64,000 bases of DNA from Bacteroidota bacterium (lineage in GTDB: Bacteria > Bacteroidota > JABWAT01), in contig JABWAT010000010.1 of NCBI GenBank assembly GCA_013360915.1, positions 62,001 through 126,000 on the forward strand. The letters are read 5' to 3'. Below are positions 1-64,000 of the stretch, piece after piece (position 1 is the first letter of the stretch; each line of letters begins with the position of its first letter). A program made the position numbers and the translations under genes. The notes below the pieces were generated by a model. It was not told the DNA's origin, did no database searches, and saw nothing but the letters and a program-made list of their open reading frames with translations.

Positions 1-1
1 A

Positions 2-442
2 CGTCTGACCATCGGCGGGAAACTGGTTGAAATTGCACATGGAGACGGGTTAGGTCCGGGAGACCATGGATACAAAGCCCTGAAATGGCTGCTGACCCGG
101 GGTTGGGCGCAATGGATGTATCTGAAACTCCACCCGAACTGGGGAATCGGTCTTGCCCGGTGGGCCAGCGGAACGTCACGGCATCTGACCGAGGATACGA
201 CCGATTACGGCGATCAGGAACGGCTGATTATTCATGCCAGAGAGCGACTGAAAGCCGATCCGTATGACCTGTTTATCTGCGGGCACCGGCATGTCCCCAA
301 AATTCTGAAACTTGGGGAACCGCGTGGCCATTACATCAACCTCGGTGAATGGCTCTGGCACCGGAGTTACGGGGTGCTTTCAGACGGACAGTTCACCCTG
401 CGCCAGACCAACGGAACCATACTGGCATCAACACAGCTTTAA
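2..442 (+). CDS. lpxH: UDP-2,3-diacylglucosamine diphosphatase LpxH-like, 3' part
   Basis: This is the C-terminal 146 residues of a calcineurin-like metallophosphatase; the frame is open at the window edge, so the start lies upstream. The visible motifs are HGDGLGPGDHGYK near the beginning, LHPNWGIGLA, and the metal-binding GHRHVP about 50 residues from the end, followed by YINLGEW. The first two are typical of the LpxH type found in Bacteroidota relatives. LpxH removes UMP from UDP-2,3-diacylglucosamine to give lipid X in lipid A synthesis at the inner face of the cytoplasmic membrane. The penicillin-binding protein gene follows after 18 bases, so the two are probably cotranscribed. The function is a family inference; the truncation is caused by the window edge. 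Confidence 0.8.
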   Translation, partial: RLTIGGKLVEIAHGDGLGPGDHGYKALKWLLTRGWAQWMYLKLHPNWGIGLARWASGTSRHLTEDTTDYGDQERLIIHARERLKADPYDLFICGHRHVPKILKLGEPRGHYINLGEWLWHRSYGVLSDGQFTLRQTNGTILASTQL

Positions 443-460
443 CCCATTTATAAAAGTATC

Positions 461-2752
461 ATGGCAGAACAAGAACACGATCAGCACGGCCTCGATAAAG
501 ACCGGTACTTTAATGACCCCGATTACCGTCGGAAGGTTCAGAAATTCAGGGAATGGGAACTGTGGTTCCGGCGGGTTCTGATCATTGTATCCCTGCTGAT
601 TGTGGTTCCTATTGTTCTGTTGCTCAGTTTTTCTCTGACCGATCTGCCCAGTCTCGAAGAACTGGAAAATCCCCGACAGGAACTGGCTACGAATGTGTAC
701 TCGTATGATGGCGAGGTGATTCACCGGTTTTTCAACACCAACCGGCGGCGGATCACCCTGGCCGAAATGTCGCCGCATGTCGTTAATGCCCTGCTTGCCT
801 CTGAAGATCGCCGGTTCTATGATCACTGGGGATTCGATGTGGTCCGGTTTTTCAAAGCCATGTACGTGAACCTGTCAACCCTTTCGTTCAGCGAAGGGGC
901 CAGCACCATCACCCAACAGCTTTCCCGCACCCTTTTCCTGAAAAGTCAGGAACAAACCATCACCCGGAAAATCAGGGAATTGTACACAGCCATCCACATC
1001 GAAGTCACTTACACAAAAAATGAAATTCTCGAAATGTACCTGAATCAGGTGTATTTCGGTTCGGGGGCTTATGGCATTCAGGCCGCCGCACAGACCTATT
1101 TTAACAAAAACGCCCGCGATCTGACTGTCCTTGAAGCCGCAGCCCTCATCGGAGCCCTGCCGGCACCGAATACCTTCAATCCGGTGAACCGCCCGGAAAA
1201 ATCACAGGAACGCCGCAACCTGATTCTTCTCAACATGGTCGATGCAGGTTACCTGACAGCAGACGACTACCGGAAGCTGAAAACAGAACCCACGTTGACC
1301 GATTTCAGACCCATCACCGATCTCGGGCAGGCGCCCTATTTTACCGAACAGGTGCGACAGTACCTGCAGAATGAAGGGGAAGGACGCGGATTCAATCTGT
1401 ATAATGACGGACTGTCTGTCTTCACCACCATTGATACCCGCATGCAAACCATTGCCGATCAGGTGGTGAAAGGTCATCTCGATAGTATTCAGGTGCACTT
1501 TAATCAGACCATGGTTTGGGAAGATGATCTCATGAGGGTTCTGATCAAGGAAACCACCCCCTACATGAATGCCACCCAGATACGGGGCGAAGACACCACG
1601 CGGGTCATGAACCGGCTGAAGAAAAACAAAGCATTTATCGATAGTCTGAAGGCAGCCAAGTCGGTTCTTCAGGCTGGATTTGTGGTGATGGATCCGCGAA
1701 CCGGCATGGTAAAAGCTTACGTGGGTGGTCGGGATTTTAACACGGTGAAATTTGACCATGTGGCCCTTGCCCGGCGACAACCCGGCTCCTCCTTTAAACC
1801 CATTATTTACTCGGTTGTGATCGACAAAGGATATCCGCCTACTTATGAAGTGCTGAATCAGCCGATCACCATCGAAGATGAAACCGTCAAGGGGGGGTGG
1901 TGGACACCTAAAAACTCAGAAGGTGAGTTCGGCGGAATGACCACACTCCGGGAAGCACTGCGGAAATCACTGAACCTGATCACCATCCGGCTGGTGCTCG
2001 ATATCGCCAAACCTTCCGAAGTGGTTCAGGTGGCCCGACGGATGGGAATCACCAGTAAATTGTGGGCGGTTAACTCCATTGCACTGGGGTCCAGTGAAGT
2101 TACCGTTATGGAACTGACCTCGGCATACAGCACGTTCCCCAACGAAGGATTGCACGCCGAACCACTCATGGTGATGAGGGTAGAAGACATCAATGGAAAT
2201 ATCCTGCTTGAAAATTCACCTCAGAATCAGGAAGTGTTTTCAAAGGAAACCGCTTATATCGTGAACAACATGCTTCAAACCGTGATCAACCGGGGAACCG
2301 GGGCAGGAATCAGAGCCCGGTTCGGATTTTTTCAGCCGGCCGGCGGGAAAACCGGAACCACCAATGATCATGGCGATGCGTGGTTTGTTGGATATACCAG
2401 TGATCTTGTGGCAGGTGTCTGGGTCGGATTTTCAGACCGCCGGATTCACTTCCAGACCATGGAACACGGTCAGGGTGCACGTGCGGCCATGCCCATCTGG
2501 GCCAAATTCATGAAGGATGTATATGACAACCGCGACATCGGCATGCCTTCAAGCACCTTCAGAAAGCCGAATGGTATTTATGAAATGATGGTCTGCAGTG
2601 AATCGAAGAAGATCGCCGGCTCCTTCTGCCCGGAACCTTATCAGGAAGTATTCACCAAACTGAATGCACCCACCGAAACCTGTACCGTTCATACCGAGGC
2701 CGGAACGGTGAAACCTGAAGAGAAACCGAAAAAGAAAAAGATCGGGTTCTGA
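461..2752 (+). CDS. mrcA: class A penicillin-binding protein (PBP1A type)
   Basis: A bifunctional peptidoglycan polymerase and crosslinker of 763 residues, the usual family length. A charged cytoplasmic N-terminus is followed by one membrane anchor at about residues 39-62. The glycosyltransferase family 51 domain shows EDRRFYDHWG with the catalytic Glu at 115, and STITQQLSR. The transpeptidase domain has all three active-site motifs: SSFK with nucleophile Ser443, SLN at 503-505 and KTGT at 630-633. The C-terminus is short and Lys-rich (KPKKKK). The enzyme acts in the periplasm on lipid II. No good Shine-Dalgarno sequence precedes the ATG. The stop overlaps the next ATG by one base (TGATG), suggesting translational coupling to the hydrolase gene. 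The exact orthologue (mrcA, ponA or pbpC-like) is less certain than the class. Confidence 0.93.
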   Translation: MAEQEHDQHGLDKDRYFNDPDYRRKVQKFREWELWFRRVLIIVSLLIVVPIVLLLSFSLTDLPSLEELENPRQELATNVYSYDGEVIHRFFNTNRRRITLAEMSPHVVNALLASEDRRFYDHWGFDVVRFFKAMYVNLSTLSFSEGASTITQQLSRTLFLKSQEQTITRKIRELYTAIHIEVTYTKNEILEMYLNQVYFGSGAYGIQAAAQTYFNKNARDLTVLEAAALIGALPAPNTFNPVNRPEKSQERRNLILLNMVDAGYLTADDYRKLKTEPTLTDFRPITDLGQAPYFTEQVRQYLQNEGEGRGFNLYNDGLSVFTTIDTRMQTIADQVVKGHLDSIQVHFNQTMVWEDDLMRVLIKETTPYMNATQIRGEDTTRVMNRLKKNKAFIDSLKAAKSVLQAGFVVMDPRTGMVKAYVGGRDFNTVKFDHVALARRQPGSSFKPIIYSVVIDKGYPPTYEVLNQPITIEDETVKGGWWTPKNSEGEFGGMTTLREALRKSLNLITIRLVLDIAKPSEVVQVARRMGITSKLWAVNSIALGSSEVTVMELTSAYSTFPNEGLHAEPLMVMRVEDINGNILLENSPQNQEVFSKETAYIVNNMLQTVINRGTGAGIRARFGFFQPAGGKTGTTNDHGDAWFVGYTSDLVAGVWVGFSDRRIHFQTMEHGQGARAAMPIWAKFMKDVYDNRDIGMPSSTFRKPNGIYEMMVCSESKKIAGSFCPEPYQEVFTKLNAPTETCTVHTEAGTVKPEEKPKKKKIGF

Positions 2753-3672
2753 TGACAATTCTGATTCTGGTCAGCGGTCTCCTCCTTCTTTTTCTTGCCT
2801 GGCTGACCTGGGCCTGGAAAAAGTTTCTCGATGCATTCCAGATTGAACTGGAACCGAATCAGCCCATGCCAGACCTTAACCAGGTCCCCTATGAGACCTG
2901 GCATATTCCCACGGGTCACTCAAAAATCATCCGGGGCTGGATGTTGCTTCAACCCGCCGACCCATCAGCTCCCATTGTGATTGTGGCTCACGGCTGGACC
3001 CGCAATGCCACCTTTCTCTGGCCGATCAGTTACCGGTTGTGGAAAGAGGGCTATCAGGTTTTTGCCATCAATGCGAGAAACCATGGCGAATGCGATCTCG
3101 ATCCCCCCATGTCGGTTCTCAAATACACCGAGGACCTCGAAAACACGATCCACTGGCTGCGTTTACGGTTTCCGGGAAACCCTATTGCCATGACCGGGCA
3201 TTCTCTCGGTGGCGCTGCCCTGCTGATTGCCTCTGTTCGGGTTCCAGGAGTATCTGCCGCGGTTCCCATCTGTGCTTTTTCCCGTTCTGACCGGATTTTC
3301 GAGATGGATATCCGGCGGGCCGGTGTACCAATGATTCCGGTTGGAAAAGTGATTCTGGCGCTCATCCGGCGATATCTGGGCCATTCCTATGATGATCTTG
3401 CCCCTGCTTTCTGGGTCCGGAACTCAACAGTCCCGACGCTTCTGATCGGCGCCGGACTCGATACCCGGGTCCCACCCGACATGCAGTATGAACTGAAGGC
3501 CGCCTTCCCCGAGGGGATTGCCTACGGTCCGGTTATCGAACCGGAAGCCACTCACACCAGTCTTCTCACCGACCCGGGCACAATTGACCGCATTGTCCGG
3601 TTTATTAACCGACGGCTGAAACCAACGGATGGAAATCCGGCCGACCCACTGACCGATGGAAACGGAGTTTAA
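2752..3672 (+). CDS. membrane-anchored alpha/beta hydrolase
   Basis: A 306-residue alpha/beta-fold serine hydrolase. Residues 2-21 form a hydrophobic segment, either an uncleaved anchor or a signal. The core shows VIVAHGWTRN (oxyanion region), the nucleophile elbow GHSLGG with Ser151, an acid in GLDTR (Asp237) and a histidine in EATHTS (His268), so a full catalytic triad is present. The substrate cannot be read from the sequence; relatives include esterases and lipases. It starts on the last base of the penicillin-binding protein gene and is followed two bases later by a barrel-like protein, so it sits in an envelope operon. The very short C-terminal tail has no recognised motif. Confidence 0.85.
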   Translation: MTILILVSGLLLLFLAWLTWAWKKFLDAFQIELEPNQPMPDLNQVPYETWHIPTGHSKIIRGWMLLQPADPSAPIVIVAHGWTRNATFLWPISYRLWKEGYQVFAINARNHGECDLDPPMSVLKYTEDLENTIHWLRLRFPGNPIAMTGHSLGGAALLIASVRVPGVSAAVPICAFSRSDRIFEMDIRRAGVPMIPVGKVILALIRRYLGHSYDDLAPAFWVRNSTVPTLLIGAGLDTRVPPDMQYELKAAFPEGIAYGPVIEPEATHTSLLTDPGTIDRIVRFINRRLKPTDGNPADPLTDGNGV

Positions 3673-3674
3673 TA

Positions 3675-4385
3675 ATGAAAATACCGCTGATTCTCCTTTC
3701 ATTCCTGCTGGCGGTTTCCAACACCCTGGCACAACCAGTTTATCAACCACCGGTAACCCGATCATTGATGAATTATCCCGATGGCGGCGCCTTCCGGATT
3801 CTGATCACTTCATACGGATTCGGCATCGGGGGTTTGTATCGTCATCAGATCAGCGAGGACTGGGCTTACCAGTTCGAATCGGACATTTCACCCGGAAAAG
3901 ATGACCGGGAGGTCGAAGAGTATGATTATTGGACGGATCAGGTTTACACCCGGAACAAAATCAATTCCCTGCTGCTGATTCCATTTCAGAATGTACTTCA
4001 CTACCGGTTATTCCGCGCTTCCATCCAGGATAATTTTCGTCCTTTCCTGTCGGCCGGGGCAGGACCTCTGATGGGATATGTGTTTCCCACTACAGATGAT
4101 TTTTTTTCAGGTCTGGGAGATGGAAAAGCCATCTGGGGCGTGACAGGATCGGTTGGATTCGGCGCCGACTTTGGCAGCAACTTCGGCCTGATTCAGGGTC
4201 TGGCTTTCCGGTATACCTTCAATTATCTCCCCGATGGGGTCACCCTGCTACGCGTCCCAACCCGATACCGGTTACCCGATGACCCGCCTGATGCCAACGA
4301 CCGGGTCCGCCTCGTCGACCGGGTTCACAAAACCTTTCATGCCTTTCATCTGAGCCTTTCCATCGGAAAAATGTGGCCGCGATGA
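3675..4385 (+). CDS. predicted outer-membrane beta-barrel protein
   Basis: A 236-residue exported protein that I do not recognise by family name. Residues 1-19 are a clear signal peptide ending in LAQ. The mature part is rich in alternating aromatic and polar strands and in Gly (for example GFGIGGLYRHQ and AGAGPLMGYVF), which suits a small outer-membrane barrel of the OmpA/OmpW size class. It has acidic loops, and the end SIGKMW does not carry the classical terminal Phe. The gene begins two bases after the hydrolase stop and its stop overlaps the dgt ATG, so it belongs to the lpxH-mrcA-dgt run. Function unknown. Confidence 0.65.
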   Translation: MKIPLILLSFLLAVSNTLAQPVYQPPVTRSLMNYPDGGAFRILITSYGFGIGGLYRHQISEDWAYQFESDISPGKDDREVEEYDYWTDQVYTRNKINSLLLIPFQNVLHYRLFRASIQDNFRPFLSAGAGPLMGYVFPTTDDFFSGLGDGKAIWGVTGSVGFGADFGSNFGLIQGLAFRYTFNYLPDGVTLLRVPTRYRLPDDPPDANDRVRLVDRVHKTFHAFHLSLSIGKMWPR

Positions 4386-5635
4386 CTCAAAACGGTTTTT
4401 ATTCCGATTTCGATACCAATACCCCCGGTGGTGAACGGAAGGCTGATTACCGCACTCCTTTTGAAATGGACCGCGACCGCCTGATTCACACCTCGGCTTT
4501 TCGTCGACTGCAGGCCAAGACCCAGGTGTTTTTTGCCGGCGAATATGACTTCTACCGGTCCCGGCTTACTCACTCCATCGAAGTGGCCCAGATCGGGCGA
4601 TCCATCACCGCCTTCCTGAATCAGACGTCTCCTCACCTGTCAGCCCATTTTTATCTGGATGCCGCATTGGTCGAGGCCATCTGTCTGGCTCACGATCTCG
4701 GACATCCTCCCTTCGGACACGCAGGAGAGCGGACCCTTCATACACTCATGATCAATCAGGGCGGATTCGAAGGAAATGCACAGACCCTGCGGCTGCTGAC
4801 AGACACCATCTATCAGGATGAGACCGGCCGGAAGGGACTGCAACCTACACGGGCGTTCACAGATGGCGTGATGAAATACAAGGCCACCTTCAGCGAATGG
4901 CCTCAGCCCCCCGAAAATCATTTCCTGTACGACAGTCAGCTTCCCGTGAGAGAATGGGTGTTTGCCGGGGACACTGCCAAACGATCACCAGCCGACTGGA
5001 ATGAACTGAAAAGCATTGAATGCCAGATCATGGATTGGGCCGATGACACGGCCTACTCGGTCAACGATATCATTGATGGTGCTCATGCCGGATTTATTAC
5101 GCACCATCGTGTAGAAAAGTGGGCGGGTAGCCGTTCACTCACTCCACGGGAGCACGACTGGATCCAGGACCTGCTCCGGCTGATCGGGTCCGAAGACATT
5201 CACCGGCAGTTCAGCCGAAAGATTGGTCGGTTTCTGCAGGCCACCCGCCTCGACCCGGTCACCCATGCACATGCTCCCGATTCAAACCGGTACCGATTCA
5301 TGCTCCATATCGATGAAGAAGCACAGGCAGAGTCGCGGCTGTACAAGAAGCTGGCTGTGGCTTTGGTTTTCCGCACACCGCAGCTGCAGCAATTCGAATT
5401 CAAGGGAGACCGCGTGCTCCGGGAATTGTTTAATGCCTTTTCTGAGCAGGCGGTGAATGGAAAATACGGCATTCTGCCGGTGTCTCTAAGGGAAGGTCTC
5501 GATCGTGCCGGATCAGAAACCGATCGCTCCCGCCTGATCTGCGACTATCTGGCCGGAATGACCGACCGTTTTGCCATCCGGACCTACCGACGGCTTTTCG
5601 ATCCCGATTACGGAAGCCTTTCCGACCTGATCTGA
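4382..5635 (+). CDS. dgt: dGTPase / HD-domain dNTP triphosphohydrolase
   Basis: This enzyme hydrolyses dGTP (and often other dNTPs) to the nucleoside and tripolyphosphate. The family signature is complete: RTPFEMDRDR and AFRRLQAKTQVF at the start, then LTHSIEVAQ (His64), AHDLGHPPFGHAGE (His104-Asp105) and the distal MDWADDTAYSVND. At 417 residues it has the length of the shorter dGTPase class. I chose the ATG at 4382, which overlaps the upstream stop as ATGA; an in-frame GTG at 4373 would add three residues. It is the last gene of the plus-strand run and meets the CHAD gene tail-to-tail with a single base between the stops. Confidence 0.92.
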   Translation: MTQNGFYSDFDTNTPGGERKADYRTPFEMDRDRLIHTSAFRRLQAKTQVFFAGEYDFYRSRLTHSIEVAQIGRSITAFLNQTSPHLSAHFYLDAALVEAICLAHDLGHPPFGHAGERTLHTLMINQGGFEGNAQTLRLLTDTIYQDETGRKGLQPTRAFTDGVMKYKATFSEWPQPPENHFLYDSQLPVREWVFAGDTAKRSPADWNELKSIECQIMDWADDTAYSVNDIIDGAHAGFITHHRVEKWAGSRSLTPREHDWIQDLLRLIGSEDIHRQFSRKIGRFLQATRLDPVTHAHAPDSNRYRFMLHIDEEAQAESRLYKKLAVALVFRTPQLQQFEFKGDRVLRELFNAFSEQAVNGKYGILPVSLREGLDRAGSETDRSRLICDYLAGMTDRFAIRTYRRLFDPDYGSLSDLI

Positions 5636-5636
5636 G

Positions 5637-6467
5637 TTAACCTGCCCGGGACAGCCCGTTTTCCACTTCTGCCGCCACCACGTTTTTCAGATCGGTGAAA
5701 TGATTATAAAGGACCCCGTGCAACTCTCGGATCTCTGCGGCTGACAGTCCGGCCGACAACCCATGCTCCCGGAGCATCGCAAGTGAAACCTCTGCATCCT
5801 GCAACTGCCCCAAGCCGCTTTGCCAGTGCTTCAGACGATCTGTCAGGTCGGAAGGAACGGGAAAAATCAATGTCAGGGCTTCAAACTGATACCGGTATCG
5901 CTTCACCTTCAGACGGAAACGGTGGAGGGCTTCCACGTTTTTGCTGTCCAGCGTGTTCAGGTCGTGGGATACCGACCGGCAGATTTGATTGACCATTCCG
6001 GCCAGACGGATATCGGTCAGCTTTTCTTCCGTTCTGCTTCCGGCGGTCAGATGCAGGATGGTCCCGGTGATCAGTTTACCGGCCTTTTTTACCGGGTCCT
6101 CTTTAAGCCAGCGGCTGAAGGCCCGGTCTCCGCAGGCTTTCAGGTAATCAGCCAGAGGGGCTGCAGACGGAACCGATGCAGAGAGCCCTCTGAAGACCAG
6201 TTCCTGGACCTGCAGGTCCCTGATCTTTCCGGGTTGTTTCAAAAGATCAGACAATTGACGGATGGCCTTTTTACAGTCGGGGTGCCCGCTGAGAACCGAC
6301 AGCAGATGCAGCTGACTCTGTAACCGGCGGCTGGTGGTTCGCGTCCGGTGAATCAGCACAGGAGACCCTGTCACCACCACCTCCCCGATGATTTTCAGAA
6401 CGGTCTGCCCGGTTGTGTGCAGGCGTGTGGTGAGTTCCACAGCTCTGCTTTGAGTGGTTGCATTCAT
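5637..6467 (-). CDS. CHAD domain protein
   Basis: A 276-residue all-helical protein of the CHAD (conserved histidine alpha-helical domain) family. The diagnostic signatures are HRTRTTSRRL near residue 40 and LHRFRLKVKRYRYQFE near residue 180, each supplying conserved His and basic residues. CHAD proteins bind inorganic polyphosphate through these basic surfaces and often sit beside polyphosphate or CYTH enzymes, but no CYTH domain is fused or adjacent here. The gene is monocistronic and divergent from the beta-propeller gene. Polyphosphate binding is a family inference, not visible directly. Confidence 0.85.
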   Translation of the reverse strand: MNATTQSRAVELTTRLHTTGQTVLKIIGEVVVTGSPVLIHRTRTTSRRLQSQLHLLSVLSGHPDCKKAIRQLSDLLKQPGKIRDLQVQELVFRGLSASVPSAAPLADYLKACGDRAFSRWLKEDPVKKAGKLITGTILHLTAGSRTEEKLTDIRLAGMVNQICRSVSHDLNTLDSKNVEALHRFRLKVKRYRYQFEALTLIFPVPSDLTDRLKHWQSGLGQLQDAEVSLAMLREHGLSAGLSAAEIRELHGVLYNHFTDLKNVVAAEVENGLSRAG

Positions 6468-6531
6468 TATTATAAAACGATTAATTTTATTAACTTATTA
6501 ATTTTAAACCACTTAATCGAGATTTTGTTTT
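6468..6531. promoter_or_regulatory. AT-rich divergent intergenic region
   Basis: These 64 bases separate two divergent starts and are far richer in A and T than the flanking genes, with repeated TTAATTTTA-like words. Both promoters must lie here or inside the coding starts. A TATAAT word on the minus strand ends one base before the CHAD ATG, too close for a normal leader. No convincing -35/-10 pair was found. Confidence 0.35.
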
Positions 6532-7614
6532 ATGAATTACGGTCTTACTGGTTTGTTTACTGGTTTTCTGCTCGCCTGCCTGCCTTCTGCCGGATCGGCC
6601 CAATCCGATTCCCTGATTGTTCCCGGCGAGGACCACTTTACTGCCATCCGGCAACTGACTTTCTCGGGAGAAAATGCCGAGGCCTATCTTGATGCAGCAA
6701 ACGAGCGCCTGATTTTCCAGTCAGCGAATGATTCAACCCCATGCGATCAGATTTTTATCATGAATCTCGATGGATCCGGACTGAAGAAGGTTTCAAAAGG
6801 CGGCGGGAAGACCACCTGTTCCTACTTCATACCGGGAACCAACACCATTTTATACAGTTCAACCCGGTCCGCCGGTTCAGACTGTCCTCCTCCTCCCGAT
6901 TTCCGCAAGGGTTACGTCTGGCCAATCTATCCTTCTTTTGATATTTATCTGGCCGATGAAAACGGAAACGACATCCGCCCGCTGACCACCACCCCGGGAT
7001 ATGATGCCGAGGCCACCGTCAGTGTCGATGGCAAGACGATCGTCTTCACCTCGATGCGTGATGGTGATCTTGATATCTACACCATGAAATCGGATGGATC
7101 GGATGTAAAACGCCTTACCAGTGAACTGGGGTATGATGGCGGACCGTTCTTCAGCCACGACGGCACCCGAATAATCTACCGGGCCTACCATCCCCAGACC
7201 GAACAGGAAAAGAGCGACTACCGGCAACTGCTCAGCGAAAACATCATCAGACCGATGAATTTCGAAATCTGGATCATGAATGCCGATGGCACAGGAAAAA
7301 AGAAACTCACCAACACCGGCATGGCCAGTTTTGCACCCTTCTTTTCCCCGGATGATCAGTGGGTGATTTTCTCCTCGAACATGGCCGACCCGGTAAAGAA
7401 ACGGAACTTCGACCTGTTCATGGTCCGTGCCGATGGATCCGGTGAGATCAGACGAATCACCTTCAGTCCCGGTTTCGATGGCTTTCCCATGTTTACCCGT
7501 GATGGCAAAAAGTTGATTTTTTCCTCGAACCGCAACAATGGCGGCGGAAACAGCACCAACGTGTTTGTTGCCGACTGGACCTGGACCCCCCTCACGAAAG
7601 GAACCAAGCCATGA
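6532..7614 (+). CDS. secreted TolB-like beta-propeller (PD40) protein
   Basis: A 360-residue exported protein with a signal peptide ending near residue 23 (AGSAQ). The rest is a run of about five WD40-like PD40 repeats recognisable by the pattern SxDGKxIVFTS, xxDIYxMKxDGS and RLT, for example VDGKTIVFTS, HDGTRIIYR, DDQWVIFSS and DGKKLIFSS. Proteins of this type resemble the C-terminal propeller of TolB without its N-terminal domain. It probably works in the periplasm or at the surface as a binding scaffold. Cysteines in the first repeats (TPCDQ, TTCSYF, DCPPPP) may form disulfides. The stop overlaps the crotonase ATG (ATGA). No partner such as Pal or TolA is nearby, so I do not call it tolB. 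Confidence 0.8.
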   Translation: MNYGLTGLFTGFLLACLPSAGSAQSDSLIVPGEDHFTAIRQLTFSGENAEAYLDAANERLIFQSANDSTPCDQIFIMNLDGSGLKKVSKGGGKTTCSYFIPGTNTILYSSTRSAGSDCPPPPDFRKGYVWPIYPSFDIYLADENGNDIRPLTTTPGYDAEATVSVDGKTIVFTSMRDGDLDIYTMKSDGSDVKRLTSELGYDGGPFFSHDGTRIIYRAYHPQTEQEKSDYRQLLSENIIRPMNFEIWIMNADGTGKKKLTNTGMASFAPFFSPDDQWVIFSSNMADPVKKRNFDLFMVRADGSGEIRRITFSPGFDGFPMFTRDGKKLIFSSNRNNGGGNSTNVFVADWTWTPLTKGTKP

Positions 7615-8390
7615 AATTTGAGACCATTCTATACGGGGTCGACTCCCGCATTGCCACGGTAACCATCAACCGTCCCGACAAACTGAATGCCCTCAATCAG
7701 CAGGTCTTCCGCGATCTGAAGGCGGTTCTGGATGATATCCGCGGTCATGATGACATTCATGGGGTCATCATCACAGGAGCTGGAAGCAAAGCCTTTGTGG
7801 CGGGCGCCGATATCACCGAAATCCATCAGCTGACAGCCTCTGCAGGCAAAGCTTTTGCAGACAGTGGCCAGGCCGTGTTTAATCAGATTGAAAACCTTGG
7901 AAAACCCGTCGTGGCAGCAGTCAACGGATTCGCGCTGGGTGGCGGATGCGAACTCGCCATGGCCTGTACTTTACGCATTGCTTCCGAAACAGCCCGTTTC
8001 GGGCAGCCCGAAGTCAATCTGGGCGTCATTCCCGGATATGGGGGAACGCAGCGGCTGACCCGCCTGATCGGAAAAGGCCGCGCCATGGAACTCATCCTCA
8101 CCGGTGATCTGATCGATGCACAGGAAGCCCACCGGATCGGACTGATCAATCATATTTATCCGGCTTCTGAACTCATGAAAGAAGCCAGACTCCTGCTTGG
8201 AAAAATCTGTTCAAAGAGCCTGGTGGCCGTTCGCTATGCCATTGATGCCGTCAATTCGGACGATCTCCCGCTCCGGGATGGCCTTCAGAAGGAAGCCAGC
8301 CTTTTCGGATTGGTGGTTTCCACTGCCGATGCCAAGGAAGGCACCCGGGCTTTCCTCGATAAACGCCCAGCCGTATTCAGCCACCAATGA
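7611..8390 (+). CDS. enoyl-CoA hydratase/isomerase family (crotonase)
   Basis: A 259-residue crotonase. It has the NRPDKLNAL start motif, the CoA-binding AFVAGADITE loop at 61-70, the oxyanion segment ALGGGCELAMAC with catalytic Glu114, and FGQPEVNLGVIPGYGGTQRL with catalytic Glu134. Both glutamates of classical enoyl-CoA hydratase are present, which favours hydration of trans-2-enoyl-CoA in fatty-acid or butyrate-type metabolism over isomerase-only relatives. The gene overlaps both neighbours by four bases (ATGA) although they are unrelated in function. Substrate chain length is unknown. Confidence 0.9.
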   Translation: MKFETILYGVDSRIATVTINRPDKLNALNQQVFRDLKAVLDDIRGHDDIHGVIITGAGSKAFVAGADITEIHQLTASAGKAFADSGQAVFNQIENLGKPVVAAVNGFALGGGCELAMACTLRIASETARFGQPEVNLGVIPGYGGTQRLTRLIGKGRAMELILTGDLIDAQEAHRIGLINHIYPASELMKEARLLLGKICSKSLVAVRYAIDAVNSDDLPLRDGLQKEASLFGLVVSTADAKEGTRAFLDKRPAVFSHQ

Positions 8391-9634
8391 CGGAACCAGG
8401 TTATCTCATACTTCTGGGTGCTCTGTTGTTACTGAGCGCCCTGTTTTCCGGATCCGAAATTGCGTTCATCACGGCCAACCGCCTGAAGGTCGAAGTCAAG
8501 CGACGCCAGGGGAAGACCGGGGCCGCACTGGCTTCTGCCATGATGAGCAAACCCGAGATTTTCCTGACCACCACACTGGTCGGAAACAATTTCGTCAACG
8601 TCATTTATGCCACCGTGATGACCCTGCTGCTGACCAGCACCTTCGGAATTACTAATCTGGCAGTACAGACCATCGTTTCCACCCTGGTTTTGCTCTATCT
8701 GGGTGAAATCATTCCAAAGATCCTTTTCAGGCAGCTGGCCGACCTGCTGGTGATCCGGCTGGTCTTTTTTCTGAAGGCCTGTTACTTTTTGCTTTTTCCG
8801 CTGATTTCCCTCTCCCGACTCGGCTCTCTGCTGGTGGTCCGGCTGGCTGGTGTCAGACAGGCCTCGCTCAGTCAGGCTTTCAGTGTGCATGATGTCGAAG
8901 ACATTCTGGCAGAAGGCCGGAAAACAGGCACCATCGATCCGGATGAGTCCGAATTGATTGAAAATGTCTTTGAAATGAAGCAGCAGCGGGTTGGCGAAAT
9001 CATGATACCCCGTACCGACATCTCGGCGCTGGACATTCAGACCACCATGCCCGAATGCATTGACTTTTTCAGAGAAACCGGCTACAGCCGAATTCCCGTC
9101 TTTGATGGCTCGGTTGATAACATTGTGGGGATTGTCCATGCCCGTGATTTGTTCCGGTCACCAGCCAGTCTCAGTGACATCATCCGTCCGGTTCAGTACG
9201 TTCCCACTTTTAAAAAATCCTCCGAACTGCTCAGAGAATTTCAGCAGAAGGGAACCTCGGTGGCCATTGTGATCGATGAATATGGCGGAACTGCCGGTTT
9301 GCTGACCATGGAGGACCTGCTCGAAGAATTGGTGGGTGATATTCAGGATGAATACGACCGGGAAGACATGATCCTCCGGTCGATCGGTCAGGGCAGCTTT
9401 CTCGTCTCAGGCCGGGTCACGGTCGAGGACATGAACGAAAAAATTGAACCCGCCATCGAAGAAGGCGATTACGATACCCTGGCCGGATTTGTGGTCCATC
9501 ATCTTGGCAGAATCCCGGCCGCCCGCGAAAAAGTAGTGGTGGGCCCCTACACGTTCGATATTATCAAAGCCACACGAAACCGGATTGATCTGATGAAACT
9601 TCATGTGAGAGGCACCGATGAAAAAGAGTCCTGA
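8387..9634 (+). CDS. CNNM/CorC-type transporter (DUF21-CBS-CorC)
   Basis: A 415-residue inner-membrane protein. Residues 1-190 form the DUF21 (CNNM) transmembrane domain with the typical ALFSGSEIAF and TTTLVGNNFVN motifs. A pair of CBS domains follows at about 200-320 (RVGEIMIPRTDISAL, GYSRIPVFDGS), and a CorC/HlyC-like domain closes the protein (IDEYGGTAGLLTMEDLLEE, then DTLAGFVVHHLGRIP). Family members export Mg2+ or Co2+ or act in metal resistance; the old name hemolysin C is misleading. It overlaps the crotonase gene by four bases and the next gene by 17. The ion is not determinable here. Confidence 0.9.
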   Translation: MTEPGYLILLGALLLLSALFSGSEIAFITANRLKVEVKRRQGKTGAALASAMMSKPEIFLTTTLVGNNFVNVIYATVMTLLLTSTFGITNLAVQTIVSTLVLLYLGEIIPKILFRQLADLLVIRLVFFLKACYFLLFPLISLSRLGSLLVVRLAGVRQASLSQAFSVHDVEDILAEGRKTGTIDPDESELIENVFEMKQQRVGEIMIPRTDISALDIQTTMPECIDFFRETGYSRIPVFDGSVDNIVGIVHARDLFRSPASLSDIIRPVQYVPTFKKSSELLREFQQKGTSVAIVIDEYGGTAGLLTMEDLLEELVGDIQDEYDREDMILRSIGQGSFLVSGRVTVEDMNEKIEPAIEEGDYDTLAGFVVHHLGRIPAAREKVVVGPYTFDIIKATRNRIDLMKLHVRGTDEKES

Positions 9635-11234
9635 CTCGGGCGGTTTACAAATACAGGACATTCAGCAGGAATTCGAAAAGGCCTCGGTTGATTGGCTCCG
9701 CCGCTCCGTCCATCAGATTTCGGTGGATGCCTTCTCCCTGCCTGCCACCCGGTTTCTTCAGCTGATGAATCTGGATTCTGATTCCATTCCGGCCGACTAT
9801 TTCGATCCGCTCAGTATGCAGCAAATGATCTGGGAAGAAATCAATAAGGTGAAGACCCGGTTTTTTTCCATTCTGTCCGATCTGGGAGCCACTGCCCCTA
9901 CCGGAAGTTCGCCCATTGCCGAAAAGCAGGATTTTGCCACGTATTGCGAGTATTCCGGATTCATTGGCGACCTGGCCGCCGTCATGGTGCATTACCAGAC
10001 TTACCCGGTTCCCTCCGATTCCATAAGAAAGGAACAGGCTCCGGATAAACGGGTCATTGCCCAATATGTCCTGCTCAGACACACTCAGCTCGAAGCCTCA
10101 AAGGCTCAGTTTCTTCAGGACATCGCCAACCGCTGGGGACTGAAACCAGAAACGCTGCTTCTGGCACCGTATAAAACCTATGCCGAACTGGTTGACCGGG
10201 AAAAACGCCAGACCAGTATCCCCGCTGGCGATACCAACAAGTCCAGAATCCAACGGTTACTCGAATTCCCCGATTCCTGGATGCGGCTGCTTGGCAGAAC
10301 TCCGGCTTCCGAACTGATCGAACTGGAACAAACCCTGGTCACCGGAACCATCTTCGATACCTCACGCTCTCTGCTGACCATTGCCAACAATTCCACCGAA
10401 CGGTTGCCCGATTTCCCGATTTTCCAGACATACCTGCAGCTGTTCGATGAAAAGGCCATCAAGCGGACCGGTGAGCAGGTTTTCTTCGAGGATTTTCTGT
10501 ATGCGGTCTGGAAGGAAGCCTTTACCAATACCGTGGTCACCCTGCGTGAATCGGGAGTGGAAAAAGCACGCGAGGTCTGGAACGTCATGTATCAGGATCT
10601 CGATTTCAACACAGACATGCTGGTGCACAGCGCCTCGGAAACCAATATCCTCACCCAGCTTTCCGAGTTGGATAAACGCGCCGAATCGCTCGATGACATC
10701 CGCAATCAGTTCATGGATCAGTTTCTGCGCGATGAAATTCCCGGAGTGGTCAAGGCCGTCCGCGGATTTCTGCAAACCCTCATCAAGGAGGACAACGAAC
10801 CCATCCGTGTGGAAATGGCGCGCGCTTTCCGCATGACTGAAAGCTCTATCAACATCAATTCACACCGCCAACTGAAGGAAGCAGCCGAACTGGTTGCCGA
10901 TGTACTTGAAGATCCCAAAGCTGATTTCAAATGGATCCGTGCCCACAAGGAGGATATTCTCGGCTCACTCGAAGTCATTGATATTCTTCGGGAAATTGCC
11001 CTCGGTGATGCGGTCATGACACTTGAAACCATCGAAAAAACCGAATCCTTCACCACCCTGTGGAACGGACTCATTCAGAAGCTCGGTATTGTCCGCGGTG
11101 CAGCCAAACCCAAAGCAGAACCCGACGTGAAAAACTTCAAGGATGACTCGGGAATTGATTTCTTCGGTGACCTCACCGACAGCCTCGGTGACGACCTGGC
11201 TGCCCTGGACCCCGGAGCCTTGCCTACCGAATAG
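9618..11234 (+). CDS. conserved-looking hypothetical protein, 538 aa
   Basis: I do not recognise this protein. It has no signal peptide or membrane segment and looks soluble and mostly alpha-helical, with long amphipathic stretches rich in Glu, Leu and Ala. Segments such as FLQDIANRWGL, FEDFLYAVWKEAF and DEIPGVVKAVRGFLQ match no motif I know. The last 40 residues form an acidic, probably disordered tail (FFGDLTDSLGDDL). Codon use matches the neighbours and the frame is open for 1.6 kb, so it is very likely a real gene. It starts 17 bases inside the CNNM transporter gene, implying coupling, and it ends the operon before a repeat array. Confidence 0.75.
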   Translation: MKKSPDSGGLQIQDIQQEFEKASVDWLRRSVHQISVDAFSLPATRFLQLMNLDSDSIPADYFDPLSMQQMIWEEINKVKTRFFSILSDLGATAPTGSSPIAEKQDFATYCEYSGFIGDLAAVMVHYQTYPVPSDSIRKEQAPDKRVIAQYVLLRHTQLEASKAQFLQDIANRWGLKPETLLLAPYKTYAELVDREKRQTSIPAGDTNKSRIQRLLEFPDSWMRLLGRTPASELIELEQTLVTGTIFDTSRSLLTIANNSTERLPDFPIFQTYLQLFDEKAIKRTGEQVFFEDFLYAVWKEAFTNTVVTLRESGVEKAREVWNVMYQDLDFNTDMLVHSASETNILTQLSELDKRAESLDDIRNQFMDQFLRDEIPGVVKAVRGFLQTLIKEDNEPIRVEMARAFRMTESSININSHRQLKEAAELVADVLEDPKADFKWIRAHKEDILGSLEVIDILREIALGDAVMTLETIEKTESFTTLWNGLIQKLGIVRGAAKPKAEPDVKNFKDDSGIDFFGDLTDSLGDDLAALDPGALPTE

Positions 11235-11244
11235 TATTTAAATA

Positions 11245-11473
11245 CGTTTCAACGCAATGACGCAAAGGGTAAATACAGGAGAACGCAACGTTTTTATGGT
11301 TTAAATTCAAAAACCTCTGCGTACTTAGCGAATTCTTAGCTGTCCTTGCGTTTAAATGCATTTCACCGCAAAGCACACAAAGGGTAAATAACCAAGAACG
11401 CTAAGATTTTTTTGTTTTCAATACAAGAATGTTAGCGCCTATAGCGACCTCTTTGCGTCCTTGCGTTTAAATC
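11245..11473. repeat. intergenic palindromic repeat array, copy A (two degenerate units)
   Basis: Two imperfect units of about 115 bases lie head to tail between the hypothetical gene and the feoB stop. Each unit has a left arm rich in ACGCAAAG words and a right arm rich in CTTTGCGTCCTTGCGTTTAA words, which are reverse complements, so each could fold into a long imperfect hairpin. The 21-base word starting GGTAAATACAGGAGAACGCA at 11268-11288 recurs in the second array at 35039-35059. No gene is credible inside. The right end touches the feoB stop, so the repeat may serve as its 3' end structure. Confidence 0.8.
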
Positions 11474-13426
11474 CTATACCCCCACCAGTTTCAGAATCTG
11501 GTAGGTGCCGACAGCGAGAACGTAGGCACCGATGGTGTAAACGGAAAGTTGAAGGAGCGGGATTTTCCAGCCGCCGGTTTCCTTCCGGGCAACGGCCAGA
11601 GTGGAAATGCACTGCATGGCAATCATGAAGTACAGCAGCAGGGCAATGGCACCGGCCGTGGTAAAGAGGGGCTCACCGGTCAGGTGGTGAGTGGCCGATT
11701 TCATGGTACTCAGAATGGATTGCTGCAAACCTTCCTCGTCACCGGGATCGGTTACGTTCAGGGTAAGTGCCAGCGAGGAAACAAAGACTTCCCGTGCTGC
11801 AAAGGCCGTGATCAGCGAAACACCCACGCGCCAATCCATCCCGATCGGATCCATTACCGGTTCCAGCACATGTCCGGCTTTGGCTGCAAAGGACGAATGC
11901 AACCGTTCCGCTTCATCGGGTTCTGACCAGTTGGGAAACACAGTCAGTGCCCAGATGGCCATGGAAATAATCAGAATGGTAAGTCCGGCCTTTTTCAGAT
12001 ACAGGACCACTTTGTTCCAGGTGGTTTTTAAAATCAGCCAGAGTTGAGGAATGCGGTAAGCAGGCAGTTCAAGAATAAAAGAAGAGTCCTCACCCGATTT
12101 CATCCACCGGCTCACCACCGCACTGACCACCACACCCGAAAGCAATCCGCCCACATACATGAGCGCCATGATCAGACCGGCCAGAAGCGGTGAATCGGGA
12201 GAAACCAGAAAGGCAATCAGCAGGGCATAGACCGGTAATCGGGCCGAACAGCTCATCAGCGGTAAAATCAGAATGGTGATCATCCGCTCGCGGGTATTCG
12301 GAATGGTCCGGGCGGCCATCATACCGGGAATCGCACAGGCAAATCCGGAAAGCAGGGGTACAAAGGACCGGCCGTTTAATCCGATGGCAGCCATGGGCTT
12401 ATCAATCAGCATGGCTCCCCGCGCCAGATATCCCGAATCCTCGAGAAGGGTCATCAGCAGAAACAAGATCACAATCTGCGGAACAAAGACCATGACCGCA
12501 CCGACTCCGGTAATCAGACCGCTGCCAATAAAGTCGGCGAGAAGTCCCGTTCCGGCCCAGGTAGGCGTGGTATCTGCCAGCCAGGAAAAACCAGCATCCA
12601 CCGCATCCATCAGCGGACTAGCCAGCCAGAAAATTGAAGCAAACAGCAGCGTCATGGCCGCCAGAAAAATCGCGGGTCCGGCCACCGGGTGAAGAAACCA
12701 GCGGTCGAGCTGAACGGTCATCTGGTCGGGTTCGGGGCGGCGGACCGTCAGATCTTCAGCCAGTGTGGATCCGCCCTCAGGAATCAGAACCGATTTCTCG
12801 TATGCCTCTGCCAGTTTGAACAGGTCGCGGATAGAATCGGGAGTCGGATCGGGAGGCCGTGTCACCGTCACCGGTTCATGTGCCACCTTTTCTTCAATTT
12901 TCCGCACAAGATCACTCAGACCCTGTTTCGTAAGACTGTTCACCGCCACCACGGGCACGCCCGTCAGCAATTCAAGTTTTCCGGTATCGGCTTTTAACCC
13001 TTTTCTGGCAAGCAGATCCGACATGGTCACCACCAGAATCAATGGGAATCCGGACTGTTTCAACTGGAGGGCCAGATAAATCTGACGAGACAGCTGAGTG
13101 GCATCGGCAAGGACGAGCAGCAGATCGGGCTGACCGAAATCGGGGTGAACAAATAGTGAGTCAATGGCCACTGCTTCATCGAGAGAGTGGGGTGTCAGAC
13201 TGGAAATGCCCGGGGTATCGAGAACCTGAATCTCACGACCTGATCCCCCGTGCAACGCCCCCACACTGTAATCCACCGTGGAGCCGGGATAATTCGCGGT
13301 CAGATAGGAAGAATGCGTGAGTGCATTGAAAAGCGAGGTTTTACCGGTATTGGGTTGCCCGACCAGCATGACCAGCGGAACACCGGAATGAACCCGGTGA
13401 TCGGCCTGGTTCAGATCTTTATACAC
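11474..13426 (-). CDS. feoB: ferrous iron transporter B
   Basis: A 650-residue FeoB, the GTPase-coupled Fe2+ importer of the inner membrane. The N-terminal G domain has GQPNTGKTS (G1, 23-31), NYPGST (G2) and DTPG (G3, 70-73). The usual NxxD guanine-binding G4 is TMSD at 134-137. A helical spacer follows, then the membrane domain with its two Gate regions, recognisable by LLEDSGYLARGAMLIDK, GFACAIPGMMAARTI and the later ITAFAAREVFVSSLAL. It starts 16 bases inside feoA and is the third gene of a fur-feoA-feoB operon. Its stop abuts the palindromic repeat. The protein is shorter than E. coli FeoB (773 residues). Confidence 0.93.
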   Translation of the reverse strand: MYKDLNQADHRVHSGVPLVMLVGQPNTGKTSLFNALTHSSYLTANYPGSTVDYSVGALHGGSGREIQVLDTPGISSLTPHSLDEAVAIDSLFVHPDFGQPDLLLVLADATQLSRQIYLALQLKQSGFPLILVVTMSDLLARKGLKADTGKLELLTGVPVVAVNSLTKQGLSDLVRKIEEKVAHEPVTVTRPPDPTPDSIRDLFKLAEAYEKSVLIPEGGSTLAEDLTVRRPEPDQMTVQLDRWFLHPVAGPAIFLAAMTLLFASIFWLASPLMDAVDAGFSWLADTTPTWAGTGLLADFIGSGLITGVGAVMVFVPQIVILFLLMTLLEDSGYLARGAMLIDKPMAAIGLNGRSFVPLLSGFACAIPGMMAARTIPNTRERMITILILPLMSCSARLPVYALLIAFLVSPDSPLLAGLIMALMYVGGLLSGVVVSAVVSRWMKSGEDSSFILELPAYRIPQLWLILKTTWNKVVLYLKKAGLTILIISMAIWALTVFPNWSEPDEAERLHSSFAAKAGHVLEPVMDPIGMDWRVGVSLITAFAAREVFVSSLALTLNVTDPGDEEGLQQSILSTMKSATHHLTGEPLFTTAGAIALLLYFMIAMQCISTLAVARKETGGWKIPLLQLSVYTIGAYVLAVGTYQILKLVGV

Positions 13427-13635
13427 AGAGCATCCTTGCGTCGGAGGGCAAAAATGGTTCCCCTGAGTGACAGGGCAATCGGATCGCGGAAAGGCGACCG
13501 GTTCAGTAACTGAATTTCCTGACCGGGGGTGAAACCCAGATCGAGCAACTTAAGATAACTCGGGTGACTTTCCTCGAGGGAGTGAATCACAGCCGATTCA
13601 CCAATGATTAACTGATCGACGCTGCGGGTTCCCAT
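13411..13635 (-). CDS. feoA: FeoA family SH3-like protein
   Basis: A 74-residue FeoA, a small cytoplasmic SH3-fold partner needed for FeoB activity. The family core is visible as LLDLGFTPGQEIQLLNRSPFRDPIALSLRG, shown here as two adjacent motifs LLDLGFTPGQEI and DPIALSLRGT, with the terminal ALRRKDALCIKI strand. I chose the ATG at 13635 because it shares its A with the fur stop (TGATG on the minus strand) and gives the normal family length. An ATG at 13677 inside fur would add 14 non-conserved residues. It overlaps feoB by 16 bases. Confidence 0.88.
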   Translation of the reverse strand: MGTRSVDQLIIGESAVIHSLEESHPSYLKLLDLGFTPGQEIQLLNRSPFRDPIALSLRGTIFALRRKDALCIKI

Positions 13636-14099
13636 CACACCGTCTCCTGAGGATTGTTTTTCTGGCATTGGGCACATTTGCCGAAAATCTGCAGGGAATG
13701 CCGTTCAGGCCGGAAAGAATTCCGGTTGCACATTTCATCCTGAAGCATTTCAAGCTCGGGCATACTGACTTCGATAATGGTTCCGCAACCGGTGCAGATC
13801 AGGTGGTCATGATGCCTGAACCCAAAACTGCGCTCATAATGCATGTGGTTGTGACCAAACTGATGACCTTCGATCAGGTTGCATTCCATCAGAACTTCCA
13901 GTGTGTTATACACCGTGGCCCGGCTTACATCGACCTGCTTGTCCCGCAGACGGGTGTAAATTTCATCTGCATTCAGATGCTCGTGGATGGAATAAATTTC
14001 CTCGAGCACCCTGAACCGTTCGCGGGTGGACCGGTAGCCCTTGGCTTTCAGATACGCTTTCAGTATCTCTGAAGCCTGTTCGTATTCTGGATTCATCAT
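13635..14099 (-). CDS. fur: Fur family metalloregulator
   Basis: A 154-residue Fur-family repressor. The N-terminal winged helix carries RSTRERFRVLEEIY and the recognition-helix region VSRATVYNTLEVL. The dimerisation and metal domain has HMHYE, HHDHLICTGCG and CAQC, giving two CxxC pairs for a structural zinc and the His cluster of the regulatory site. It is the first gene of the fur-feoA-feoB operon and shares one base with feoA, so an iron-responsive, self-controlled unit is the simplest reading. PerR or Zur specificity cannot be fully excluded from sequence. Two consecutive ATG codons stand at the start. Confidence 0.9.
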   Translation of the reverse strand: MMNPEYEQASEILKAYLKAKGYRSTRERFRVLEEIYSIHEHLNADEIYTRLRDKQVDVSRATVYNTLEVLMECNLIEGHQFGHNHMHYERSFGFRHHDHLICTGCGTIIEVSMPELEMLQDEMCNRNSFRPERHSLQIFGKCAQCQKNNPQETV

Positions 14100-14106
14100 T
14101 ATCTTG

Positions 14107-14128
14107 TTTAGACTTATTCTACTCTAAA
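14107..14128. promoter_or_regulatory. candidate Fur operator before fur-feoAB
   Basis: A dyad TTTAGA, ten bases, TCTAAA lies 7 to 29 bases upstream of the fur start. Inside it the 13-base word TAGACTTATTCTA (14109-14121) is a near-perfect second palindrome. Overlapping dyads of about 19-22 bases in an AT-rich promoter are typical of Fur-type boxes, and the position would let Fur repress its own operon. The assignment is inference from position and symmetry. Confidence 0.5.
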
Positions 14129-14313
14129 GTAAAGAACACCAGAACGGGAGTCAATGTTTCCAGCGGGTGAAAAACCGGCCGGCAGGTTAGAAAACCATTA
14201 ATTCAGAGTGACCCTTCTAAACAGGAGATTGGGGTTACTTACGTAAAAAGGATTGATAACAGACGGGTCCTGACGTATTTTTAAGGTTCATCTTAAACAG
14301 GAGTCTCTGGCTT

Positions 14314-16416
14314 ATGGCCACAATGAACAAACTGCGTTCCTCCATGCCGACAATCATCTGGATCCTGATTCTGGCATTTGTTGCCCTGATTGTGTTCGAA
14401 TGGGGAATGAGTTACAACGGTGGTTCACTGTTCAACCAGATGGGGGATCTGGGTACAGTGAACGGCGAAAAAATCGACCGCGAGCTTTACAGCACCACTA
14501 TAAACAATTATACCACGAATTATCGTCAGCGGGAAGGTAAAGACCCGGATGCAGGGACCACACAGGCCATTGAGGATCAGGCCTGGAACGATCTGGTCAA
14601 CCTGATTCTGATCAGACAGGCCACCCGTGATCTGGGATTAACCGTCACCACCCAGGAAATTTATGACTGGGTAACCGGCGATAACCCTCCTCCTTTTCTC
14701 CGTCAGTATTTCACCGATGAAAACGGGATGTTTAACCGTCAGGCTCTTCAGGAAGCAATCGGGAATCCGCAAAACAGTGAGAACTGGCGGCAGCTGGATG
14801 AGCCACTGAGGTCTCAGCGCCTGAATGACCGCTACCTGAACCTGGTATCGGCTTTTGCCGTGATCTCTCCGGCCGAAGTCAATGCGAAGGTCATTGGCGA
14901 TAACAGCCGGGCTGAAGCCTCCTATTTGTTTTTCAACAGTGCGCTGATTGCCGACAGCCTGGTCACGGTGACCGAATCGGACATCAAAGACTTTTATGAA
15001 AAGAACAAGGAAGAGTTTAAGAAAGAGGAAACCCGCAAAATCCGTTACACGGTTTTCAAGATGCTTCCTTCCCGCGAGGATTCCGCCAACATCGCTGCCG
15101 AAGTGGATCGGATCCAGCGTGACTTCATGATTAACACCAACGACAGCGCCTTTGTGACCCGTTACAGTGATGCACCGTACACCAGCGGATGGGTATCCCG
15201 GGGTGACATGACCGACTCCCGCAATGTGCTTTTTGATGCCGCTCCCGGTACGGTCACCACCCTGCAGGAACCGGACGGTTACCACATCCTGAAAGTTCAG
15301 GAAAAACGGTTGGCCGAGAAGCCAAAATTCCGTGCCCGGCACATTCTTTATAAAGGGACCTCGAAGGAAGAAATCGCCGACGCCATGAAAAAGGCGGCCG
15401 ACCTGAAGAAGAAGATTGCAGCCGACCGGCGTCCGCTGGAAACGGTTTTTTCTGAGTATGCCAGAACCGAATCTCAGGATGGATCGGCTCCCAACGGTGG
15501 CGATCTTGGCTGGTTCAGTGAAGGTGCCATGGTTAAACCTTTCGAAGAGGCTGTTCAGAAAGCCCGCCTGAATACGCTGGTGGGTCCGGTTGAAACCCAA
15601 TTTGGTGCTCACCTCATTTTAGTGACCGCCAAGGATCAGACCGAAATCAGAGTGGCCGATGTCTTCCGTCCGATCAAACCGCAAGGCAAGACGGTTCGCG
15701 CCATTCAGACGTTTGCAGAAGATTTTGCTTTCATGGCCGGTGAAGAAGGATTCGAAAAAGAGGCCGAAACCCGGAAACTTGAGTTTGCCGACTCCCCGCT
15801 CATTGAACGCCGGTCGGTCATTCCCGGTCTGGACTATTCCTCACAACTGAGCAGCTGGATGTTCCGGGCTGACAAGGATGATATTTCCGAGGTGATTACC
15901 ATCGGTGACAATCTGGTCGTGGCCAAGCTGACCGAGATTTCCCCTGCCGGTTACCAGGAACTGGATGAGCAGCTGAGTCAATCTCTGCGTGCCCGCGTGC
16001 TTCGCGAGAAGAAGCTCGAGTTTGTGTACAATCAGGCCACGGAAGTCCGTGAAGGGTTGACAACCGATCTGGCTGCAGCCACAACCAGGGATCCGAAGCT
16101 GGTGGTGGCCACCACCAATGAGTTCACACTGAACGGCATTCCTTCCGGCGTTGGCCGTGATGGTGCTTTCAACGGTGCTGCCTTTGGTCTCAAAGAAGGC
16201 CAGATCAGCGGGGCCATCCGTGGTGAGCGTGGTGCTTACATTATCCGGCTGAACAAACTGACCCCTGCTGACCCGGCCAATCTCGAAGGCCAGCAGAAAC
16301 GTGTGGCTGATCAGTTGAAGAATCAGCGTCGCAATGAATTGTCGAACGGATGGTCGGAAGCATTGAAAAAACAAGCCGACATTAAAGACAGCCGCGCCGA
16401 CGCCCTCGGACTCTGA
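14314..16416 (+). CDS. periplasmic PPIase chaperone, PpiD/SurA-like
   Basis: A 700-residue peptidyl-prolyl isomerase of the SurA/PpiD group. An AGGAG ribosome site lies ten bases before the ATG. One N-terminal membrane anchor spans about residues 14-30 (IIWILILAFVALIVFEW), so the bulk is periplasmic, as in PpiD. A SurA N-terminal chaperone region follows. The best parvulin domain is at about 332-440 (RARHILYK, NGGDLGWFSEGAMVKPFEEAV, FGAHLILV), flanked by degenerate rotamase-like segments before (260-330) and after (610-660). It probably helps fold outer-membrane proteins. It is monocistronic: a strong terminator follows 25 bases after the stop. The name ppiD is plausible but not proved. Confidence 0.88.
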   Translation: MATMNKLRSSMPTIIWILILAFVALIVFEWGMSYNGGSLFNQMGDLGTVNGEKIDRELYSTTINNYTTNYRQREGKDPDAGTTQAIEDQAWNDLVNLILIRQATRDLGLTVTTQEIYDWVTGDNPPPFLRQYFTDENGMFNRQALQEAIGNPQNSENWRQLDEPLRSQRLNDRYLNLVSAFAVISPAEVNAKVIGDNSRAEASYLFFNSALIADSLVTVTESDIKDFYEKNKEEFKKEETRKIRYTVFKMLPSREDSANIAAEVDRIQRDFMINTNDSAFVTRYSDAPYTSGWVSRGDMTDSRNVLFDAAPGTVTTLQEPDGYHILKVQEKRLAEKPKFRARHILYKGTSKEEIADAMKKAADLKKKIAADRRPLETVFSEYARTESQDGSAPNGGDLGWFSEGAMVKPFEEAVQKARLNTLVGPVETQFGAHLILVTAKDQTEIRVADVFRPIKPQGKTVRAIQTFAEDFAFMAGEEGFEKEAETRKLEFADSPLIERRSVIPGLDYSSQLSSWMFRADKDDISEVITIGDNLVVAKLTEISPAGYQELDEQLSQSLRARVLREKKLEFVYNQATEVREGLTTDLAAATTRDPKLVVATTNEFTLNGIPSGVGRDGAFNGAAFGLKEGQISGAIRGERGAYIIRLNKLTPADPANLEGQQKRVADQLKNQRRNELSNGWSEALKKQADIKDSRADALGL

Positions 16417-16441
16417 TCGTTAACCGGTAAACCAAATGACG

Positions 16442-16476
16442 GGGCAGTGGCATTCATCTCCACTGCCCTTTTTTTT
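16442..16476 (+). terminator. rho-independent terminator after the PPIase gene
   Basis: A perfect nine-base stem GGGCAGTGG / CCACTGCCC with a nine-base loop is followed by eight T residues. It ends the PPIase transcript and lies before the ATG of the methyltransferase gene. Confidence 0.93.
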
Positions 16477-16488
16477 ATCCAGAATCTT

Positions 16489-17142
16489 ATGACCGACTTC
16501 CGGGGATTTCCGTTAGAATATCACGATGTGTCCGTGGCCGGACGTGATTTCCGGTTTGCCATGGTCCGTAACGCGTGGGAACTGCTCGACAAGATCGATC
16601 CGGATGAGTTCAGGGAATCGGAAAAAATGCCTTATTGGGCCGAAATCTGGCCGGGCAGTCTGGTGTTAAGCAGTTATCTGGTCAGTCACATGGCCGACCG
16701 GACGAAATCTGTACTCGAAATCGGAGCCGGCGTGGGTGTCACTTCGGTGGTGCTTTCCTCCTTCGGATTCACCTGCACAGCCACTGACTATGATGAAGAT
16801 GCCATCGAGTTCATGAAATTAAACGCCTCGCTGAACCAAACCACCATCGGCACCCGCTTTCTCGACTGGACCCAACCGCCAGCCGATCTGAAAGCCGATC
16901 TGATTGTGGGATCGGACATTATCTATGAGGTCAGAAACCTGCTGCCCATCCTGGATGTCGTCCGGCGTTGTCTGAATCCGGGTGGTGCGTTTTACTTCTC
17001 AGATCCGGGACGACGTCCCATGGATCATTTCAGGGTGTTGGTCCGCGAGGCAGGTTACCACCTCAGAGAAGTCTGGTCAGAACCCTTCCGGTTCAGGCAT
17101 GCCACCCCAACTGTTTCCATTTATCAACTGACGGTAACCTGA
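16489..17142 (+). CDS. class I SAM-dependent methyltransferase (METTL/MT16-like)
   Basis: A 217-residue Rossmann-fold methyltransferase. Motif I is LEIGAGVGVTS; the acidic end of strand two is in ATDYDEDA, and the post-I region has DLIVGSDIIYEVRNL. The N-terminal PYWAEIWPGS is typical of the methyltransferase 16 group, which includes protein lysine methyltransferases, so a protein substrate is likely but unproved. I chose the ATG at 16489: an in-frame GTG at 16447 would place the start inside the terminator hairpin. There is no clear Shine-Dalgarno sequence. aroK follows after two bases. Confidence 0.8.
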   Translation: MTDFRGFPLEYHDVSVAGRDFRFAMVRNAWELLDKIDPDEFRESEKMPYWAEIWPGSLVLSSYLVSHMADRTKSVLEIGAGVGVTSVVLSSFGFTCTATDYDEDAIEFMKLNASLNQTTIGTRFLDWTQPPADLKADLIVGSDIIYEVRNLLPILDVVRRCLNPGGAFYFSDPGRRPMDHFRVLVREAGYHLREVWSEPFRFRHATPTVSIYQLTVT

Positions 17143-17144
17143 TC

Positions 17145-17753
17145 ATGCCGCTTCCAGACCGCATCTATCTGACCGGATTCATGGCTGCAGGAAAGAGCAC
17201 CATCGGGCGCATTCTGGCAAATACCATCGGTTACGACTTTGTGGATCTGGATCACCGGATTGTTGACCAGACCGGTGAGTCGGTGGTAAGTCTGTTCAAA
17301 ACCCGCGGCGAACAGGCCTTCCGGCAGCTCGAAACTGACACCCTTCATTCTCTCTCCGATTCTAAACGATTGGTTGTTTCACTGGGAGGCGGCACAGTTT
17401 GCTTCAACAACAATCTGGAATGGATTCTGGAGAACGGTTTTCTCGTTTACCTGAAAGTCCGCCCCAGACAATTGCTTTACCGGATCAGGGCCAAACGCGA
17501 CCGCCCCATTTTTCTGGATGAGCAGGGGAACCTGCTTCCCGATCACGAGATCAAAAGAAAAATAGACCGGATGCTGGCCGACCGCTGCCCTTTCTATGAA
17601 AAGGCACACCTGACACTCGAAACCGATCAGCAACCGGTCGGACAGGTGGTGGACTGGCTGAAGGAGGCAATCGAACAATGGTCCCCCGGCATGCCACCCG
17701 TGACCCTGACTCCCTTTTCAAGACGTAAATTCATCCGGTTCAGACGCTCATGA
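17145..17753 (+). CDS. aroK: shikimate kinase
   Basis: A 202-residue shikimate kinase, which phosphorylates the 3-hydroxyl of shikimate in the chorismate pathway. It shows the P-loop GFMAAGKST (11-19), the shikimate-contacting FVDLDHRI (Asp34), RGEQAFRQLE, the SLGGGTV motif and the lid Arg in AKRDRPIF. About 25 residues at the C-terminus, rich in Pro and Arg, extend beyond the usual kinase length and have no known role. I chose the ATG at 17145, directly before the first beta strand. The stop overlaps aroB as ATGA, forming an aroK-aroB pair like that of many bacteria. Confidence 0.93.
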   Translation: MPLPDRIYLTGFMAAGKSTIGRILANTIGYDFVDLDHRIVDQTGESVVSLFKTRGEQAFRQLETDTLHSLSDSKRLVVSLGGGTVCFNNNLEWILENGFLVYLKVRPRQLLYRIRAKRDRPIFLDEQGNLLPDHEIKRKIDRMLADRCPFYEKAHLTLETDQQPVGQVVDWLKEAIEQWSPGMPPVTLTPFSRRKFIRFRRS

Positions 17754-18856
17754 CTGATCAGTTACAATACCGGCACCGGGCCGGCCACACCCGGATTGTC
17801 ATCGGCAATGGCCTGAACATTCCCGGCTGGCTGCGGCAACATTTTTCAACCCGACTGGTGGCCCTGGTCGATTTCCAGTTGCAGTCCGTTCTTTCCCGCA
17901 CCCATCCGGGACTTCTCGAATCCTTTGATCTTGTGATCGAATTCCCCGACGGAGAGCAATCGAAATCGTTCCAGACCTATACCGACATCATCACCCGGCT
18001 TTCCGAAGCGGGAGCGGACCGTCAGACCGTGCTGGTTGCCATAGGTGGTGGGGTCACAGGTGACCTGACCGGATTTGTGGCGGCCACCTATCTGCGGGGA
18101 ATCCGGTACATTCAGGTCCCAACCACCCTGCTTTCTCAGATTGACAGCTCCATTGGAGGAAAAACCGGAATCAATCTGGATACCGGCAAAAACCTGGTCG
18201 GCGCTTTCTGGCAACCCGATTCCATTCTGGTGGATACACGGTTTCTGTTGTCGCTTCCCGACGCTGAAGTACTCTCTGCCCTGGGCGAAATGCTGAAGTA
18301 CAACGTTCTTTTCGATGCGGAGGGATTTAATGATTTCGGCAGCTGGATTCTGAACCATCCGCCGATGACTCTTCTTTCCACCGACTTTGACCGGCTCACG
18401 AACTGGATTTCCCGTTGTATCGGATTTAAAACATCAATTGTGGAAGAGGACGAGTTTGAATCGGGACGGCGCGCCCTTCTGAACCTGGGTCATACCCTGG
18501 GGCACGCCCTCGAAAAAGTGTACGTCTACCCGGCCCTTCGTCACGGCGATGCCGTCACCATTGGCACCGCTTTTGCCACGCTGCTCTCCCACCGGCTGGG
18601 ATATGCAAACCGGGAAACCGCCGACCGGGTGCTTCAGATTGCCAGACGGATGATCGGCTCCCTTCCCGATGACGGAAACTGGGATTCCACCCGTTTACTC
18701 GATTATATCTCACGGGATAAGAAAAAGAAGGATCAGGCCATCCGGTGGATTTTACCTGTGCGGCCCGGACATTGTGAAATTGTACCGGTAACCGACCCCA
18801 ACCTGATCGGCACCACGATGAAAGCATTCACGGATGAATGGAACCGGTCTGAATAG
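17750..18856 (+). CDS. aroB: 3-dehydroquinate synthase
   Basis: A 368-residue AroB, which converts DAHP to 3-dehydroquinate with NAD+ and a divalent metal. The NAD-binding IGGGVTGDLTGFVAATYLRG, the substrate loop QVPTTLLSQIDSSIGGKTGI, and the metal ligands in SALGEMLKY (Glu), NLGHTLGHALE (His) and RHGDAVTIG (His) are all present. Length is normal. It is translationally coupled to aroK, and its last 23 bases overlap the next gene. Confidence 0.95.
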   Translation: MTDQLQYRHRAGHTRIVIGNGLNIPGWLRQHFSTRLVALVDFQLQSVLSRTHPGLLESFDLVIEFPDGEQSKSFQTYTDIITRLSEAGADRQTVLVAIGGGVTGDLTGFVAATYLRGIRYIQVPTTLLSQIDSSIGGKTGINLDTGKNLVGAFWQPDSILVDTRFLLSLPDAEVLSALGEMLKYNVLFDAEGFNDFGSWILNHPPMTLLSTDFDRLTNWISRCIGFKTSIVEEDEFESGRRALLNLGHTLGHALEKVYVYPALRHGDAVTIGTAFATLLSHRLGYANRETADRVLQIARRMIGSLPDDGNWDSTRLLDYISRDKKKKDQAIRWILPVRPGHCEIVPVTDPNLIGTTMKAFTDEWNRSE

Positions 18857-20213
18857 TCTGATTCTGGCCGGATTCCTGATTCTGGCCGTCCTTCAACCGG
18901 CAAGCGCACAGATCAGGGCTGTGTGGGTTGCCACCGCCCACCGGATTGATTTCCCGAAAACAAACGGAGCAGCGGCTCAGCAAGCTGAATTAAAAGCCCT
19001 CATGTCCGCTGCCCACCAATCGGGCATCAACACCTTGATTTTTCAGGCACGCGGAAGAGGTGATGCCTTTTATCAATCCGAGCATGAACCCTGGTCCGAA
19101 AGCCTGACCGGAACCCTGGGTCAGTCCCCCGGCTGGGATCCGCTCCAGATGGTTCTGGCTGAAACCACCAATCATCCCATGCGGGTGATTGCCTGGTTCA
19201 ATGTATTTAAAGTGGCCGATGCCACCTCACAAACCCGTTCCGCCAGCGGACTCCGGCATCCGGCCGAAGCCAATCCGGGTTGGATATTACGAGCTGGTGG
19301 TGAGAGTTTTCTGAATCCCGGCATTCCGGCAGTGAGGGATTATCTGGCGCGTGTGGCGGCTGATCTGGTCAGGCGGTATGCCGTTGATGGAATTCAGCTC
19401 GATTTTATCCGGTATCCGACCACCCGGTTTGATGATGCCTCGACCCTGAAAAAGTACAAGGATCCCTCCCAATCCGCCGCCGATTTCAGACGGTGGGCCG
19501 TTTCAGAAACGGTTCGTCAGATCCATCAGGCTGTGAAAGCCATCCGCCCCGGCATTGAAGTCAGCGCAGCTCCCTTGGGAATCTGGAAATCCATTGACGG
19601 GGCCAGGGGACTTGAGAGTTATCACGAGGTTTTTCAGGATAGCCGCGGATGGACCGCCGCCGGCTATCTGGATGCAATTTATCCGCAGATTTACTGGCCT
19701 GCAGGAGGCATTTCCGATGGCGTGAATCCGGGTCCGGCACCCGATTTTAACCGTCTGATTGATGATTGGGTGGCCGGGTGCCGGCCGGTCCCCGTCGTTG
19801 CCGGTATCGGCATTTATAAACCACCGGTACTGGCGCAGGCCGATCGTCTTGAATCCTATTCCCTTCAGGCTGGTGCTGCCGGCGTTGCTTTCTACTCCTG
19901 GTCTCAATTCATCAACATGAAACAGCCTGCCCGGCAAGAGACAAAGCCAACCCTACCACCGGTGACCAGCAATCAGGAGCCGATGGCAGCGGTGAGTCTG
20001 CACCGGCTGAGCAAATCTCACGTTTTCCTGGTCTTCCGGGAGGGACGTGAAGAACCGGTCACCATCCGGTTCGCCGATCCCGGCGGGTCCGTTTTGGAGG
20101 AAGTGAAAACCACGGGCGAATCCAGCCGGCTGTTCACTGTACCTGCCGGCACTCAGCGGATCAGAATTTTCACAAAAAAAGAAGTATTATTAACCGAATC
20201 AGTCTGGAAATAA
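18834..20213 (+). CDS. secreted GHL10/DUF187-type glycoside-hydrolase-like protein
   Basis: A 459-residue exported protein with a signal peptide ending at PASAQ. The TIM-barrel core of the glycosyl-hydrolase-like 10 family (PF02638, as in YngK) is recognisable by IRAVWVATAHRIDFP, INTLIFQARGRGDAFY, YAVDGIQLDFIRYP, AAPLGIW and LDAIYPQIYW. Acidic residues in the DGIQLDFIRYP strand are the likely active-site candidates. Family members are thought to act on cell-wall or other glycans, but the substrate is not established. A small beta-sandwich-like C-terminal domain follows from about residue 375. The gene overlaps aroB by 23 bases and lies two bases before the heptose kinase gene. Confidence 0.82.
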   Translation: MNGTGLNSLILAGFLILAVLQPASAQIRAVWVATAHRIDFPKTNGAAAQQAELKALMSAAHQSGINTLIFQARGRGDAFYQSEHEPWSESLTGTLGQSPGWDPLQMVLAETTNHPMRVIAWFNVFKVADATSQTRSASGLRHPAEANPGWILRAGGESFLNPGIPAVRDYLARVAADLVRRYAVDGIQLDFIRYPTTRFDDASTLKKYKDPSQSAADFRRWAVSETVRQIHQAVKAIRPGIEVSAAPLGIWKSIDGARGLESYHEVFQDSRGWTAAGYLDAIYPQIYWPAGGISDGVNPGPAPDFNRLIDDWVAGCRPVPVVAGIGIYKPPVLAQADRLESYSLQAGAAGVAFYSWSQFINMKQPARQETKPTLPPVTSNQEPMAAVSLHRLSKSHVFLVFREGREEPVTIRFADPGGSVLEEVKTTGESSRLFTVPAGTQRIRIFTKKEVLLTESVWK

Positions 20214-20215
20214 GC

Positions 20216-21211
20216 ATGGTACCTTTTCAGGAAACACGATTGTTTGACTTGTTCGAGCGGATGAAAACCTGCCGCGTGGCCGTTCTGGGCGATCTGATGA
20301 TTGACCGGTATATCTGGGGAGATGTCACCCGGATCAGTCCGGAGGCCCCGGTCCCCATTGTGGAAGTCACGCAGGAAAGCGCACGGCTTGGCGGAGCCGC
20401 CAACGTTGGCAATAACATTGTCTCGCTGGGAGGCAGCTGTTTTCTGGCCGGAGTGGCCGGTGCAGATTCCAACGGCGATGCCCTCATTTCCATGACCCGT
20501 GATCTGAGAATCAATCCGGCAGGTATCGTCCGGGATCCGGACCGGATGACCACCGTCAAAACGAGGGTCATTGCACACCAGCAGCATGTGGTGCGGATCG
20601 ATCATGAACATCGTCACCCCATCGGGGAAGACGTGGCCCGGCGGCTGCTTTCCTCACTGGAGGACCTGATGCCGCAACTCGATGCCCTCATTCTGGAGGA
20701 TTATAACAAGGGAGTCATGACGGAAACCGTGATTCGGGGTGCCATCGACTCGGCCAACCGGCATGGAAAACTGATTATGGTCGATCCGAAACTTTCCAAT
20801 TTCTTTGCTTACCGTGAGGTAACGGTTTTTAAGCCAAACCTGAAGGAAACCAGTGAAGGTTTGGGTCGTAAACTGCGGACCGACGCCGATGTGGAAGAGG
20901 CCGGCCGGGAATTGCTTGCCCGGCTGAATGCCAGACATGTACTGATTACCCGGAGTGAAAAAGGCATGTCTCTGTTTTCATCGGATGGATCTGTTCAGCA
21001 CGTTCCCACACGGGCCAAACATGTGGCCGATGTGTCGGGTGCCGGTGATACAGTGATCGCCACCCTGACCATGGCCATGGCTGCCGGTGCATCGGTGGAA
21101 GAAGCAGCCACGCTTGCCAATCTGGCCGGAGGGTATGTGGTCGGCGAAGTGGGGATCGTTCCGGTCACTCCCGATGCCATTCTTGAATTTGGAAGGAAAG
21201 TACATGGTTGA
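20216..21211 (+). CDS. hldA: D-glycero-beta-D-manno-heptose-7-phosphate kinase
   Basis: A 331-residue PfkB-family kinase matching the N-terminal domain of E. coli HldE (RfaE domain I). The markers are VLGDLMIDRYIWGDVTRISPEAPVP, visible as LGDLMIDRYIWG and RISPEAPVPIVEV, then RLGGAANVG, DYNKGV and the catalytic DVSGAGDTV near the end. It phosphorylates heptose 7-phosphate at C1 on the way to ADP-heptose for LPS inner core. The adenylyltransferase is a separate gene overlapping by eight bases, so the two halves of HldE are split here, as in several other phyla. Confidence 0.93.
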   Translation: MVPFQETRLFDLFERMKTCRVAVLGDLMIDRYIWGDVTRISPEAPVPIVEVTQESARLGGAANVGNNIVSLGGSCFLAGVAGADSNGDALISMTRDLRINPAGIVRDPDRMTTVKTRVIAHQQHVVRIDHEHRHPIGEDVARRLLSSLEDLMPQLDALILEDYNKGVMTETVIRGAIDSANRHGKLIMVDPKLSNFFAYREVTVFKPNLKETSEGLGRKLRTDADVEEAGRELLARLNARHVLITRSEKGMSLFSSDGSVQHVPTRAKHVADVSGAGDTVIATLTMAMAAGASVEEAATLANLAGGYVVGEVGIVPVTPDAILEFGRKVHG

Positions 21212-21695
21212 ACCTGGCCGTATTCTGAGTCTGACCGAGTTTATTCCGATCAGAAAACAACTGAAGGCAGAAGGACGCAAACTGGTTTTCACCAACGGCG
21301 TCTTCGATATTCTCCACAAGGGACATGTTGAGTATCTGATGAAAGCCCGTAACCTCGGGGATGCAATGGTCGTGGCGGTTAATGCCGATTCATCGGTCAG
21401 GCGGATCAAGGGAGATAAGCGGCCGATCAACCCGCAGGGAGACCGGGCTTACCTGCTTGCCGGTCTCCGTTGTGTGGATTATGTGGTGTTTTTTGAAGAA
21501 GACACCCCGGCCGCCGTCATTGATGCCATCATTCCGGATTACCTTGTCAAAGGGGCTGATTGGGACATCAGCAAAGTGGTCGGGCGCGAAGTGGTCGAAG
21601 CCCATGGCGGACGGGTGCTCACCATTGAACTGACTCCGGACCGTTCCACCACCAATGTGATCGAAAAAGTGATCCGCGTTTATACCGGAGAGTAA
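21204..21695 (+). CDS. hldC: D-glycero-beta-D-manno-heptose 1-phosphate adenylyltransferase
   Basis: A 163-residue nucleotidyltransferase corresponding to HldE domain II (RfaE2). It has the HxGH nucleotide-binding motif in TNGVFDILHKGHVEYL, the sugar-phosphate region RIKGDKRPINPQGDRA, and TPDRSTTNVIEKV near the end. It transfers AMP to heptose 1-phosphate. The ATG at 21204 gives the usual family length and overlaps the kinase stop by eight bases. It is followed one base later by the GTG of tamB. Confidence 0.93.
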   Translation: MVEPGRILSLTEFIPIRKQLKAEGRKLVFTNGVFDILHKGHVEYLMKARNLGDAMVVAVNADSSVRRIKGDKRPINPQGDRAYLLAGLRCVDYVVFFEEDTPAAVIDAIIPDYLVKGADWDISKVVGREVVEAHGGRVLTIELTPDRSTTNVIEKVIRVYTGE

Positions 21696-21696
21696 T

Positions 21697-24600
21697 GTGG
21701 CCCGTCGGCTGATCCGTTTTCTGACCTACGCAGGACTGGTGAGTATTTACCTCATCCTGACCCTGCTGTTGCTCGGTCTGATGATCAGCCAGACAGATTG
21801 GTTCCGCGAAAAGGTCAGGCAACGTGTCGAACAGGCCGTTAACGAATCCATTCACGGTCGTCTCACCATCGGGGCCGTTTCGGGCAATTTTTTCTCCCGG
21901 CTTTCCATCCATGACATTTCCCTGACCGGTCCCGATTCACTCCCTGTCCTTCAGGCAAAAGAGCTCAAAATCAGATACATGCCCCTGTTTCTGGTTTTCA
22001 ACAACCTGTCTCTTTCAGAAATCAGTTTTATCGATCCCGGGTTTACCGTACTTGAAGACAGTCTGAACGGATGGAACCTGTCCAGACTGACCGATGCGAC
22101 CGCAGACGATTCCACAGACTCGGAACCCCTGGATCTGATGCAATACCGGATCCGGGTGGGTTTGCTTCGTATTCAGAACGGAACCGTGCGGTTCAGAACA
22201 GCCGATGGCGGACCGGACAGCCTGGCCCTGCTGAACCGGTTTAACTATTCCGATTTTCACTTTACGAACCTTCATTTGCGATCCTCACTGACCTTCCGTC
22301 CTGATGCGGTATCCTCCTTTAATATTCACGATTTGTCGGTCCGTGATTCTCTTTCCGGATTTACCTTGAAACAGTTCAGGCTGCTCAGCCGGTATGATCA
22401 GAAGGCGCTCACAGCTGATTCTCTGCTGGTCGAAACCGGAAATACCCGTCTGAGCGGGTCAGCCCGGTTCAGTCTGCCCGATTTTTTCCGGTTTTCACCC
22501 GGATGGAGCGACCGGATTCCCGCCACCCCGTTCGAAGCCTCCATCCGTCTCGATCCGTTTCATTTTAAAGACCTGACCACATTTCTTTCGGTTGTCGACA
22601 TGGTTCACGGACCTGTCCGGCTTGGAGCGCTGGTCCGCGGAACGCTTGATACGCTGACTGTAAAATCGGTCACTGTCGGACTCGGGGATTCCACACGGCT
22701 GGCCATAGACGGAACGATTTACCATCTCACCGACATCGACCGGATGTCATTTGATCTGAATCTGCTGCCCTCCACCGCGTATTCATCCGATCTGTCCGCT
22801 TTGCTGAAGACCCTTCCGCTCCCCGATTTCCGCAGAGCGGGATTGGTTAACCTGTCAGGAGCCTACCGTGGCAATCCTCTCAATTTCTCGGCAAGGATTT
22901 CTGTTGACAGCGAATCGGCCGGTTCAGCCACCGGATCGGTTTCGATGGATATGACTCAACCGGTTACCCGGTATCAGGGAACGGTTCAGGTCCGGTCGGT
23001 TAATCCATCCGGATGGCTTGGCGGAAATCCGGCCCTGGATGGGGACATAACAGGAGTGGCCTCCATCGGAGGAGAAGGATTTACCATTGATGATATTCAG
23101 ACGAAGGGATCGGTCCGGATTTCTGACTCACGATGGGGTAACTACCGAATTGACAGCCTGACCACCACGTTGAACGGCCGGCCGGGTGAACTGGATTATC
23201 TGATTCGTCTGGTTACCAATGCAGGGACGCTTGCAGCGGATGGTTTCCTCATTTCAGATGAGGGCATTCTGAGAAATCATGGTGAACTGTATCTGGACCA
23301 GCTGAACCTGAACATGCTGGTTCCCTCTCTGGCAGTGACCTCCATTTCGGGAGAAACCGCTGTTGACATGATGTTCTCTGACACCACCGACATCAGTGCC
23401 ACCGCCTTTTTCAGTGAATGGGTGATCGGCGGGTACGACTTTGGCACCTCCAGCCATGACATTCAGTTTTATAATATTCGTGGGGAACGTTTCGATCTGT
23501 CATTGCTGGGTTCCTGGCTGAACATTCAACTGCGGGGTTCCCAGGACATTGATTACTGGGTTCAGCATGGTCTTGCCACTCTCGAATCGATTCCCCGCTG
23601 GATGGAATCCGACTCAGTTTCTGAGTCTGAAACACCCGCACCCGGATGGCTGACTCCGGCCGATCTGAACTGGTCCTGGACCATCAAATCGGTGATTCCG
23701 GTGCTGAGTCTGGTCAAAGCCCCCATGATTGCGGTTGCAGGAAAAGGATCGGGGAAAACAACGGTACGCGGAGGTGAATCACTGGCCAGTCTCGATATAC
23801 GGCTCGATTCGCTTCAGATTGAAAACAGCCTGAAAATTAAAAATCTCGGAGTGATCGGATTGCTCGACTCCATCAACATTGTGTCGGCACTGAGGCATTC
23901 CATTGGTTCGCTCACCTTCACCGCCGACCGGATTGAATCGGTCAACCGGAACTGGGGCCAGGCCGACATTCTTCTGTGGCTGAATAACGGAACCATTTCG
24001 GTTTCTTCTGAACTGAACGATCCCACCGGATTGGTTTCTGGTTTATTTGATTTTGACCTGACATTTCAGCCAGACCTGATTCAGTTGAATCTGATCCAGT
24101 TTGTGGCCAAGCTGAAACCTGGTGACTGGGTTCTCGAAGATATCTGCCCCATCACTTTCACCGGTAAAGCACTATCCATCGACAATTTCAGGTTATCCAG
24201 TCCGTATGGTCTGGTCAGCATTTCAGGCGGACTTGATGAGGATGGAAGTGATCAATTGCGGATCGAAGGATCAGGAATCAGCCCGTCCCGTCTTGTTTCT
24301 GCATTTAGCAATGACCTGACGGTCTTTCCGGGAGGAACGGTTTCCTTTGCTGTGGATGCCATCGGGACTTTGCAGAATCCGATGGTATCTGCAACAGCCG
24401 CGTGGGACCAGATTTCCATGGGAAAAACCATCTATGGTGACCTGAGTGCATTGGCCTCGGTCGATGGTGGCTATCTCACTTACGATGCCAGGCTGACCGA
24501 TCCATCCGACCGGACGGCGTTTGTGTCCCGCGGATTTTACCCGGTTCTTCCTGCGGTTATTCCCGATGAATCGAAGCGGAATCAAATGCGCGCCGATCTG

Positions 24601-26277
24601 GAAGCCCTCGATTTTGATCTGAGTCTCTTCCAGAATCTGATTCCCGGCGTGAGCCAGCTGAAGGGGCTGCTTCGGGCCCGGCTGACGGTAGCCGGTTCAG
24701 TGGAAAAACCCAACCTTTCTGGTGAAGTAGGCTTCACGGATGGTCAGGTCCGGCTGACTTCCACCAATGTCACTTACCGGAACATCAGCGGGTCGGCTGC
24801 CATTGCCAATGACATCATACGGATCAGGTCCATCGATGCCTGGAGCGGAGAGTCGGGCCAGGCCAAGTTGTACGGTTCCTTCCGTCTGAAAAATTATCTG
24901 CCATCCAATGATTTGAATCTCACGCTGGTCCTGAATAACCTTCCGGTCCTGAACAAGACACCATCCCCATCTGAAATCTATTACGGAGCGGTGGACCTTA
25001 CCGGAACGGTGACACTGAAGGGCAGTTATGAAAAATCCGCGATCAACGGGAATGTCCGTATCCGCCGGGCCGCCCTCACGGTGGTAACCGCCACAGCCAA
25101 CCAGCGTACCGAAAACGAGGACAGTTTCATTTCGTTCGTCAATCAATCCGACCTGCGCCCGACAGGGGAGGAAGCAAACGGCACCACGGGGAAAACAGAA
25201 ACCATCCGTTTCCCGCTAAAAAAGAAGGAAAAGGGATTTGCTTCGGGGCTGAGTGCCTTTTTACAGGTGGATGCCAGCCAGAATGCCTACCTGACCATCA
25301 TTCTTAACCGGGCCACCGGTGAACAGCTTCAGACCGAGCTGAATGGAAATCTGACCATTCAGTACCAGAATGAGGACCTGACTGCCAATGGCGCACTCAA
25401 TGTTAATTCAGGATTTTACAACTTTTATACCACTCAGTTTCAGGTCGAACAGGGTGGTGCCATCTCCTGGACCGGCGATCCGGTAGCTCCCGAACTGAAT
25501 CTGGTTGCCAAAACGACCATCAGCCGTTTCATCAATACCGATCCGGCAAAACCCGTGAGCGAAAACAATGTGATCAGTCTGGGAATCAAAGGCGCTGTTC
25601 AGGAACCGGTTCTTTCCTATGACATTGTTTCCACCCGGACCACCGAGGAAAGTGAACTGACCCGTTCAACCCTCACTGATCCCGCCATGAAGGACAAGGC
25701 GCCTGCCAACATCATCAGTCTGCTGCTGATCGGTCAGTGGTTATATGATCCGTTCACCGAGGGAAGCAACCTGCAGTTTAACCTTCAGGATGATATCACC
25801 AGCACCACCCTGAATGCCGGATTCGGCGTTCTGAGCAACCACATCGGCCGTTTTCTGGGCGGTGTGGATAACAAAATCAGGTATGTGAACTTCAAGGTGG
25901 ATAATCAGGGAGGAAAGGCCGAAAACATCGGTGGAACCTTTGTATATGACATATCCGAAAACTGGTCATTCACCGGCGGTCTCAGTTACAACCTGTCGGA
26001 TGAACGCACCAATCTGACCGGTCAGACCTCGGCAAACCGGCTGGGCCTCAGCTGGCGTCTCGAGAACAAACTGACCAACAGTCTCAGCTGGGATATTTTC
26101 CAGAATTACGATCCATATACGTTCGATACCAACGAACAGATCGTCAGGGGAGTATCTTTGTTTTACCGCACCAATTTTTACCGCTGGGCCGATTTATTCC
26201 GCCGGCAAGAAGAAAGAGATCCGATCCGTGAGCGATCCGAAAGAGAAAATCAGACTGGAAATCCTCCGGTTCCTTGA
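21697..26277 (+). CDS. tamB: TamB/DUF490 family translocation and assembly protein
   Basis: A 1526-residue AsmA-like bridge protein. One N-terminal membrane helix (residues about 8-28, ISLILTLLLLGLMIS-like) is followed by an enormous repetitive beta-strand region and a C-terminal TamB domain in the last 350 residues (LNVNSGFYNFYTTQFQVEQG, NIISLLLIGQWLYDP). Such proteins form a hydrophobic groove across the periplasm and are implicated in outer-membrane protein assembly and phospholipid transport. The start is GTG at 21697, preceded by GGAGAG; the ATG two bases earlier would hit a stop after five codons. The last 50 bases overlap rnr. No TamA/BamA-like gene lies adjacent in this window. Confidence 0.88.
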   Translation: MARRLIRFLTYAGLVSIYLILTLLLLGLMISQTDWFREKVRQRVEQAVNESIHGRLTIGAVSGNFFSRLSIHDISLTGPDSLPVLQAKELKIRYMPLFLVFNNLSLSEISFIDPGFTVLEDSLNGWNLSRLTDATADDSTDSEPLDLMQYRIRVGLLRIQNGTVRFRTADGGPDSLALLNRFNYSDFHFTNLHLRSSLTFRPDAVSSFNIHDLSVRDSLSGFTLKQFRLLSRYDQKALTADSLLVETGNTRLSGSARFSLPDFFRFSPGWSDRIPATPFEASIRLDPFHFKDLTTFLSVVDMVHGPVRLGALVRGTLDTLTVKSVTVGLGDSTRLAIDGTIYHLTDIDRMSFDLNLLPSTAYSSDLSALLKTLPLPDFRRAGLVNLSGAYRGNPLNFSARISVDSESAGSATGSVSMDMTQPVTRYQGTVQVRSVNPSGWLGGNPALDGDITGVASIGGEGFTIDDIQTKGSVRISDSRWGNYRIDSLTTTLNGRPGELDYLIRLVTNAGTLAADGFLISDEGILRNHGELYLDQLNLNMLVPSLAVTSISGETAVDMMFSDTTDISATAFFSEWVIGGYDFGTSSHDIQFYNIRGERFDLSLLGSWLNIQLRGSQDIDYWVQHGLATLESIPRWMESDSVSESETPAPGWLTPADLNWSWTIKSVIPVLSLVKAPMIAVAGKGSGKTTVRGGESLASLDIRLDSLQIENSLKIKNLGVIGLLDSINIVSALRHSIGSLTFTADRIESVNRNWGQADILLWLNNGTISVSSELNDPTGLVSGLFDFDLTFQPDLIQLNLIQFVAKLKPGDWVLEDICPITFTGKALSIDNFRLSSPYGLVSISGGLDEDGSDQLRIEGSGISPSRLVSAFSNDLTVFPGGTVSFAVDAIGTLQNPMVSATAAWDQISMGKTIYGDLSALASVDGGYLTYDARLTDPSDRTAFVSRGFYPVLPAVIPDESKRNQMRADLEALDFDLSLFQNLIPGVSQLKGLLRARLTVAGSVEKPNLSGEVGFTDGQVRLTSTNVTYRNISGSAAIANDIIRIRSIDAWSGESGQAKLYGSFRLKNYLPSNDLNLTLVLNNLPVLNKTPSPSEIYYGAVDLTGTVTLKGSYEKSAINGNVRIRRAALTVVTATANQRTENEDSFISFVNQSDLRPTGEEANGTTGKTETIRFPLKKKEKGFASGLSAFLQVDASQNAYLTIILNRATGEQLQTELNGNLTIQYQNEDLTANGALNVNSGFYNFYTTQFQVEQGGAISWTGDPVAPELNLVAKTTISRFINTDPAKPVSENNVISLGIKGAVQEPVLSYDIVSTRTTEESELTRSTLTDPAMKDKAPANIISLLLIGQWLYDPFTEGSNLQFNLQDDITSTTLNAGFGVLSNHIGRFLGGVDNKIRYVNFKVDNQGGKAENIGGTFVYDISENWSFTGGLSYNLSDERTNLTGQTSANRLGLSWRLENKLTNSLSWDIFQNYDPYTFDTNEQIVRGVSLFYRTNFYRWADLFRRQEERDPIRERSERENQTGNPPVP

Positions 26278-28339
26278 AGCAAAATACCCGAAAAGCTACA
26301 CAGCCAGCCAGGTCACCCGTGCATTGGGCCATCAGCCCAAACAATTTGAACGCCTGTTCAACGATCTGTTAAACGAACTGGTCCAGGCCCGCAAACTGGA
26401 GCGCCGCAAAGGCAAAACATACAGTTTCATGGTCCCCGATACCATTATCGAGGGGAAACTGATGGTTACCCGGTCGGGAACCGGCTTTGTTCGAATGAAC
26501 GAGGAAACCGAGGTGGCCATCTCGGAACGGAATCTGCTCACCGCCTTCCACGAAGATCTGGTTCAGGTACAGGTCTATCCGAAACGGACAGGTGACCGCA
26601 CCGAAGGCCAGGTCATCCGGGTGATTGAGCGGGGCCGCCAGACCTTTGTCGGAACCATTGAAAAACAACGTCACTTCCATGTCTTTGTTCCTGATGACCC
26701 ACGGATCCACCGGGATTTTTATATCACCAACCGGAATCTGAACAAAGCCAGACCCGGAGACAAGGTGATGGTTGCGCTTGAGGAATGGACCAATCCGTTT
26801 ATCAACCCGGAAGCCCGTGTCACTGAAATTCTGGGGAACAGCAAGGATCTGAAAGTACAGGTCATTTCGGTTGCACGCGGATTGAATCTGGATGACGCTT
26901 TTCCGGCCGCCATTGAAAAAGAAGCTGCGGACCTGCCCGGAATCCGCCCAGAAGACCTGAGTGGACGCGAGGACTGGCGTGATCGTCTGGTCATCACCAT
27001 CGATCCTGATGATGCGAAGGATTTCGATGATGCCGTTTCACTCACCACTTTACCCGATGGTCTGCTTGAACTTGGCGTTCATATTGCCGATGTCAGCCAT
27101 TATGTGGTTCCCGGGGGTGCCATTGACCGTGAAGCACAGAAACGAGGAACTTCCATCTATCTGGTGGATCGCGTGATACCCATGCTTCCTGAACGCCTCA
27201 GCAATCATCTGTGTTCACTGGTTCCTCACGAAGACCGCCTCACCGTCTCGGCCATCATCACCCTTACCCCGGCCGGCGCAGTCCGTTCAGCAAGGTTTGC
27301 CCGGACGGTTATTCACTCCAAGCGTCGGTTCACTTATGAGGAAGTGCAAAAAATTCTGGACTCGGGAGCCGGGGAACATGCTGATTTGTTACAGGAGATG
27401 AACCGGCTGGCACAGGCTCTCCAGAAGCGTCGTTTTAAAAACGGATCCATCGATTTTGACACTCCAGAAGCACGGTTCCGGTTTAATGACAAGGGGGAAC
27501 CCATTGCCATTGTACGCAAGGAGCGACTGGCCAGTCACCGGCTGATTGAGGATTTTATGCTGCTGGCCAATCAGGTGGCGGCCAGGTCACTGGGTTCATT
27601 GAAAACAAAGCATGGCATTCAGGCGGTTTACCGGATTCACGATTTGCCCGATACCGGGAAGTTGTTTAACCTGTCGGCCTTTGTGAAACAATTGGGATAC
27701 CAGCTGGTCATTGGCGATGAAAAGGAAACAGCCCGTCACCTGCAGAAACTGATGGAATCGGTCAGAGGAACGCCCGAGGAGAACGTGGTACATGATCTTG
27801 CTCTGCGCAGTATGGCAAAAGCCCGTTACTCGGCAGATAACATCGGACACTTTGGTCTCGGGTTCAGTGATTACACCCACTTCACCTCACCCATCCGTCG
27901 CTATCCCGATTTGCTGGTGCACCGGTTGCTGATCAGGCACATCATCGGTCAGGAGGTTAAGCCATTTTATGGCTACGAGGCACTGGCCGGATTGGCGGAA
28001 CAATGCAGCATGACCGAGCGAAAAGCAGTGGAAGCCGAACGTGAATCGGTGAAACTGATGCAGGTTGAGTACATGAAAAGCCGGATCGGGGATTCCTTCG
28101 ATGCTATCATCAGTGGGGTCACCCAATATGGATTGTACGTTCAGGTACAGGACACCCTGGTGGAAGGCATGATCTCCATCCGGGATCTGAATGATGATTA
28201 TTATACGTTTATTGAAAATGGACATGCCCTTCACGGAGAGCGCAAAAAACAGATTTACCGGCTCGGTGACCCGATCCGCGTGGTTTGTATGAATGCAGAT
28301 CCGACCAAACGACAAATTGACTTTATCCCAGCCCGCTGA
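26228..28339 (+). CDS. rnr: ribonuclease R
   Basis: A 703-residue 3'-5' exoribonuclease of the RNB family. An N-terminal winged helix (residues 1-70) precedes cold-shock-like domains. The catalytic RNB domain (about 255-585) has four Asp residues in DPDDAKDFDD (259, 265, 267, 268), with the same spacing as in RNase II. A C-terminal S1 domain covers about 625-700 (FDAIISGVTQYGLYVQV). The winged helix and full set of domains favour RNase R over RNase II. Translation starts at a GTG 50 bases before the tamB stop, an unusually long overlap, after a purine-rich AAGAAAGAGA. It degrades structured RNA in the cytoplasm. Confidence 0.93.
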   Translation: MSDPKEKIRLEILRFLEAKYPKSYTASQVTRALGHQPKQFERLFNDLLNELVQARKLERRKGKTYSFMVPDTIIEGKLMVTRSGTGFVRMNEETEVAISERNLLTAFHEDLVQVQVYPKRTGDRTEGQVIRVIERGRQTFVGTIEKQRHFHVFVPDDPRIHRDFYITNRNLNKARPGDKVMVALEEWTNPFINPEARVTEILGNSKDLKVQVISVARGLNLDDAFPAAIEKEAADLPGIRPEDLSGREDWRDRLVITIDPDDAKDFDDAVSLTTLPDGLLELGVHIADVSHYVVPGGAIDREAQKRGTSIYLVDRVIPMLPERLSNHLCSLVPHEDRLTVSAIITLTPAGAVRSARFARTVIHSKRRFTYEEVQKILDSGAGEHADLLQEMNRLAQALQKRRFKNGSIDFDTPEARFRFNDKGEPIAIVRKERLASHRLIEDFMLLANQVAARSLGSLKTKHGIQAVYRIHDLPDTGKLFNLSAFVKQLGYQLVIGDEKETARHLQKLMESVRGTPEENVVHDLALRSMAKARYSADNIGHFGLGFSDYTHFTSPIRRYPDLLVHRLLIRHIIGQEVKPFYGYEALAGLAEQCSMTERKAVEAERESVKLMQVEYMKSRIGDSFDAIISGVTQYGLYVQVQDTLVEGMISIRDLNDDYYTFIENGHALHGERKKQIYRLGDPIRVVCMNADPTKRQIDFIPAR

Positions 28340-28365
28340 ACGGGCGTGTAACCGGAGAGACCCGT

Positions 28366-31300
28366 ATGAATGCATGGCGCAGTTGGCTTTTACTGGCGAT
28401 CGGTTTTTGGACCACCCCCCTGTCTGCCCAGTTTTATTTTGGACAGAATAAAATTCAGTATCACGATTTTAACTGGAGCTTTATTCAGTCCGAACATTTC
28501 GATCTGTATTTCACCGATAACAATTACAAGCTGGCCGAATTTGCCATTAATGCGGCCGAATCGGCCTATGTGAAAATCAGAACCGATTTCAATTATTCGA
28601 TCAATGCCCGCATCTCCTTCATCATTTACGGGGCACACAGTCAGTTCCAGCAGACCAATGTCATTCAGGGCAATCTGGATGAAGGGATTGGTGGTGTCAC
28701 TGAACTGTTTAAAAACCGGATCGTCCTGCCCTTTCAGGGTGATTTTCAGCAGTTTGCTCACGTGATTCACCATGAACTGGTCCATGCCGTGATTAATGAT
28801 ATGTTCTATGGAGGCTCGCTTCAGAACGTGCTCTCCTCGGGAATTCAGCTGAATATTCCTCTCTGGTTCAATGAAGGTCTGGCCGAATTCAGCGCACTGG
28901 AATGGGATTCGAACACCGATCAGTTCATGCGGGATGCTGTTATTAACAATTATCTGAATCCGATCCCACAACTGTCGGGGTATTTTGCCTACCGGGGTGG
29001 ACAAAGTGTCTGGTATTATGTTACCCAGAAATACGGCCGCGAGAAGATTGCAGAAATCCTCCAGCGGATCCGGTCGACACGGGACGTTCAGCAGGCCTTC
29101 GTCGGTGCCATTGGGCTTAATTACGAAGAGCTGACAGAACGGTGGATGACCGATCTGAAGAAGCGCTACTGGCCCGAAATCGCCGGGCGGACCGATGTGA
29201 ATACCATTTCGAGGCGTCTGGTTAACCATCGGAAAGATGGCAGCAATTACAACACAAGTCCGACCATCAGTCCGAAAGGAGACCGGGTGGTTTACATGAC
29301 CGATATTAATCAATATATCGATCTGTATGTTATGTCGGGCCTGGATGGGAAAAGCAGAAAAAAAGTGATCGATGGTCAGCGAAGCCGTGATTTTGAGGAG
29401 TTGCACCTGCTTACTCCGGGCGTGTCCTGGTCTCCCGATGGAAAACGGATTGCCGTTGCCACCAAAGCCGGAAATGAAGATGCCATCATGCTGATCGATG
29501 TCGATTCAGGAGAGGGCGAAAAAATAACGCTTGGTCTTGATGGAATTTTCAGTGTGGACTGGAGCCGGGATGGAAAACTGCTTGCTTTCCAGGGGCTGAA
29601 ACACGGGCAATCCGACATTTTCATCTACAATCTTGAAACCAAAAACCTCCGGAATCTGACCAACGATCCCTTCAGCGACATGGATCCTTCCTTTTCACCC
29701 GATTCCCGCAAAGTGGTGTTTGTATCGGACCGTCAGTCCTACCAATCCGATTGGCTGGTGTCCTCGGGAACCCGGTTGCACGAACTCGATATACGGGCGA
29801 AGGATCTTTTTGAAATGGATACCGAAACGCGCCAGATCAAACGCCTGACCGACACACCCGGGATCGATGAAACCAATCCGGTCTATGTCGAAAGCAATGA
29901 TCACCTCGTTTACATTTCGGACCAGAACGGAGCCTATAACATCTGGCATTCCAACCTGGTAACAGGAAAGATCAGACCCCTTACCGATTTCCTTCAGGGT
30001 GTTCAGCAGTTATCGGTTACTTACGATGGTTCCCGTCTGGTTTTTTCAGCCCTTTCCTTTGCAGGTTACGACATTTACAGCCTCAGCAATCCGCTCGATC
30101 TTTCTGTTCCCGGCGATTCTCTTACCCCAAACCAATGGGCCCGGTTCCGAGACTCTGGCAGGAAAGACCTCACCCGGTCCGATCTGGTTCAGGTAATTTC
30201 TGAGTCACCGGTGGCCGATAGCATTGCATCCTACGTGTTTGTCCCGGCCAATCCCGACGAACTGAAGGTTTTATCGGCCGATACACTCGATTTTTCCAAC
30301 TATGATTTATCGGTTCCGGCCAATGCGGCCGAAAGCGGTTATTCCACCGTTTTCGGTACAGCTGAAAGCAACAAAACCGAAACCGGTGATTTCAGGGTTT
30401 ATGATTACAAACTGAACTTTTCACCCGATCTGATCTATGGAAATGCCAGCGTCAGCAACCTGTATGGAGTGTACGGCCAGACCAATATGCTTTTCAGCGA
30501 CATGCTCGGCAATCATCAGATCTTTTTCGCCACCAATCTGGTTCTGGATTTGAAGAACAGTGATTTGTACCTGGCCTATTACTACCTGCCCGAACGCCTC
30601 GATTATGGTGTTTTCGGGTATCATTCCAGCCGGTATCTGGGTGTGATCAACCGGTTTGGTTTTTTTGATGTGTACCGATACCGCAATTACGGAGGCGGAC
30701 TGTCCATTGCCTACCCGCTCGATAAATTCAACCGGTTCTCCCTCGATCTGGGATATAGCATTCTCTCACGCGAGAACCTGGAGGATGTCAGCATTCCCAT
30801 CGAGGAAACCTGGTTTTTTAATCCGCGCCTGCAGTTTATCCATGACACCTCCCTGTGGGGGGTAACCGGACCCGGAAATGGCTCCCGTTACGGTATCCAG
30901 TTATACTCCGTCCCCTCTGCTCTGAGTAATAAAGTGAACTTTTTCACCACTTCCTTCGATTACCGAACCTACTTCCGGATAACGGATTACACATCCTTTG
31001 CCATCCGGGCAGCAGGAGCCCTTTCCAATGGAGGAACGCCTCAGAAATTCTTTATCGGAGGGGTGGAAAACTGGCTGAATCTGCAAATCCGTAACCGGGA
31101 AAATTTTCCGCTCACCACACTCGAGGACTTCGTCTTTGCCGAAGCAGCGCTTCCGCTTCGGGGTCATGATCTGAATGCACAAAACGGGTCCCGGTATGCC
31201 ATCACAAACTTTGAACTGCGCTACCCCATGCTTTTCTGGCTTCTGCCCGAAGTGGGTGACGATGCCATGGGAACCTTCTTCATGGGAACCCTTTTCACCG

Positions 31301-31515
31301 ACCTTGGCACCGCCTGGTCCGAAGATCAGAAGCTGCAGCTGATGGGAATGAATGAAGAAAAAAACTGGGGTCTGCAGGATTTGCTCGCAGGATCCGGTAT
31401 GGGAGTCCGTACCTATCTGGCGTACTTCCTCGTACGGTTCGATGTGGCCTGGCGCTGGGATTTCCGTCAATCTTCCAAACCTCAATATTATCTGAGCCTG
31501 GGTGCCGATTTCTGA
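28366..31515 (+). CDS. exported gluzincin protease / beta-propeller / beta-barrel fusion
   Basis: A 1049-residue multidomain envelope protein. After a signal peptide (cleavage near residue 22, LSAQ), residues 30-280 form a peptidase-MA-like domain with the zinc motif HELVH (His136, Glu137, His140) and a downstream NEGLAEF (Glu170 or Glu174 as third ligand). Residues about 290-620 hold TolB-like PD40 repeats (SPKGDRVVYMTD, SPDGKRIAVATKAG, SPDSRKVVFVSDRQ). The last 370 residues look like a transmembrane beta-barrel and end in GADF with the terminal Phe of outer-membrane proteins. Comparable long Tol-like proteins occur in related phyla. A GGAGAG ribosome site precedes the ATG. Substrate and processing are unknown. 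Confidence 0.8.
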   Translation: MNAWRSWLLLAIGFWTTPLSAQFYFGQNKIQYHDFNWSFIQSEHFDLYFTDNNYKLAEFAINAAESAYVKIRTDFNYSINARISFIIYGAHSQFQQTNVIQGNLDEGIGGVTELFKNRIVLPFQGDFQQFAHVIHHELVHAVINDMFYGGSLQNVLSSGIQLNIPLWFNEGLAEFSALEWDSNTDQFMRDAVINNYLNPIPQLSGYFAYRGGQSVWYYVTQKYGREKIAEILQRIRSTRDVQQAFVGAIGLNYEELTERWMTDLKKRYWPEIAGRTDVNTISRRLVNHRKDGSNYNTSPTISPKGDRVVYMTDINQYIDLYVMSGLDGKSRKKVIDGQRSRDFEELHLLTPGVSWSPDGKRIAVATKAGNEDAIMLIDVDSGEGEKITLGLDGIFSVDWSRDGKLLAFQGLKHGQSDIFIYNLETKNLRNLTNDPFSDMDPSFSPDSRKVVFVSDRQSYQSDWLVSSGTRLHELDIRAKDLFEMDTETRQIKRLTDTPGIDETNPVYVESNDHLVYISDQNGAYNIWHSNLVTGKIRPLTDFLQGVQQLSVTYDGSRLVFSALSFAGYDIYSLSNPLDLSVPGDSLTPNQWARFRDSGRKDLTRSDLVQVISESPVADSIASYVFVPANPDELKVLSADTLDFSNYDLSVPANAAESGYSTVFGTAESNKTETGDFRVYDYKLNFSPDLIYGNASVSNLYGVYGQTNMLFSDMLGNHQIFFATNLVLDLKNSDLYLAYYYLPERLDYGVFGYHSSRYLGVINRFGFFDVYRYRNYGGGLSIAYPLDKFNRFSLDLGYSILSRENLEDVSIPIEETWFFNPRLQFIHDTSLWGVTGPGNGSRYGIQLYSVPSALSNKVNFFTTSFDYRTYFRITDYTSFAIRAAGALSNGGTPQKFFIGGVENWLNLQIRNRENFPLTTLEDFVFAEAALPLRGHDLNAQNGSRYAITNFELRYPMLFWLLPEVGDDAMGTFFMGTLFTDLGTAWSEDQKLQLMGMNEEKNWGLQDLLAGSGMGVRTYLAYFLVRFDVAWRWDFRQSSKPQYYLSLGADF

Positions 31516-32770
31516 TCAGACTTCCCGATGGTTCAGCCGGTTTGGCTATCAGCCGCCGGGAATTGTTGTTCCTGAGTTCCGTCCCGGAACCCGGCTGATG
31601 GTGGTCATTCCGGCTTTGGCCGAACCAGAGCTTGACCGCACCCTTCAATCTCTTCATTCAGCCACCCTGCCCGGATTTCCCATCGATATACTGGTGGTTG
31701 TCAACCATCCGGAAGGCGCCACTCCCGGGATCATACAACAGTCTCAGGCCAACCTGACTACCTGCAAAGCGTGGGAGCACAGGTGGCAGAACCACGATCT
31801 CCGATTGATTACCATCCATGCTCCCGATTTACCTTCCAGACACGCCGGGGCGGGTCTGAGTCGTAAAATCGGCCTGGACCTGGCCGTTCTCATGGCGGAT
31901 GGCCTTGCCAACCATCAGGTGATTCTCGCGAATCTCGATGCGGATTGCACGGTCTCAGACAATTATTTCATCAGCCTCAGCCAGCATTTTGCCACCGGTG
32001 CTCCCGACGGGGCCTCCCTCTATTTCGAACACGACCTGTCATTGGCAGAAGACGGACTTCACCGGCAGTCCATAATTGAGTATGAATTGTATCTGCGATA
32101 TTACATTCGCGGGTTGCGTTTTGCAGGCTATCCGTTTGCCTTCCACACCGTGGGTTCCTCGATGGCCGTAACCATGGAGACTTATCTCGGATCTGGCGGT
32201 ATGAATCGGCGTAAAGCAGGTGAGGATTTTTACTTCCTGCATAAAATCATTCCCAATGGACGCTTTACCGATCTGACATCCGCAACCGTCTTCCCTTCTC
32301 CCCGGCCATCGTGGCGAGTCCCCTTCGGGACCGGACGAACCATTTCCAATCGGCTGGAAACCGGGAGCACCGACTATCAGGTTTATTCACCTGCCATTTT
32401 TAAGGAACTGCGGTCATGGATCTCGGGAATCCACGAAAACGGTCTGAACCCACTCTGGTGGAATGAGTGGGAGCATCACGCCCCGCCCTCAATTGCCACC
32501 TTTCTGATCCGGCAGAACTTTTCATTGCGATTAACCACCATTTTCAACAATTCATCCACACCCGGGGCGGCTCTGCAAGGGTTCTGGAGATGGATGGATG
32601 GGTTTGCCATGCTCAAACTGGTTCACCACCTTCGCGATGAGGAGCACGGCACCACATCTGTGGAGCACGCCGCTTTTGAGCTGTTAAATCTTACCGGCAA
32701 AACCGCGTGCTCCGGTACCGGACCCCTGCTATCCCTTTATCGGGCTCTGGATAAGGCTGCTGAATGGTGA
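31502..32770 (+). CDS. glycosyltransferase family 2-like protein
   Basis: A 422-residue protein with the GT-A fold signature: LMVVIPALAEPELDRTLQSL at the first strand, IDILVVVNHP at the second, and a DxD-like LDADCTVSDNYF (Asp146, Asp148) for sugar-nucleotide and metal binding. There is no membrane helix except possible weak amphipathic segments. The sugar and acceptor cannot be read from sequence. It starts at a GTG 14 bases inside the preceding barrel gene, which implies coupled translation; no better start is seen. The end is followed by a small inverted repeat AAAACA / TGTTTT at about 32783-32799, a weak terminator candidate. Confidence 0.72.
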   Translation: MPISDQTSRWFSRFGYQPPGIVVPEFRPGTRLMVVIPALAEPELDRTLQSLHSATLPGFPIDILVVVNHPEGATPGIIQQSQANLTTCKAWEHRWQNHDLRLITIHAPDLPSRHAGAGLSRKIGLDLAVLMADGLANHQVILANLDADCTVSDNYFISLSQHFATGAPDGASLYFEHDLSLAEDGLHRQSIIEYELYLRYYIRGLRFAGYPFAFHTVGSSMAVTMETYLGSGGMNRRKAGEDFYFLHKIIPNGRFTDLTSATVFPSPRPSWRVPFGTGRTISNRLETGSTDYQVYSPAIFKELRSWISGIHENGLNPLWWNEWEHHAPPSIATFLIRQNFSLRLTTIFNNSSTPGAALQGFWRWMDGFAMLKLVHHLRDEEHGTTSVEHAAFELLNLTGKTACSGTGPLLSLYRALDKAAEW

Positions 32771-32823
32771 GTATCCGGCCTTAAAACAGAACGTGTTTTC
32801 AGGCAGGCGCAGAATATTCCTGT

Positions 32824-33567
32824 TCAGAATACACCTGGATCCGGGATGGACACAGACTCTGATGGAAAGAACGGACAGCGTCCTTTCAGACATTCTTTGT
32901 TTTTTGCGGAAAAACTGCAGGTGATTTCAGATTCAGGGAGGGTATAATCCAGCCGGTCGTTCAGAAACCGGACCGCCGTTTGAATCGCCAGAAAGCTGTC
33001 TCGTTTACAACAACGCGGACCGCCTTTGGATGCAATGGATGACAAGGCGGCAGCCGTGAGTTCCTGACACAGTCCCCAGGTCGATTCACTCAGCGGCGTG
33101 TTATCCGTCATGATACTCAGTGCAATACCGGTACCGACAGCCGCCCCGCAGGTACCAGTCATTCCGCAAAATCCACCGGGGACCAGCATAGACCGCTGAT
33201 TGGCCTTGTCGATCCAGCGTGGTAAAGCCGATGGCTGTTTTGTTTGGTTTGCAACCGCTGTGAGAAGGACCGCAGGGACCAGGAAATGGTGTTCGGGTCC
33301 ATGCAGGTGAATACCGGGCGCATGCATAATACGGTCGGCCAATCCGAGCGGATCTGTTTCATTGGTGGCCAGACAAACACGGCTGATCAGGTCGCGGCCT
33401 GAACTGGCATGACAGGCTGAACAGATGAAGTGGTCGTTTTCACACCGTACTTCTGAAAGTTGTTCGGTGCCGCACCAGACACATATCATGGGCGAAAGCC
33501 CGGTTTCGTAAACCAGGGCCGATCCGCAGATCAGGCAACCGGAAAGGTGAGTCTCAGAAACAGACAT
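32824..33567 (-). CDS. DUF5714 domain protein, Cys-rich
   Basis: A 247-residue cytoplasmic protein matching the DUF5714 type. Two CxxC zinc-ribbon-like pairs open it (CLICG, CVWCG), then CSAC, followed by the family core LHGPEHHFLVPA, VPGGFCGMTGTCGAAVGTGI, SKGGPRCCKRDSFLAI and a terminal CSFSAKNKECLKGRCPF. About 16 Cys and clustered His suggest metal or iron-sulfur binding. To my knowledge the family is mainly seen in methanogens and anaerobic Firmicutes and has no established function. The gene stands alone. A perfect dyad covers its ribosome site just before the ATG. Acquisition by transfer is possible but not shown. Confidence 0.75.
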   Translation of the reverse strand: MSVSETHLSGCLICGSALVYETGLSPMICVWCGTEQLSEVRCENDHFICSACHASSGRDLISRVCLATNETDPLGLADRIMHAPGIHLHGPEHHFLVPAVLLTAVANQTKQPSALPRWIDKANQRSMLVPGGFCGMTGTCGAAVGTGIALSIMTDNTPLSESTWGLCQELTAAALSSIASKGGPRCCKRDSFLAIQTAVRFLNDRLDYTLPESEITCSFSAKNKECLKGRCPFFPSESVSIPDPGVF

Positions 33568-33591
33568 GTGAACCCCTTTTCACTGGTTCAC
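33568..33591. promoter_or_regulatory. perfect 7-10-7 dyad abutting the DUF5714 start
   Basis: GTGAACC and GGTTCAC flank ten bases directly upstream of the DUF5714 ATG (start at 33567, minus strand) and enclose its AAGGGG ribosome site. The symmetry and position suggest either an operator or an RNA hairpin that would hide the ribosome site. No regulator gene is adjacent. Confidence 0.5.
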
Positions 33592-33645
33592 AAATTGCGG
33601 AAAAAACGGGACAGGAACCGTTAAGCGATCATTAGAATTCGGTAC

Positions 33646-34047
33646 TCAGTGATCAAACTCTGAGAAATAATCCTTCATGGGCTTGAAATAAAATTCCTTC
33701 CAGCCTTTCAGATATTCATCCGCCTGTCCTTCGGGAATTTTTGAGTGACGAAGCGTCAGATGGGTCCCGGTTCCCTTGGGTTCAAAGGTCAGTTCAAGCA
33801 CAGAATCGGGAGCCCCGTCGGGAAAATCGGTGGTCCGCCAGCTTTGAACAATCCGGCTGTAAGGAATCAGTTCCAGATTGGTCCCATGAATATAGCCATC
33901 CCAAATGGTGAACTTCCCGTTTATCTCCGGATCGATTTCGGCATTTGAATCAATAAACGCCCCATGCTCATCGCTATCCATCCACGCGGTAAAAAGAATT
34001 TCCGGATTAACTGGAAAGGTTTCAGCGATCACGAAAGTCTGAGTCAT
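33646..34047 (-). CDS. SRPBCC / AHSA1 family protein
   Basis: A 133-residue START-like (SRPBCC) protein of the AHSA1 group. It shows the N-terminal strand TFVIAETFPVNPEILFTAWMD, shown as AETFPVNPEILFTAWMDS, then NGKFTIWDGYIHGTNLEL, RIVQSWRTTDFP and the terminal helix EYLKGWKEFYFKPMKDYF. The fold makes a hydrophobic pocket; ligands of these small proteins are mostly unknown. I chose the ATG at 34047, which fits the domain; the frame is open 42 residues further upstream but without similarity. It is divergent from the transferase gene at 34151. Confidence 0.8.
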   Translation of the reverse strand: MTQTFVIAETFPVNPEILFTAWMDSDEHGAFIDSNAEIDPEINGKFTIWDGYIHGTNLELIPYSRIVQSWRTTDFPDGAPDSVLELTFEPKGTGTHLTLRHSKIPEGQADEYLKGWKEFYFKPMKDYFSEFDH

Positions 34048-34150
34048 GGCGTCCGGTTCCGTTTTCTGGTTGCTGACAGGAAGATACAGAAAAGCGTCAA
34101 GATAGGGAAACACGGCCCGGATCAGCCAATCCGGTTCGTATTTTTGCCGG

Positions 34151-34858
34151 ATGAGTGATGATTCCGGGACCAATTACTTTATTGCCCCACAAGTGACACC
34201 CGGTGGACTGGACTACCTGCTGAGCACCGGCTGGCGGCATTTCGGACAGGTATTTTTTCGTTATCAGACACATGACTACAATGGGCAGACCTGCCGGGTG
34301 GTGCCCCTGAGAGTCCGGCTCGATGAATTTGAACTCTCCGACAGTCAGCGAAAAACCCTTCGGCGAAACCAGGACCTTTCCATCAGAACCGGCCCCACAC
34401 GTCGCGTTGCCGACCTGGACCGGTTGTTCGATCTGCACAGGCAACGCTTTACCACAGAAGCGCCTGAATCTCTGGATGATTTTTTCCCGACTGAGGATCC
34501 GGCCACTTCACCATGCGACAACCAGACCATCGCCGTATTCAATGACTCCACCCTGATTGCTGCCAGCTTTCTCGATGTGGGACTGGAATCGGGCAGCAGT
34601 GTTTATGGCATGTTCGATCCTGACTGGTCAAAGCGGGGCCTGGGAATTCTGACCATGCTGGCGGAAATACAAATCTCCATCCAGCGGGGTCTAACCTGGT
34701 ATTACCCCGGATATGCCTACCTGGAGCCATCGTTTTACGATTACAAGAAACAGTTTTTCGGCCTGGAAGGCTATCATTGGCCGTCTGAGCAATGGGTTCC
34801 ATTGCCACGGTTTTTCGGAGAAGCAGAGTTTGATCTGGCGATTGGTTCTGCTAAGTAA
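34151..34858 (+). CDS. arginyl-tRNA-protein transferase-like protein (ATE/Bpt C-terminal type)
   Basis: A 235-residue protein resembling the N-end-rule aminoacyl-tRNA-protein transferases. The family pieces are LDYLLSTGWRHFGQVFFR, VRLDEFELSDSQRKTLRRNQ, VYGMFDPDWSKRGLGILTML and WYYPGYAYLEPSFYDYKKQF, in the normal order. The N-terminal segment that carries the cysteine cluster in ATE1 and Bpt is absent, and only one Cys (TCRVVPL) remains where a Cys cluster is expected. The acetyltransferase-like catalytic fold is complete. It may add an amino acid to protein N-termini or be a diverged relative with another acceptor. The gene stands alone between the SRPBCC gene and a repeat array. Confidence 0.72.
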   Translation: MSDDSGTNYFIAPQVTPGGLDYLLSTGWRHFGQVFFRYQTHDYNGQTCRVVPLRVRLDEFELSDSQRKTLRRNQDLSIRTGPTRRVADLDRLFDLHRQRFTTEAPESLDDFFPTEDPATSPCDNQTIAVFNDSTLIAASFLDVGLESGSSVYGMFDPDWSKRGLGILTMLAEIQISIQRGLTWYYPGYAYLEPSFYDYKKQFFGLEGYHWPSEQWVPLPRFFGEAEFDLAIGSAK

Positions 34859-35110
34859 CGGTTGCAACTAACAGGCATGTTACCACGAAGGACATCATGG
34901 ATTTTTTTGTTTTCAATTTGGACGCAAAGGCGCGAAGTCGCAAAGATTCATTTTGGTCTTCGATACTAGAACCTCAGCGTCCTTTGCGAATTCTTTGCGT
35001 CCTTGCGTTTTAATGCCTTTTAACGCAGAGGCGCCAGGGGTAAATACAGGAGAACGCAAAGGGTTTTTATATGGACGCAAAGGCGCGAAGTCGCAAAGAT
35101 TTTTTTTTTT

Positions 35111-35186
35111 GTTTTTAATACAAAAACTCAGCGTCCTTTGCGAATTCTGTTTTTAATACAAAAACTCAGCGTCCTTTGCGAATTCT
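35111..35186. repeat. perfect 38-base tandem duplication inside repeat array B
   Basis: The segment 35111-35148, beginning GTTTTTAATACAAAAACTCA, is repeated without change at 35149-35186. It duplicates the right arm of the palindromic unit. Complete identity points to a recent event. Confidence 0.95.
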
Positions 35187-35195
35187 TTGCTGCCT

Positions 35196-35225
35196 TTGCG
35201 TTTAAATGCATTGCGTTTAAATGCA
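35196..35225. repeat. perfect 15-base tandem duplication
   Basis: TTGCGTTTAAATGCA occurs at 35196-35210 and again at 35211-35225, at the right boundary of the array. The word is the unit terminus, also seen at 11353-11362 in shortened form. Confidence 0.92.
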
Positions 35226-35239
35226 TTTACAGGAAAGTG

Positions 35240-35329
35240 TTACTGAATAATCAGCCAGGTGGTGAAGACTGCCAGGCCCCAGATAAAGACCAGCCTGAGA
35301 AGGGTTCGGAAAAAGTCGGTTTCAAACAT
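35240..35329 (-). CDS. possible 29-residue single-pass membrane protein
   Basis: A very short open frame, ATG to TAA, encodes MFETDFFRTLLRLVFIWG followed by LAVFTTWLIIQ. A charged start of about eight residues is followed by a hydrophobic helix of about 20, the architecture of small membrane proteins. No strong ribosome site is visible, and it lies next to the repeat array. The composition is unlike the repeat-derived frames nearby. I recognise no family; it may be real but could be chance. Confidence 0.4.
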   Translation of the reverse strand: MFETDFFRTLLRLVFIWGLAVFTTWLIIQ

Positions 35330-35487
35330 GGTTTTTTAGCCGGTTTTACGATCCGGAATTGGAACCGGTTTCGCCATTTTCCTTCCCCCCGACAACTGTT
35401 TACCGGAAGGAAAAGGGTGATACCAGATTTGACAAAATCCTCCCGGATCTTGCTTTGGATCACCCGTTTGCGTTACTTACCCGGGTT

Positions 35488-35679
35488 ATGAGTTTCTCCT
35501 GTCCGCATCTCAATTTCGACGGGCATCTCTGCCTGAAACTGACGGGCCCCTGTTCTCCCGGACGCAAAGGGTGTCAGGTGCAGAAAAAGGTGTCTTTCCC
35601 CGCCCGTACTCCGGCAGCTGCTCCACCTCCTTCAGGTCAGGCGCTTAAATCTGAATTTCCCCGCCGGAAGAAACCCTGA
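35488..35679 (+). CDS. small Cys-motif protein, 63 aa
   Basis: A 63-residue protein starting MSFSCPHLNFDGHLC and continuing KLTGPCSPGRKGC, so four Cys spaced C-x9-C-x6-C-x6-C in the first 30 residues, then a basic, Ala- and Pro-rich tail ending RRKKP. The compact Cys and His pattern could bind a metal. Similar short proteins beginning MSFxCP with a CxPGRxGC motif seem familiar to me from related genomes, but I cannot name a family. It is divergent from the tiny membrane frame at 35240-35329. Confidence 0.55.
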   Translation: MSFSCPHLNFDGHLCLKLTGPCSPGRKGCQVQKKVSFPARTPAAAPPPSGQALKSEFPRRKKP

Positions 35680-35725
35680 TTGCTAAATCTGCGCTTGCCG
35701 TTAACAGGATTCGTGAAAACCATAT

Positions 35726-36466
35726 TTACAGCTGGTAAGGCGTTTCCTCAACGATAAAAGCCGCCTGATAGTAATTATTCACCGCGGCTACCAACCGCAG
35801 TCTGATGTAGTAGGACGAAGTGAAATCGAGAAACGCTCTGAACTCATGCATCGGCACATTGAATTCATCAAAAAGGAGAACATCACCTTTCCTCAGGCGT
35901 GTACCAAACTGAGTGAGAACAAAAAGGGTGGATGTGTAAATATCTGCATCGAGATGCAGAATCTTTTGACGGTCATCTGCAAACGAATCCAGAAAACCGG
36001 GAAGGGTTTCCTGAAAAGTTCCTTTCAGAAAGACAGCCCGCTGGTCACCTCCCACATCGGGAAAGGAACCATCCGCCGACATGTCACCTGCCTTAAACAG
36101 AGTCCAGTCTTCGGGCAACCCGGTAAACGTATCGAAACCAAAAAAGCGGCAGGTTGGCTCTGGCACATTCGACAGCCACCAGCGGAAGGAAACACCCCGG
36201 GCGACCCCGAATTCCAGATAGTTGAACGAGGCCTGAGTATGATTTTTCAGCAGATGCTCATACAACCGGTACCGGCGCTCGTAATTGCGGTCGGGCACAT
36301 AAAAATCGTTCAGCTCCGGCCGGGGAATCTGCCTGACCCATGCCGACAGCCGGGAAAGATAAAACAGGGACAGAGCCGGACCGGTTATCCATGACAACAA
36401 ACCGTGTAAACGGAGTTTAAGAAAATAGCCTTTGAATTTTCTGGCGGAAAGGATTAAAAATCTCAT
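35726..36466 (-). CDS. TylF/MycF-like O-methyltransferase family protein
   Basis: A 246-residue protein with the macrocin-O-methyltransferase (TylF) type core: YLEFGVARGVSFRWWL (SAM motif I), FFGFDTFTGLPEDW, KGTFQETLPGFL, KILHLDADIYTST and DVLLFDEFN. The metal-binding Asp residues of the class are in LDADIY and LFDEFN. In this family substrates are sugars of antibiotics or polysaccharides; no such cluster is visible here. I chose the ATG at 36466 over a distal start at 36628 because the extra 54 residues are basic and unlike the family. The upstream 200 bases are AT-rich and hold no gene. Confidence 0.72.
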   Translation of the reverse strand: MRFLILSARKFKGYFLKLRLHGLLSWITGPALSLFYLSRLSAWVRQIPRPELNDFYVPDRNYERRYRLYEHLLKNHTQASFNYLEFGVARGVSFRWWLSNVPEPTCRFFGFDTFTGLPEDWTLFKAGDMSADGSFPDVGGDQRAVFLKGTFQETLPGFLDSFADDRQKILHLDADIYTSTLFVLTQFGTRLRKGDVLLFDEFNVPMHEFRAFLDFTSSYYIRLRLVAAVNNYYQAAFIVEETPYQL

Positions 36467-36671
36467 GGTATGATGTAAAAAAAATTGAATGGTAAATCTA
36501 TAGACAGGAAGGCGATTGAAAGTGCTGCCCTTGTTGGTCCGAAATATTAAAGAATTGATTCTCTTTGCACAGTTGCGAAACACGAACGGATACATCTGAG
36601 GCCGGGTTCGGTTTCTCCAAACCCGCACGAAGGGGACTAAGCTCGCTTTTACATTTTTTTCAAGGGTATCC

Positions 36672-37940
36672 TTATTTCATCAGAAATAGTTTCTGAACCG
36701 AGCGCTGACTACCTGCCTGCACTTTTAACATCAGGATTCCTGATGCATAACCAGACAGATTGATCACCCGGGAGTGGTTTCCTGCAGGCATCCACTCAGA
36801 ACCAGTTTCCTCGATCAGGCGGCCTGTGAGATCAAAAACCTGCATGGTCACAGGACCCTCTGAAATTTGATTCCATTGAACCGTGGTAGCGGGATTGAAC
36901 GGATTGGGGTACACCGATACGGTAAAAGATGTCTGGACTTCTGTTGAAGCAGCCGGTCCCTTTTCGACGTAGAAAAATTTCATCTGCCCGATCGATGTGA
37001 GCCGACCCTGATCATCATATGACAACTCAAGAACCCCTCTTTTCGGATGAATCCATTTGGTCAAGCGATCACCCTCCCATTCAAAGGATTCTCTCTGGAT
37101 CTCCGGATTGAATTCATGTCCGTTTTCCAGAATCTCTGAAGATTTCCGGCTGACTGGTCTCCAGTTCAATGCAGAATAGGTCAGGGTTGTTTCCAACCAG
37201 GGCACCGACTCTGAATTGTGGTGTGCAAAACCTTTCAACACACTGTTGGTAAACACTTTCTGGCTGGCAGGATAAAACAGATTCAAATTCCGGTCTTCAG
37301 TCCGAATGGTTCCCCACACATTTCCGCTCACATCTTTCACGGTCATGAGGGTGGTCTTTTCAGCACCCATCCTGCGAAAAGTATACTCCATCGTCCGATA
37401 TTCTAATGGCTGACCAGACCGCGACATCAGCGTCCGTCTGATGGCCGCAACCCGTCCCTGTTCGTCATAGGAAACTGAATCCCGAAAGGACCACTCATTT
37501 TCATAGCCAGTAAGACAAATTGGGGAATAGCCCCAGCGATTGTTATCCCTCTGTACAAATTGTACAACAATGGGCCGTTTTTCTGAATCATATTCTGCCG
37601 ACCAACGGATTTCCTCTTGCCCGGATGAAAGACGGGTGACCGACTGAAGTCTTCCATCCTGAAAACGGTGATATGAATCGGTATAAACCACCTCTCCCGC
37701 TTCGGCCACTGTTGCAGAAATCAGACTGTCTCGTGAATCATATCGATAAGAGGTTTCGTGTGTTCCCTCCATCACACGTAACAGAAGCTTGGGAGTATCT
37801 GAAGCAGGCAGAAAATCGATTCCTGTGTGTTGTAAAATCAGCCGGTCATACGGATTAATCTGAGCATCGGCTGGTTTAAAAATAATGGTTTGAGTCAGGC
37901 AGGTGGCCAGAAAGGAAAGAACGAGACTTTGTGATGTCAT
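36672..37940 (-). CDS. secreted YD-motif protein with type IX sorting domain
   Basis: A 422-residue exported protein. A signal peptide ends near residue 26 (PADAQ). The middle has RHS/YD-like motifs (YDSRDSLISATV, YDEQGRVAAIRR, YDDQGRLTSIGQ), suggesting a beta-rich repeat domain. The last 80 residues are a type IX secretion sorting domain: YPNPFNPATTVQW, VFDLTGRLIE, and the terminal LKVQAGSQRSVQKLFLMK. It should therefore cross the outer membrane through a type IX system encoded elsewhere. I chose the ATG at 37940, five bases after GGAG; a GTG at 37946 would overlap that site. The region is AT-richer than its surroundings. Target unknown. Confidence 0.82.
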   Translation of the reverse strand: MTSQSLVLSFLATCLTQTIIFKPADAQINPYDRLILQHTGIDFLPASDTPKLLLRVMEGTHETSYRYDSRDSLISATVAEAGEVVYTDSYHRFQDGRLQSVTRLSSGQEEIRWSAEYDSEKRPIVVQFVQRDNNRWGYSPICLTGYENEWSFRDSVSYDEQGRVAAIRRTLMSRSGQPLEYRTMEYTFRRMGAEKTTLMTVKDVSGNVWGTIRTEDRNLNLFYPASQKVFTNSVLKGFAHHNSESVPWLETTLTYSALNWRPVSRKSSEILENGHEFNPEIQRESFEWEGDRLTKWIHPKRGVLELSYDDQGRLTSIGQMKFFYVEKGPAASTEVQTSFTVSVYPNPFNPATTVQWNQISEGPVTMQVFDLTGRLIEETGSEWMPAGNHSRVINLSGYASGILMLKVQAGSQRSVQKLFLMK

Positions 37941-38001
37941 GATCACTCCAGAAAAGCGGGATGGATCAAAGTAAAAAGAACCTGACTTAACCGCAACCCC
38001 T

Positions 38002-38763
38002 TCATTTCAGGACTATTCCCACCGGACAGTGATCCGATCCCATCACCTGATCGAGGATAAATGCCGATTCCAGCCGGGATTTCAGATCGGGCGTCACGAA
38101 GAAATAGTCGATCCGCCAGCCGACATTCCTTTCCCGGCTGTTGAACCGCTGATCCCACCAGGTGTATTTCTCTGGCGATGTATCAAATTGGCGGAACGTA
38201 TCGAGGTAGCCCATTCCCACATATTTATCAAGCCAGGCTCTTTCTTCAGGCAGAAATCCACTGGTTTTCTGGTTTTCCTTCGGACGTGCCAGGTCAATAT
38301 CCTTGTGCGCTGTGTTGTAATCCCCGCAGGCTACCACCGGCCGGCCCTGTTTACGCAGGTCTTCACAAATTCCAAGAAACGCATCGTAAAACCGCAGTTT
38401 AAACTGAACCCGGTCGTCGCCGCGGCCGCCATTGGGAAAGTAAATATTGAAGAAAACAAAGTCCTCAAAATCGAGCCGGCAGGTTCTGCCTTCGGTATCA
38501 AACTCGGCGATCCCAAGTCCGGCCGAAAAGGAAACAGGTTTTTTCTTTGTGTAAACCGCCGTTCCACTGTAACCCTTTTTTTCCGCGGAATCGAAAAAAA
38601 CATGGTATCCGGGAATTTCCAGCAACTGCTGGTCGAGCTGATCGGGAGATGCTTTCGTCTCCTGAATTCCAAGTATATCGGGTTGTTCCTTCATCACCCA
38701 ATCGATAAATCCCTTTTTCTGCACTGCCCGAATTCCATTCACGTTCCAGGAGATCAGTTTCAT
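38002..38763 (-). CDS. xthA: exodeoxyribonuclease III / AP endonuclease
   Basis: A 253-residue ExoIII-family nuclease for base-excision repair. It begins MKLISWNVNGIRAV and carries LGIQETKAS (metal-binding Glu), GYSGTAVYTKK, NIYFPNGG, ACGDYNTAHKDIDL (catalytic Asp and Asn), WRIDYFFVTP and the final MGSDHCPVGI with catalytic His. Length matches the bacterial xth/ExoA family. It is read convergently away from the Mla operon with a 207-base gap between the divergent starts. Confidence 0.95.
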   Translation of the reverse strand: MKLISWNVNGIRAVQKKGFIDWVMKEQPDILGIQETKASPDQLDQQLLEIPGYHVFFDSAEKKGYSGTAVYTKKKPVSFSAGLGIAEFDTEGRTCRLDFEDFVFFNIYFPNGGRGDDRVQFKLRFYDAFLGICEDLRKQGRPVVACGDYNTAHKDIDLARPKENQKTSGFLPEERAWLDKYVGMGYLDTFRQFDTSPEKYTWWDQRFNSRERNVGWRIDYFFVTPDLKSRLESAFILDQVMGSDHCPVGIVLK

Positions 38764-38970
38764 TCCGCATCCTCTTTTTTTTTCAAATATCCGCTAAGGA
38801 GTCACCCGTCACAAAATCCGGCCGAAAGATCGGTTTATCCGTCAGCTTTTGTAACTTTAATCCTGCCGGCAAAAGAGTGCATGCCCGGTTTGTGTGACAC
38901 AATCATCATACAGGGCCACATCTTCCGGCCGGATATCTTCAGATAACCTGAATTTTTTGCAAAGGACCCT

Positions 38971-39771
38971 TTGTCAGCCTTTTTTACATCCATTGTCGAT
39001 TATCTGGGTCAGGATCTTCTGGACCGCATCCGGAATTTTATCCGGTTCCTGATTTTTGCCACTGATGGAATCCGGCACATGTTCATGCTGGGTATACAGA
39101 GGCAGGTCTCCTCGGTGGTACTCATCCGGCAGATTCTGTTCACCGGTTACGAGGCACTGACTCTGGTTTCGGTCATTGCCATTGCCATTGGCGGGATTAT
39201 CATCATTCAGGGGCATCTGGTGATAACCGGATTCGCCAATTCAGACCTGCTCTATATCATTCTGGTCTCGGTTATCGTCAGGGAATTGTCTGGCCTGATG
39301 ACCGCTTTTATCATTATCTCCCGATCTGGAACCGCCATATCCACCGAACTGGGAAACATGTCGGTGAATCATGAGGTTGAATCGCTCACCGCCATGGGAA
39401 TCTCCCCGATCTCGTATCTGGTTGCACCGCGTGTGTTCGGGGTGGTGGTCTCCATGATCACTCTCACCATTTATTTCAATGTGGCCGGGTTGCTGGGAGG
39501 ATGGGCCGTCTCTTCCCTGTTTGTCTCGGTTTCAATTGATGACTTCTTTTATAAATTGCTGTCTGAAGTTACCGTCACCGATATGCTGGCCGTGCTCGGA
39601 AAGTCCATTGTCTTTGGCCTGACTGTCGGCCTGATCGCCTCCTATCATGGTCTTCAGGTCCGGTATGCCTCCACGGAAGTTCCGCAAAGAACAATCAAAT
39701 CGGTGGTGCATTCGCTTCTGTGGATGGTGATCATAGACGTGTTATTTGCGCTGGGGTTGTATGTCATCTGA
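38971..39771 (+). CDS. mlaE: MlaE family ABC lipid transport permease
   Basis: A 266-residue inner-membrane permease of the MlaE/YrbE type. The family pattern GYEALTLVSVIAIAIGG, VIVRELSGLMTAFIIISRSGTAI and ELGNMSVNHEVESLTAMGI is clear, with about five membrane segments. It moves phospholipid with the MCE protein encoded two genes on. The start is TTG at 38971, four bases after AAAGGA; no ATG fits the conserved N-terminus. It overlaps the ATPase gene by 11 bases. Confidence 0.9.
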   Translation: MSAFFTSIVDYLGQDLLDRIRNFIRFLIFATDGIRHMFMLGIQRQVSSVVLIRQILFTGYEALTLVSVIAIAIGGIIIIQGHLVITGFANSDLLYIILVSVIVRELSGLMTAFIIISRSGTAISTELGNMSVNHEVESLTAMGISPISYLVAPRVFGVVVSMITLTIYFNVAGLLGGWAVSSLFVSVSIDDFFYKLLSEVTVTDMLAVLGKSIVFGLTVGLIASYHGLQVRYASTEVPQRTIKSVVHSLLWMVIIDVLFALGLYVI

Positions 39772-40528
39772 CGCCAGTTTTCTTTCCCTCAACTCGGTTA
39801 CCTTCGGACAGGAATCCCGCCTGCTCATTCAGCATTTTTCCCTGGCCATTGCACGGTCCGGGTTTACCGTACTGTTCGGCGGAACCGGCTCGGGAAAGAC
39901 GCTGGTCATGAAACTGCTGGCCGGAATTTACCATCCGCATGAGGGAGAAGTTCTGGTGGATGGAATGGTGGTGGGTAACCTCACGCCTGCAGAGTCGACC
40001 CGCTTAAAACGACGAATGGGATTTGTGTTTCAGGATGCCGCCCTGATTTCGAATCTTTCCATCAGGGAAAATCTGATGCTTCCGCTGAATCAGCACCTGC
40101 CCGACCTGACCATTGAGGAAAAAACCGATCAGATCAAAAACATGCTGACCCGCTTTGGAATCATCCAATCCATTGACCGCCGACCGGCCGATCTCTCTCT
40201 GACTCAGCGCCGACTGGCCGGCTGGGCCCGTGCCCTCATGACCGGACCCGATATTCTGCTGGCGGATGATCCCCTCACCGGTATTGATCCCGTTAACCGC
40301 AAACGACTCATGATGGAACTGGCTTCCCTGAAGGCAAGCGGAACCACGGTCGTCTGTGCCACACAAAGTCTGATCGGCCTGGATGAACTGGCCGACAAAA
40401 TTGCCGTACTGGATCACGGAACCTTGATTGATTTCGGATCTCTTGATGATATTCATGACAGTACACATGCCATTACCACCCGTTTGCTGGCCGATGACCG
40501 GCAGACTCACATGATTAACCGGACCTGA
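39761..40528 (+). CDS. mlaF: MlaF-like ABC ATPase with altered catalytic motifs
   Basis: A 255-residue ABC ATPase in the Mla operon. Walker A GGTGSGKT (40-47) and the Q-loop Gln91 are intact. The signature, normally LSGG(Q/M), reads LSLTQ at 145-149; the Walker B catalytic Glu is Asp (ADDP, Asp169-Asp170); and the switch His position is Gln202 (CATQSL). The D-loop GID is present. The protein should still bind ATP, but hydrolysis may be slow or depend on another subunit. I chose the ATG at 39761, which overlaps mlaE. Assignment to MlaF rests mostly on the operon. Confidence 0.85.
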   Translation: MSSDASFLSLNSVTFGQESRLLIQHFSLAIARSGFTVLFGGTGSGKTLVMKLLAGIYHPHEGEVLVDGMVVGNLTPAESTRLKRRMGFVFQDAALISNLSIRENLMLPLNQHLPDLTIEEKTDQIKNMLTRFGIIQSIDRRPADLSLTQRRLAGWARALMTGPDILLADDPLTGIDPVNRKRLMMELASLKASGTTVVCATQSLIGLDELADKIAVLDHGTLIDFGSLDDIHDSTHAITTRLLADDRQTHMINRT

Positions 40529-40538
40529 CCGGAGTTTT

Positions 40539-41615
40539 ATGCTTTCAATGGCTTTCAAATTCAAACATGCCAACCGGATCGTCGGAATTTTCGTGTTTTC
40601 CGCGCTGGCTTTACTTGTGGGCGGCCTTATCCTGGTGGCCATGCAGCAAAAGGTGTTTGTGAAGAAATACACCTTCCGGGCCCTCTTCCTCGATGCCGAA
40701 GGTCTTTCTTCTTCCACCTCGATTAATTTCAAAGGATATGAAATCGGGCGGATTACCGACTTCCGGCTGAATGATCAGAACCTGATTGATGCCGAGTTTT
40801 ATGTGGTCGAGGAATACCGTGGGAAATTGGTCGAAAACTCGGCGCTGAACAAGGCGAAAAACCCATTGACCGGTACCAGTAAAATTGAATTGCTTCAGGG
40901 TCCCGACCTGACCAGGGTTCTTCCTGAAGGCAGCCTGATTCCCAGCATCAATGTTCCCGATGGCCGGCGTCTGGTTGAACTCGGCCTGGTCGAAAAAACC
41001 GGTGACCCGATTGCCTCCATGGTTGCCAATCTGGATCAGTTTCTTGATAATCTGAACCGCGATAACAACGTACGGGGCGGAGCGGTTTTCCGGGCCATGG
41101 TGAATCTGGCCAATGCCGCAGAAAAGCTTGATCAGACCCTGCTCGAGGTCACCACCACTGTCGAAAAACTGAACCGCGAATACCGGCCCGGTGACGGACA
41201 GTTGTTCACCGCCATCAACCGGCTAACCCTGCTTGCCGAAGAACTGGACAGGACGGCTGATCAGGTCAACCAGACGTTGTCCAAAGCCGATGTACTGATT
41301 GAGAACTACCAGTCCCCCGATGAACTGGCCGTGAAAATGATTGACCCGACCCGGGAAAAACTGATCACTCCCGTCAGTGAGCTGATGATCAAACTGAACC
41401 GGACCATGGAAGAAATGAATGATCTTCTCAACTTTGTGAATACCAGACAACCCGAACTGGCCGATCTGATCCTGCAGGGAAGAACCACCATTCAAACAGC
41501 CAAAAAAACCCTTGAAGGAGTAAACAACAATCCACTCATCCGGGGAGGAATCACACCTCAGCCACAGCAGGATCCCGAAGGACTTCCGAACCGTCCGGGA
41601 ACGGAGAGGCCATGA
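40539..41615 (+). CDS. mlaD: MlaD/MCE family lipid-binding protein
   Basis: A 358-residue MCE protein. A membrane anchor at about 13-34 is followed by one MCE domain at about 40-118 (YTFRALFLDAEGLSSSTSI, FKGYEIGRITDF, KNPLTGTSKIELLQG). A long helical, probably coiled-coil segment (about 150-330) could build the periplasmic tube seen in longer MCE proteins. The C-terminus is Pro- and Gln-rich. GGAG stands four bases before the ATG at 40539. It lies in the mlaE-mlaF-mlaD order and overlaps the lipoprotein gene by four bases. Confidence 0.9.
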   Translation: MLSMAFKFKHANRIVGIFVFSALALLVGGLILVAMQQKVFVKKYTFRALFLDAEGLSSSTSINFKGYEIGRITDFRLNDQNLIDAEFYVVEEYRGKLVENSALNKAKNPLTGTSKIELLQGPDLTRVLPEGSLIPSINVPDGRRLVELGLVEKTGDPIASMVANLDQFLDNLNRDNNVRGGAVFRAMVNLANAAEKLDQTLLEVTTTVEKLNREYRPGDGQLFTAINRLTLLAEELDRTADQVNQTLSKADVLIENYQSPDELAVKMIDPTREKLITPVSELMIKLNRTMEEMNDLLNFVNTRQPELADLILQGRTTIQTAKKTLEGVNNNPLIRGGITPQPQQDPEGLPNRPGTERP

Positions 41616-42556
41616 AAAAACTGATTTGTATTCTGACTCCGATACTTTTTGCCGCCTGCTCTTCCCTGCCAGAAAGCCAACCGGTCTCACCGGCCTCCTC
41701 TCCAGTGACCGGCGCGCTGCGGTCAGGTTATCAGTCCCTCCGGTCGGGTGATACCGAACGGGCCCGGGGATTATTTGAACAATCGTACGGACAGGCCACC
41801 CTTCATGATGACATTCCGCTGAAAATCCGGTCGGGTCTTGCCATGGCCCGTGTGGCCCGGCAGGCTGGCGATCAGATTGCTGCCCGCCGATGGGAAATTC
41901 AAAGCCGCAAGCTCATAGATTTATGGGAACCTGATTACCTTATTTACCACACACTTTACCAGGCCGAACGTTTCTGGCTGCTGGGGAGGACCGATTCGAT
42001 CCGTCAGATCACTGGCGACTTTGATGGTAAGCATCCCTGGCTGGCTGTTCAGTTACAGGCCTACCGGGTGCTGGCTTTCCAGGATCAATCCGGCGTGAAG
42101 GATGAAGTCAACCGGCTGGAATCCATGGCCCTTGATCTCTCCGATCCATCCATCAACGAATCAGAAGACCCCGGTGCACTGGCATTTGCCTGGTACACAG
42201 CCGGGCGGTCACGATTCAGGCTGGGTGATTACAAATCTGCGCTGGAAAATTACGAACAGGCACGTCTGGCCGATCAGAAGTCGGGTAACGCCTCCGGCCT
42301 GGCCGATGATCTGTCTGGAATCGCACAGAGTTATGAAAAGTTGGGAAAGCCCGGCGAGGCCGAATCGGCCGCCCTCCGCTCCTGGGAGATCAATGCGCAG
42401 CTGAACCGCCAACCCGACCGTGATTTGTCACAGGCGTTCTGGCTCGAACTCAGACTCGCCCACGATCCATCAGCACGTGTTCAACTCGAACAACTGATGC
42501 GGTCCACCACCCATCAGCCGCTGGCCGACCGGTTACGACAGCGATTTTTCCGATAA
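41612..42556 (+). CDS. TPR-like lipoprotein of the Mla operon
   Basis: A 314-residue protein with a lipoprotein signal: MKKLICILTPILFAAC, lipid-bearing Cys at 16. The rest is helical, with tetratricopeptide-like pairs (GYQSLRSGDTERARGLFEQS, FRLGDYKSALENYEQARLA, IAQSYEKLGKPGEAESAALR). It is translationally coupled to mlaD (ATGA) and ends the operon, so it probably serves as an envelope partner of the MCE system. It is not similar to MlaA, MlaB or MlaC, none of which are in the window. Confidence 0.8.
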   Translation: MKKLICILTPILFAACSSLPESQPVSPASSPVTGALRSGYQSLRSGDTERARGLFEQSYGQATLHDDIPLKIRSGLAMARVARQAGDQIAARRWEIQSRKLIDLWEPDYLIYHTLYQAERFWLLGRTDSIRQITGDFDGKHPWLAVQLQAYRVLAFQDQSGVKDEVNRLESMALDLSDPSINESEDPGALAFAWYTAGRSRFRLGDYKSALENYEQARLADQKSGNASGLADDLSGIAQSYEKLGKPGEAESAALRSWEINAQLNRQPDRDLSQAFWLELRLAHDPSARVQLEQLMRSTTHQPLADRLRQRFFR

Positions 42557-42658
42557 CCTGTTCCCCAAATTCAACCTTCCGGAAGTTCTCTTCATGTACG
42601 CTTTCCGGTGATGAATGACAAACGGGAACAGAAATTTATTAATTTTCAGGAATATTGA

Positions 42659-43861
42659 ATGACCACCGAAATTATCATTGCCATCTGCGGTTTGATTTTA
42701 CTTGCTTACCTGTTTGATGTTACCGTATCTATTACCCGAATTCCTTCTGTCATTCTGTTATTGATTGTGGGGTGGTCCGTCAGGCAACTGACCATCTTAC
42801 TTCAGATTCCCATGCCGGATATAGCTCAGGTCCTCCCCGTGATCGGTACGGTCGGACTCATTCTGATCGTGCTCGAAGGATCCCTCGAGCTTGAACTTTC
42901 CCGTTCAAAACTAGGTGTTATCTCAAAAACCATTACCATCTCACTGCTTTCTGTTATGGTGTTCAGCTTAGGACTGGCTTTTGTATTTCAATATTTTTCC
43001 GGCGTCAGTTTAAAGATTGCGCTTGTCAACGCCATTCCATTCGCCGTTATCAGCAGTGCCATTGCCATCCCCACCGCTCAGAAGTTCTTGTCAAAAGACA
43101 GGGAATTTATTACCTATGAAAGCAGCTTTTCTGATATCATAGGGGTGATCCTGTTTAATTTCCTCATTTTAAATGAGACCATCGGATTGGTTTCAGTCGG
43201 TCAGTTTTTATTGGAAATGACCCTCATTCTGTTAATCACCCTGGTAACCACCCTGTTGCTGGCCCTGTTACTTGGCAAACTGAAACACCACGTCAAATAC
43301 CTGCCAATCATCGTTCTGATTGTTCTCATTTACTCCTTGTCAAAATTATACCACCTTCCTGCGTTGATTATCATACTATTGTTTGGACTGTTTCTCGGAA
43401 ATCTGAATAAATTCAGGAGGTTCGGGTTCATAAGCAGACTGCATCCGGATGGAATGACACATGATGTGCATAAATTCCGGGACCTGACCGTTGAAATTGC
43501 CTTCCTGGTCCGCGTGCTCTTCTTCTTACTTTTCGGCTACCAGATTCAAACCAGTGATCTGATCAATCTGGAAACGCTGGTGTGGGCTTTGGGCATCAGC
43601 CTGGGCATTTACGGAATTCGCTATGGGCTTCTTCTTCTGTATAAAGTAAAAAGTCCAGCCGTTTTTTTTACCGCACCACGTGGCCTGATTACCATCCTGT
43701 TGTTTCTGAGCATACCCGCCAGTCAGGTCGTACCACCGGTTTCTAATTCCCTGATCATTCAGGTTATTCTGATCTCGGCTATGATGCTGATGATTGGTAT
43801 GATTGGGAATGGTGGGAAAGAGAAGGAACGATTGGAAGTTGAACCATCCGGGAAGAATTAA
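42659..43861 (+). CDS. cation:proton antiporter (CPA family)
   Basis: A 400-residue inner-membrane protein with about 12 hydrophobic segments and the layout of monovalent cation/H+ antiporters: IPSVILLLIVGW near the N-terminus, LILIVLEGSLELELS, AIPFAVISSAIAIPTA, then YESSFSDIIGVILFNF carrying the likely ion-binding Asp. A short charged tail follows. The substrate (Na+, K+ or H+ only) is not determinable. The gene is AT-richer than its neighbours. It is separated from the Mla operon by about 100 bases and may be transcribed alone. Confidence 0.82.
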   Translation: MTTEIIIAICGLILLAYLFDVTVSITRIPSVILLLIVGWSVRQLTILLQIPMPDIAQVLPVIGTVGLILIVLEGSLELELSRSKLGVISKTITISLLSVMVFSLGLAFVFQYFSGVSLKIALVNAIPFAVISSAIAIPTAQKFLSKDREFITYESSFSDIIGVILFNFLILNETIGLVSVGQFLLEMTLILLITLVTTLLLALLLGKLKHHVKYLPIIVLIVLIYSLSKLYHLPALIIILLFGLFLGNLNKFRRFGFISRLHPDGMTHDVHKFRDLTVEIAFLVRVLFFLLFGYQIQTSDLINLETLVWALGISLGIYGIRYGLLLLYKVKSPAVFFTAPRGLITILLFLSIPASQVVPPVSNSLIIQVILISAMMLMIGMIGNGGKEKERLEVEPSGKN

Positions 43862-43906
43862 AAAGAAAGGTGCAGCCCGGTCGCTCTCTCCGGACAAGTC
43901 ACATGA

Positions 43907-44407
43907 TCAGTCAACCGCGCTTTTGGTTTTAATTCCGTACTTTTTCCGGATGGAATCGACCAGATACTCTGCAACAAAGGCTGCCTGATCAGGTTTGGTT
44001 TTGTGAATGCTGATCATCAGGATGGCATGGTATTGGTGTCTGATTTCCAGATAGCCGGGTTCGGCTGTCTGAATGCGCGTCAGGGTGGAATCACTCCGTT
44101 TCATTTCGGTCGAGATTTTTTCCGGATTCCGTTTATAAATGGGTTCATCCAGAATCTCTGTATTCAGAACCACAAACCAGGGACCTTCCTGTTCCAGTGC
44201 CACCTCGGCTGCCCGCAGCAGAGCCAATTCTTCCACCACTTCTTTCGGGGTATCCACTTTTCCTTTGAACGTAATCCGGAAGGTGGATTCAGTCAGACGG
44301 ATATCACCGAAGCCGGTCTGATCATAGGAGTTGAACGGGTAATAAACCTGCAGACACCCGGTTAAAAGGACTGAAAACCAGACAAGGAAGCCGATGCGTT
44401 TTTTCAT
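43907..44407 (-). CDS. lipoprotein, possibly CC0125/CC1285 type
   Basis: A 166-residue lipoprotein: MKKRIGFLVWFSVLLTGC with the lipid-bearing Cys at 18. The core FRITFKGKVDTPKEVVEELALLRAAEVALEQ resembles, in pieces such as RITFKG and LLRAAEVALEQ, a family of small envelope lipoproteins named after Caulobacter CC0125/CC1285, in which this helix is followed by a beta strand (WFVVLN here). Function unknown. It starts 65 bases after the second efflux permease and could be the last gene of that operon. Confidence 0.65.
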   Translation of the reverse strand: MKKRIGFLVWFSVLLTGCLQVYYPFNSYDQTGFGDIRLTESTFRITFKGKVDTPKEVVEELALLRAAEVALEQEGPWFVVLNTEILDEPIYKRNPEKISTEMKRSDSTLTRIQTAEPGYLEIRHQYHAILMISIHKTKPDQAAFVAEYLVDSIRKKYGIKTKSAVD

Positions 44408-44472
44408 GAGGAATCCCCTTAACAGATCAGCAAATGAAACAACTGGTTGTCTGTCGCCCGCGGAAAAATCGC

Positions 44473-45699
44473 TTATTCGTATCTCAGCGCTTCAACCGGA
44501 TCGAGCCGGGCGGCTTTGACTGCAGGATAGGTTCCGAACAGAATCCCGATTCCACTGGTCACCATCAGACCGATAAACGTCCAGAGCCAGGGGAAATAAG
44601 GTTCCACATCAAGAAGCAGAGCCACCAGGTTTCCGATTCCGATTCCGGCCGCAATGCCTACCAATCCACCCAGCTGACACAGGATGATCGCTTCAGAAAT
44701 AAATTGTATCCAGATGGAAGAACGAGTAGCTCCGATGGCTTTTCTGATCCCGATTTCACGGGTTCGCTCGGTGACGGAAACCAGCATGATATTCATGATT
44801 CCCACACCTGCCGCCAGCAGTGCAATCAGAGAAATTCCCGCCGCAGCAATTTTGAAAGTCAGTGTGAAGGAGTTGAATTGTTCGATGAGAGAATCGTTGC
44901 TGAACAGGGAAAAATCATTTTCCAGACCTGGTTCCACCCGTCGCACTGCACGCAGAATCGAGTAAACTTCGTCCACCGTCGCTTCCATCTGTTCAGTCGA
45001 GGCCGCCATCACGGTCAGGTGAATGTCCTGGTGGTCAAAGCCGGTGATTTTAAGCAGGCTGGTAATCGGAATCACCATGAGGTTGTCCATGCTCTGCCCA
45101 AAACTCTCACCACGCGGAACCATAAGCCCCACCACCGAGAACACCATTCCGCGGTAACGGACGGTCTGGCCGATGGGATTGGTATTGGGAAACAGGATGG
45201 AGGCAATGTCCTTTCCAAGAACAGCCACGGGCCGGTCAAAGGTCACATCGTCTTCGGTGATAGACCGTCCTTCACCGATCTCATAGCCGTTATTCGGGAA
45301 AAAGGCATAATCACCACCGGCAACCTGAACACCTGGCTTGGTCTGATCAAAATCAGATTTGATCATATACCCAAAACTCCAGGCCTCAATTCCAACATAC
45401 TTGGGAAGGGTGGCCCGTTCTTTTACGGCCATGCAATGTTCATACGTCAACGGCCTGCGCTTACGGGTTTCGCGGTTGTTGGTATTGATTCCCGCATCGG
45501 TCCGCTGAATCTGGAACGTATTGGTTCCCAACTGGGTGAGACCCGTTTCCACCGATTGCTGCAACACGCCCAGCGCCGTCATCACGGCAATGATACTGAT
45601 TACCCCCACCGCCATGCCGATCAGCGTCAGGATGCTGCGCAGCCGGTTCGCCCGGATGGAATCCATGGCCAGTCTGAAAAGTTCACCCAGATTCATCAT
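44473..45699 (-). CDS. MacB/FtsX-type ABC permease (second of two)
   Basis: A 408-residue permease with the MacB layout: one N-terminal helix (LRSILTLIGMAVGVISIIAV), a large periplasmic domain of about 230 residues, and three C-terminal helices with the FtsX motif TERTREIGIRKAIGATRSSI near the first. It ends AARLDPVEALRYE, the standard tail of this family. There is no fused ATPase, unlike E. coli MacB. It overlaps the upstream permease gene by four bases. The pair of similar but clearly different permeases suggests a heterodimer. Confidence 0.9.
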   Translation of the reverse strand: MMNLGELFRLAMDSIRANRLRSILTLIGMAVGVISIIAVMTALGVLQQSVETGLTQLGTNTFQIQRTDAGINTNNRETRKRRPLTYEHCMAVKERATLPKYVGIEAWSFGYMIKSDFDQTKPGVQVAGGDYAFFPNNGYEIGEGRSITEDDVTFDRPVAVLGKDIASILFPNTNPIGQTVRYRGMVFSVVGLMVPRGESFGQSMDNLMVIPITSLLKITGFDHQDIHLTVMAASTEQMEATVDEVYSILRAVRRVEPGLENDFSLFSNDSLIEQFNSFTLTFKIAAAGISLIALLAAGVGIMNIMLVSVTERTREIGIRKAIGATRSSIWIQFISEAIILCQLGGLVGIAAGIGIGNLVALLLDVEPYFPWLWTFIGLMVTSGIGILFGTYPAVKAARLDPVEALRYE

Positions 45700-46925
45700 T
45701 CGTACCTCAGCGCTTCAATGGGATCCTGTTTGGCTGCCGCGTTGGCCGGCAGGTAGCCGGCAATCAGACCCACCAGCAGGGAGAGAATGATGGAAATAAG
45801 AATCACATCCAGTGGCATCTGAGCCACAAAGAAGGAGTCAATCACAAACTTAAGCACCGCCGACAGAGCCAGTCCGATCAGTCCGCCCAAAGAACTGATG
45901 GTCATGGCCTCAATGAGAAACTGAGCAAGCACCATCCGGCGGGTGGCCCCGAGTGCCTTTCGGATACCGATTTCTCGGGTCCGTTCTTTCACCGACACAA
46001 ACATGATGTTCATGACCCCGATCATTCCCACAATCAGGGAAAGTGAGGTGATAAAGATGCCGACTCCGTAAATGCCCGCCGAGATTCCATCCAACTGCTG
46101 TTTGAAAGCTTCCTGCTGGTTGATGGCGAAATTGGGTTCCTCACCCGGGCCGAGTCGTCTGAGCCGGCTCAGGATCAGGGTCAGTTCCTCCTTGGCATCC
46201 TCAACAACCGCCGCACTGGTTACCTTCACAGCAATCTGAATTCCGCGGCGGATTCCAAAATATTTTTTGAAGGTGTTAAACGGCACCATCACCTGGTTGT
46301 CGCGGCTGAAAACACCCAGGAATTTTCCCTGCCGGGCCAGAACACCAATGACGGTATAAGGTCGGTTCTGTAAAATGACTTTCTGCCCGATGGCCGATTC
46401 ACCCGGGAAAAGTGACTTTTCAACATCGGCTCCGAGAACAATCACATCGCGGGCAGCATCATTTTCGGCAGTGGTGATGAAACGTCCCTCCGCTATATCG
46501 GACCCCGATATTTTGAGTTCATCTTCCACCACTCCCATCACGGCCAGACCAGAGACACTGTTTTCGTTACGTCTGATCTCGCTGCCCGTAAAGGCACGGG
46601 GAACCACATACATGGCAAAACGGGATTGTTCCCTGATGGCGTCGGTGTATTCTTCTTTCAGCTCGGGACGGTTTCTGTATACCCAGAACTCATCGTTGTT
46701 GATAAACCAGGGGAATTTCTGAACGTAAAGCACATCATTACCAATCATGGTAAGCGTCGACTGGAACGCATTGTCGATCCCGCTCATCATCATGTTCATG
46801 CTTGTTACCGATACAATACCGATGATGATACCGAGCGTCGTCAGAAGCGACCGCAGTTTGTTGGCCCGGATGCTTTGCATGGCAATCCGGACACTTTCCC
46901 AGGTCTGAATGAGAAATCGTTTCAT
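45696..46925 (-). CDS. MacB/FtsX-type ABC permease (first of two)
   Basis: A 409-residue permease built like its downstream neighbour: LRSLLTTLGIIIGIVSVTSM, a periplasmic domain, KERTREIGIRKALGATRRMV in the FtsX domain and the tail AAAKQDPIEALRYE. The two share the family motifs but differ strongly in the periplasmic part, so they look like an old duplication. The gene starts four bases after the ATPase gene. Together with ATPase, adaptor and TolC it should form a MacAB-TolC-like tripartite pump for large or lipophilic compounds; the substrate is unknown. Confidence 0.9.
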   Translation of the reverse strand: MKRFLIQTWESVRIAMQSIRANKLRSLLTTLGIIIGIVSVTSMNMMMSGIDNAFQSTLTMIGNDVLYVQKFPWFINNDEFWVYRNRPELKEEYTDAIREQSRFAMYVVPRAFTGSEIRRNENSVSGLAVMGVVEDELKISGSDIAEGRFITTAENDAARDVIVLGADVEKSLFPGESAIGQKVILQNRPYTVIGVLARQGKFLGVFSRDNQVMVPFNTFKKYFGIRRGIQIAVKVTSAAVVEDAKEELTLILSRLRRLGPGEEPNFAINQQEAFKQQLDGISAGIYGVGIFITSLSLIVGMIGVMNIMFVSVKERTREIGIRKALGATRRMVLAQFLIEAMTISSLGGLIGLALSAVLKFVIDSFFVAQMPLDVILISIILSLLVGLIAGYLPANAAAKQDPIEALRYE

Positions 46926-46929
46926 ACCG

Positions 46930-47658
46930 TCAGGCCGGAATGGCTTCGGACGCTTTGCTGACCGGTATCTGGGTCTGATCAGACTCGATATGGCCGTCGC
47001 GCAGACGGATCACCCGCCGTGCATGACGCGCAATGTCTTCTTCGTGGGTCACCACAATAATGGTGTTCCCTTTCCGGTACAATTCTTCGAACAGCTGCAT
47101 GATTTCTTCACCGGTCCGTGTATCGAGGGCACCGGTGGGTTCATCGGCCAGAATAATGGAAGGTTCAGTGACCAGTGCCCGGGCAATGGCCACCCGCTGC
47201 CGCTGACCACCCGACAATTCGTTGGGCTTATGATGCATCCGGTCGGCCAGTCCCACACTTTCCAGTGCATGAATGGCCCGTTCCCGCCTCTCTGAAGATG
47301 AATATCCCCCATAAATCAAGGGAAGCTCCACATTGTGCAATGCATTCGAGCGGGGAAGCAGATTAAACGTCTGAAACACAAATCCGATCTCTTTGTTACG
47401 GATCCGTGCCAGCTCATTATCACTCATGGCCGACACGTCCTCTCCCTTAAAGAGATAAGTGCCCGAGGTTGGAGTGTCCAGACAGCCGAACATGTTCATC
47501 AGGGTGGACTTCCCCGAACCGGAAGGGCCCATGACAGCCACATATTCGTTTTTTCCGATGGCGAGACTGACCCCACGGAGTGCATGCACTTCCTGTGTAC
47601 CCATGATGTACACCTTGGTCATGTTCTCGATGTAAATAAGTTGGTTTTCTGGTGACAT
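46930..47658 (-). CDS. MacB-type ABC transporter ATPase
   Basis: A 242-residue ATPase of the LolD/MacB group with every catalytic motif: Walker [10 protein letters not shown] (44-52), the Q-loop [11 protein letters not shown], signature [15 protein letters not shown], Walker [12 protein letters not shown] and the switch His in VVTHE. I chose the ATG at 47658, six bases after GGAGG; the open frame upstream has no ATPase similarity. It lies two bases after the adaptor gene and four before the first permease. It supplies energy to the tandem permeases. Confidence 0.93.
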
Positions 47659-47659
47659 A

Positions 47660-48937
47660 TCAGTCCTCCGATTCCTCTTTGGCTTCTCCGCCGGCTTTCT
47701 TCTTCTCAGTATCCTCGATCCGGACCTTTGTCCCGTTCTGAAGGTCTTTCGAAATGGCACGGTAACTACCAGAAACCACCTGTTCAGCACCCGTCAGCCC
47801 CGATTTAATTTCGATGTAACGGTCGTCGCTGATGCCGGTTTCCACCACCACTGAACGGGCTTTGCCACTATCGGCCACAAAGACCAGTTTCGGCGGTGTT
47901 TTCAAAAGGGAAGATTTGGCCGATTTCTGAGCATCAGGTTTTGGCTGAGGAGCCTCCTCATCCTTGCCACCTTCGGGCTTCATGGCCAGCTGATCACGAC
48001 GAATGGTTACCGACTGGATCGGCACACTGAGTGCATTGACCACACGGTCTGTTTCAATATCGGCTGTGGCCGACATGCCGCTGCGGAACAGGTTGGATTC
48101 ATCAATCAGCAGAATGGTGACCGGGAAGTTGGTCACCTGCTCCTGAGTTCCCAATCCGGTGGTGACCGGTGAGTGAGCAATTTCCTTCACGATACCATTG
48201 AACGTTTTGCCTTTGATGGCATCCACCGAAATACGGGCGGTATCTCCGAGCGACACATTCACCACATCATTTTCATTGACATCCACCTTCACTTCCATCC
48301 GGCTGAAATCGGCGATCCGCATCATTTCCGTTCCCGAAAACTGACTGGTTCCCACCACGCGCTCGCCTTCTTCAACCGACAGCGAGGATACAATACCGGT
48401 AATGGGGGCCACTACCCGGGTTTTCCTCAGGCTTTCCTGAGCCTGCTCAAGGTTCGACTTTGTTCGTTGCAGATCCGACTCGGCCACCTGCATAGAAACA
48501 CGTACTTGTTCAATTTCAGAATCGGAAACCAGGTTTTTCTTGTGAAGGCCGTCAATCCGTTCAAATTCCTTTTTGGCCTTTTCATACTGAGAAGTCACCG
48601 CTTGTAAAGCCGCCTGACTCTGGTCGACCTGGAACTGATAAATGTCAGGTCTGATTTCGGCCAGAAAATCCCCTTTTCTGACTTCCTGACCTTCTTTAAC
48701 CGCCAAACGGACCACCTCACCGGAAACATCGGGAGACATCTTGACTTCCAGTTCAGGATAAATTTTTCCCGAAGCGGTCACCACCTGGGTAATGGTTCGT
48801 TTTTGTACCGGTTCAACCGTCACGGTCATTCCCTTGTCTTCTTTGCCGAACAGGGCAAAGCCGATTACGACACCGAGAACGATGACAATAAGCGAAATAA
48901 CAATAATTGCTTTTTTTCTGGATTTGGTCTGAGCCAT
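47660..48937 (-). CDS. macA: periplasmic adaptor (MacA/HlyD family)
   Basis: A 425-residue membrane fusion protein. The N-terminal membrane anchor ([20 protein letters not shown]) is followed by a lipoyl-like domain ([36 protein letters not shown]), a helical hairpin at about 100-190 ([20 protein letters not shown]), the second lipoyl half ([20 protein letters not shown]) and beta-barrel domains. An acidic, Lys-rich insertion at about 320-345 and an acidic tail ([14 protein letters not shown]) flank the final domain. It links the permeases to TolC across the periplasm. Confidence 0.9.
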
Positions 48938-48952
48938 GGAATGATGCCTCTT

Positions 48953-50293
48953 TTATCGGATGGTGATGTAATCTTCAGGTTTCAGGCTGCCAATGTAGAA
49001 GTCCAGTACTTTCTTCTGGAATTCATACTGATACTTGGCCTGTGTGGCCAGACTGGCCGCATTGGTAAAATCTTTGACCGCATTGGCCAACTCAACATAC
49101 GTTCCTGCACCCAGATTGTACCGTTCCTGTGCGGTTTCACGCAGCAGCGAGGCCGCCTTGAACTGATCCTGGGTGACTTCATAGGATTTTTTATAAGACA
49201 GATAATCGAGATAGGCCTGCTTGACACTGACCTGAATGGACCGTTCCAGGCTGGAGAGGTCATACTCAGCATTCCGCAGATTGGTGGTGGCCTGATGAAC
49301 GAAATAGTTGGTCTGGAACCGGTCAAAAATCGGGATGGACAGGTTCAGGGAAACCCGGTAACTGCGCAGGTCGGTCAGCTGATCGCCCACAGAAAGTTTG
49401 TTCACACTTGGCGATACTCCGTTCGCACCCCAGCTCCATGACAGATCCAACGACGGCATGTATCCGGTCCAGGCCTGCCAGACTGCATTTTGTCTCGATT
49501 TGATAGCCAGTTTCGATGCTGCCAGATCGGGCCGCTGACGAAATGCAGCTTCAATCAGGGATGGAAGGTCGTAATTCGTTTCTTTCCCGGCGCCCAGATC
49601 GGGTACCACAATGTCATACTCCTGAGTCGGATCCAATGCCAGAATCGATACCAGCTGGCTTTTACCGATGGCCACATTTTTCTCGGCATTAATGACATCC
49701 AGTTCAGCATTCGATTTCAGGTACTGCTGATTGTACAAGTCAATCTGAGGGCGGGACCCCAACCGGGTCATTTCGGAAATTTTCTTCAGCTGTTCTTCCT
49801 GATACACCAGATTTTCACGGGCAATCTTCAGCAGTTCCATCCGCTGAAGCACCACCAGAAAGTTCGAGGTGACATCCAGAATGGTGCTTTGTGCCGAGCG
49901 GGCAAAAGTATTGGTGGCAATTTCCAGATTGTACTCTGACTGCTCATACCCTTTCCAGTCAGAAAGGCCGTTGAACAGATTCCAGTTGGCCGAGAGACCC
50001 CAGTTATATGAACGGGACTCGATTTCCTGAATCGGAAAAACCGGACTGACATATTGTGATCCGTTGTTGTAAGTCCAACCGATTCCGGCATTGACCGACG
50101 GGAGGAACGCGCCGGTGGCCCGAAGGTAATCGGCTTTGGCCAGGCCCACGTTCTGCCGGATCTTCTGAAGATCGGGGTTGTTATCAATAGCAAGCTGAAC
50201 CGCCTGCTGTAAGGTCAGTTTCCGGGCAGATTGGGCATGTGCACTCGAAAGGAGTCCAAGGCTGGCAATCAGAACGGTGAGCAAAAACCGCAT
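48953..50293 (-). CDS. tolC: TolC family outer-membrane channel
   Basis: A 446-residue outer-membrane efflux protein. The signal peptide is MRFLLTVLIASLGLLSSAHAQ. Two repeats of the outer-membrane-factor domain follow, with LTLQQAVQLAIDNNPDLQKI at the first helix, SARSTILDVTSNFLV-like barrel and tunnel segments, and AAFRQRPDLAASKLAIKSRQ opening the second repeat. I chose the ATG at 50293, four bases after GGAGA. It is the first gene of the tolC-macA-ATPase-permease-permease operon; macA follows after 15 bases. Confidence 0.9.
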   Translation of the reverse strand: MRFLLTVLIASLGLLSSAHAQSARKLTLQQAVQLAIDNNPDLQKIRQNVGLAKADYLRATGAFLPSVNAGIGWTYNNGSQYVSPVFPIQEIESRSYNWGLSANWNLFNGLSDWKGYEQSEYNLEIATNTFARSAQSTILDVTSNFLVVLQRMELLKIARENLVYQEEQLKKISEMTRLGSRPQIDLYNQQYLKSNAELDVINAEKNVAIGKSQLVSILALDPTQEYDIVVPDLGAGKETNYDLPSLIEAAFRQRPDLAASKLAIKSRQNAVWQAWTGYMPSLDLSWSWGANGVSPSVNKLSVGDQLTDLRSYRVSLNLSIPIFDRFQTNYFVHQATTNLRNAEYDLSSLERSIQVSVKQAYLDYLSYKKSYEVTQDQFKAASLLRETAQERYNLGAGTYVELANAVKDFTNAASLATQAKYQYEFQKKVLDFYIGSLKPEDYITIR

Positions 50294-50376
50294 ACTTTCT
50301 CCAGGTTTTAAATTCTGTTGTGTTCCCGTTAAACGAAAAACCATTGGCTTTGTTTCGGCTGTTCAGACCCATTCCG

Positions 50377-50388
50377 GGTTCACGAACC
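50377..50388. promoter_or_regulatory. palindromic site between tolC and fabI
   Basis: GGTTCACGAACC has five-base arms around a two-base centre. It lies in the 185-base divergent region, 84 bases upstream of tolC and 91 upstream of fabI. The arm GGTTCAC is the same half-site as the dyad before the DUF5714 gene. A possible operator for either operon. Confidence 0.35.
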
Positions 50389-50478
50389 GAAAATCGGGTA
50401 CTTTTCGGGTGAAATTTTTATTATCATCGCAGAAAAGACAAGATAATGTAACCGTTAACCAATTGTAAGGATTTCACT

Positions 50479-51309
50479 ATGTCATCAACCGGTCATGGCC
50501 TGCTGAAAGGTAAAAAGGGAATTGTTTTTGGCCCGCTGAATGAAGAAAGCATCGGCTGGAAGATTGCGGAAGCCATCTACCGCGAAGGTGGTAAACTCGC
50601 CATTTCAAACGTGGCCACTGCTCTGAAGCTTGGCAACACCGCCGCTTTGGCCGAGAAATGCGGCAATGCTCCCCTGCTCATCGCCGATGCAACCAGTGAT
50701 GAGGATCTGGCAAAACTTTACAAGGACCTGAAAGCTGAAATCGGAAAAGCCGACTTTATCGTCCATTCCATCGGGATGAGTGTGAACATCCGGAAAAACA
50801 TTCCGTACGAATCGACCAACTATGCTTTTTACTCCAAGGCCATGGAAGTCTCCGCCATCTCTCTCCACAAAGTCATCCGGCATGCCCTCGATGCCGATGC
50901 CATCAATGACGGAGCCAGCGTGGTGGGACTCAGCTACATTGGTGCCCAGCGCATCTTCTCCAAGTATAATGATATGAATGATGCCAAGGCCCTGCTCGAA
51001 TCCATTGCCCGTAACTTTGGAAGCCATCTCGGAAGTCGGGGCATCCGGGTGAACACCGTTTCTCAATCCCCAACCAAGACCAGTGCCGGAACCGGTATTG
51101 CCGGCTTTGATGCCATGTATGAATTTGCTCAGTTGGTGTCTCCGCTTGGCAACGCCACCGCAGAGGAATGTGCCGATTACGTGGTATCTCTGCTTTCCGA
51201 CTTCACAAAAAAGGTGACCATGCAGAATCTGTTCCACGATGGTGGATTCAGCAGCATGGGCATTTCGGACAAATTGTTCGAAGTGCTGGAAAAAGGCATG
51301 AAGAGCTGA
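50479..51309 (+). CDS. fabI: enoyl-[acyl-carrier-protein] reductase
   Basis: A 276-residue FabI, the last reductase of the fatty-acid elongation cycle. It shows the FabI nucleotide start LLKGKKGIVFG and NEESIGWKIA in place of the usual SDR glycine motif, HSIGM at 96-100, and the catalytic Tyr153, Tyr163 and Lys170 with the exact FabI spacing (Y-x9-Y-x6-K). The later TSAGTGIAGF matches the substrate loop region, normally TLAASGI-like. AAGGA stands seven bases before the ATG. The gene is followed within a few bases by a strong terminator, so it is monocistronic. Confidence 0.92.
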   Translation: MSSTGHGLLKGKKGIVFGPLNEESIGWKIAEAIYREGGKLAISNVATALKLGNTAALAEKCGNAPLLIADATSDEDLAKLYKDLKAEIGKADFIVHSIGMSVNIRKNIPYESTNYAFYSKAMEVSAISLHKVIRHALDADAINDGASVVGLSYIGAQRIFSKYNDMNDAKALLESIARNFGSHLGSRGIRVNTVSQSPTKTSAGTGIAGFDAMYEFAQLVSPLGNATAEECADYVVSLLSDFTKKVTMQNLFHDGGFSSMGISDKLFEVLEKGMKS

Positions 51310-51312
51310 ATG

Positions 51313-51340
51313 AAAGGGGACTCCGGTCCCCTTTTTTTTT
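51313..51340 (+). terminator. rho-independent terminator after fabI
   Basis: A nine-base stem AAAGGGGAC / GTCCCCTTT with loop TCCG is followed by a run of T to 51340. The stop codon of the opposing acyl-CoA synthetase gene lies in the T run. On the minus strand the hairpin lacks a good T tract, so it mainly serves fabI. Confidence 0.93.
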
Positions 51341-52967
51341 ATCTGAACTGAGTGGTTTTCCACGCTGAAAACCGGTCTTTCACCTTTCCGCGCTGATACT
51401 TACCTGTCGATGTTACGGGTAATTCGTCGGTAAATACCACCACTTTGGGACATTTTGAAGCCGGTAAGTGGGCCCGGCAGAAGGCAATCACGGCTTCTTC
51501 CGTCAGGTCCGGTGCCGAGCGGATGACCATGGCACCCACTTCCTCGCCATACCAGTCGTTATCGAACCCGATGGCCAGTCCGGCTTTGACTCCAGGACAT
51601 TGATTGATCACTTCATCAATTTCCAGCGGTGAAAGATTGACCCCGCCACGGATGATCAGTTCTTTAAACCGGCCGGTGATGAAAAACCAGGTCCTTCCCC
51701 CTCCATCGGTTAACCGGAACCCCTCATCACCCGACCGGAACCAGCCGTGGGTGAACGCTTTATCGGTGGCCTCGGTATTCTGATCATAACCGTTCATCAC
51801 GTTATGACCTCTGATCACAATTTCCCCTCGGATGCCATCGGCCACCGGCTCTCCGCTATCGGTCTGTATATCCATATCGTTGCAGGGCAGCGGAACCCCG
51901 ATACTGGGGAATCCGTGTGCAGACAGCCAGTGGTGACGGGTTTCCCGATCGGTATCAATGGGAATGAAACAGGAATAGCAGGTGGTCTCAGATAAGCCGT
52001 ATCCGTGAATGAGCGGAATGCCAAAACGATTTTCCGTTTTCATGGCCAGATCCACCGTCAGCGGACCCGCCCCGCAAATAACATGTCGCAGTGCGGTTCC
52101 CGCAAAGGAATCGGGTGGTGCGGCCTCGCATAAATATTGAAGAAGCGTGGGAACCACCGAGGTCACCGTGATGCCGGCCGACCGGATGACAGACACCATT
52201 CCATCGGGAGAAAATTTCTGCATCATGGAAATCCGTGCACCGGCCACCAGCGGGGTCACATGGGTTACAACCGTGCCGTTCACGTGGTGGACTGGTAATA
52301 CACAGAGCAGATGATCGTTTTCGGAGAGCCGGTGCCACCGGGCAATCTCAAACGAATCCACCAGCAACTGATACTGACTCAGGACCACACCCTTGGGTGC
52401 TCCGGTTGTCCCGCTAGTATATACAATCAGTGCTTCATGGTTCAGTAACGAAACTGCCGGGTCTGCCTTCCACTCAGGTCCGGAAACGGACATGACCTCT
52501 CTGGAAGAGACAACTTTCCGTCCGCCTGCCATCGGACCAACCCGATCCATTTCCTCATCCAGCACCATGATCACTCCGGGATCACCCTGTGTCAGAATCG
52601 TCTTCAGGCGCTGATTGTCTTCGCCCATGTTCAGCGGAATCACGCACGCCCCCAGTTTCCATGCGGCAAAATAGGTCAGAATCACCGCCGGATGGTTGGC
52701 TCCGGCCGTGGCAATCCGCCCGCCGGTTTTCACTCCGGCCGCAGACAGGAAACCCGCCAGCCGGTTCACGTGGGAATCAAATCCGGACCAGGACCAGGAC
52801 TGCACTGCCTTCTCGCGCTGGTACCAGGTATAGAAGGGCTCGCCTCCCTTTTTTCCGGCCCACTCAGACAGCACGGCCCCGATTGAAGTTACGCGAACCA
52901 TGGACTCTGAGGCAGGGACTTTTGCGGTGGACCTCCCGTTCATTATCCGCACTTCCAGATCAGACAT
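51339..52967 (-). CDS. AMP-binding acyl-CoA synthetase/ligase
   Basis: A 542-residue adenylate-forming enzyme. The ATP loop YTSGTTGAPKGVVLS, the A5 motif GYGLSETTCYS, the A7 motif FRSGDEGF, FKELIIRGGVNLSPLEID and the C-terminal catalytic Lys in STGKYQRGK are all present, so it is probably active. It activates a carboxylic acid, most likely a fatty acid, with CoA or a carrier as acceptor. A perfect Shine-Dalgarno AAAGGAGGT at 52974-52982 stands six bases before the ATG, the strongest ribosome site seen in the window. The substrate is not determinable. It faces fabI tail to tail. Confidence 0.88.
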   Translation of the reverse strand: MSDLEVRIMNGRSTAKVPASESMVRVTSIGAVLSEWAGKKGGEPFYTWYQREKAVQSWSWSGFDSHVNRLAGFLSAAGVKTGGRIATAGANHPAVILTYFAAWKLGACVIPLNMGEDNQRLKTILTQGDPGVIMVLDEEMDRVGPMAGGRKVVSSREVMSVSGPEWKADPAVSLLNHEALIVYTSGTTGAPKGVVLSQYQLLVDSFEIARWHRLSENDHLLCVLPVHHVNGTVVTHVTPLVAGARISMMQKFSPDGMVSVIRSAGITVTSVVPTLLQYLCEAAPPDSFAGTALRHVICGAGPLTVDLAMKTENRFGIPLIHGYGLSETTCYSCFIPIDTDRETRHHWLSAHGFPSIGVPLPCNDMDIQTDSGEPVADGIRGEIVIRGHNVMNGYDQNTEATDKAFTHGWFRSGDEGFRLTDGGGRTWFFITGRFKELIIRGGVNLSPLEIDEVINQCPGVKAGLAIGFDNDWYGEEVGAMVIRSAPDLTEEAVIAFCRAHLPASKCPKVVVFTDELPVTSTGKYQRGKVKDRFSAWKTTQFR

Positions 52968-53332
52968 GACTCAACCTCCTTTCGGACGAAGATAGAAGCA
53001 CCGGATGATCCTGTAAAAAATCCCCCTCCTGAATTCCGTCCAAAATGCAGGACAAAATTTCACCAGACGGCCGGTTATCCGCAGAATTTTCTGAAACCGT
53101 CCATATTTTGTGGCTTCTGTCCGGATCAGATCCCAGCAGCCGAATACTTAAACTATTAAAGTCAGACACCACAGAAAAACCCTTCCACCCGGCATGGTTT
53201 GTTCCGAACAGCCTATGTAATTTAAGTTTCATGGCGATAAAAATTAATTTGTAAGGCAAGCGATTTGACAACTTGACGACAGAAGACGAAATTTACTTTT
53301 TGAGGGAAGACCCCCGTTTTTAGGAGTCTGTT
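52968..53332. other. 365-base intergenic region between the synthetase and gltB
   Basis: Besides the synthetase ribosome site, no credible gene lies here; short open frames on both strands lack family features. The right end should hold the gltB promoter. A perfect -35-like TTGACA is at 53265-53270 and TTTACT at 53292-53297, but their 21-base spacing is too long for a standard pair. TAGGAG at 53321-53326 is the gltB ribosome site. Confidence 0.5.
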
Positions 53333-56300
53333 ATGAAAAACAACCTGTATTCAATCAATCTGTTCGATGCCGAGCACGATTCCTGTGCCATCATTGCCCT
53401 GGTCAGGAAGAATGGTGTGGCCACACATGGTAATGTCCGCCGGGTGCTGCGGGCGCTCGACAACATGGGTCACCGGACCGGCGAAATCAACCAGGAAGGT
53501 GATGGGACCGGGATCCAGACCGATATCCCCAAGCTGATCTGGGGCCGGAAACTGGAATTAAACGGACTCGATTCACGGCAGGTGTATAATCCGCTCTTCA
53601 CCGTACTTCACCTGATGATCCGCCGGAGCAATACTGACCATCAGCAGTCGGTAATTGAAGCCATCCGCCGGTTGCTGAGCGGAGCAGGGTACGACGTCAT
53701 TCATTCAGCCGCAGCCGATGTGGACCGCGATGCGTTGGGTCCGCGCGGACTGGCTCTGGAACCCCTTCACTGGCAGATGGCGATGGTACCGCACGGTCGC
53801 CGCACCATTGCTGAAGCCAAAAGTCACGAACTTCATCTCAAAATTGAAAAACTGTTCCCCGATGTTCACGTGGTTTCCTTCAGCCAGAACTCGGTGATTT
53901 ACAAAGTACGGGGTGATGTACGCACCCTGATGAATTACTTTCCCGAACTGAAACACCCCGATTTCCGCAGTGCGATTTCACTCGGTCACGGCCGGTACTC
54001 CACCAATACCGAATCGACCCATGAGCGGGCCCAGATGTTTTCCACGCTGGGACACAATGGCGAGATCAACACCATCATGCGCCTGAGGAAAGAAGCTCAG
54101 CGGCTGGGTATTCAACTGGTCGAGAACGGGTCGGATAGTCAGGATCTGGACCGGATGGTTGAAAACCTCATGTTCCGCGAGGATTTCTCTCTGATGGAAG
54201 CCATGGAAATGATCTTCCCGCCGGTCTGGTCCGAAATCAATAAAATGGAACCGAAGGCACGTGAACTGTACACCCACTTCCGCCGTGTGATTGGCAAAAT
54301 TGCCCAGGGACCCGCCGCCATCATTGCCCGCCAGGGTGATGAAATCGTTTTCTCGGTGGATGCGCTCGGTCTGCGTCCGCTCTGGTATGGTGAAACCGAT
54401 AAAGAATTTTATGCCTCTTCAGAAAAAGGCGTTATTGATTTCGAAAGCATGGAATCCGATCCGGTTCCCATTGCCCCCGGCGAGAAAAAGGGAATCTGGC
54501 TGAAACGGCCCATTGTCGTTGGCGATTCCATCGGCAATCAGATGATTCAGGGAGGCGTTGAGGTATTCAGCCACCAGAAACTTCGTGACTTTGTGGTGAA
54601 CCGCGTGGGAGGATCCATTGCATCCGCTCCGACTTTGCTGCGTCCTGCCCGTGAATCCGGCGAAACCAGCACCGACTGTAAACCGGTCAATGTGAATCAT
54701 TACATGGCCATGGGCTGGAAGACAGATGAATGGGATGACATTTCCTGTTTCATGTCGAACGGTAAGGAACCCATTGCCGCCACCGGTTATGACGGACCGC
54801 TGGCTTTTCTGGTGGATGACATTACCAACATTCCCGAGTACATCAAGGAACGGGTGGCCGTGGTCACCAACCCCAGCATTGACCGGGAACGCGAAGGCGA
54901 TCATTTTTCACTGCGGACTTTTATCGGTCCCCGTCCGGGATGGCGCGACTCAAACGGACATCAGCTGCTGATCGACCACCCGGTTCTGGTTGGCGGTTTG
55001 CACAACGATTCCTGGCTGAGCGCCCATTCACCCGACCTGACTCTTGCGGATGTGCTGCGTGATGCGGGCAAGCATCTTGATGTCATCACCGTCTCGCTCA
55101 GTTCAGAATCCGAATTCCCGACCGAAAGCGATTATGATCGGAAAATCGATCTGATCACCCATTCACTGGCCACTTCCTCGGGAGCCGTTCTGGTACTGGA
55201 TGACCGGTCCTTTTTTACCCATCCGACCTATGCCTTCGATCCGTTTGTTTTTCTTGCAAAACTGAACCGGGCGCTGGATGCACAAACCGGAATCCGCGGA
55301 CGGTGTCTGCGGCTGGAGTGTTCAATCATTCTGGTTTCCGGACAGTTACGGACCACCCACGATCTCATCGTTGCACTTGGCCTGGGCGCCGACGCTCTGG
55401 TTCCCTATCTGGCTTATGAACGGGCACTCGAAAATCAGGAGGGTGCTGATAAAAAGGTGAAACTGATCACCGCCGCCATGGTAAGCGGAATCGAAAAGGT
55501 TATTTCCACCCTGGGAATTCACGATATCAGTGGCTATGCCCCGCTCTTTGCTGCCATCGGACTGAAGCACGATCTCGCCAAGGCCATTGGAATCACCAAC
55601 GCACTGGGTCACGACCAGGCTGGTTATGGTTTCGGAAACCTCACGGCCGCTCTTTCCAAACGCAAAGAGGCACTGGAAAAAGACCTGCTTCGCCTGAAAC
55701 CCGACAGCCACCTGTACCCGAAAGTCTGGAAATCCATTGCCGATGTGGCTCAGGGAAAACAAACCTATCAGGACTATCTGGATAAACTCAGGAAGGTCAC
55801 CGAGAAAACACCGGTGGGTATCCGCCACCTTCTCGACATCGAAACCGGAAAACCGGCTGCCGAATCCTGCGATGTTTCCATCGATGGATATGACGGTCCG
55901 TTTTACATTTCGGCCATGAGTTTTGGCTCCCAGGGCGAAATCAGTTACAAGGCCTATGCAGAAGCCGCTGCCAGGGAAAACCTGGTCTGTATGAACGGTG
56001 AGGGAGGCGAACTTCCCGAAATCATGGGTAAGTATTACCGGAACCGTGGCCAACAAGTGGCCTCCGGACGGTTTGGGGTGAATGCCACCCTGCTGAACTC
56101 GGCCCGTTTCATCGAAATCAAAATCGGTCAGGGAGCAAAACCCGGCGAGGGAGGTCACCTTCCCGGATTTAAAGTCACGGCTAAAATTGCCGAAGCCCGT
56201 CATACCAATATTGGTGTGGATCTGATTTCGCCAAGCAACAACCATGATATTTATTCCATCGAAGACCTGGCCCAGCTGATCGAAGAGCTCAAAACCGTTA

Positions 56301-57895
56301 ATCCGTTTGCGCTCATCTCGGTAAAAATCCCGGCCATTCCCAACATCGGACCGATTGCAACCGGCGTGGCCAAGGCCAGTGCTGATGTGATTGCCATATC
56401 GGGATTCGATGGCGGAACCGGCGCGGCCCGCCGTCATTCACTCAAATATGTCGGATTCCCTACTGAACTGGCTCTGTTTGAAAGTCATCAGGCGCTGGTT
56501 CAGTCCGGTTTGCGCGACAAAGTTGAATTGTGGGCCGATGGCGGTGTGAAATCGAGCGACGACATTCTGAAGCTCATGGCTCTCGGTGCCAACCGGGTCG
56601 GACTTGGAACCCTGGCCATGGTATCCATCGGGTGTACCATCTGCCGCGATTGCAACACCGGTACCTGCCATGTGGGAATCACCGCTCACTTCCCCACACA
56701 GGAAGCAGCCTTTTCTGCCGGACTGACTGCCTATGAACCACGGAACTATGATCTGGCGGTTCAGCATCTTTCCCACATGCTTCAAACCATGAAGTCTGCC
56801 CTGGCCGAACAGGGTGCAGCCCTTGGCTTCCGCCGGCTACAGGATCTGGTGGGGCAGAACCATCTGCTGAAACAATCCCGTGCAGCCGATAAAATTGACC
56901 TGCGCCCGCTGACCCTTCCCGTTCCGGGTCCGGTATCTGGCGCCCATCGGGATTCCGATTGGTTTATGGTTCAGAAACCAAAAACCGGTCTGTCGAAAAT
57001 GATCGGGGAAACCCTGATCCGGACCATTGAACGTGGTCAGGAAAAGATCCTGTACCGCGATGATCGTATTGCAAATACCGACCGCGCGGTTGGTGCAGCC
57101 ACCAGCGGGGAATTGTCCCGTCAGGCCCTGAAGGGAACTCCGTTTAATGGTGAAATTTTCATGGATCTGACCGGCGGTTCCATTCCAGGAAACGGACTCG
57201 GCAGCTTTATCAATCAGAGCCTGCGTATCCGGATTCAGGGAGGGGTGCAGGATGGGTCGGCCAAAGGTGCCAGCGGCGGACGAATGACCATTCTGAAAGG
57301 ACTGAATCACAACGCCCGCACCATTGACGGATCGGTCGGAAAGTGCTTTGCCTACGGGGCACAGGCCGGACGGTTTTTCGTTCAGGGTTATGCCGATTCG
57401 AGAACCTGCATCCGGTTATCGGGCGCCGAAGTGGTATTCGGTAAGCGGATCACCGACCGGTACGATCTGAATGCACCTGCCGATGTGCTGGCGCATGCGG
57501 CCCTGAAGGGATTTGCCTTTGAATACATGACCAGCGGCACAGTCCTCGTTCTGGGAGATCCGGGACCGTGGATGTGTTCTGGAATGACCGGCGGAATCGT
57601 GTACTTCCGGTTATACCCCGAACTCGGCCTGACGGTGGACGGACTGAAGAAACGATTGGCTTCGAACGCGAAAATTAACTTCCGCGAACTGGGTGATTCC
57701 GATGTGGAAAAAATCAGTGAGCTGTTAACCGACTACCGGGATGAACTGATCGATACCGGTGCGGCTGAGCAACAAGCCGAGGCAAGGTTAATTGAAGAAG
57801 ATCTGGCTTCCATCCGGTCGCTTTTTGTGGCAGCCATACCGGCTGTTACACCGGTTAAAAAGCCCGAGATCGCGGCCGAACCGCACAAACACTAA
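53333..57895 (+). CDS. gltB: glutamate synthase, large subunit
   Basis: A 1520-residue GltB with the full domain order. The class II amidotransferase domain opens after a 17-residue leader at Cys18 (HDSCAIIAL) and has GDGTGI, RYSTNT and GHNGEINTI. A central domain follows, then the FMN barrel (about 840-1200) with GQGAKPGEGGHLPG, NNHDIYSIEDLAQL, AISGFDGGTGAA and LWADGGVKSS. The cluster motif is GCTICRDCNTGTCHVGI with Cys 1101, 1104, 1107 and 1112. The last 250 residues are the GXGXG helix. It converts glutamine and 2-oxoglutarate to two glutamate. No small subunit gltD lies beside it, so ferredoxin or a distant partner may supply electrons. Confidence 0.93.
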   Translation: MKNNLYSINLFDAEHDSCAIIALVRKNGVATHGNVRRVLRALDNMGHRTGEINQEGDGTGIQTDIPKLIWGRKLELNGLDSRQVYNPLFTVLHLMIRRSNTDHQQSVIEAIRRLLSGAGYDVIHSAAADVDRDALGPRGLALEPLHWQMAMVPHGRRTIAEAKSHELHLKIEKLFPDVHVVSFSQNSVIYKVRGDVRTLMNYFPELKHPDFRSAISLGHGRYSTNTESTHERAQMFSTLGHNGEINTIMRLRKEAQRLGIQLVENGSDSQDLDRMVENLMFREDFSLMEAMEMIFPPVWSEINKMEPKARELYTHFRRVIGKIAQGPAAIIARQGDEIVFSVDALGLRPLWYGETDKEFYASSEKGVIDFESMESDPVPIAPGEKKGIWLKRPIVVGDSIGNQMIQGGVEVFSHQKLRDFVVNRVGGSIASAPTLLRPARESGETSTDCKPVNVNHYMAMGWKTDEWDDISCFMSNGKEPIAATGYDGPLAFLVDDITNIPEYIKERVAVVTNPSIDREREGDHFSLRTFIGPRPGWRDSNGHQLLIDHPVLVGGLHNDSWLSAHSPDLTLADVLRDAGKHLDVITVSLSSESEFPTESDYDRKIDLITHSLATSSGAVLVLDDRSFFTHPTYAFDPFVFLAKLNRALDAQTGIRGRCLRLECSIILVSGQLRTTHDLIVALGLGADALVPYLAYERALENQEGADKKVKLITAAMVSGIEKVISTLGIHDISGYAPLFAAIGLKHDLAKAIGITNALGHDQAGYGFGNLTAALSKRKEALEKDLLRLKPDSHLYPKVWKSIADVAQGKQTYQDYLDKLRKVTEKTPVGIRHLLDIETGKPAAESCDVSIDGYDGPFYISAMSFGSQGEISYKAYAEAAARENLVCMNGEGGELPEIMGKYYRNRGQQVASGRFGVNATLLNSARFIEIKIGQGAKPGEGGHLPGFKVTAKIAEARHTNIGVDLISPSNNHDIYSIEDLAQLIEELKTVNPFALISVKIPAIPNIGPIATGVAKASADVIAISGFDGGTGAARRHSLKYVGFPTELALFESHQALVQSGLRDKVELWADGGVKSSDDILKLMALGANRVGLGTLAMVSIGCTICRDCNTGTCHVGITAHFPTQEAAFSAGLTAYEPRNYDLAVQHLSHMLQTMKSALAEQGAALGFRRLQDLVGQNHLLKQSRAADKIDLRPLTLPVPGPVSGAHRDSDWFMVQKPKTGLSKMIGETLIRTIERGQEKILYRDDRIANTDRAVGAATSGELSRQALKGTPFNGEIFMDLTGGSIPGNGLGSFINQSLRIRIQGGVQDGSAKGASGGRMTILKGLNHNARTIDGSVGKCFAYGAQAGRFFVQGYADSRTCIRLSGAEVVFGKRITDRYDLNAPADVLAHAALKGFAFEYMTSGTVLVLGDPGPWMCSGMTGGIVYFRLYPELGLTVDGLKKRLASNAKINFRELGDSDVEKISELLTDYRDELIDTGAAEQQAEARLIEEDLASIRSLFVAAIPAVTPVKKPEIAAEPHKH

Positions 57896-57902
57896 ACCTG
57901 TT

Positions 57903-60209
57903 TTACTGAGAGTCGAGAATCCGGCGGATGATCTTCAGAAGATTGTCCGGCCGGAACGGCTTGTGAATCAGGGCCTTCACACCCGCCTTCGTCAATTCCA
58001 CCCGTAGTTCCGGATTAATGAATCCGGACACCACAATGGCCGCCTGAGACGGTTTGATCTGTTTCATCTGCAGGAATGCATCGCGGCCGCCGAGACGCGG
58101 CATTTCCAGATCTGAGACAATCAGGTCAATGGCTGCATGCTGGGCGGTGAACGTTTCCACAGCCATCTGTCCGTCTTCGGCCTGCAGCACCGTGTAGCCT
58201 TTTTCCTCGAGCATCGAGGCAATGATTTCCCTGATCATCCATTCATCTTCAACCAGCAGAATGGTTTCTGTGCCGCCCGGGGTATCCTCAGATGCGGCTG
58301 TTTCTCCCGATTCCGATTCGGGAAGGGTTTCGGGAACGGGGAAATACACACTGAACCGGGTTCCGTTTCCGGGTGAGCTGGTAACCGCAATGTGGCCCCG
58401 GTGATTCTGAAGAATCCCGAAAACAACCGACAGTCCCAGACCGGTCCCTTTTCCCGATCCCTTGGTGGTGAAAAACGGTTCGAATATCCGCTGCCGTGTC
58501 GATTCATCCATTCCCATTCCGGTATCGGTCACGGAAATTTCGATGTAGCGGTCATGATTCAGGGTGGCATCCTTTCCATCCACCGCCGCTTTGCTGACCA
58601 GCTGACTACCGATGGTGAGGGTCCCGCCCTCGGGCATGGCATCCCGGGCATTCACACATAAATTCAGAAAGACCTGGTGAAGCTGGTTTGCATCGGCCAG
58701 AAGAATGGGAATTTCATTCACCAGCTCAAGACGGATGGCAATGTTCTTGGGGAAGGTTTCTTCGAGCAGTTTCACCAGATCCTGAATGATGATGTTCAGG
58801 TTAATGGGCTCAAGCAGCAGGTCGCCTTTTTTGGCAAACGTGAGCAGTTGCCTCACCAGTCCTGTGCCCCGGTCAGCGGCTTTTGAAATGGATTCCAGCC
58901 GTTTCCGCCCCTTTTCTGACAAGCCGGCATCCTGACTCAACAAATGAATGTTTCCCACCATAATGTTGAGAAGGTTGTTAAAGTCGTGAGCAATTCCGCC
59001 GGCCAGCGTCCCGATGGAATCCATCTTCTGCGCCTGACGCAGGTGATCTTCCATTTTTTTACGGTGGGTGATATCCCTGATAAATCCCAGAACACCCACC
59101 ACCTGGCCACGCATGATCTGTGGCATAATGGTGACTTCGCAGGAGGCATACTCTCCATCCCGCAGACGAATGCGCTTTTCGGTCAGAATGTTCGAGGAAC
59201 CATGAAGGGCACTGGTGAACAGTTGCATCGACTCGGGCAGGTCATCGGGATGAAACAGGTTGATAATGGGTTTTCCCACCCATTCCTGCCGTTCCCACCC
59301 GGTCATGGTTTCAAATATGGAATTCAGTGAGGTGACCGCCCCGTTCGGAGCAAGAGTAAAAATCACGTCACGTGCGCTTTCAATCAGCGACCGGAACCGC
59401 TCCTCATTGTCCCTGATCATTTCAATGGACCGGCGCCGGTCGGATACATCCTTCAGGGTCCCGAGCATCCGGATGACTTCCTCTCCGGAATCCCGGATGA
59501 AAATACCGTTATCCTCGACATACAGGTATTCACCCGATTTTTTCCGAAGCCGGTATTCCATGTGATACCGGTTACCCGATTTCATGCTTTCATACAGGAC
59601 CGATGAAGCCATGTCCTGATCATCGGGATGAATCATGGCTTCCCACTGCTCGCTGTTAACCGATCTGAACTCTTCCGGCGAGGCCCCGGTAATGGTTTCG
59701 ATGGCCCCGGACCAGATAATCTGTCCGGACCGGAGATCATAGTCGTACAGGATCTGTCCGGTTTGTTCAATAAGCAGGCGGTACCGTTCCTCATTGTCCC
59801 GGATGGTCAGTTCGGCGTTTTTCACGCGCGTGATGTCATCAAAAGAACAAACCACCATTCCGGGGTGACCATTTTCGCCGGGGACCGGTTCTGCACTGAT
59901 CTGCAGCCAGGCAGGCTGGTCTTTCCCCGGAACCGGAATACCCAGAGTGACTTCCCTGACCGGCTTTCCGGTCATCAGGGTCTGGTTAACCGGATACGAT
60001 TCCCACGGACAGATGCCTCCTTCCGGAAACATCAGGTTCCAATCGGAGGAATTGGTTTTTTTTCCAACCAGATCGTCCCGCTGAAGACCCAGAATTTTGG
60101 TGGCCGCTTCATTGACATCCACAATGGTGAACTGCGGGTCCACGACAATAATACCAATACTCAGATGACTGAAAACCGTTGGTATCATCAGGCCGGGAGG
60201 GTTTTTCAT
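57903..60209 (-). CDS. PAS hybrid sensor histidine kinase
   Basis: A 768-residue hybrid kinase without membrane segments. Three PAS domains lie at about 10-130, 140-260 and 270-390, the latter two preceded by the linker DNEERYRLLIE or DNEERFRSLIE. The HisKA region has GIAHDFNNLL with phospho-acceptor His408, then the ATPase domain with NLCVNARDAMPEGG, DTGMGMDE and GKGTGLGLSVV. A receiver domain ends the protein (LLVEDEW, Asp700 in SDLEMPRLGG, and HKPFR). It should sense a cytoplasmic signal; no output regulator is adjacent. It overlaps the yciH gene by four bases (ATGA). Confidence 0.92.
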   Translation of the reverse strand: MKNPPGLMIPTVFSHLSIGIIVVDPQFTIVDVNEAATKILGLQRDDLVGKKTNSSDWNLMFPEGGICPWESYPVNQTLMTGKPVREVTLGIPVPGKDQPAWLQISAEPVPGENGHPGMVVCSFDDITRVKNAELTIRDNEERYRLLIEQTGQILYDYDLRSGQIIWSGAIETITGASPEEFRSVNSEQWEAMIHPDDQDMASSVLYESMKSGNRYHMEYRLRKKSGEYLYVEDNGIFIRDSGEEVIRMLGTLKDVSDRRRSIEMIRDNEERFRSLIESARDVIFTLAPNGAVTSLNSIFETMTGWERQEWVGKPIINLFHPDDLPESMQLFTSALHGSSNILTEKRIRLRDGEYASCEVTIMPQIMRGQVVGVLGFIRDITHRKKMEDHLRQAQKMDSIGTLAGGIAHDFNNLLNIMVGNIHLLSQDAGLSEKGRKRLESISKAADRGTGLVRQLLTFAKKGDLLLEPINLNIIIQDLVKLLEETFPKNIAIRLELVNEIPILLADANQLHQVFLNLCVNARDAMPEGGTLTIGSQLVSKAAVDGKDATLNHDRYIEISVTDTGMGMDESTRQRIFEPFFTTKGSGKGTGLGLSVVFGILQNHRGHIAVTSSPGNGTRFSVYFPVPETLPESESGETAASEDTPGGTETILLVEDEWMIREIIASMLEEKGYTVLQAEDGQMAVETFTAQHAAIDLIVSDLEMPRLGGRDAFLQMKQIKPSQAAIVVSGFINPELRVELTKAGVKALIHKPFRPDNLLKIIRRILDSQ

Positions 60210-60538
60210 CGTCGTGGTTGGGTGGATTTAACGGCCCAGCCGGCAGCAGTAAGGGCAGCGGCAGCACGGTCGGTCACCGATCCCTGCAGTTCGATGGTAT
60301 TCCGGTTCACGGTTCCCCCGACTCCACAGGTTTTTTTCAGCGAAGAAGCCAGTTTATCAATCCGGTGGTCGCCATGGGTGAATCCACTGATAATGGTCAC
60401 GGTTTTCCCGCGTCGTCCATCACGTGACTCGGAAATGGTCAGGGCATTTTCCTGACGGATTTTCTCCCGGACCATTTCATCGGCTTTATCCGCCAATCCG
60501 GCATTTCGTGTTTTTAAAAGTTCAGCTAGTGTGGCCAT
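60206..60538 (-). CDS. yciH: SUI1/YciH family translation factor
   Basis: A 110-residue protein whose last 80 residues form the SUI1 (eIF1-like) domain: GKTVTIISGFTHGDHRIDKL, ASSLKKTCGVGGTV and NTIELQG are the family core. Bacterial YciH is thought to influence start-codon selection during initiation, possibly under stress. The first 30 residues are charged and helical. It is the first gene of a two-gene unit with the histidine kinase, overlapping as ATGA. Confidence 0.88.
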   Translation of the reverse strand: MATLAELLKTRNAGLADKADEMVREKIRQENALTISESRDGRRGKTVTIISGFTHGDHRIDKLASSLKKTCGVGGTVNRNTIELQGSVTDRAAAALTAAGWAVKSTQPRR

Positions 60539-60614
60539 TCCGGATCAAATTTAGAAAAAGTATTGGCATGGTCAAATGCCATCAGTATATTGACGATAGA
60601 AATGATTGGTATTC

Positions 60615-62837
60615 ATGACCCGGTTCACTTTACTTTTTCTGTTTCTCACCTGCATTCTCACCCCCGGAAACGGTCAGACACCGGAAGCCATCCGGATTCA
60701 GGGGACCATCCTGACGGACGGGCGCCTGGATGAACCTCAGTGGCAGAAAGCCACTCCTTTCACCGAATTTACCCGTATTCAACCCGAAGATGGCGTTCAA
60801 CCGACGCAGCGAACCGAGGTCCGGTTGCTGTATGATGATGACTATCTCTACGCAGGGGCCTTCATGGCCGACCCGGAACCTTCAGAAATCATTGCCCGCA
60901 TTTTCGAACGCGACGGTCTGACCCGTAAGGATGATCATTTTATTCTGGTCATTGACTCCCATCTGGATGGATTGAACGGATTTGCATTTCACACCACCCC
61001 AACCGGTGTCCGCGATGATTACACCTTTTCCGGCGATGGAGAAGGCAACTACGATGGCAGCTGGAATACTCACTGGGATGTTTCCTGTTCCATTCTGGAC
61101 AGCGGATGGGTGGCCGAGTACCGGATTCCATGGCGGTCTCTCCGCTTTGAAAGCGGACCAGAGGTTACCATGGCCATGGTTTTCAGCCGGATCATACAGC
61201 GAAAGAAGGAAATTGTCATCTCACCATGGATTTCTTCGTCCATCTACCCCAATCCGCGGTTTAAAATTTCAAAAGGGCACCGGGTCACCTTCCGTGACCT
61301 GCAGAGCAAGAATCCCTACTACCTCACTTTTTACCAATCGGGACAGGTCAGCACTCAGGCCGTTCCGCCGGATGGAACCAACGGATGGAAAACCACCACC
61401 AACGGACTCAGGCGTCATCACTATTCCGATCATCCCGATCTGGACCGGTTTCTTTCCGGCACGGGAATGGATCTGAAGTTTGGTCTGGCAAAGAACATCA
61501 CGCTTGATCTAACCCTTAATCCGGACTTTTCACAGATTGAAATCGATGATGAACAACTGAACCTGACCCGTTTCCGGCTGATTTATCCCGAAAAGCGCGA
61601 TTTCTTTCTCGAAAAGGCCGGTCTGTTCACGATGAACATCGGAACGGCACGGGTGTTTTACAGTCGCCGGATCGGGCTGGATAACGGCCGGCCGGTACCG
61701 ATTCCGGGTGGTCTTCGTCTGACCGGCAGGACGGGGGACCACGAGTTTGGGGTTCTGACGGTGCGGACTCATGAAACACCGGATGGCGTGGTTCCGGGCT
61801 CTCAGCAAACCGTCTTACGCGAGAAATATTCGGTTCTTGGCAACGGAAGTTTTATCGGGGCCATGCTGACTCACCGGGCCGATGATGGCAAGTCCACACC
61901 GGTGACGGTGCTGGGAACCGATGCCGAAATCAGATTCAACACCCATTACCGCTGGACCATGCGTGCAGCCGCTCAGAATGAAGGGACCGGTCCTGCCGAC
62001 CGCTGGGCGGCCGAAAGCAGCATTGGGTCGGTCCAGGCCAGCGGACTTCGTCCGTTCCTGAAACTCACCCGGGTTGGCGACGGTTTTCAGCCGGGTAGCG
62101 GCATCACCACGCGGGGCGGGTATGATGCAGTCTACGGATACCTGAGCCATGTGTCCTTGTCCTCCGCAGAAAGCAGTTTCCGGCTGACCGACTGGAAGAA
62201 CGAAGGCGGAATAACCTGGAATCAGGACCATCGACCCGAAAACCGTTTTCTGGAATCTGCCTTCATCTCGGAATTCCGGTCCGGTGCCATCATGAGTCAG
62301 TGGATCCGTCTTGAACAGGAAGACATTTTTCCGGCGGATGAATACGATCTTGGCAGCTACCGGATCCGGACGGGTTCTTATCAGTCCTGGCGTGCCGGTA
62401 TCACGGGTGAAAATCCGAACGGATATCGGGTTAAAGTCATTGGTTCCCTCACCGGCGGCCGGTACTTCGATGGCTGGTATGCAGAGGTGTCGGGCGAAAC
62501 CGACTGGTATGCCGGTGACCACTGGACGCTGGGGGGATCGTACCAGCACCAGACCATCGATTGGGAAACCGGGTCCTATGAGGCCAATCTGCTTGGCCTC
62601 CGGTTAAAGTGGACCCCAACCGTTACCTTTCTTTCCACCCTGTTTCTTCAGCTCAACACCCTCACGGACCGGCTGTCTGCAAACCTGAGGTTCCGTTATC
62701 AGCCATCAGAAGGAAACAATCTGTATCTGGTACTCACCCATTCCGGCTGGATCAGGCGCGATCCCGCCGATCCGGGCAGGCCGGCACTCGACTCTCAGGT
62801 TATTGCCCTGAAGTACACACTTACCACCGGATTCTGA
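60615..62837 (+). CDS. secreted CBM9-like / DUF5916 outer-membrane protein
   Basis: A 740-residue exported protein. The signal peptide ends near residue 21 (GNGQ). Residues 22-210 are a family 9 carbohydrate-binding-like domain with LDEPQWQKATPF, VRLLYDDDYLYAGAFM and WVAEYRIPWRSL. The rest fits DUF5916, with FSQIEIDDEQLNLTRFRL and PEKRDFFLEKAGLF, and ends as a probable beta-barrel with a terminal Phe (YTLTTGF). Function is unknown; surface glycan or lipid handling is a guess. I prefer the ATG at 60615 over a TTG three codons earlier. No ribosome site is evident. Confidence 0.82.
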   Translation: MTRFTLLFLFLTCILTPGNGQTPEAIRIQGTILTDGRLDEPQWQKATPFTEFTRIQPEDGVQPTQRTEVRLLYDDDYLYAGAFMADPEPSEIIARIFERDGLTRKDDHFILVIDSHLDGLNGFAFHTTPTGVRDDYTFSGDGEGNYDGSWNTHWDVSCSILDSGWVAEYRIPWRSLRFESGPEVTMAMVFSRIIQRKKEIVISPWISSSIYPNPRFKISKGHRVTFRDLQSKNPYYLTFYQSGQVSTQAVPPDGTNGWKTTTNGLRRHHYSDHPDLDRFLSGTGMDLKFGLAKNITLDLTLNPDFSQIEIDDEQLNLTRFRLIYPEKRDFFLEKAGLFTMNIGTARVFYSRRIGLDNGRPVPIPGGLRLTGRTGDHEFGVLTVRTHETPDGVVPGSQQTVLREKYSVLGNGSFIGAMLTHRADDGKSTPVTVLGTDAEIRFNTHYRWTMRAAAQNEGTGPADRWAAESSIGSVQASGLRPFLKLTRVGDGFQPGSGITTRGGYDAVYGYLSHVSLSSAESSFRLTDWKNEGGITWNQDHRPENRFLESAFISEFRSGAIMSQWIRLEQEDIFPADEYDLGSYRIRTGSYQSWRAGITGENPNGYRVKVIGSLTGGRYFDGWYAEVSGETDWYAGDHWTLGGSYQHQTIDWETGSYEANLLGLRLKWTPTVTFLSTLFLQLNTLTDRLSANLRFRYQPSEGNNLYLVLTHSGWIRRDPADPGRPALDSQVIALKYTLTTGF

Positions 62838-62853
62838 CCGGCGGTTTTTGTTT
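62824..62853 (+). terminator. weak terminator candidate after the DUF5916 gene
   Basis: CCACCGG and CCGGCGG pair with one A-C mismatch around a seven-base loop that includes the stop codon, followed by TTTTTGTTTTT. Imperfect stem, hence low confidence. Confidence 0.4.
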
Positions 62854-62911
62854 TTACCAACGGCCCTGTCTATTTTAACCGTCTATAAATTAGTATCCGG
62901 AGCCCCTGACT

Positions 62912-63742
62912 ATGTTCGCAGAACTTCATCCTTTTCTTGCCCACTTTTCGGTTGCCCTGCTTCCAGCAGGAATTCTGGTCCTGATCATCTACCGTTTCGC
63001 TCATCAGGAATGGTTGCTTAAAGCTTCTTTTTCGCTGTTTGTGCTTTCATCGGTCGCCCTGCTGCTTTCCTACTTTTCGGGCGGAGCCGTTGAAGAACTG
63101 GTTGAAAAAATCCCCGGGGTGAAAGGGGCCATCGAAGAACATGAACAATGGGGAACCATTGCCAAGTGGTCGGTTTTTTCTCTGACGGTTCTCACCTTCC
63201 TGTACATGCAGTTCAAGGATTCCCTTCTGCGGTTTAATCAGGATGCCAGTTACTATGTGGTGCTGGTGGTTGGCTTATGGGCCTCGGTCGCTGTGATTCT
63301 GACCGGCCGGCTGGGTGGTGATCTGGTGTATGATTATGCAGTGGCAGGTGCCGTGCGCAAACCCAGTGCCGAAAGCATTCAGCGTCAGATGAATGCCTAC
63401 TTCTACACGAAACTGGAATACCTGAAGGAAAAGAACGACATCCCTGCCATTTATTCCCTTTTCCGCGAAATCGAAGTGCAGTTACCCGATAACACCGATT
63501 TCCGGATCATGCAGGCCGAGTTTTTGTTCCAGCAACTGAACAATCCGACCGAAGCACTTAATATCATCAAACAGGTGAAGGAACTGCTCAAGGATCCGCA
63601 AAGCCGTCAGTATCATGACGCTCTGGTGGCTGAATACAAGGCGTATGTGGCCCTGGCCGATCAGGATGGACAAACGGCTGTAAAAAAACGTCTCGCCGAA
63701 CTCTTTCCCGATTCACCTTATCTGAAAACCATCAGCCGGTAA
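62912..63742 (+). CDS. DUF2231-like membrane protein with TPR tail
   Basis: A 276-residue protein in two parts. Residues 1-150 hold four membrane helices of the DUF2231 kind, with HPFLAHFSVALLPAGI in the first helix, FSGGAVEELVEKIPG after the second and LTGRLGGDLVYDYAV after the fourth; conserved His residues in HPFLAH and EEHEQW suggest heme or metal binding. Residues 155-276 are helical and TPR-like (AIYSLFREIEVQL, AEFLFQQLNNPTEALNII). The combination suggests a membrane sensor or redox partner with a soluble protein-binding arm. Function unknown. A terminator follows. Confidence 0.72.
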   Translation: MFAELHPFLAHFSVALLPAGILVLIIYRFAHQEWLLKASFSLFVLSSVALLLSYFSGGAVEELVEKIPGVKGAIEEHEQWGTIAKWSVFSLTVLTFLYMQFKDSLLRFNQDASYYVVLVVGLWASVAVILTGRLGGDLVYDYAVAGAVRKPSAESIQRQMNAYFYTKLEYLKEKNDIPAIYSLFREIEVQLPDNTDFRIMQAEFLFQQLNNPTEALNIIKQVKELLKDPQSRQYHDALVAEYKAYVALADQDGQTAVKKRLAELFPDSPYLKTISR

Positions 63743-63763
63743 CCAAACACCGGGATTTCTTTT

Positions 63764-63798
63764 AAACCCCGTTTGTCATCCGGCAGACGGGGTTTTTT
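63764..63798 (+). terminator. rho-independent terminator after the DUF2231 gene
   Basis: AAACCCCGT and ACGGGGTTT pair perfectly around a 14-base loop and are followed by a T run and G. Clear end of the preceding transcript. Confidence 0.9.
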
Positions 63799-64000
63799 GT
63801 TTAGTCAGATTTGGCCCCTCTCCGAAAAACGACCCGTCGGGTAACCCGATCAGCTCATTCCTTCCTTCACCAACCCGAGCCACGTCTGCACCTCACCCAT
63901 TTCCCCTGATTCTGGTGAAGTAGATTCCAACACCCCGATTACTTCTAATCAAACATTAACTTTTGTCCGTTGACACCCACTTGTTTTTGCCCCCCCCCCA
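63799..64000. other. gene-free right end with a C homopolymer
   Basis: No gene or RNA is visible in these 202 bases. The last bases are a run of ten C (63990-63999) directly after TTTTTG, unlike anything else in the window; it could be a phase-variable tract of a gene beyond the edge or a sequencing problem. Confidence 0.4.

Follow-up and report, generated by a model that had tools for sequence, protein, structure and literature searches.

Can an Mla operon still work as an ATP-driven lipid transporter when its ATPase-like subunit has lost the signature motif, the catalytic Glu and the switch His? The question is raised by a four-gene operon in the 64,000-nucleotide stretch of Bacteroidota DNA analysed here (the window). 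The operon encodes, in this order, an MlaE-family permease (E*), an MlaF-like NBD (F*), an MCE/MlaD-like protein (D*) and a TPR lipoprotein (Table 1). F* shares its first 11 bases with the end of E*, and the lipoprotein gene its first 4 bases with the end of D*; the operon has no recognised gene for MlaB, MlaC or MlaA. The window E* scored 188.8 bits against the Pfam model PF02405 (cut-off 22.5), a cut-off that all 22 E* described below passed. When the window F* was read against E. coli MlaF, the residues listed by an earlier, sequence-only reading were all confirmed (intact Walker A and Q-loop, LSLT, Asp170 and Gln202), and the D-loop Asp was also present. A single-sequence fold of this protein gave a pLDDT of 37 and a pTM of 0.24.

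Table 1. Genes and features of the operon, with positions in the window.
Feature	Position	Strand	Evidence
E*, MlaE-family permease (PF02405), operon gene 1	38971..39771	+	Pfam MlaE 1.2e-55
E* cytoplasmic loop, EExDA-type, aligned to the MlaE coupling-helix region	39280..39435	+	alignment
NHEVESL in the E* loop; NHE replaces TEQ of canonical MlaE	39367-39387	+	alignment
F*, MlaF-like NBD, 255 aa, without canonical signature, catalytic Glu and switch His	39761..40528	+	Pfam ABC_tran 2.6e-25
F* Walker A GGTGSGKT, residues 40-47, intact in window copy	39878..39901	+	
F* Q-loop Gln91, intact in window copy	40031..40033	+	
F* post-Q-loop stretch AALISNLSIRENLMLPL, most conserved F* segment	40037..40087	+	column entropy
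F* signature LSLTQ, residues 145-149; LSGGM in E. coli MlaF	40193..40207	+	
F* Walker B LLADDP, Asp169 and Asp170; Asp169 and Glu170 in E. coli MlaF	40256..40273	+	
F* switch region CATQSL, Gln202; His203 in E. coli MlaF	40355..40372	+	
D*, MCE/MlaD-like, one MCE domain and long C-terminal region	40539..41615	+	Pfam MlaD 3.3e-8
TPR lipoprotein, lipobox FAAC-SS	41612..42556	+	Pfam TPR_12 9.4e-10; lipobox by pattern and eye

Other genes were observed elsewhere in the window. A TamB-like protein (Pfam 8.5e-36) is encoded at 21781-26277, about 13 kb from the operon, TamB being another proposed intermembrane lipid carrier. The operon is followed, at 42659-43861, by a 400-aa membrane protein that resembles cation/proton antiporters by eye and gave no Pfam or NCBIfam match above the cut-offs applied. 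On the minus strand, positions 36672-37940 encode YD/RHS-like repeats with a type IX secretion sorting tail, which fits a Bacteroidota-like phylum.

The window permease was used as the query against three overlapping genome samples, with cut-offs of 1e-40 and 1e-35. E* was found in 13 out of 394 genomes of the phylum, in 3 out of 98 genomes of one class (all three already in the phylum sample) and in 15 out of 391 genomes of another class (nine of them new), for a total of 22 distinct genomes with six family codes (f1, f5, f7, f26, f32 and f59). Every match had an E value of 1e-60 or better, and permeases of the clade were 43-62% identical to that of the window. The distribution was patchy, with the majority of the searched genomes lacking E*, and the large family f8 gave no match in the sample of 98 genomes from one class. 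An ABC-type ORF, F*, directly followed E* in 21 of the 22 loci, the contig of the last one (G631) stopping before F*; its frame was open in all 21, and it adjoined E* wherever this could be read. A D* homologue lay downstream of F* in all 20 loci read, and a lipobox-bearing ORF followed D* in 18 of these (G594 and G530 had none there). The lipobox pattern missed two of the 18, QGC-SS in G136 and MAC-SS in G397, both of which were seen by eye, and in G262 it was placed at SIIC, a later GGC being likelier. All five lipoproteins scanned from these operons matched TPR models. Among the 20 D* rows, mean identity was 36%; among the 18 lipoprotein rows, it was 22%. None of these lipoproteins has Asp directly after the lipid-bearing Cys, which by the E. 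coli rule fits outer-membrane sorting.

Some loci carried additional genes. In G397, a STAS-domain protein is encoded directly after the E*-F*-D*-TPR operon (L146:5623-6009), MlaB also being a STAS protein, and in several f32 genomes (L066, L069, L071 and L072) an ORF of about 215 aa, B12-binding-like in appearance, was observed upstream of E*. A search of genome contigs also returned 14 loci matching the window F* at 21-30% identity; by their motifs these resembled other ABC families, and they were not used.

Catalytic motifs were read by alignment in 21 F*, identical copies of a locus being entered once, and in a canonical set of 25 MlaFs from the carriers' other loci and from two further genomes of the phylum. 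One of the 25 (L106) is truncated and absent from the Walker B and His counts. The LSGG signature was found in none of the 21 F* and in all 25 canonical MlaFs. A Walker A motif of the form GxxGxGK[ST] was present in 4 F*, versus 25 out of 25 canonical proteins, and its Lys (Lys47) was kept in 8 F* and lost in 13. The Q-loop Gln and the D-loop Asp were each present in 8 out of 21 F*. The Walker B Asp was found in 14 F*, the catalytic Glu (Glu170) in 10 and the switch His (His203) in only two (G262 and G652), versus 24 canonical MlaFs for each of these residues, the other one being truncated. The full motif set was observed in no F* but in all 24 untruncated canonical MlaFs. Lys47, LSGG, Glu170 and His203 were jointly lost in 10 of the 21 F*.

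Counts made without alignment were 0 out of 21 F* versus 25 out of 25 canonical proteins for [LIVMF]SGG anywhere in the protein, and 4 versus 25 for GxxxxGK[ST]. The Pfam model ABC_tran (PF00005) was still matched by all 21 F*. Walker A was least degraded in the window F* and in three relatives from the same family, and these four also kept the Q-loop Gln, the Walker B Asp and the D-loop Asp. Close homologues of the window F* were not canonical: the three nearest, from G001-G003 and 38-39% identical to it, lacked LSGG and the His and kept the Glu. Judged by these motifs, the changes noticed in the window are the mild end of a broader degradation that extends over the clade.

To place these proteins, we used two mixed trees, both from a quick search with SH-aLRT support, in which long branches meet. 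Among 67 permeases, the 22 E* rows formed one side of a branch with a support of 100, the other side comprising E. coli MlaE, 24 canonical permeases and 20 that have no ATPase gene next to them. In the tree of 47 NBDs, built after the motif columns had been taken out, all 21 F* likewise formed one side of a branch with a support of 100, so the suggestion that the changed proteins belong to one clade was borne out. The number of changes needed on the E* tree was at least four for the Walker A Lys, four for Glu170, four for Asp169 and five for the Q-loop Gln. On this sequence evidence, the E*-F*-D*-TPR operons are a monophyletic group in which the catalytic motifs of F* were lost stepwise. Since the signature is gone from all 21 F*, its loss may be ancestral and the other losses later and separate, an order that we infer from an unrooted tree.

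The nearest branch to the E* clade was a 362-aa MlaE (L091, G652:C333), whose adjacent ATPase has intact LSGGM, DEP and THE motifs and whose coupling loop, TEEIDA, looks intermediate. A transporter of this type may be the active sister from which E* and F* arose.

Selection was estimated as dN/dS by the Nei-Gojobori method, with bootstrap ranges, in two close genome pairs; D* was partly covered, and the ORFs used extend a few codons upstream of the true starts. In the pair G003/G002, dN/dS was 0.042 (0.018-0.072) for F*, 0.048 for the canonical F, 0.041 for E* and 0.019 for D*. In the pair G183/G372, whose F* are without Walker A, LSGG, Walker B Asp, Glu and His, the values were 0.052 (0.022-0.092), 0.033, 0.004 and 0.020, respectively. 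These ratios indicate that F* is under strong purifying selection, comparable to that on canonical MlaF in the same genome pairs. Over all pairs, mean identity was 49% for both E* and canonical E, and 30% for F* versus 50% for canonical F; together with the low dN/dS, this points to a greater long-run divergence of F* under tight short-run constraint. The identity matrices of E* and F* were correlated (r 0.86), and none of 2000 permutations gave a value as high.

Conservation along F* was measured as column entropy over 19 sequences, the near-copies G372 and G002 being left out. The post-Q-loop stretch was the most conserved, with 1.0 bits, versus 2.56 for Walker A, 2.5 for the signature, 2.45 for the D-loop and 2.52 for the switch. 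Ten columns were invariant in all 21 F* (window numbering: G55, G62, F90, N98, N104, K121, R141, P142, R157 and P171), and at three of these places (N98, K121 and R141) other residues are usual in the canonical set. The conserved stretch, SNL..ENL.LP, stands just after the Q-loop, and we take it to be part of the NBD cleft for the coupling helix. In ABC transporters, the NBD cleft takes in the coupling helix of the permease (PMC7367683), which in MlaE connects TM2 and TM3 (PMC7790496), and the EExDA loop of MCE permeases has been proposed as an ATPase-binding site (PMC1810536).

The corresponding loop of E* was also altered. In the coupling loop, [TS]E[QE] was read in all 45 MlaE rows outside the clade (canonical, unpaired and E. 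coli), with TEQ[IL]D in canonical relatives, whereas N-x-E was present in all 22 E* and in none of the 45 other rows; the first Glu was kept in only one E*. Two putative partner surfaces, the F* post-Q-loop stretch and the E* loop, thus seem to have changed in the same clade and to be conserved within it. The sequence-only reading had considered the genes beside F* to be normal and the operon not to be decaying; the latter is upheld by the open frames and the dN/dS values, but the former does not quite hold for E*, given this change to N-x-E.

The status of F* as a pseudo-ATPase is well supported, so far as motifs can tell, and what is known of E. coli MlaF bears on the residues concerned. Its K47, T48 and S146 touch ATP (PMC7784689), the K47R variant has no ATPase activity (PMC5016091), and neither K47A nor E170Q complements (PMC7367683). 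E170Q nevertheless retains about 20% of the ATPase activity (PMC7784689). Some observations count against this status: an Asp in place of Glu, as in the window F*, need not abolish all activity, the window F* is of the least degraded kind, and the Glu is still present in 10 of the 21 F* and the His in two.

The strongest of the alternatives sees F* as a regulatory NBD, either slow or restricted to ATP binding, in which ATP would close the dimer without turnover and thereby switch the permease. The complete Walker A, Q-loop Gln, Walker B Asp and D-loop Asp of the window F* and its three relatives agree with this, but the Walker A Lys is gone from most F*, through repeated state changes on the E* tree, and LSGG, which clamps on the nucleotide in the closed dimer, is gone from all of them. 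With both losses, such a reading can hold for a few lineages only, and we regard it as unlikely overall. The slow ATPase that had been suggested from the window is not supported as a general explanation, given the 13 F* without the Walker A Lys and the 10 F* that lack all four of Lys47, LSGG, Glu170 and His203.

An ATPase encoded elsewhere could also supply the missing function, and the genome of the window was searched for one. In this genome (3.65 Mb, 51 contigs), three MlaE permeases and three MCE proteins were found. The search for a canonical MlaF, as earlier proposed, yielded two MlaF-type ATPases besides F* (L002 and L003), with LSGGM, DEP and THD motifs; both were the best matches of the window F* in its own genome, at 27-29% identity. 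L002 lies beside a permease and an MCE protein, and L003 and another permease stand apart. As the two canonical MlaFs match the two other MlaE permeases, there is no surplus MlaF in this genome. L003 and an MCE gene (L049) are located elsewhere, a split transporter being possible, and genomes of the clade also have MlaE permeases without an ATPase gene in the flanks read (L026, L053 and other rows).

One way in which a second ATPase could act is as a heterodimer, with F* as the degenerate half and a canonical MlaF encoded elsewhere as the other, as in heterodimeric ABC exporters. Canonical MlaFs are indeed present in the genomes, degenerate/canonical pairs are an established kind (PMC7756269), and MceG is common to several Mce systems (PMC9947336). 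However, a composite site made of canonical MlaF and the F* signature would be incomplete in all 21 cases, and one made of canonical MlaF and the F* Walker A and B would be complete in only three. Moreover, the coupling motif is shifted from the type that pairs with canonical MlaF in every E*, and the window genome has no MlaF to spare. We therefore rejected the heterodimer as the general case on the composite-site count, and with it the need for a partner ATPase that had been raised for the window; its overall probability is low. Since most F*, as homodimers, would lack both the P-loop and the signature at each site, and a heterodimer would have a complete site in few cases, a pseudo-ATPase with a docking and assembly role is favoured.

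Equally improbable is that a canonical MlaF acts on E* in trans while F* has an unrelated or regulatory job. One ATPase serving several MCE permeases is known in MceG (PMC9947336), but here the distances of E* and F* co-vary, their genes are adjacent in every readable locus, and the clade with the altered E* coupling motif also has altered residues after the Q-loop of F*. Lastly, decay of the operon, or assembly errors as the source of the changes, has practically no likelihood and was rejected on the open frames and the dN/dS of 0.04-0.05: F* does diverge faster than canonical MlaF, but the four-gene order is kept in 18 out of 20 loci, and the lack of [LIVMF]SGG is common to all 21 F*.

Overall, the operon is probably an Mla-type MCE lipid transporter with a conserved pseudo-ATPase as its ABC subunit, whereas the transport mechanism is something that we infer. 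Tentatively, and with slightly less than even confidence, we propose that the clade dropped the use of ATP: a selected pseudo-ATPase would lock E* in a conducting state, and E*, D* and the lipoprotein would form a passive lipid conduit, equilibrating or exporting between the membranes. F* would dimerise beneath the E* dimer and, via the coupling helix, would fix E* in one working conformation or stabilise the assembly. Lipids would pass through E* and a D* hexamer toward the outer-membrane TPR lipoprotein, or back, driven by their own gradient and not by ATP hydrolysis. ATP binding by F* may persist in the window lineage, where Walker A is intact; the nucleotide would then serve as a structural ligand or a slow switch. 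A role of an NBD in complex stability has a precedent in mycobacteria, in which Mce1 and Mce4 proteins are degraded when MceG is lost (PMC9947336). MceG Walker B mutants fail to stabilise the Mce transporters (PMC9947336), so a dead NBD acting as a stabiliser would need adaptation.

Compared with Mla/MlaFEDB of E. coli and others, this operon has the same PF02405 permease, MlaF-like NBD and MCE protein together in one operon, but none of the 21 F* has the full motifs, a TPR lipoprotein is added, and the coupling motif of the permease is changed. Because the catalytic features were checked and no F* had the full set, we filed the operon as Mla-like by homology and not as an Mla ATPase system. 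PqiABC and LetAB are MCE systems with a membrane protein without an ATPase domain and offer a precedent for ATPase-free conduits (PMC12436622). Like them, the present operon combines an MCE protein with a membrane partner and, by its motifs, no evident ATP hydrolysis, and like PqiABC it would end at an outer-membrane lipoprotein. It differs in that its permease is of the MlaE type (PF02405) and not PqiA or LetA, in that D* has one MCE domain (a single Pfam MlaD stretch) versus three or seven, and in that the NBD gene, absent there, is kept here but seemingly inactive.

Among four-gene systems, Mpc of Brucella also has MlaE- and MlaF-like subunits, a long MCE protein and a lipoprotein partner, but its ABC transporter is described as well conserved and its permease has a STAS domain (PMC12436622), whereas the present operon has a degenerate NBD and a lipoprotein of the TPR type. 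The transenvelope Mla of Veillonella, with a long MlaD, shares the MlaEFD core and the elongated MCE protein; the parts of that survey consulted report no inactive ATPase, and MlaF was omitted from its tree, its annotation being uncertain (PMC10665443). In ABC exporters with a degenerate site, catalytic residues of the NBD are also lost and the structural role is kept, but one of the two sites is live (PMC7756269), whereas the single NBD gene here would make both sites degenerate. The permeases of the MceG-served mycobacterial Mce systems likewise carry an EExDA loop, the proposed binding site of the ATPase; MceG, however, keeps all motifs and is shared in trans (PMC9947336, PMC1810536), unlike the cis-encoded, degenerate F*. 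No description of an MlaF without these motifs was found in the literature searched, which covered few subscription papers or bioRxiv preprints.

ATP-driven NBDs are the defining part of ABC transporters, and the degenerate examples in the review consulted retain one live site (PMC7756269). If the proposed reading is true, an NBD that is encoded in cis, has two degenerate sites and is selected as strongly as its canonical paralogue would be a clear pseudoenzyme of a lipid transporter. The direction of Mla transport is disputed, since spontaneous, ATP-independent transfer from MlaD to MlaC has been reported, with ATP hydrolysis said to block it (PMC10212509). A natural, hydrolysis-free Mla would permit a direct test of the direction of Mla transport and of how Mla works without ATP hydrolysis.
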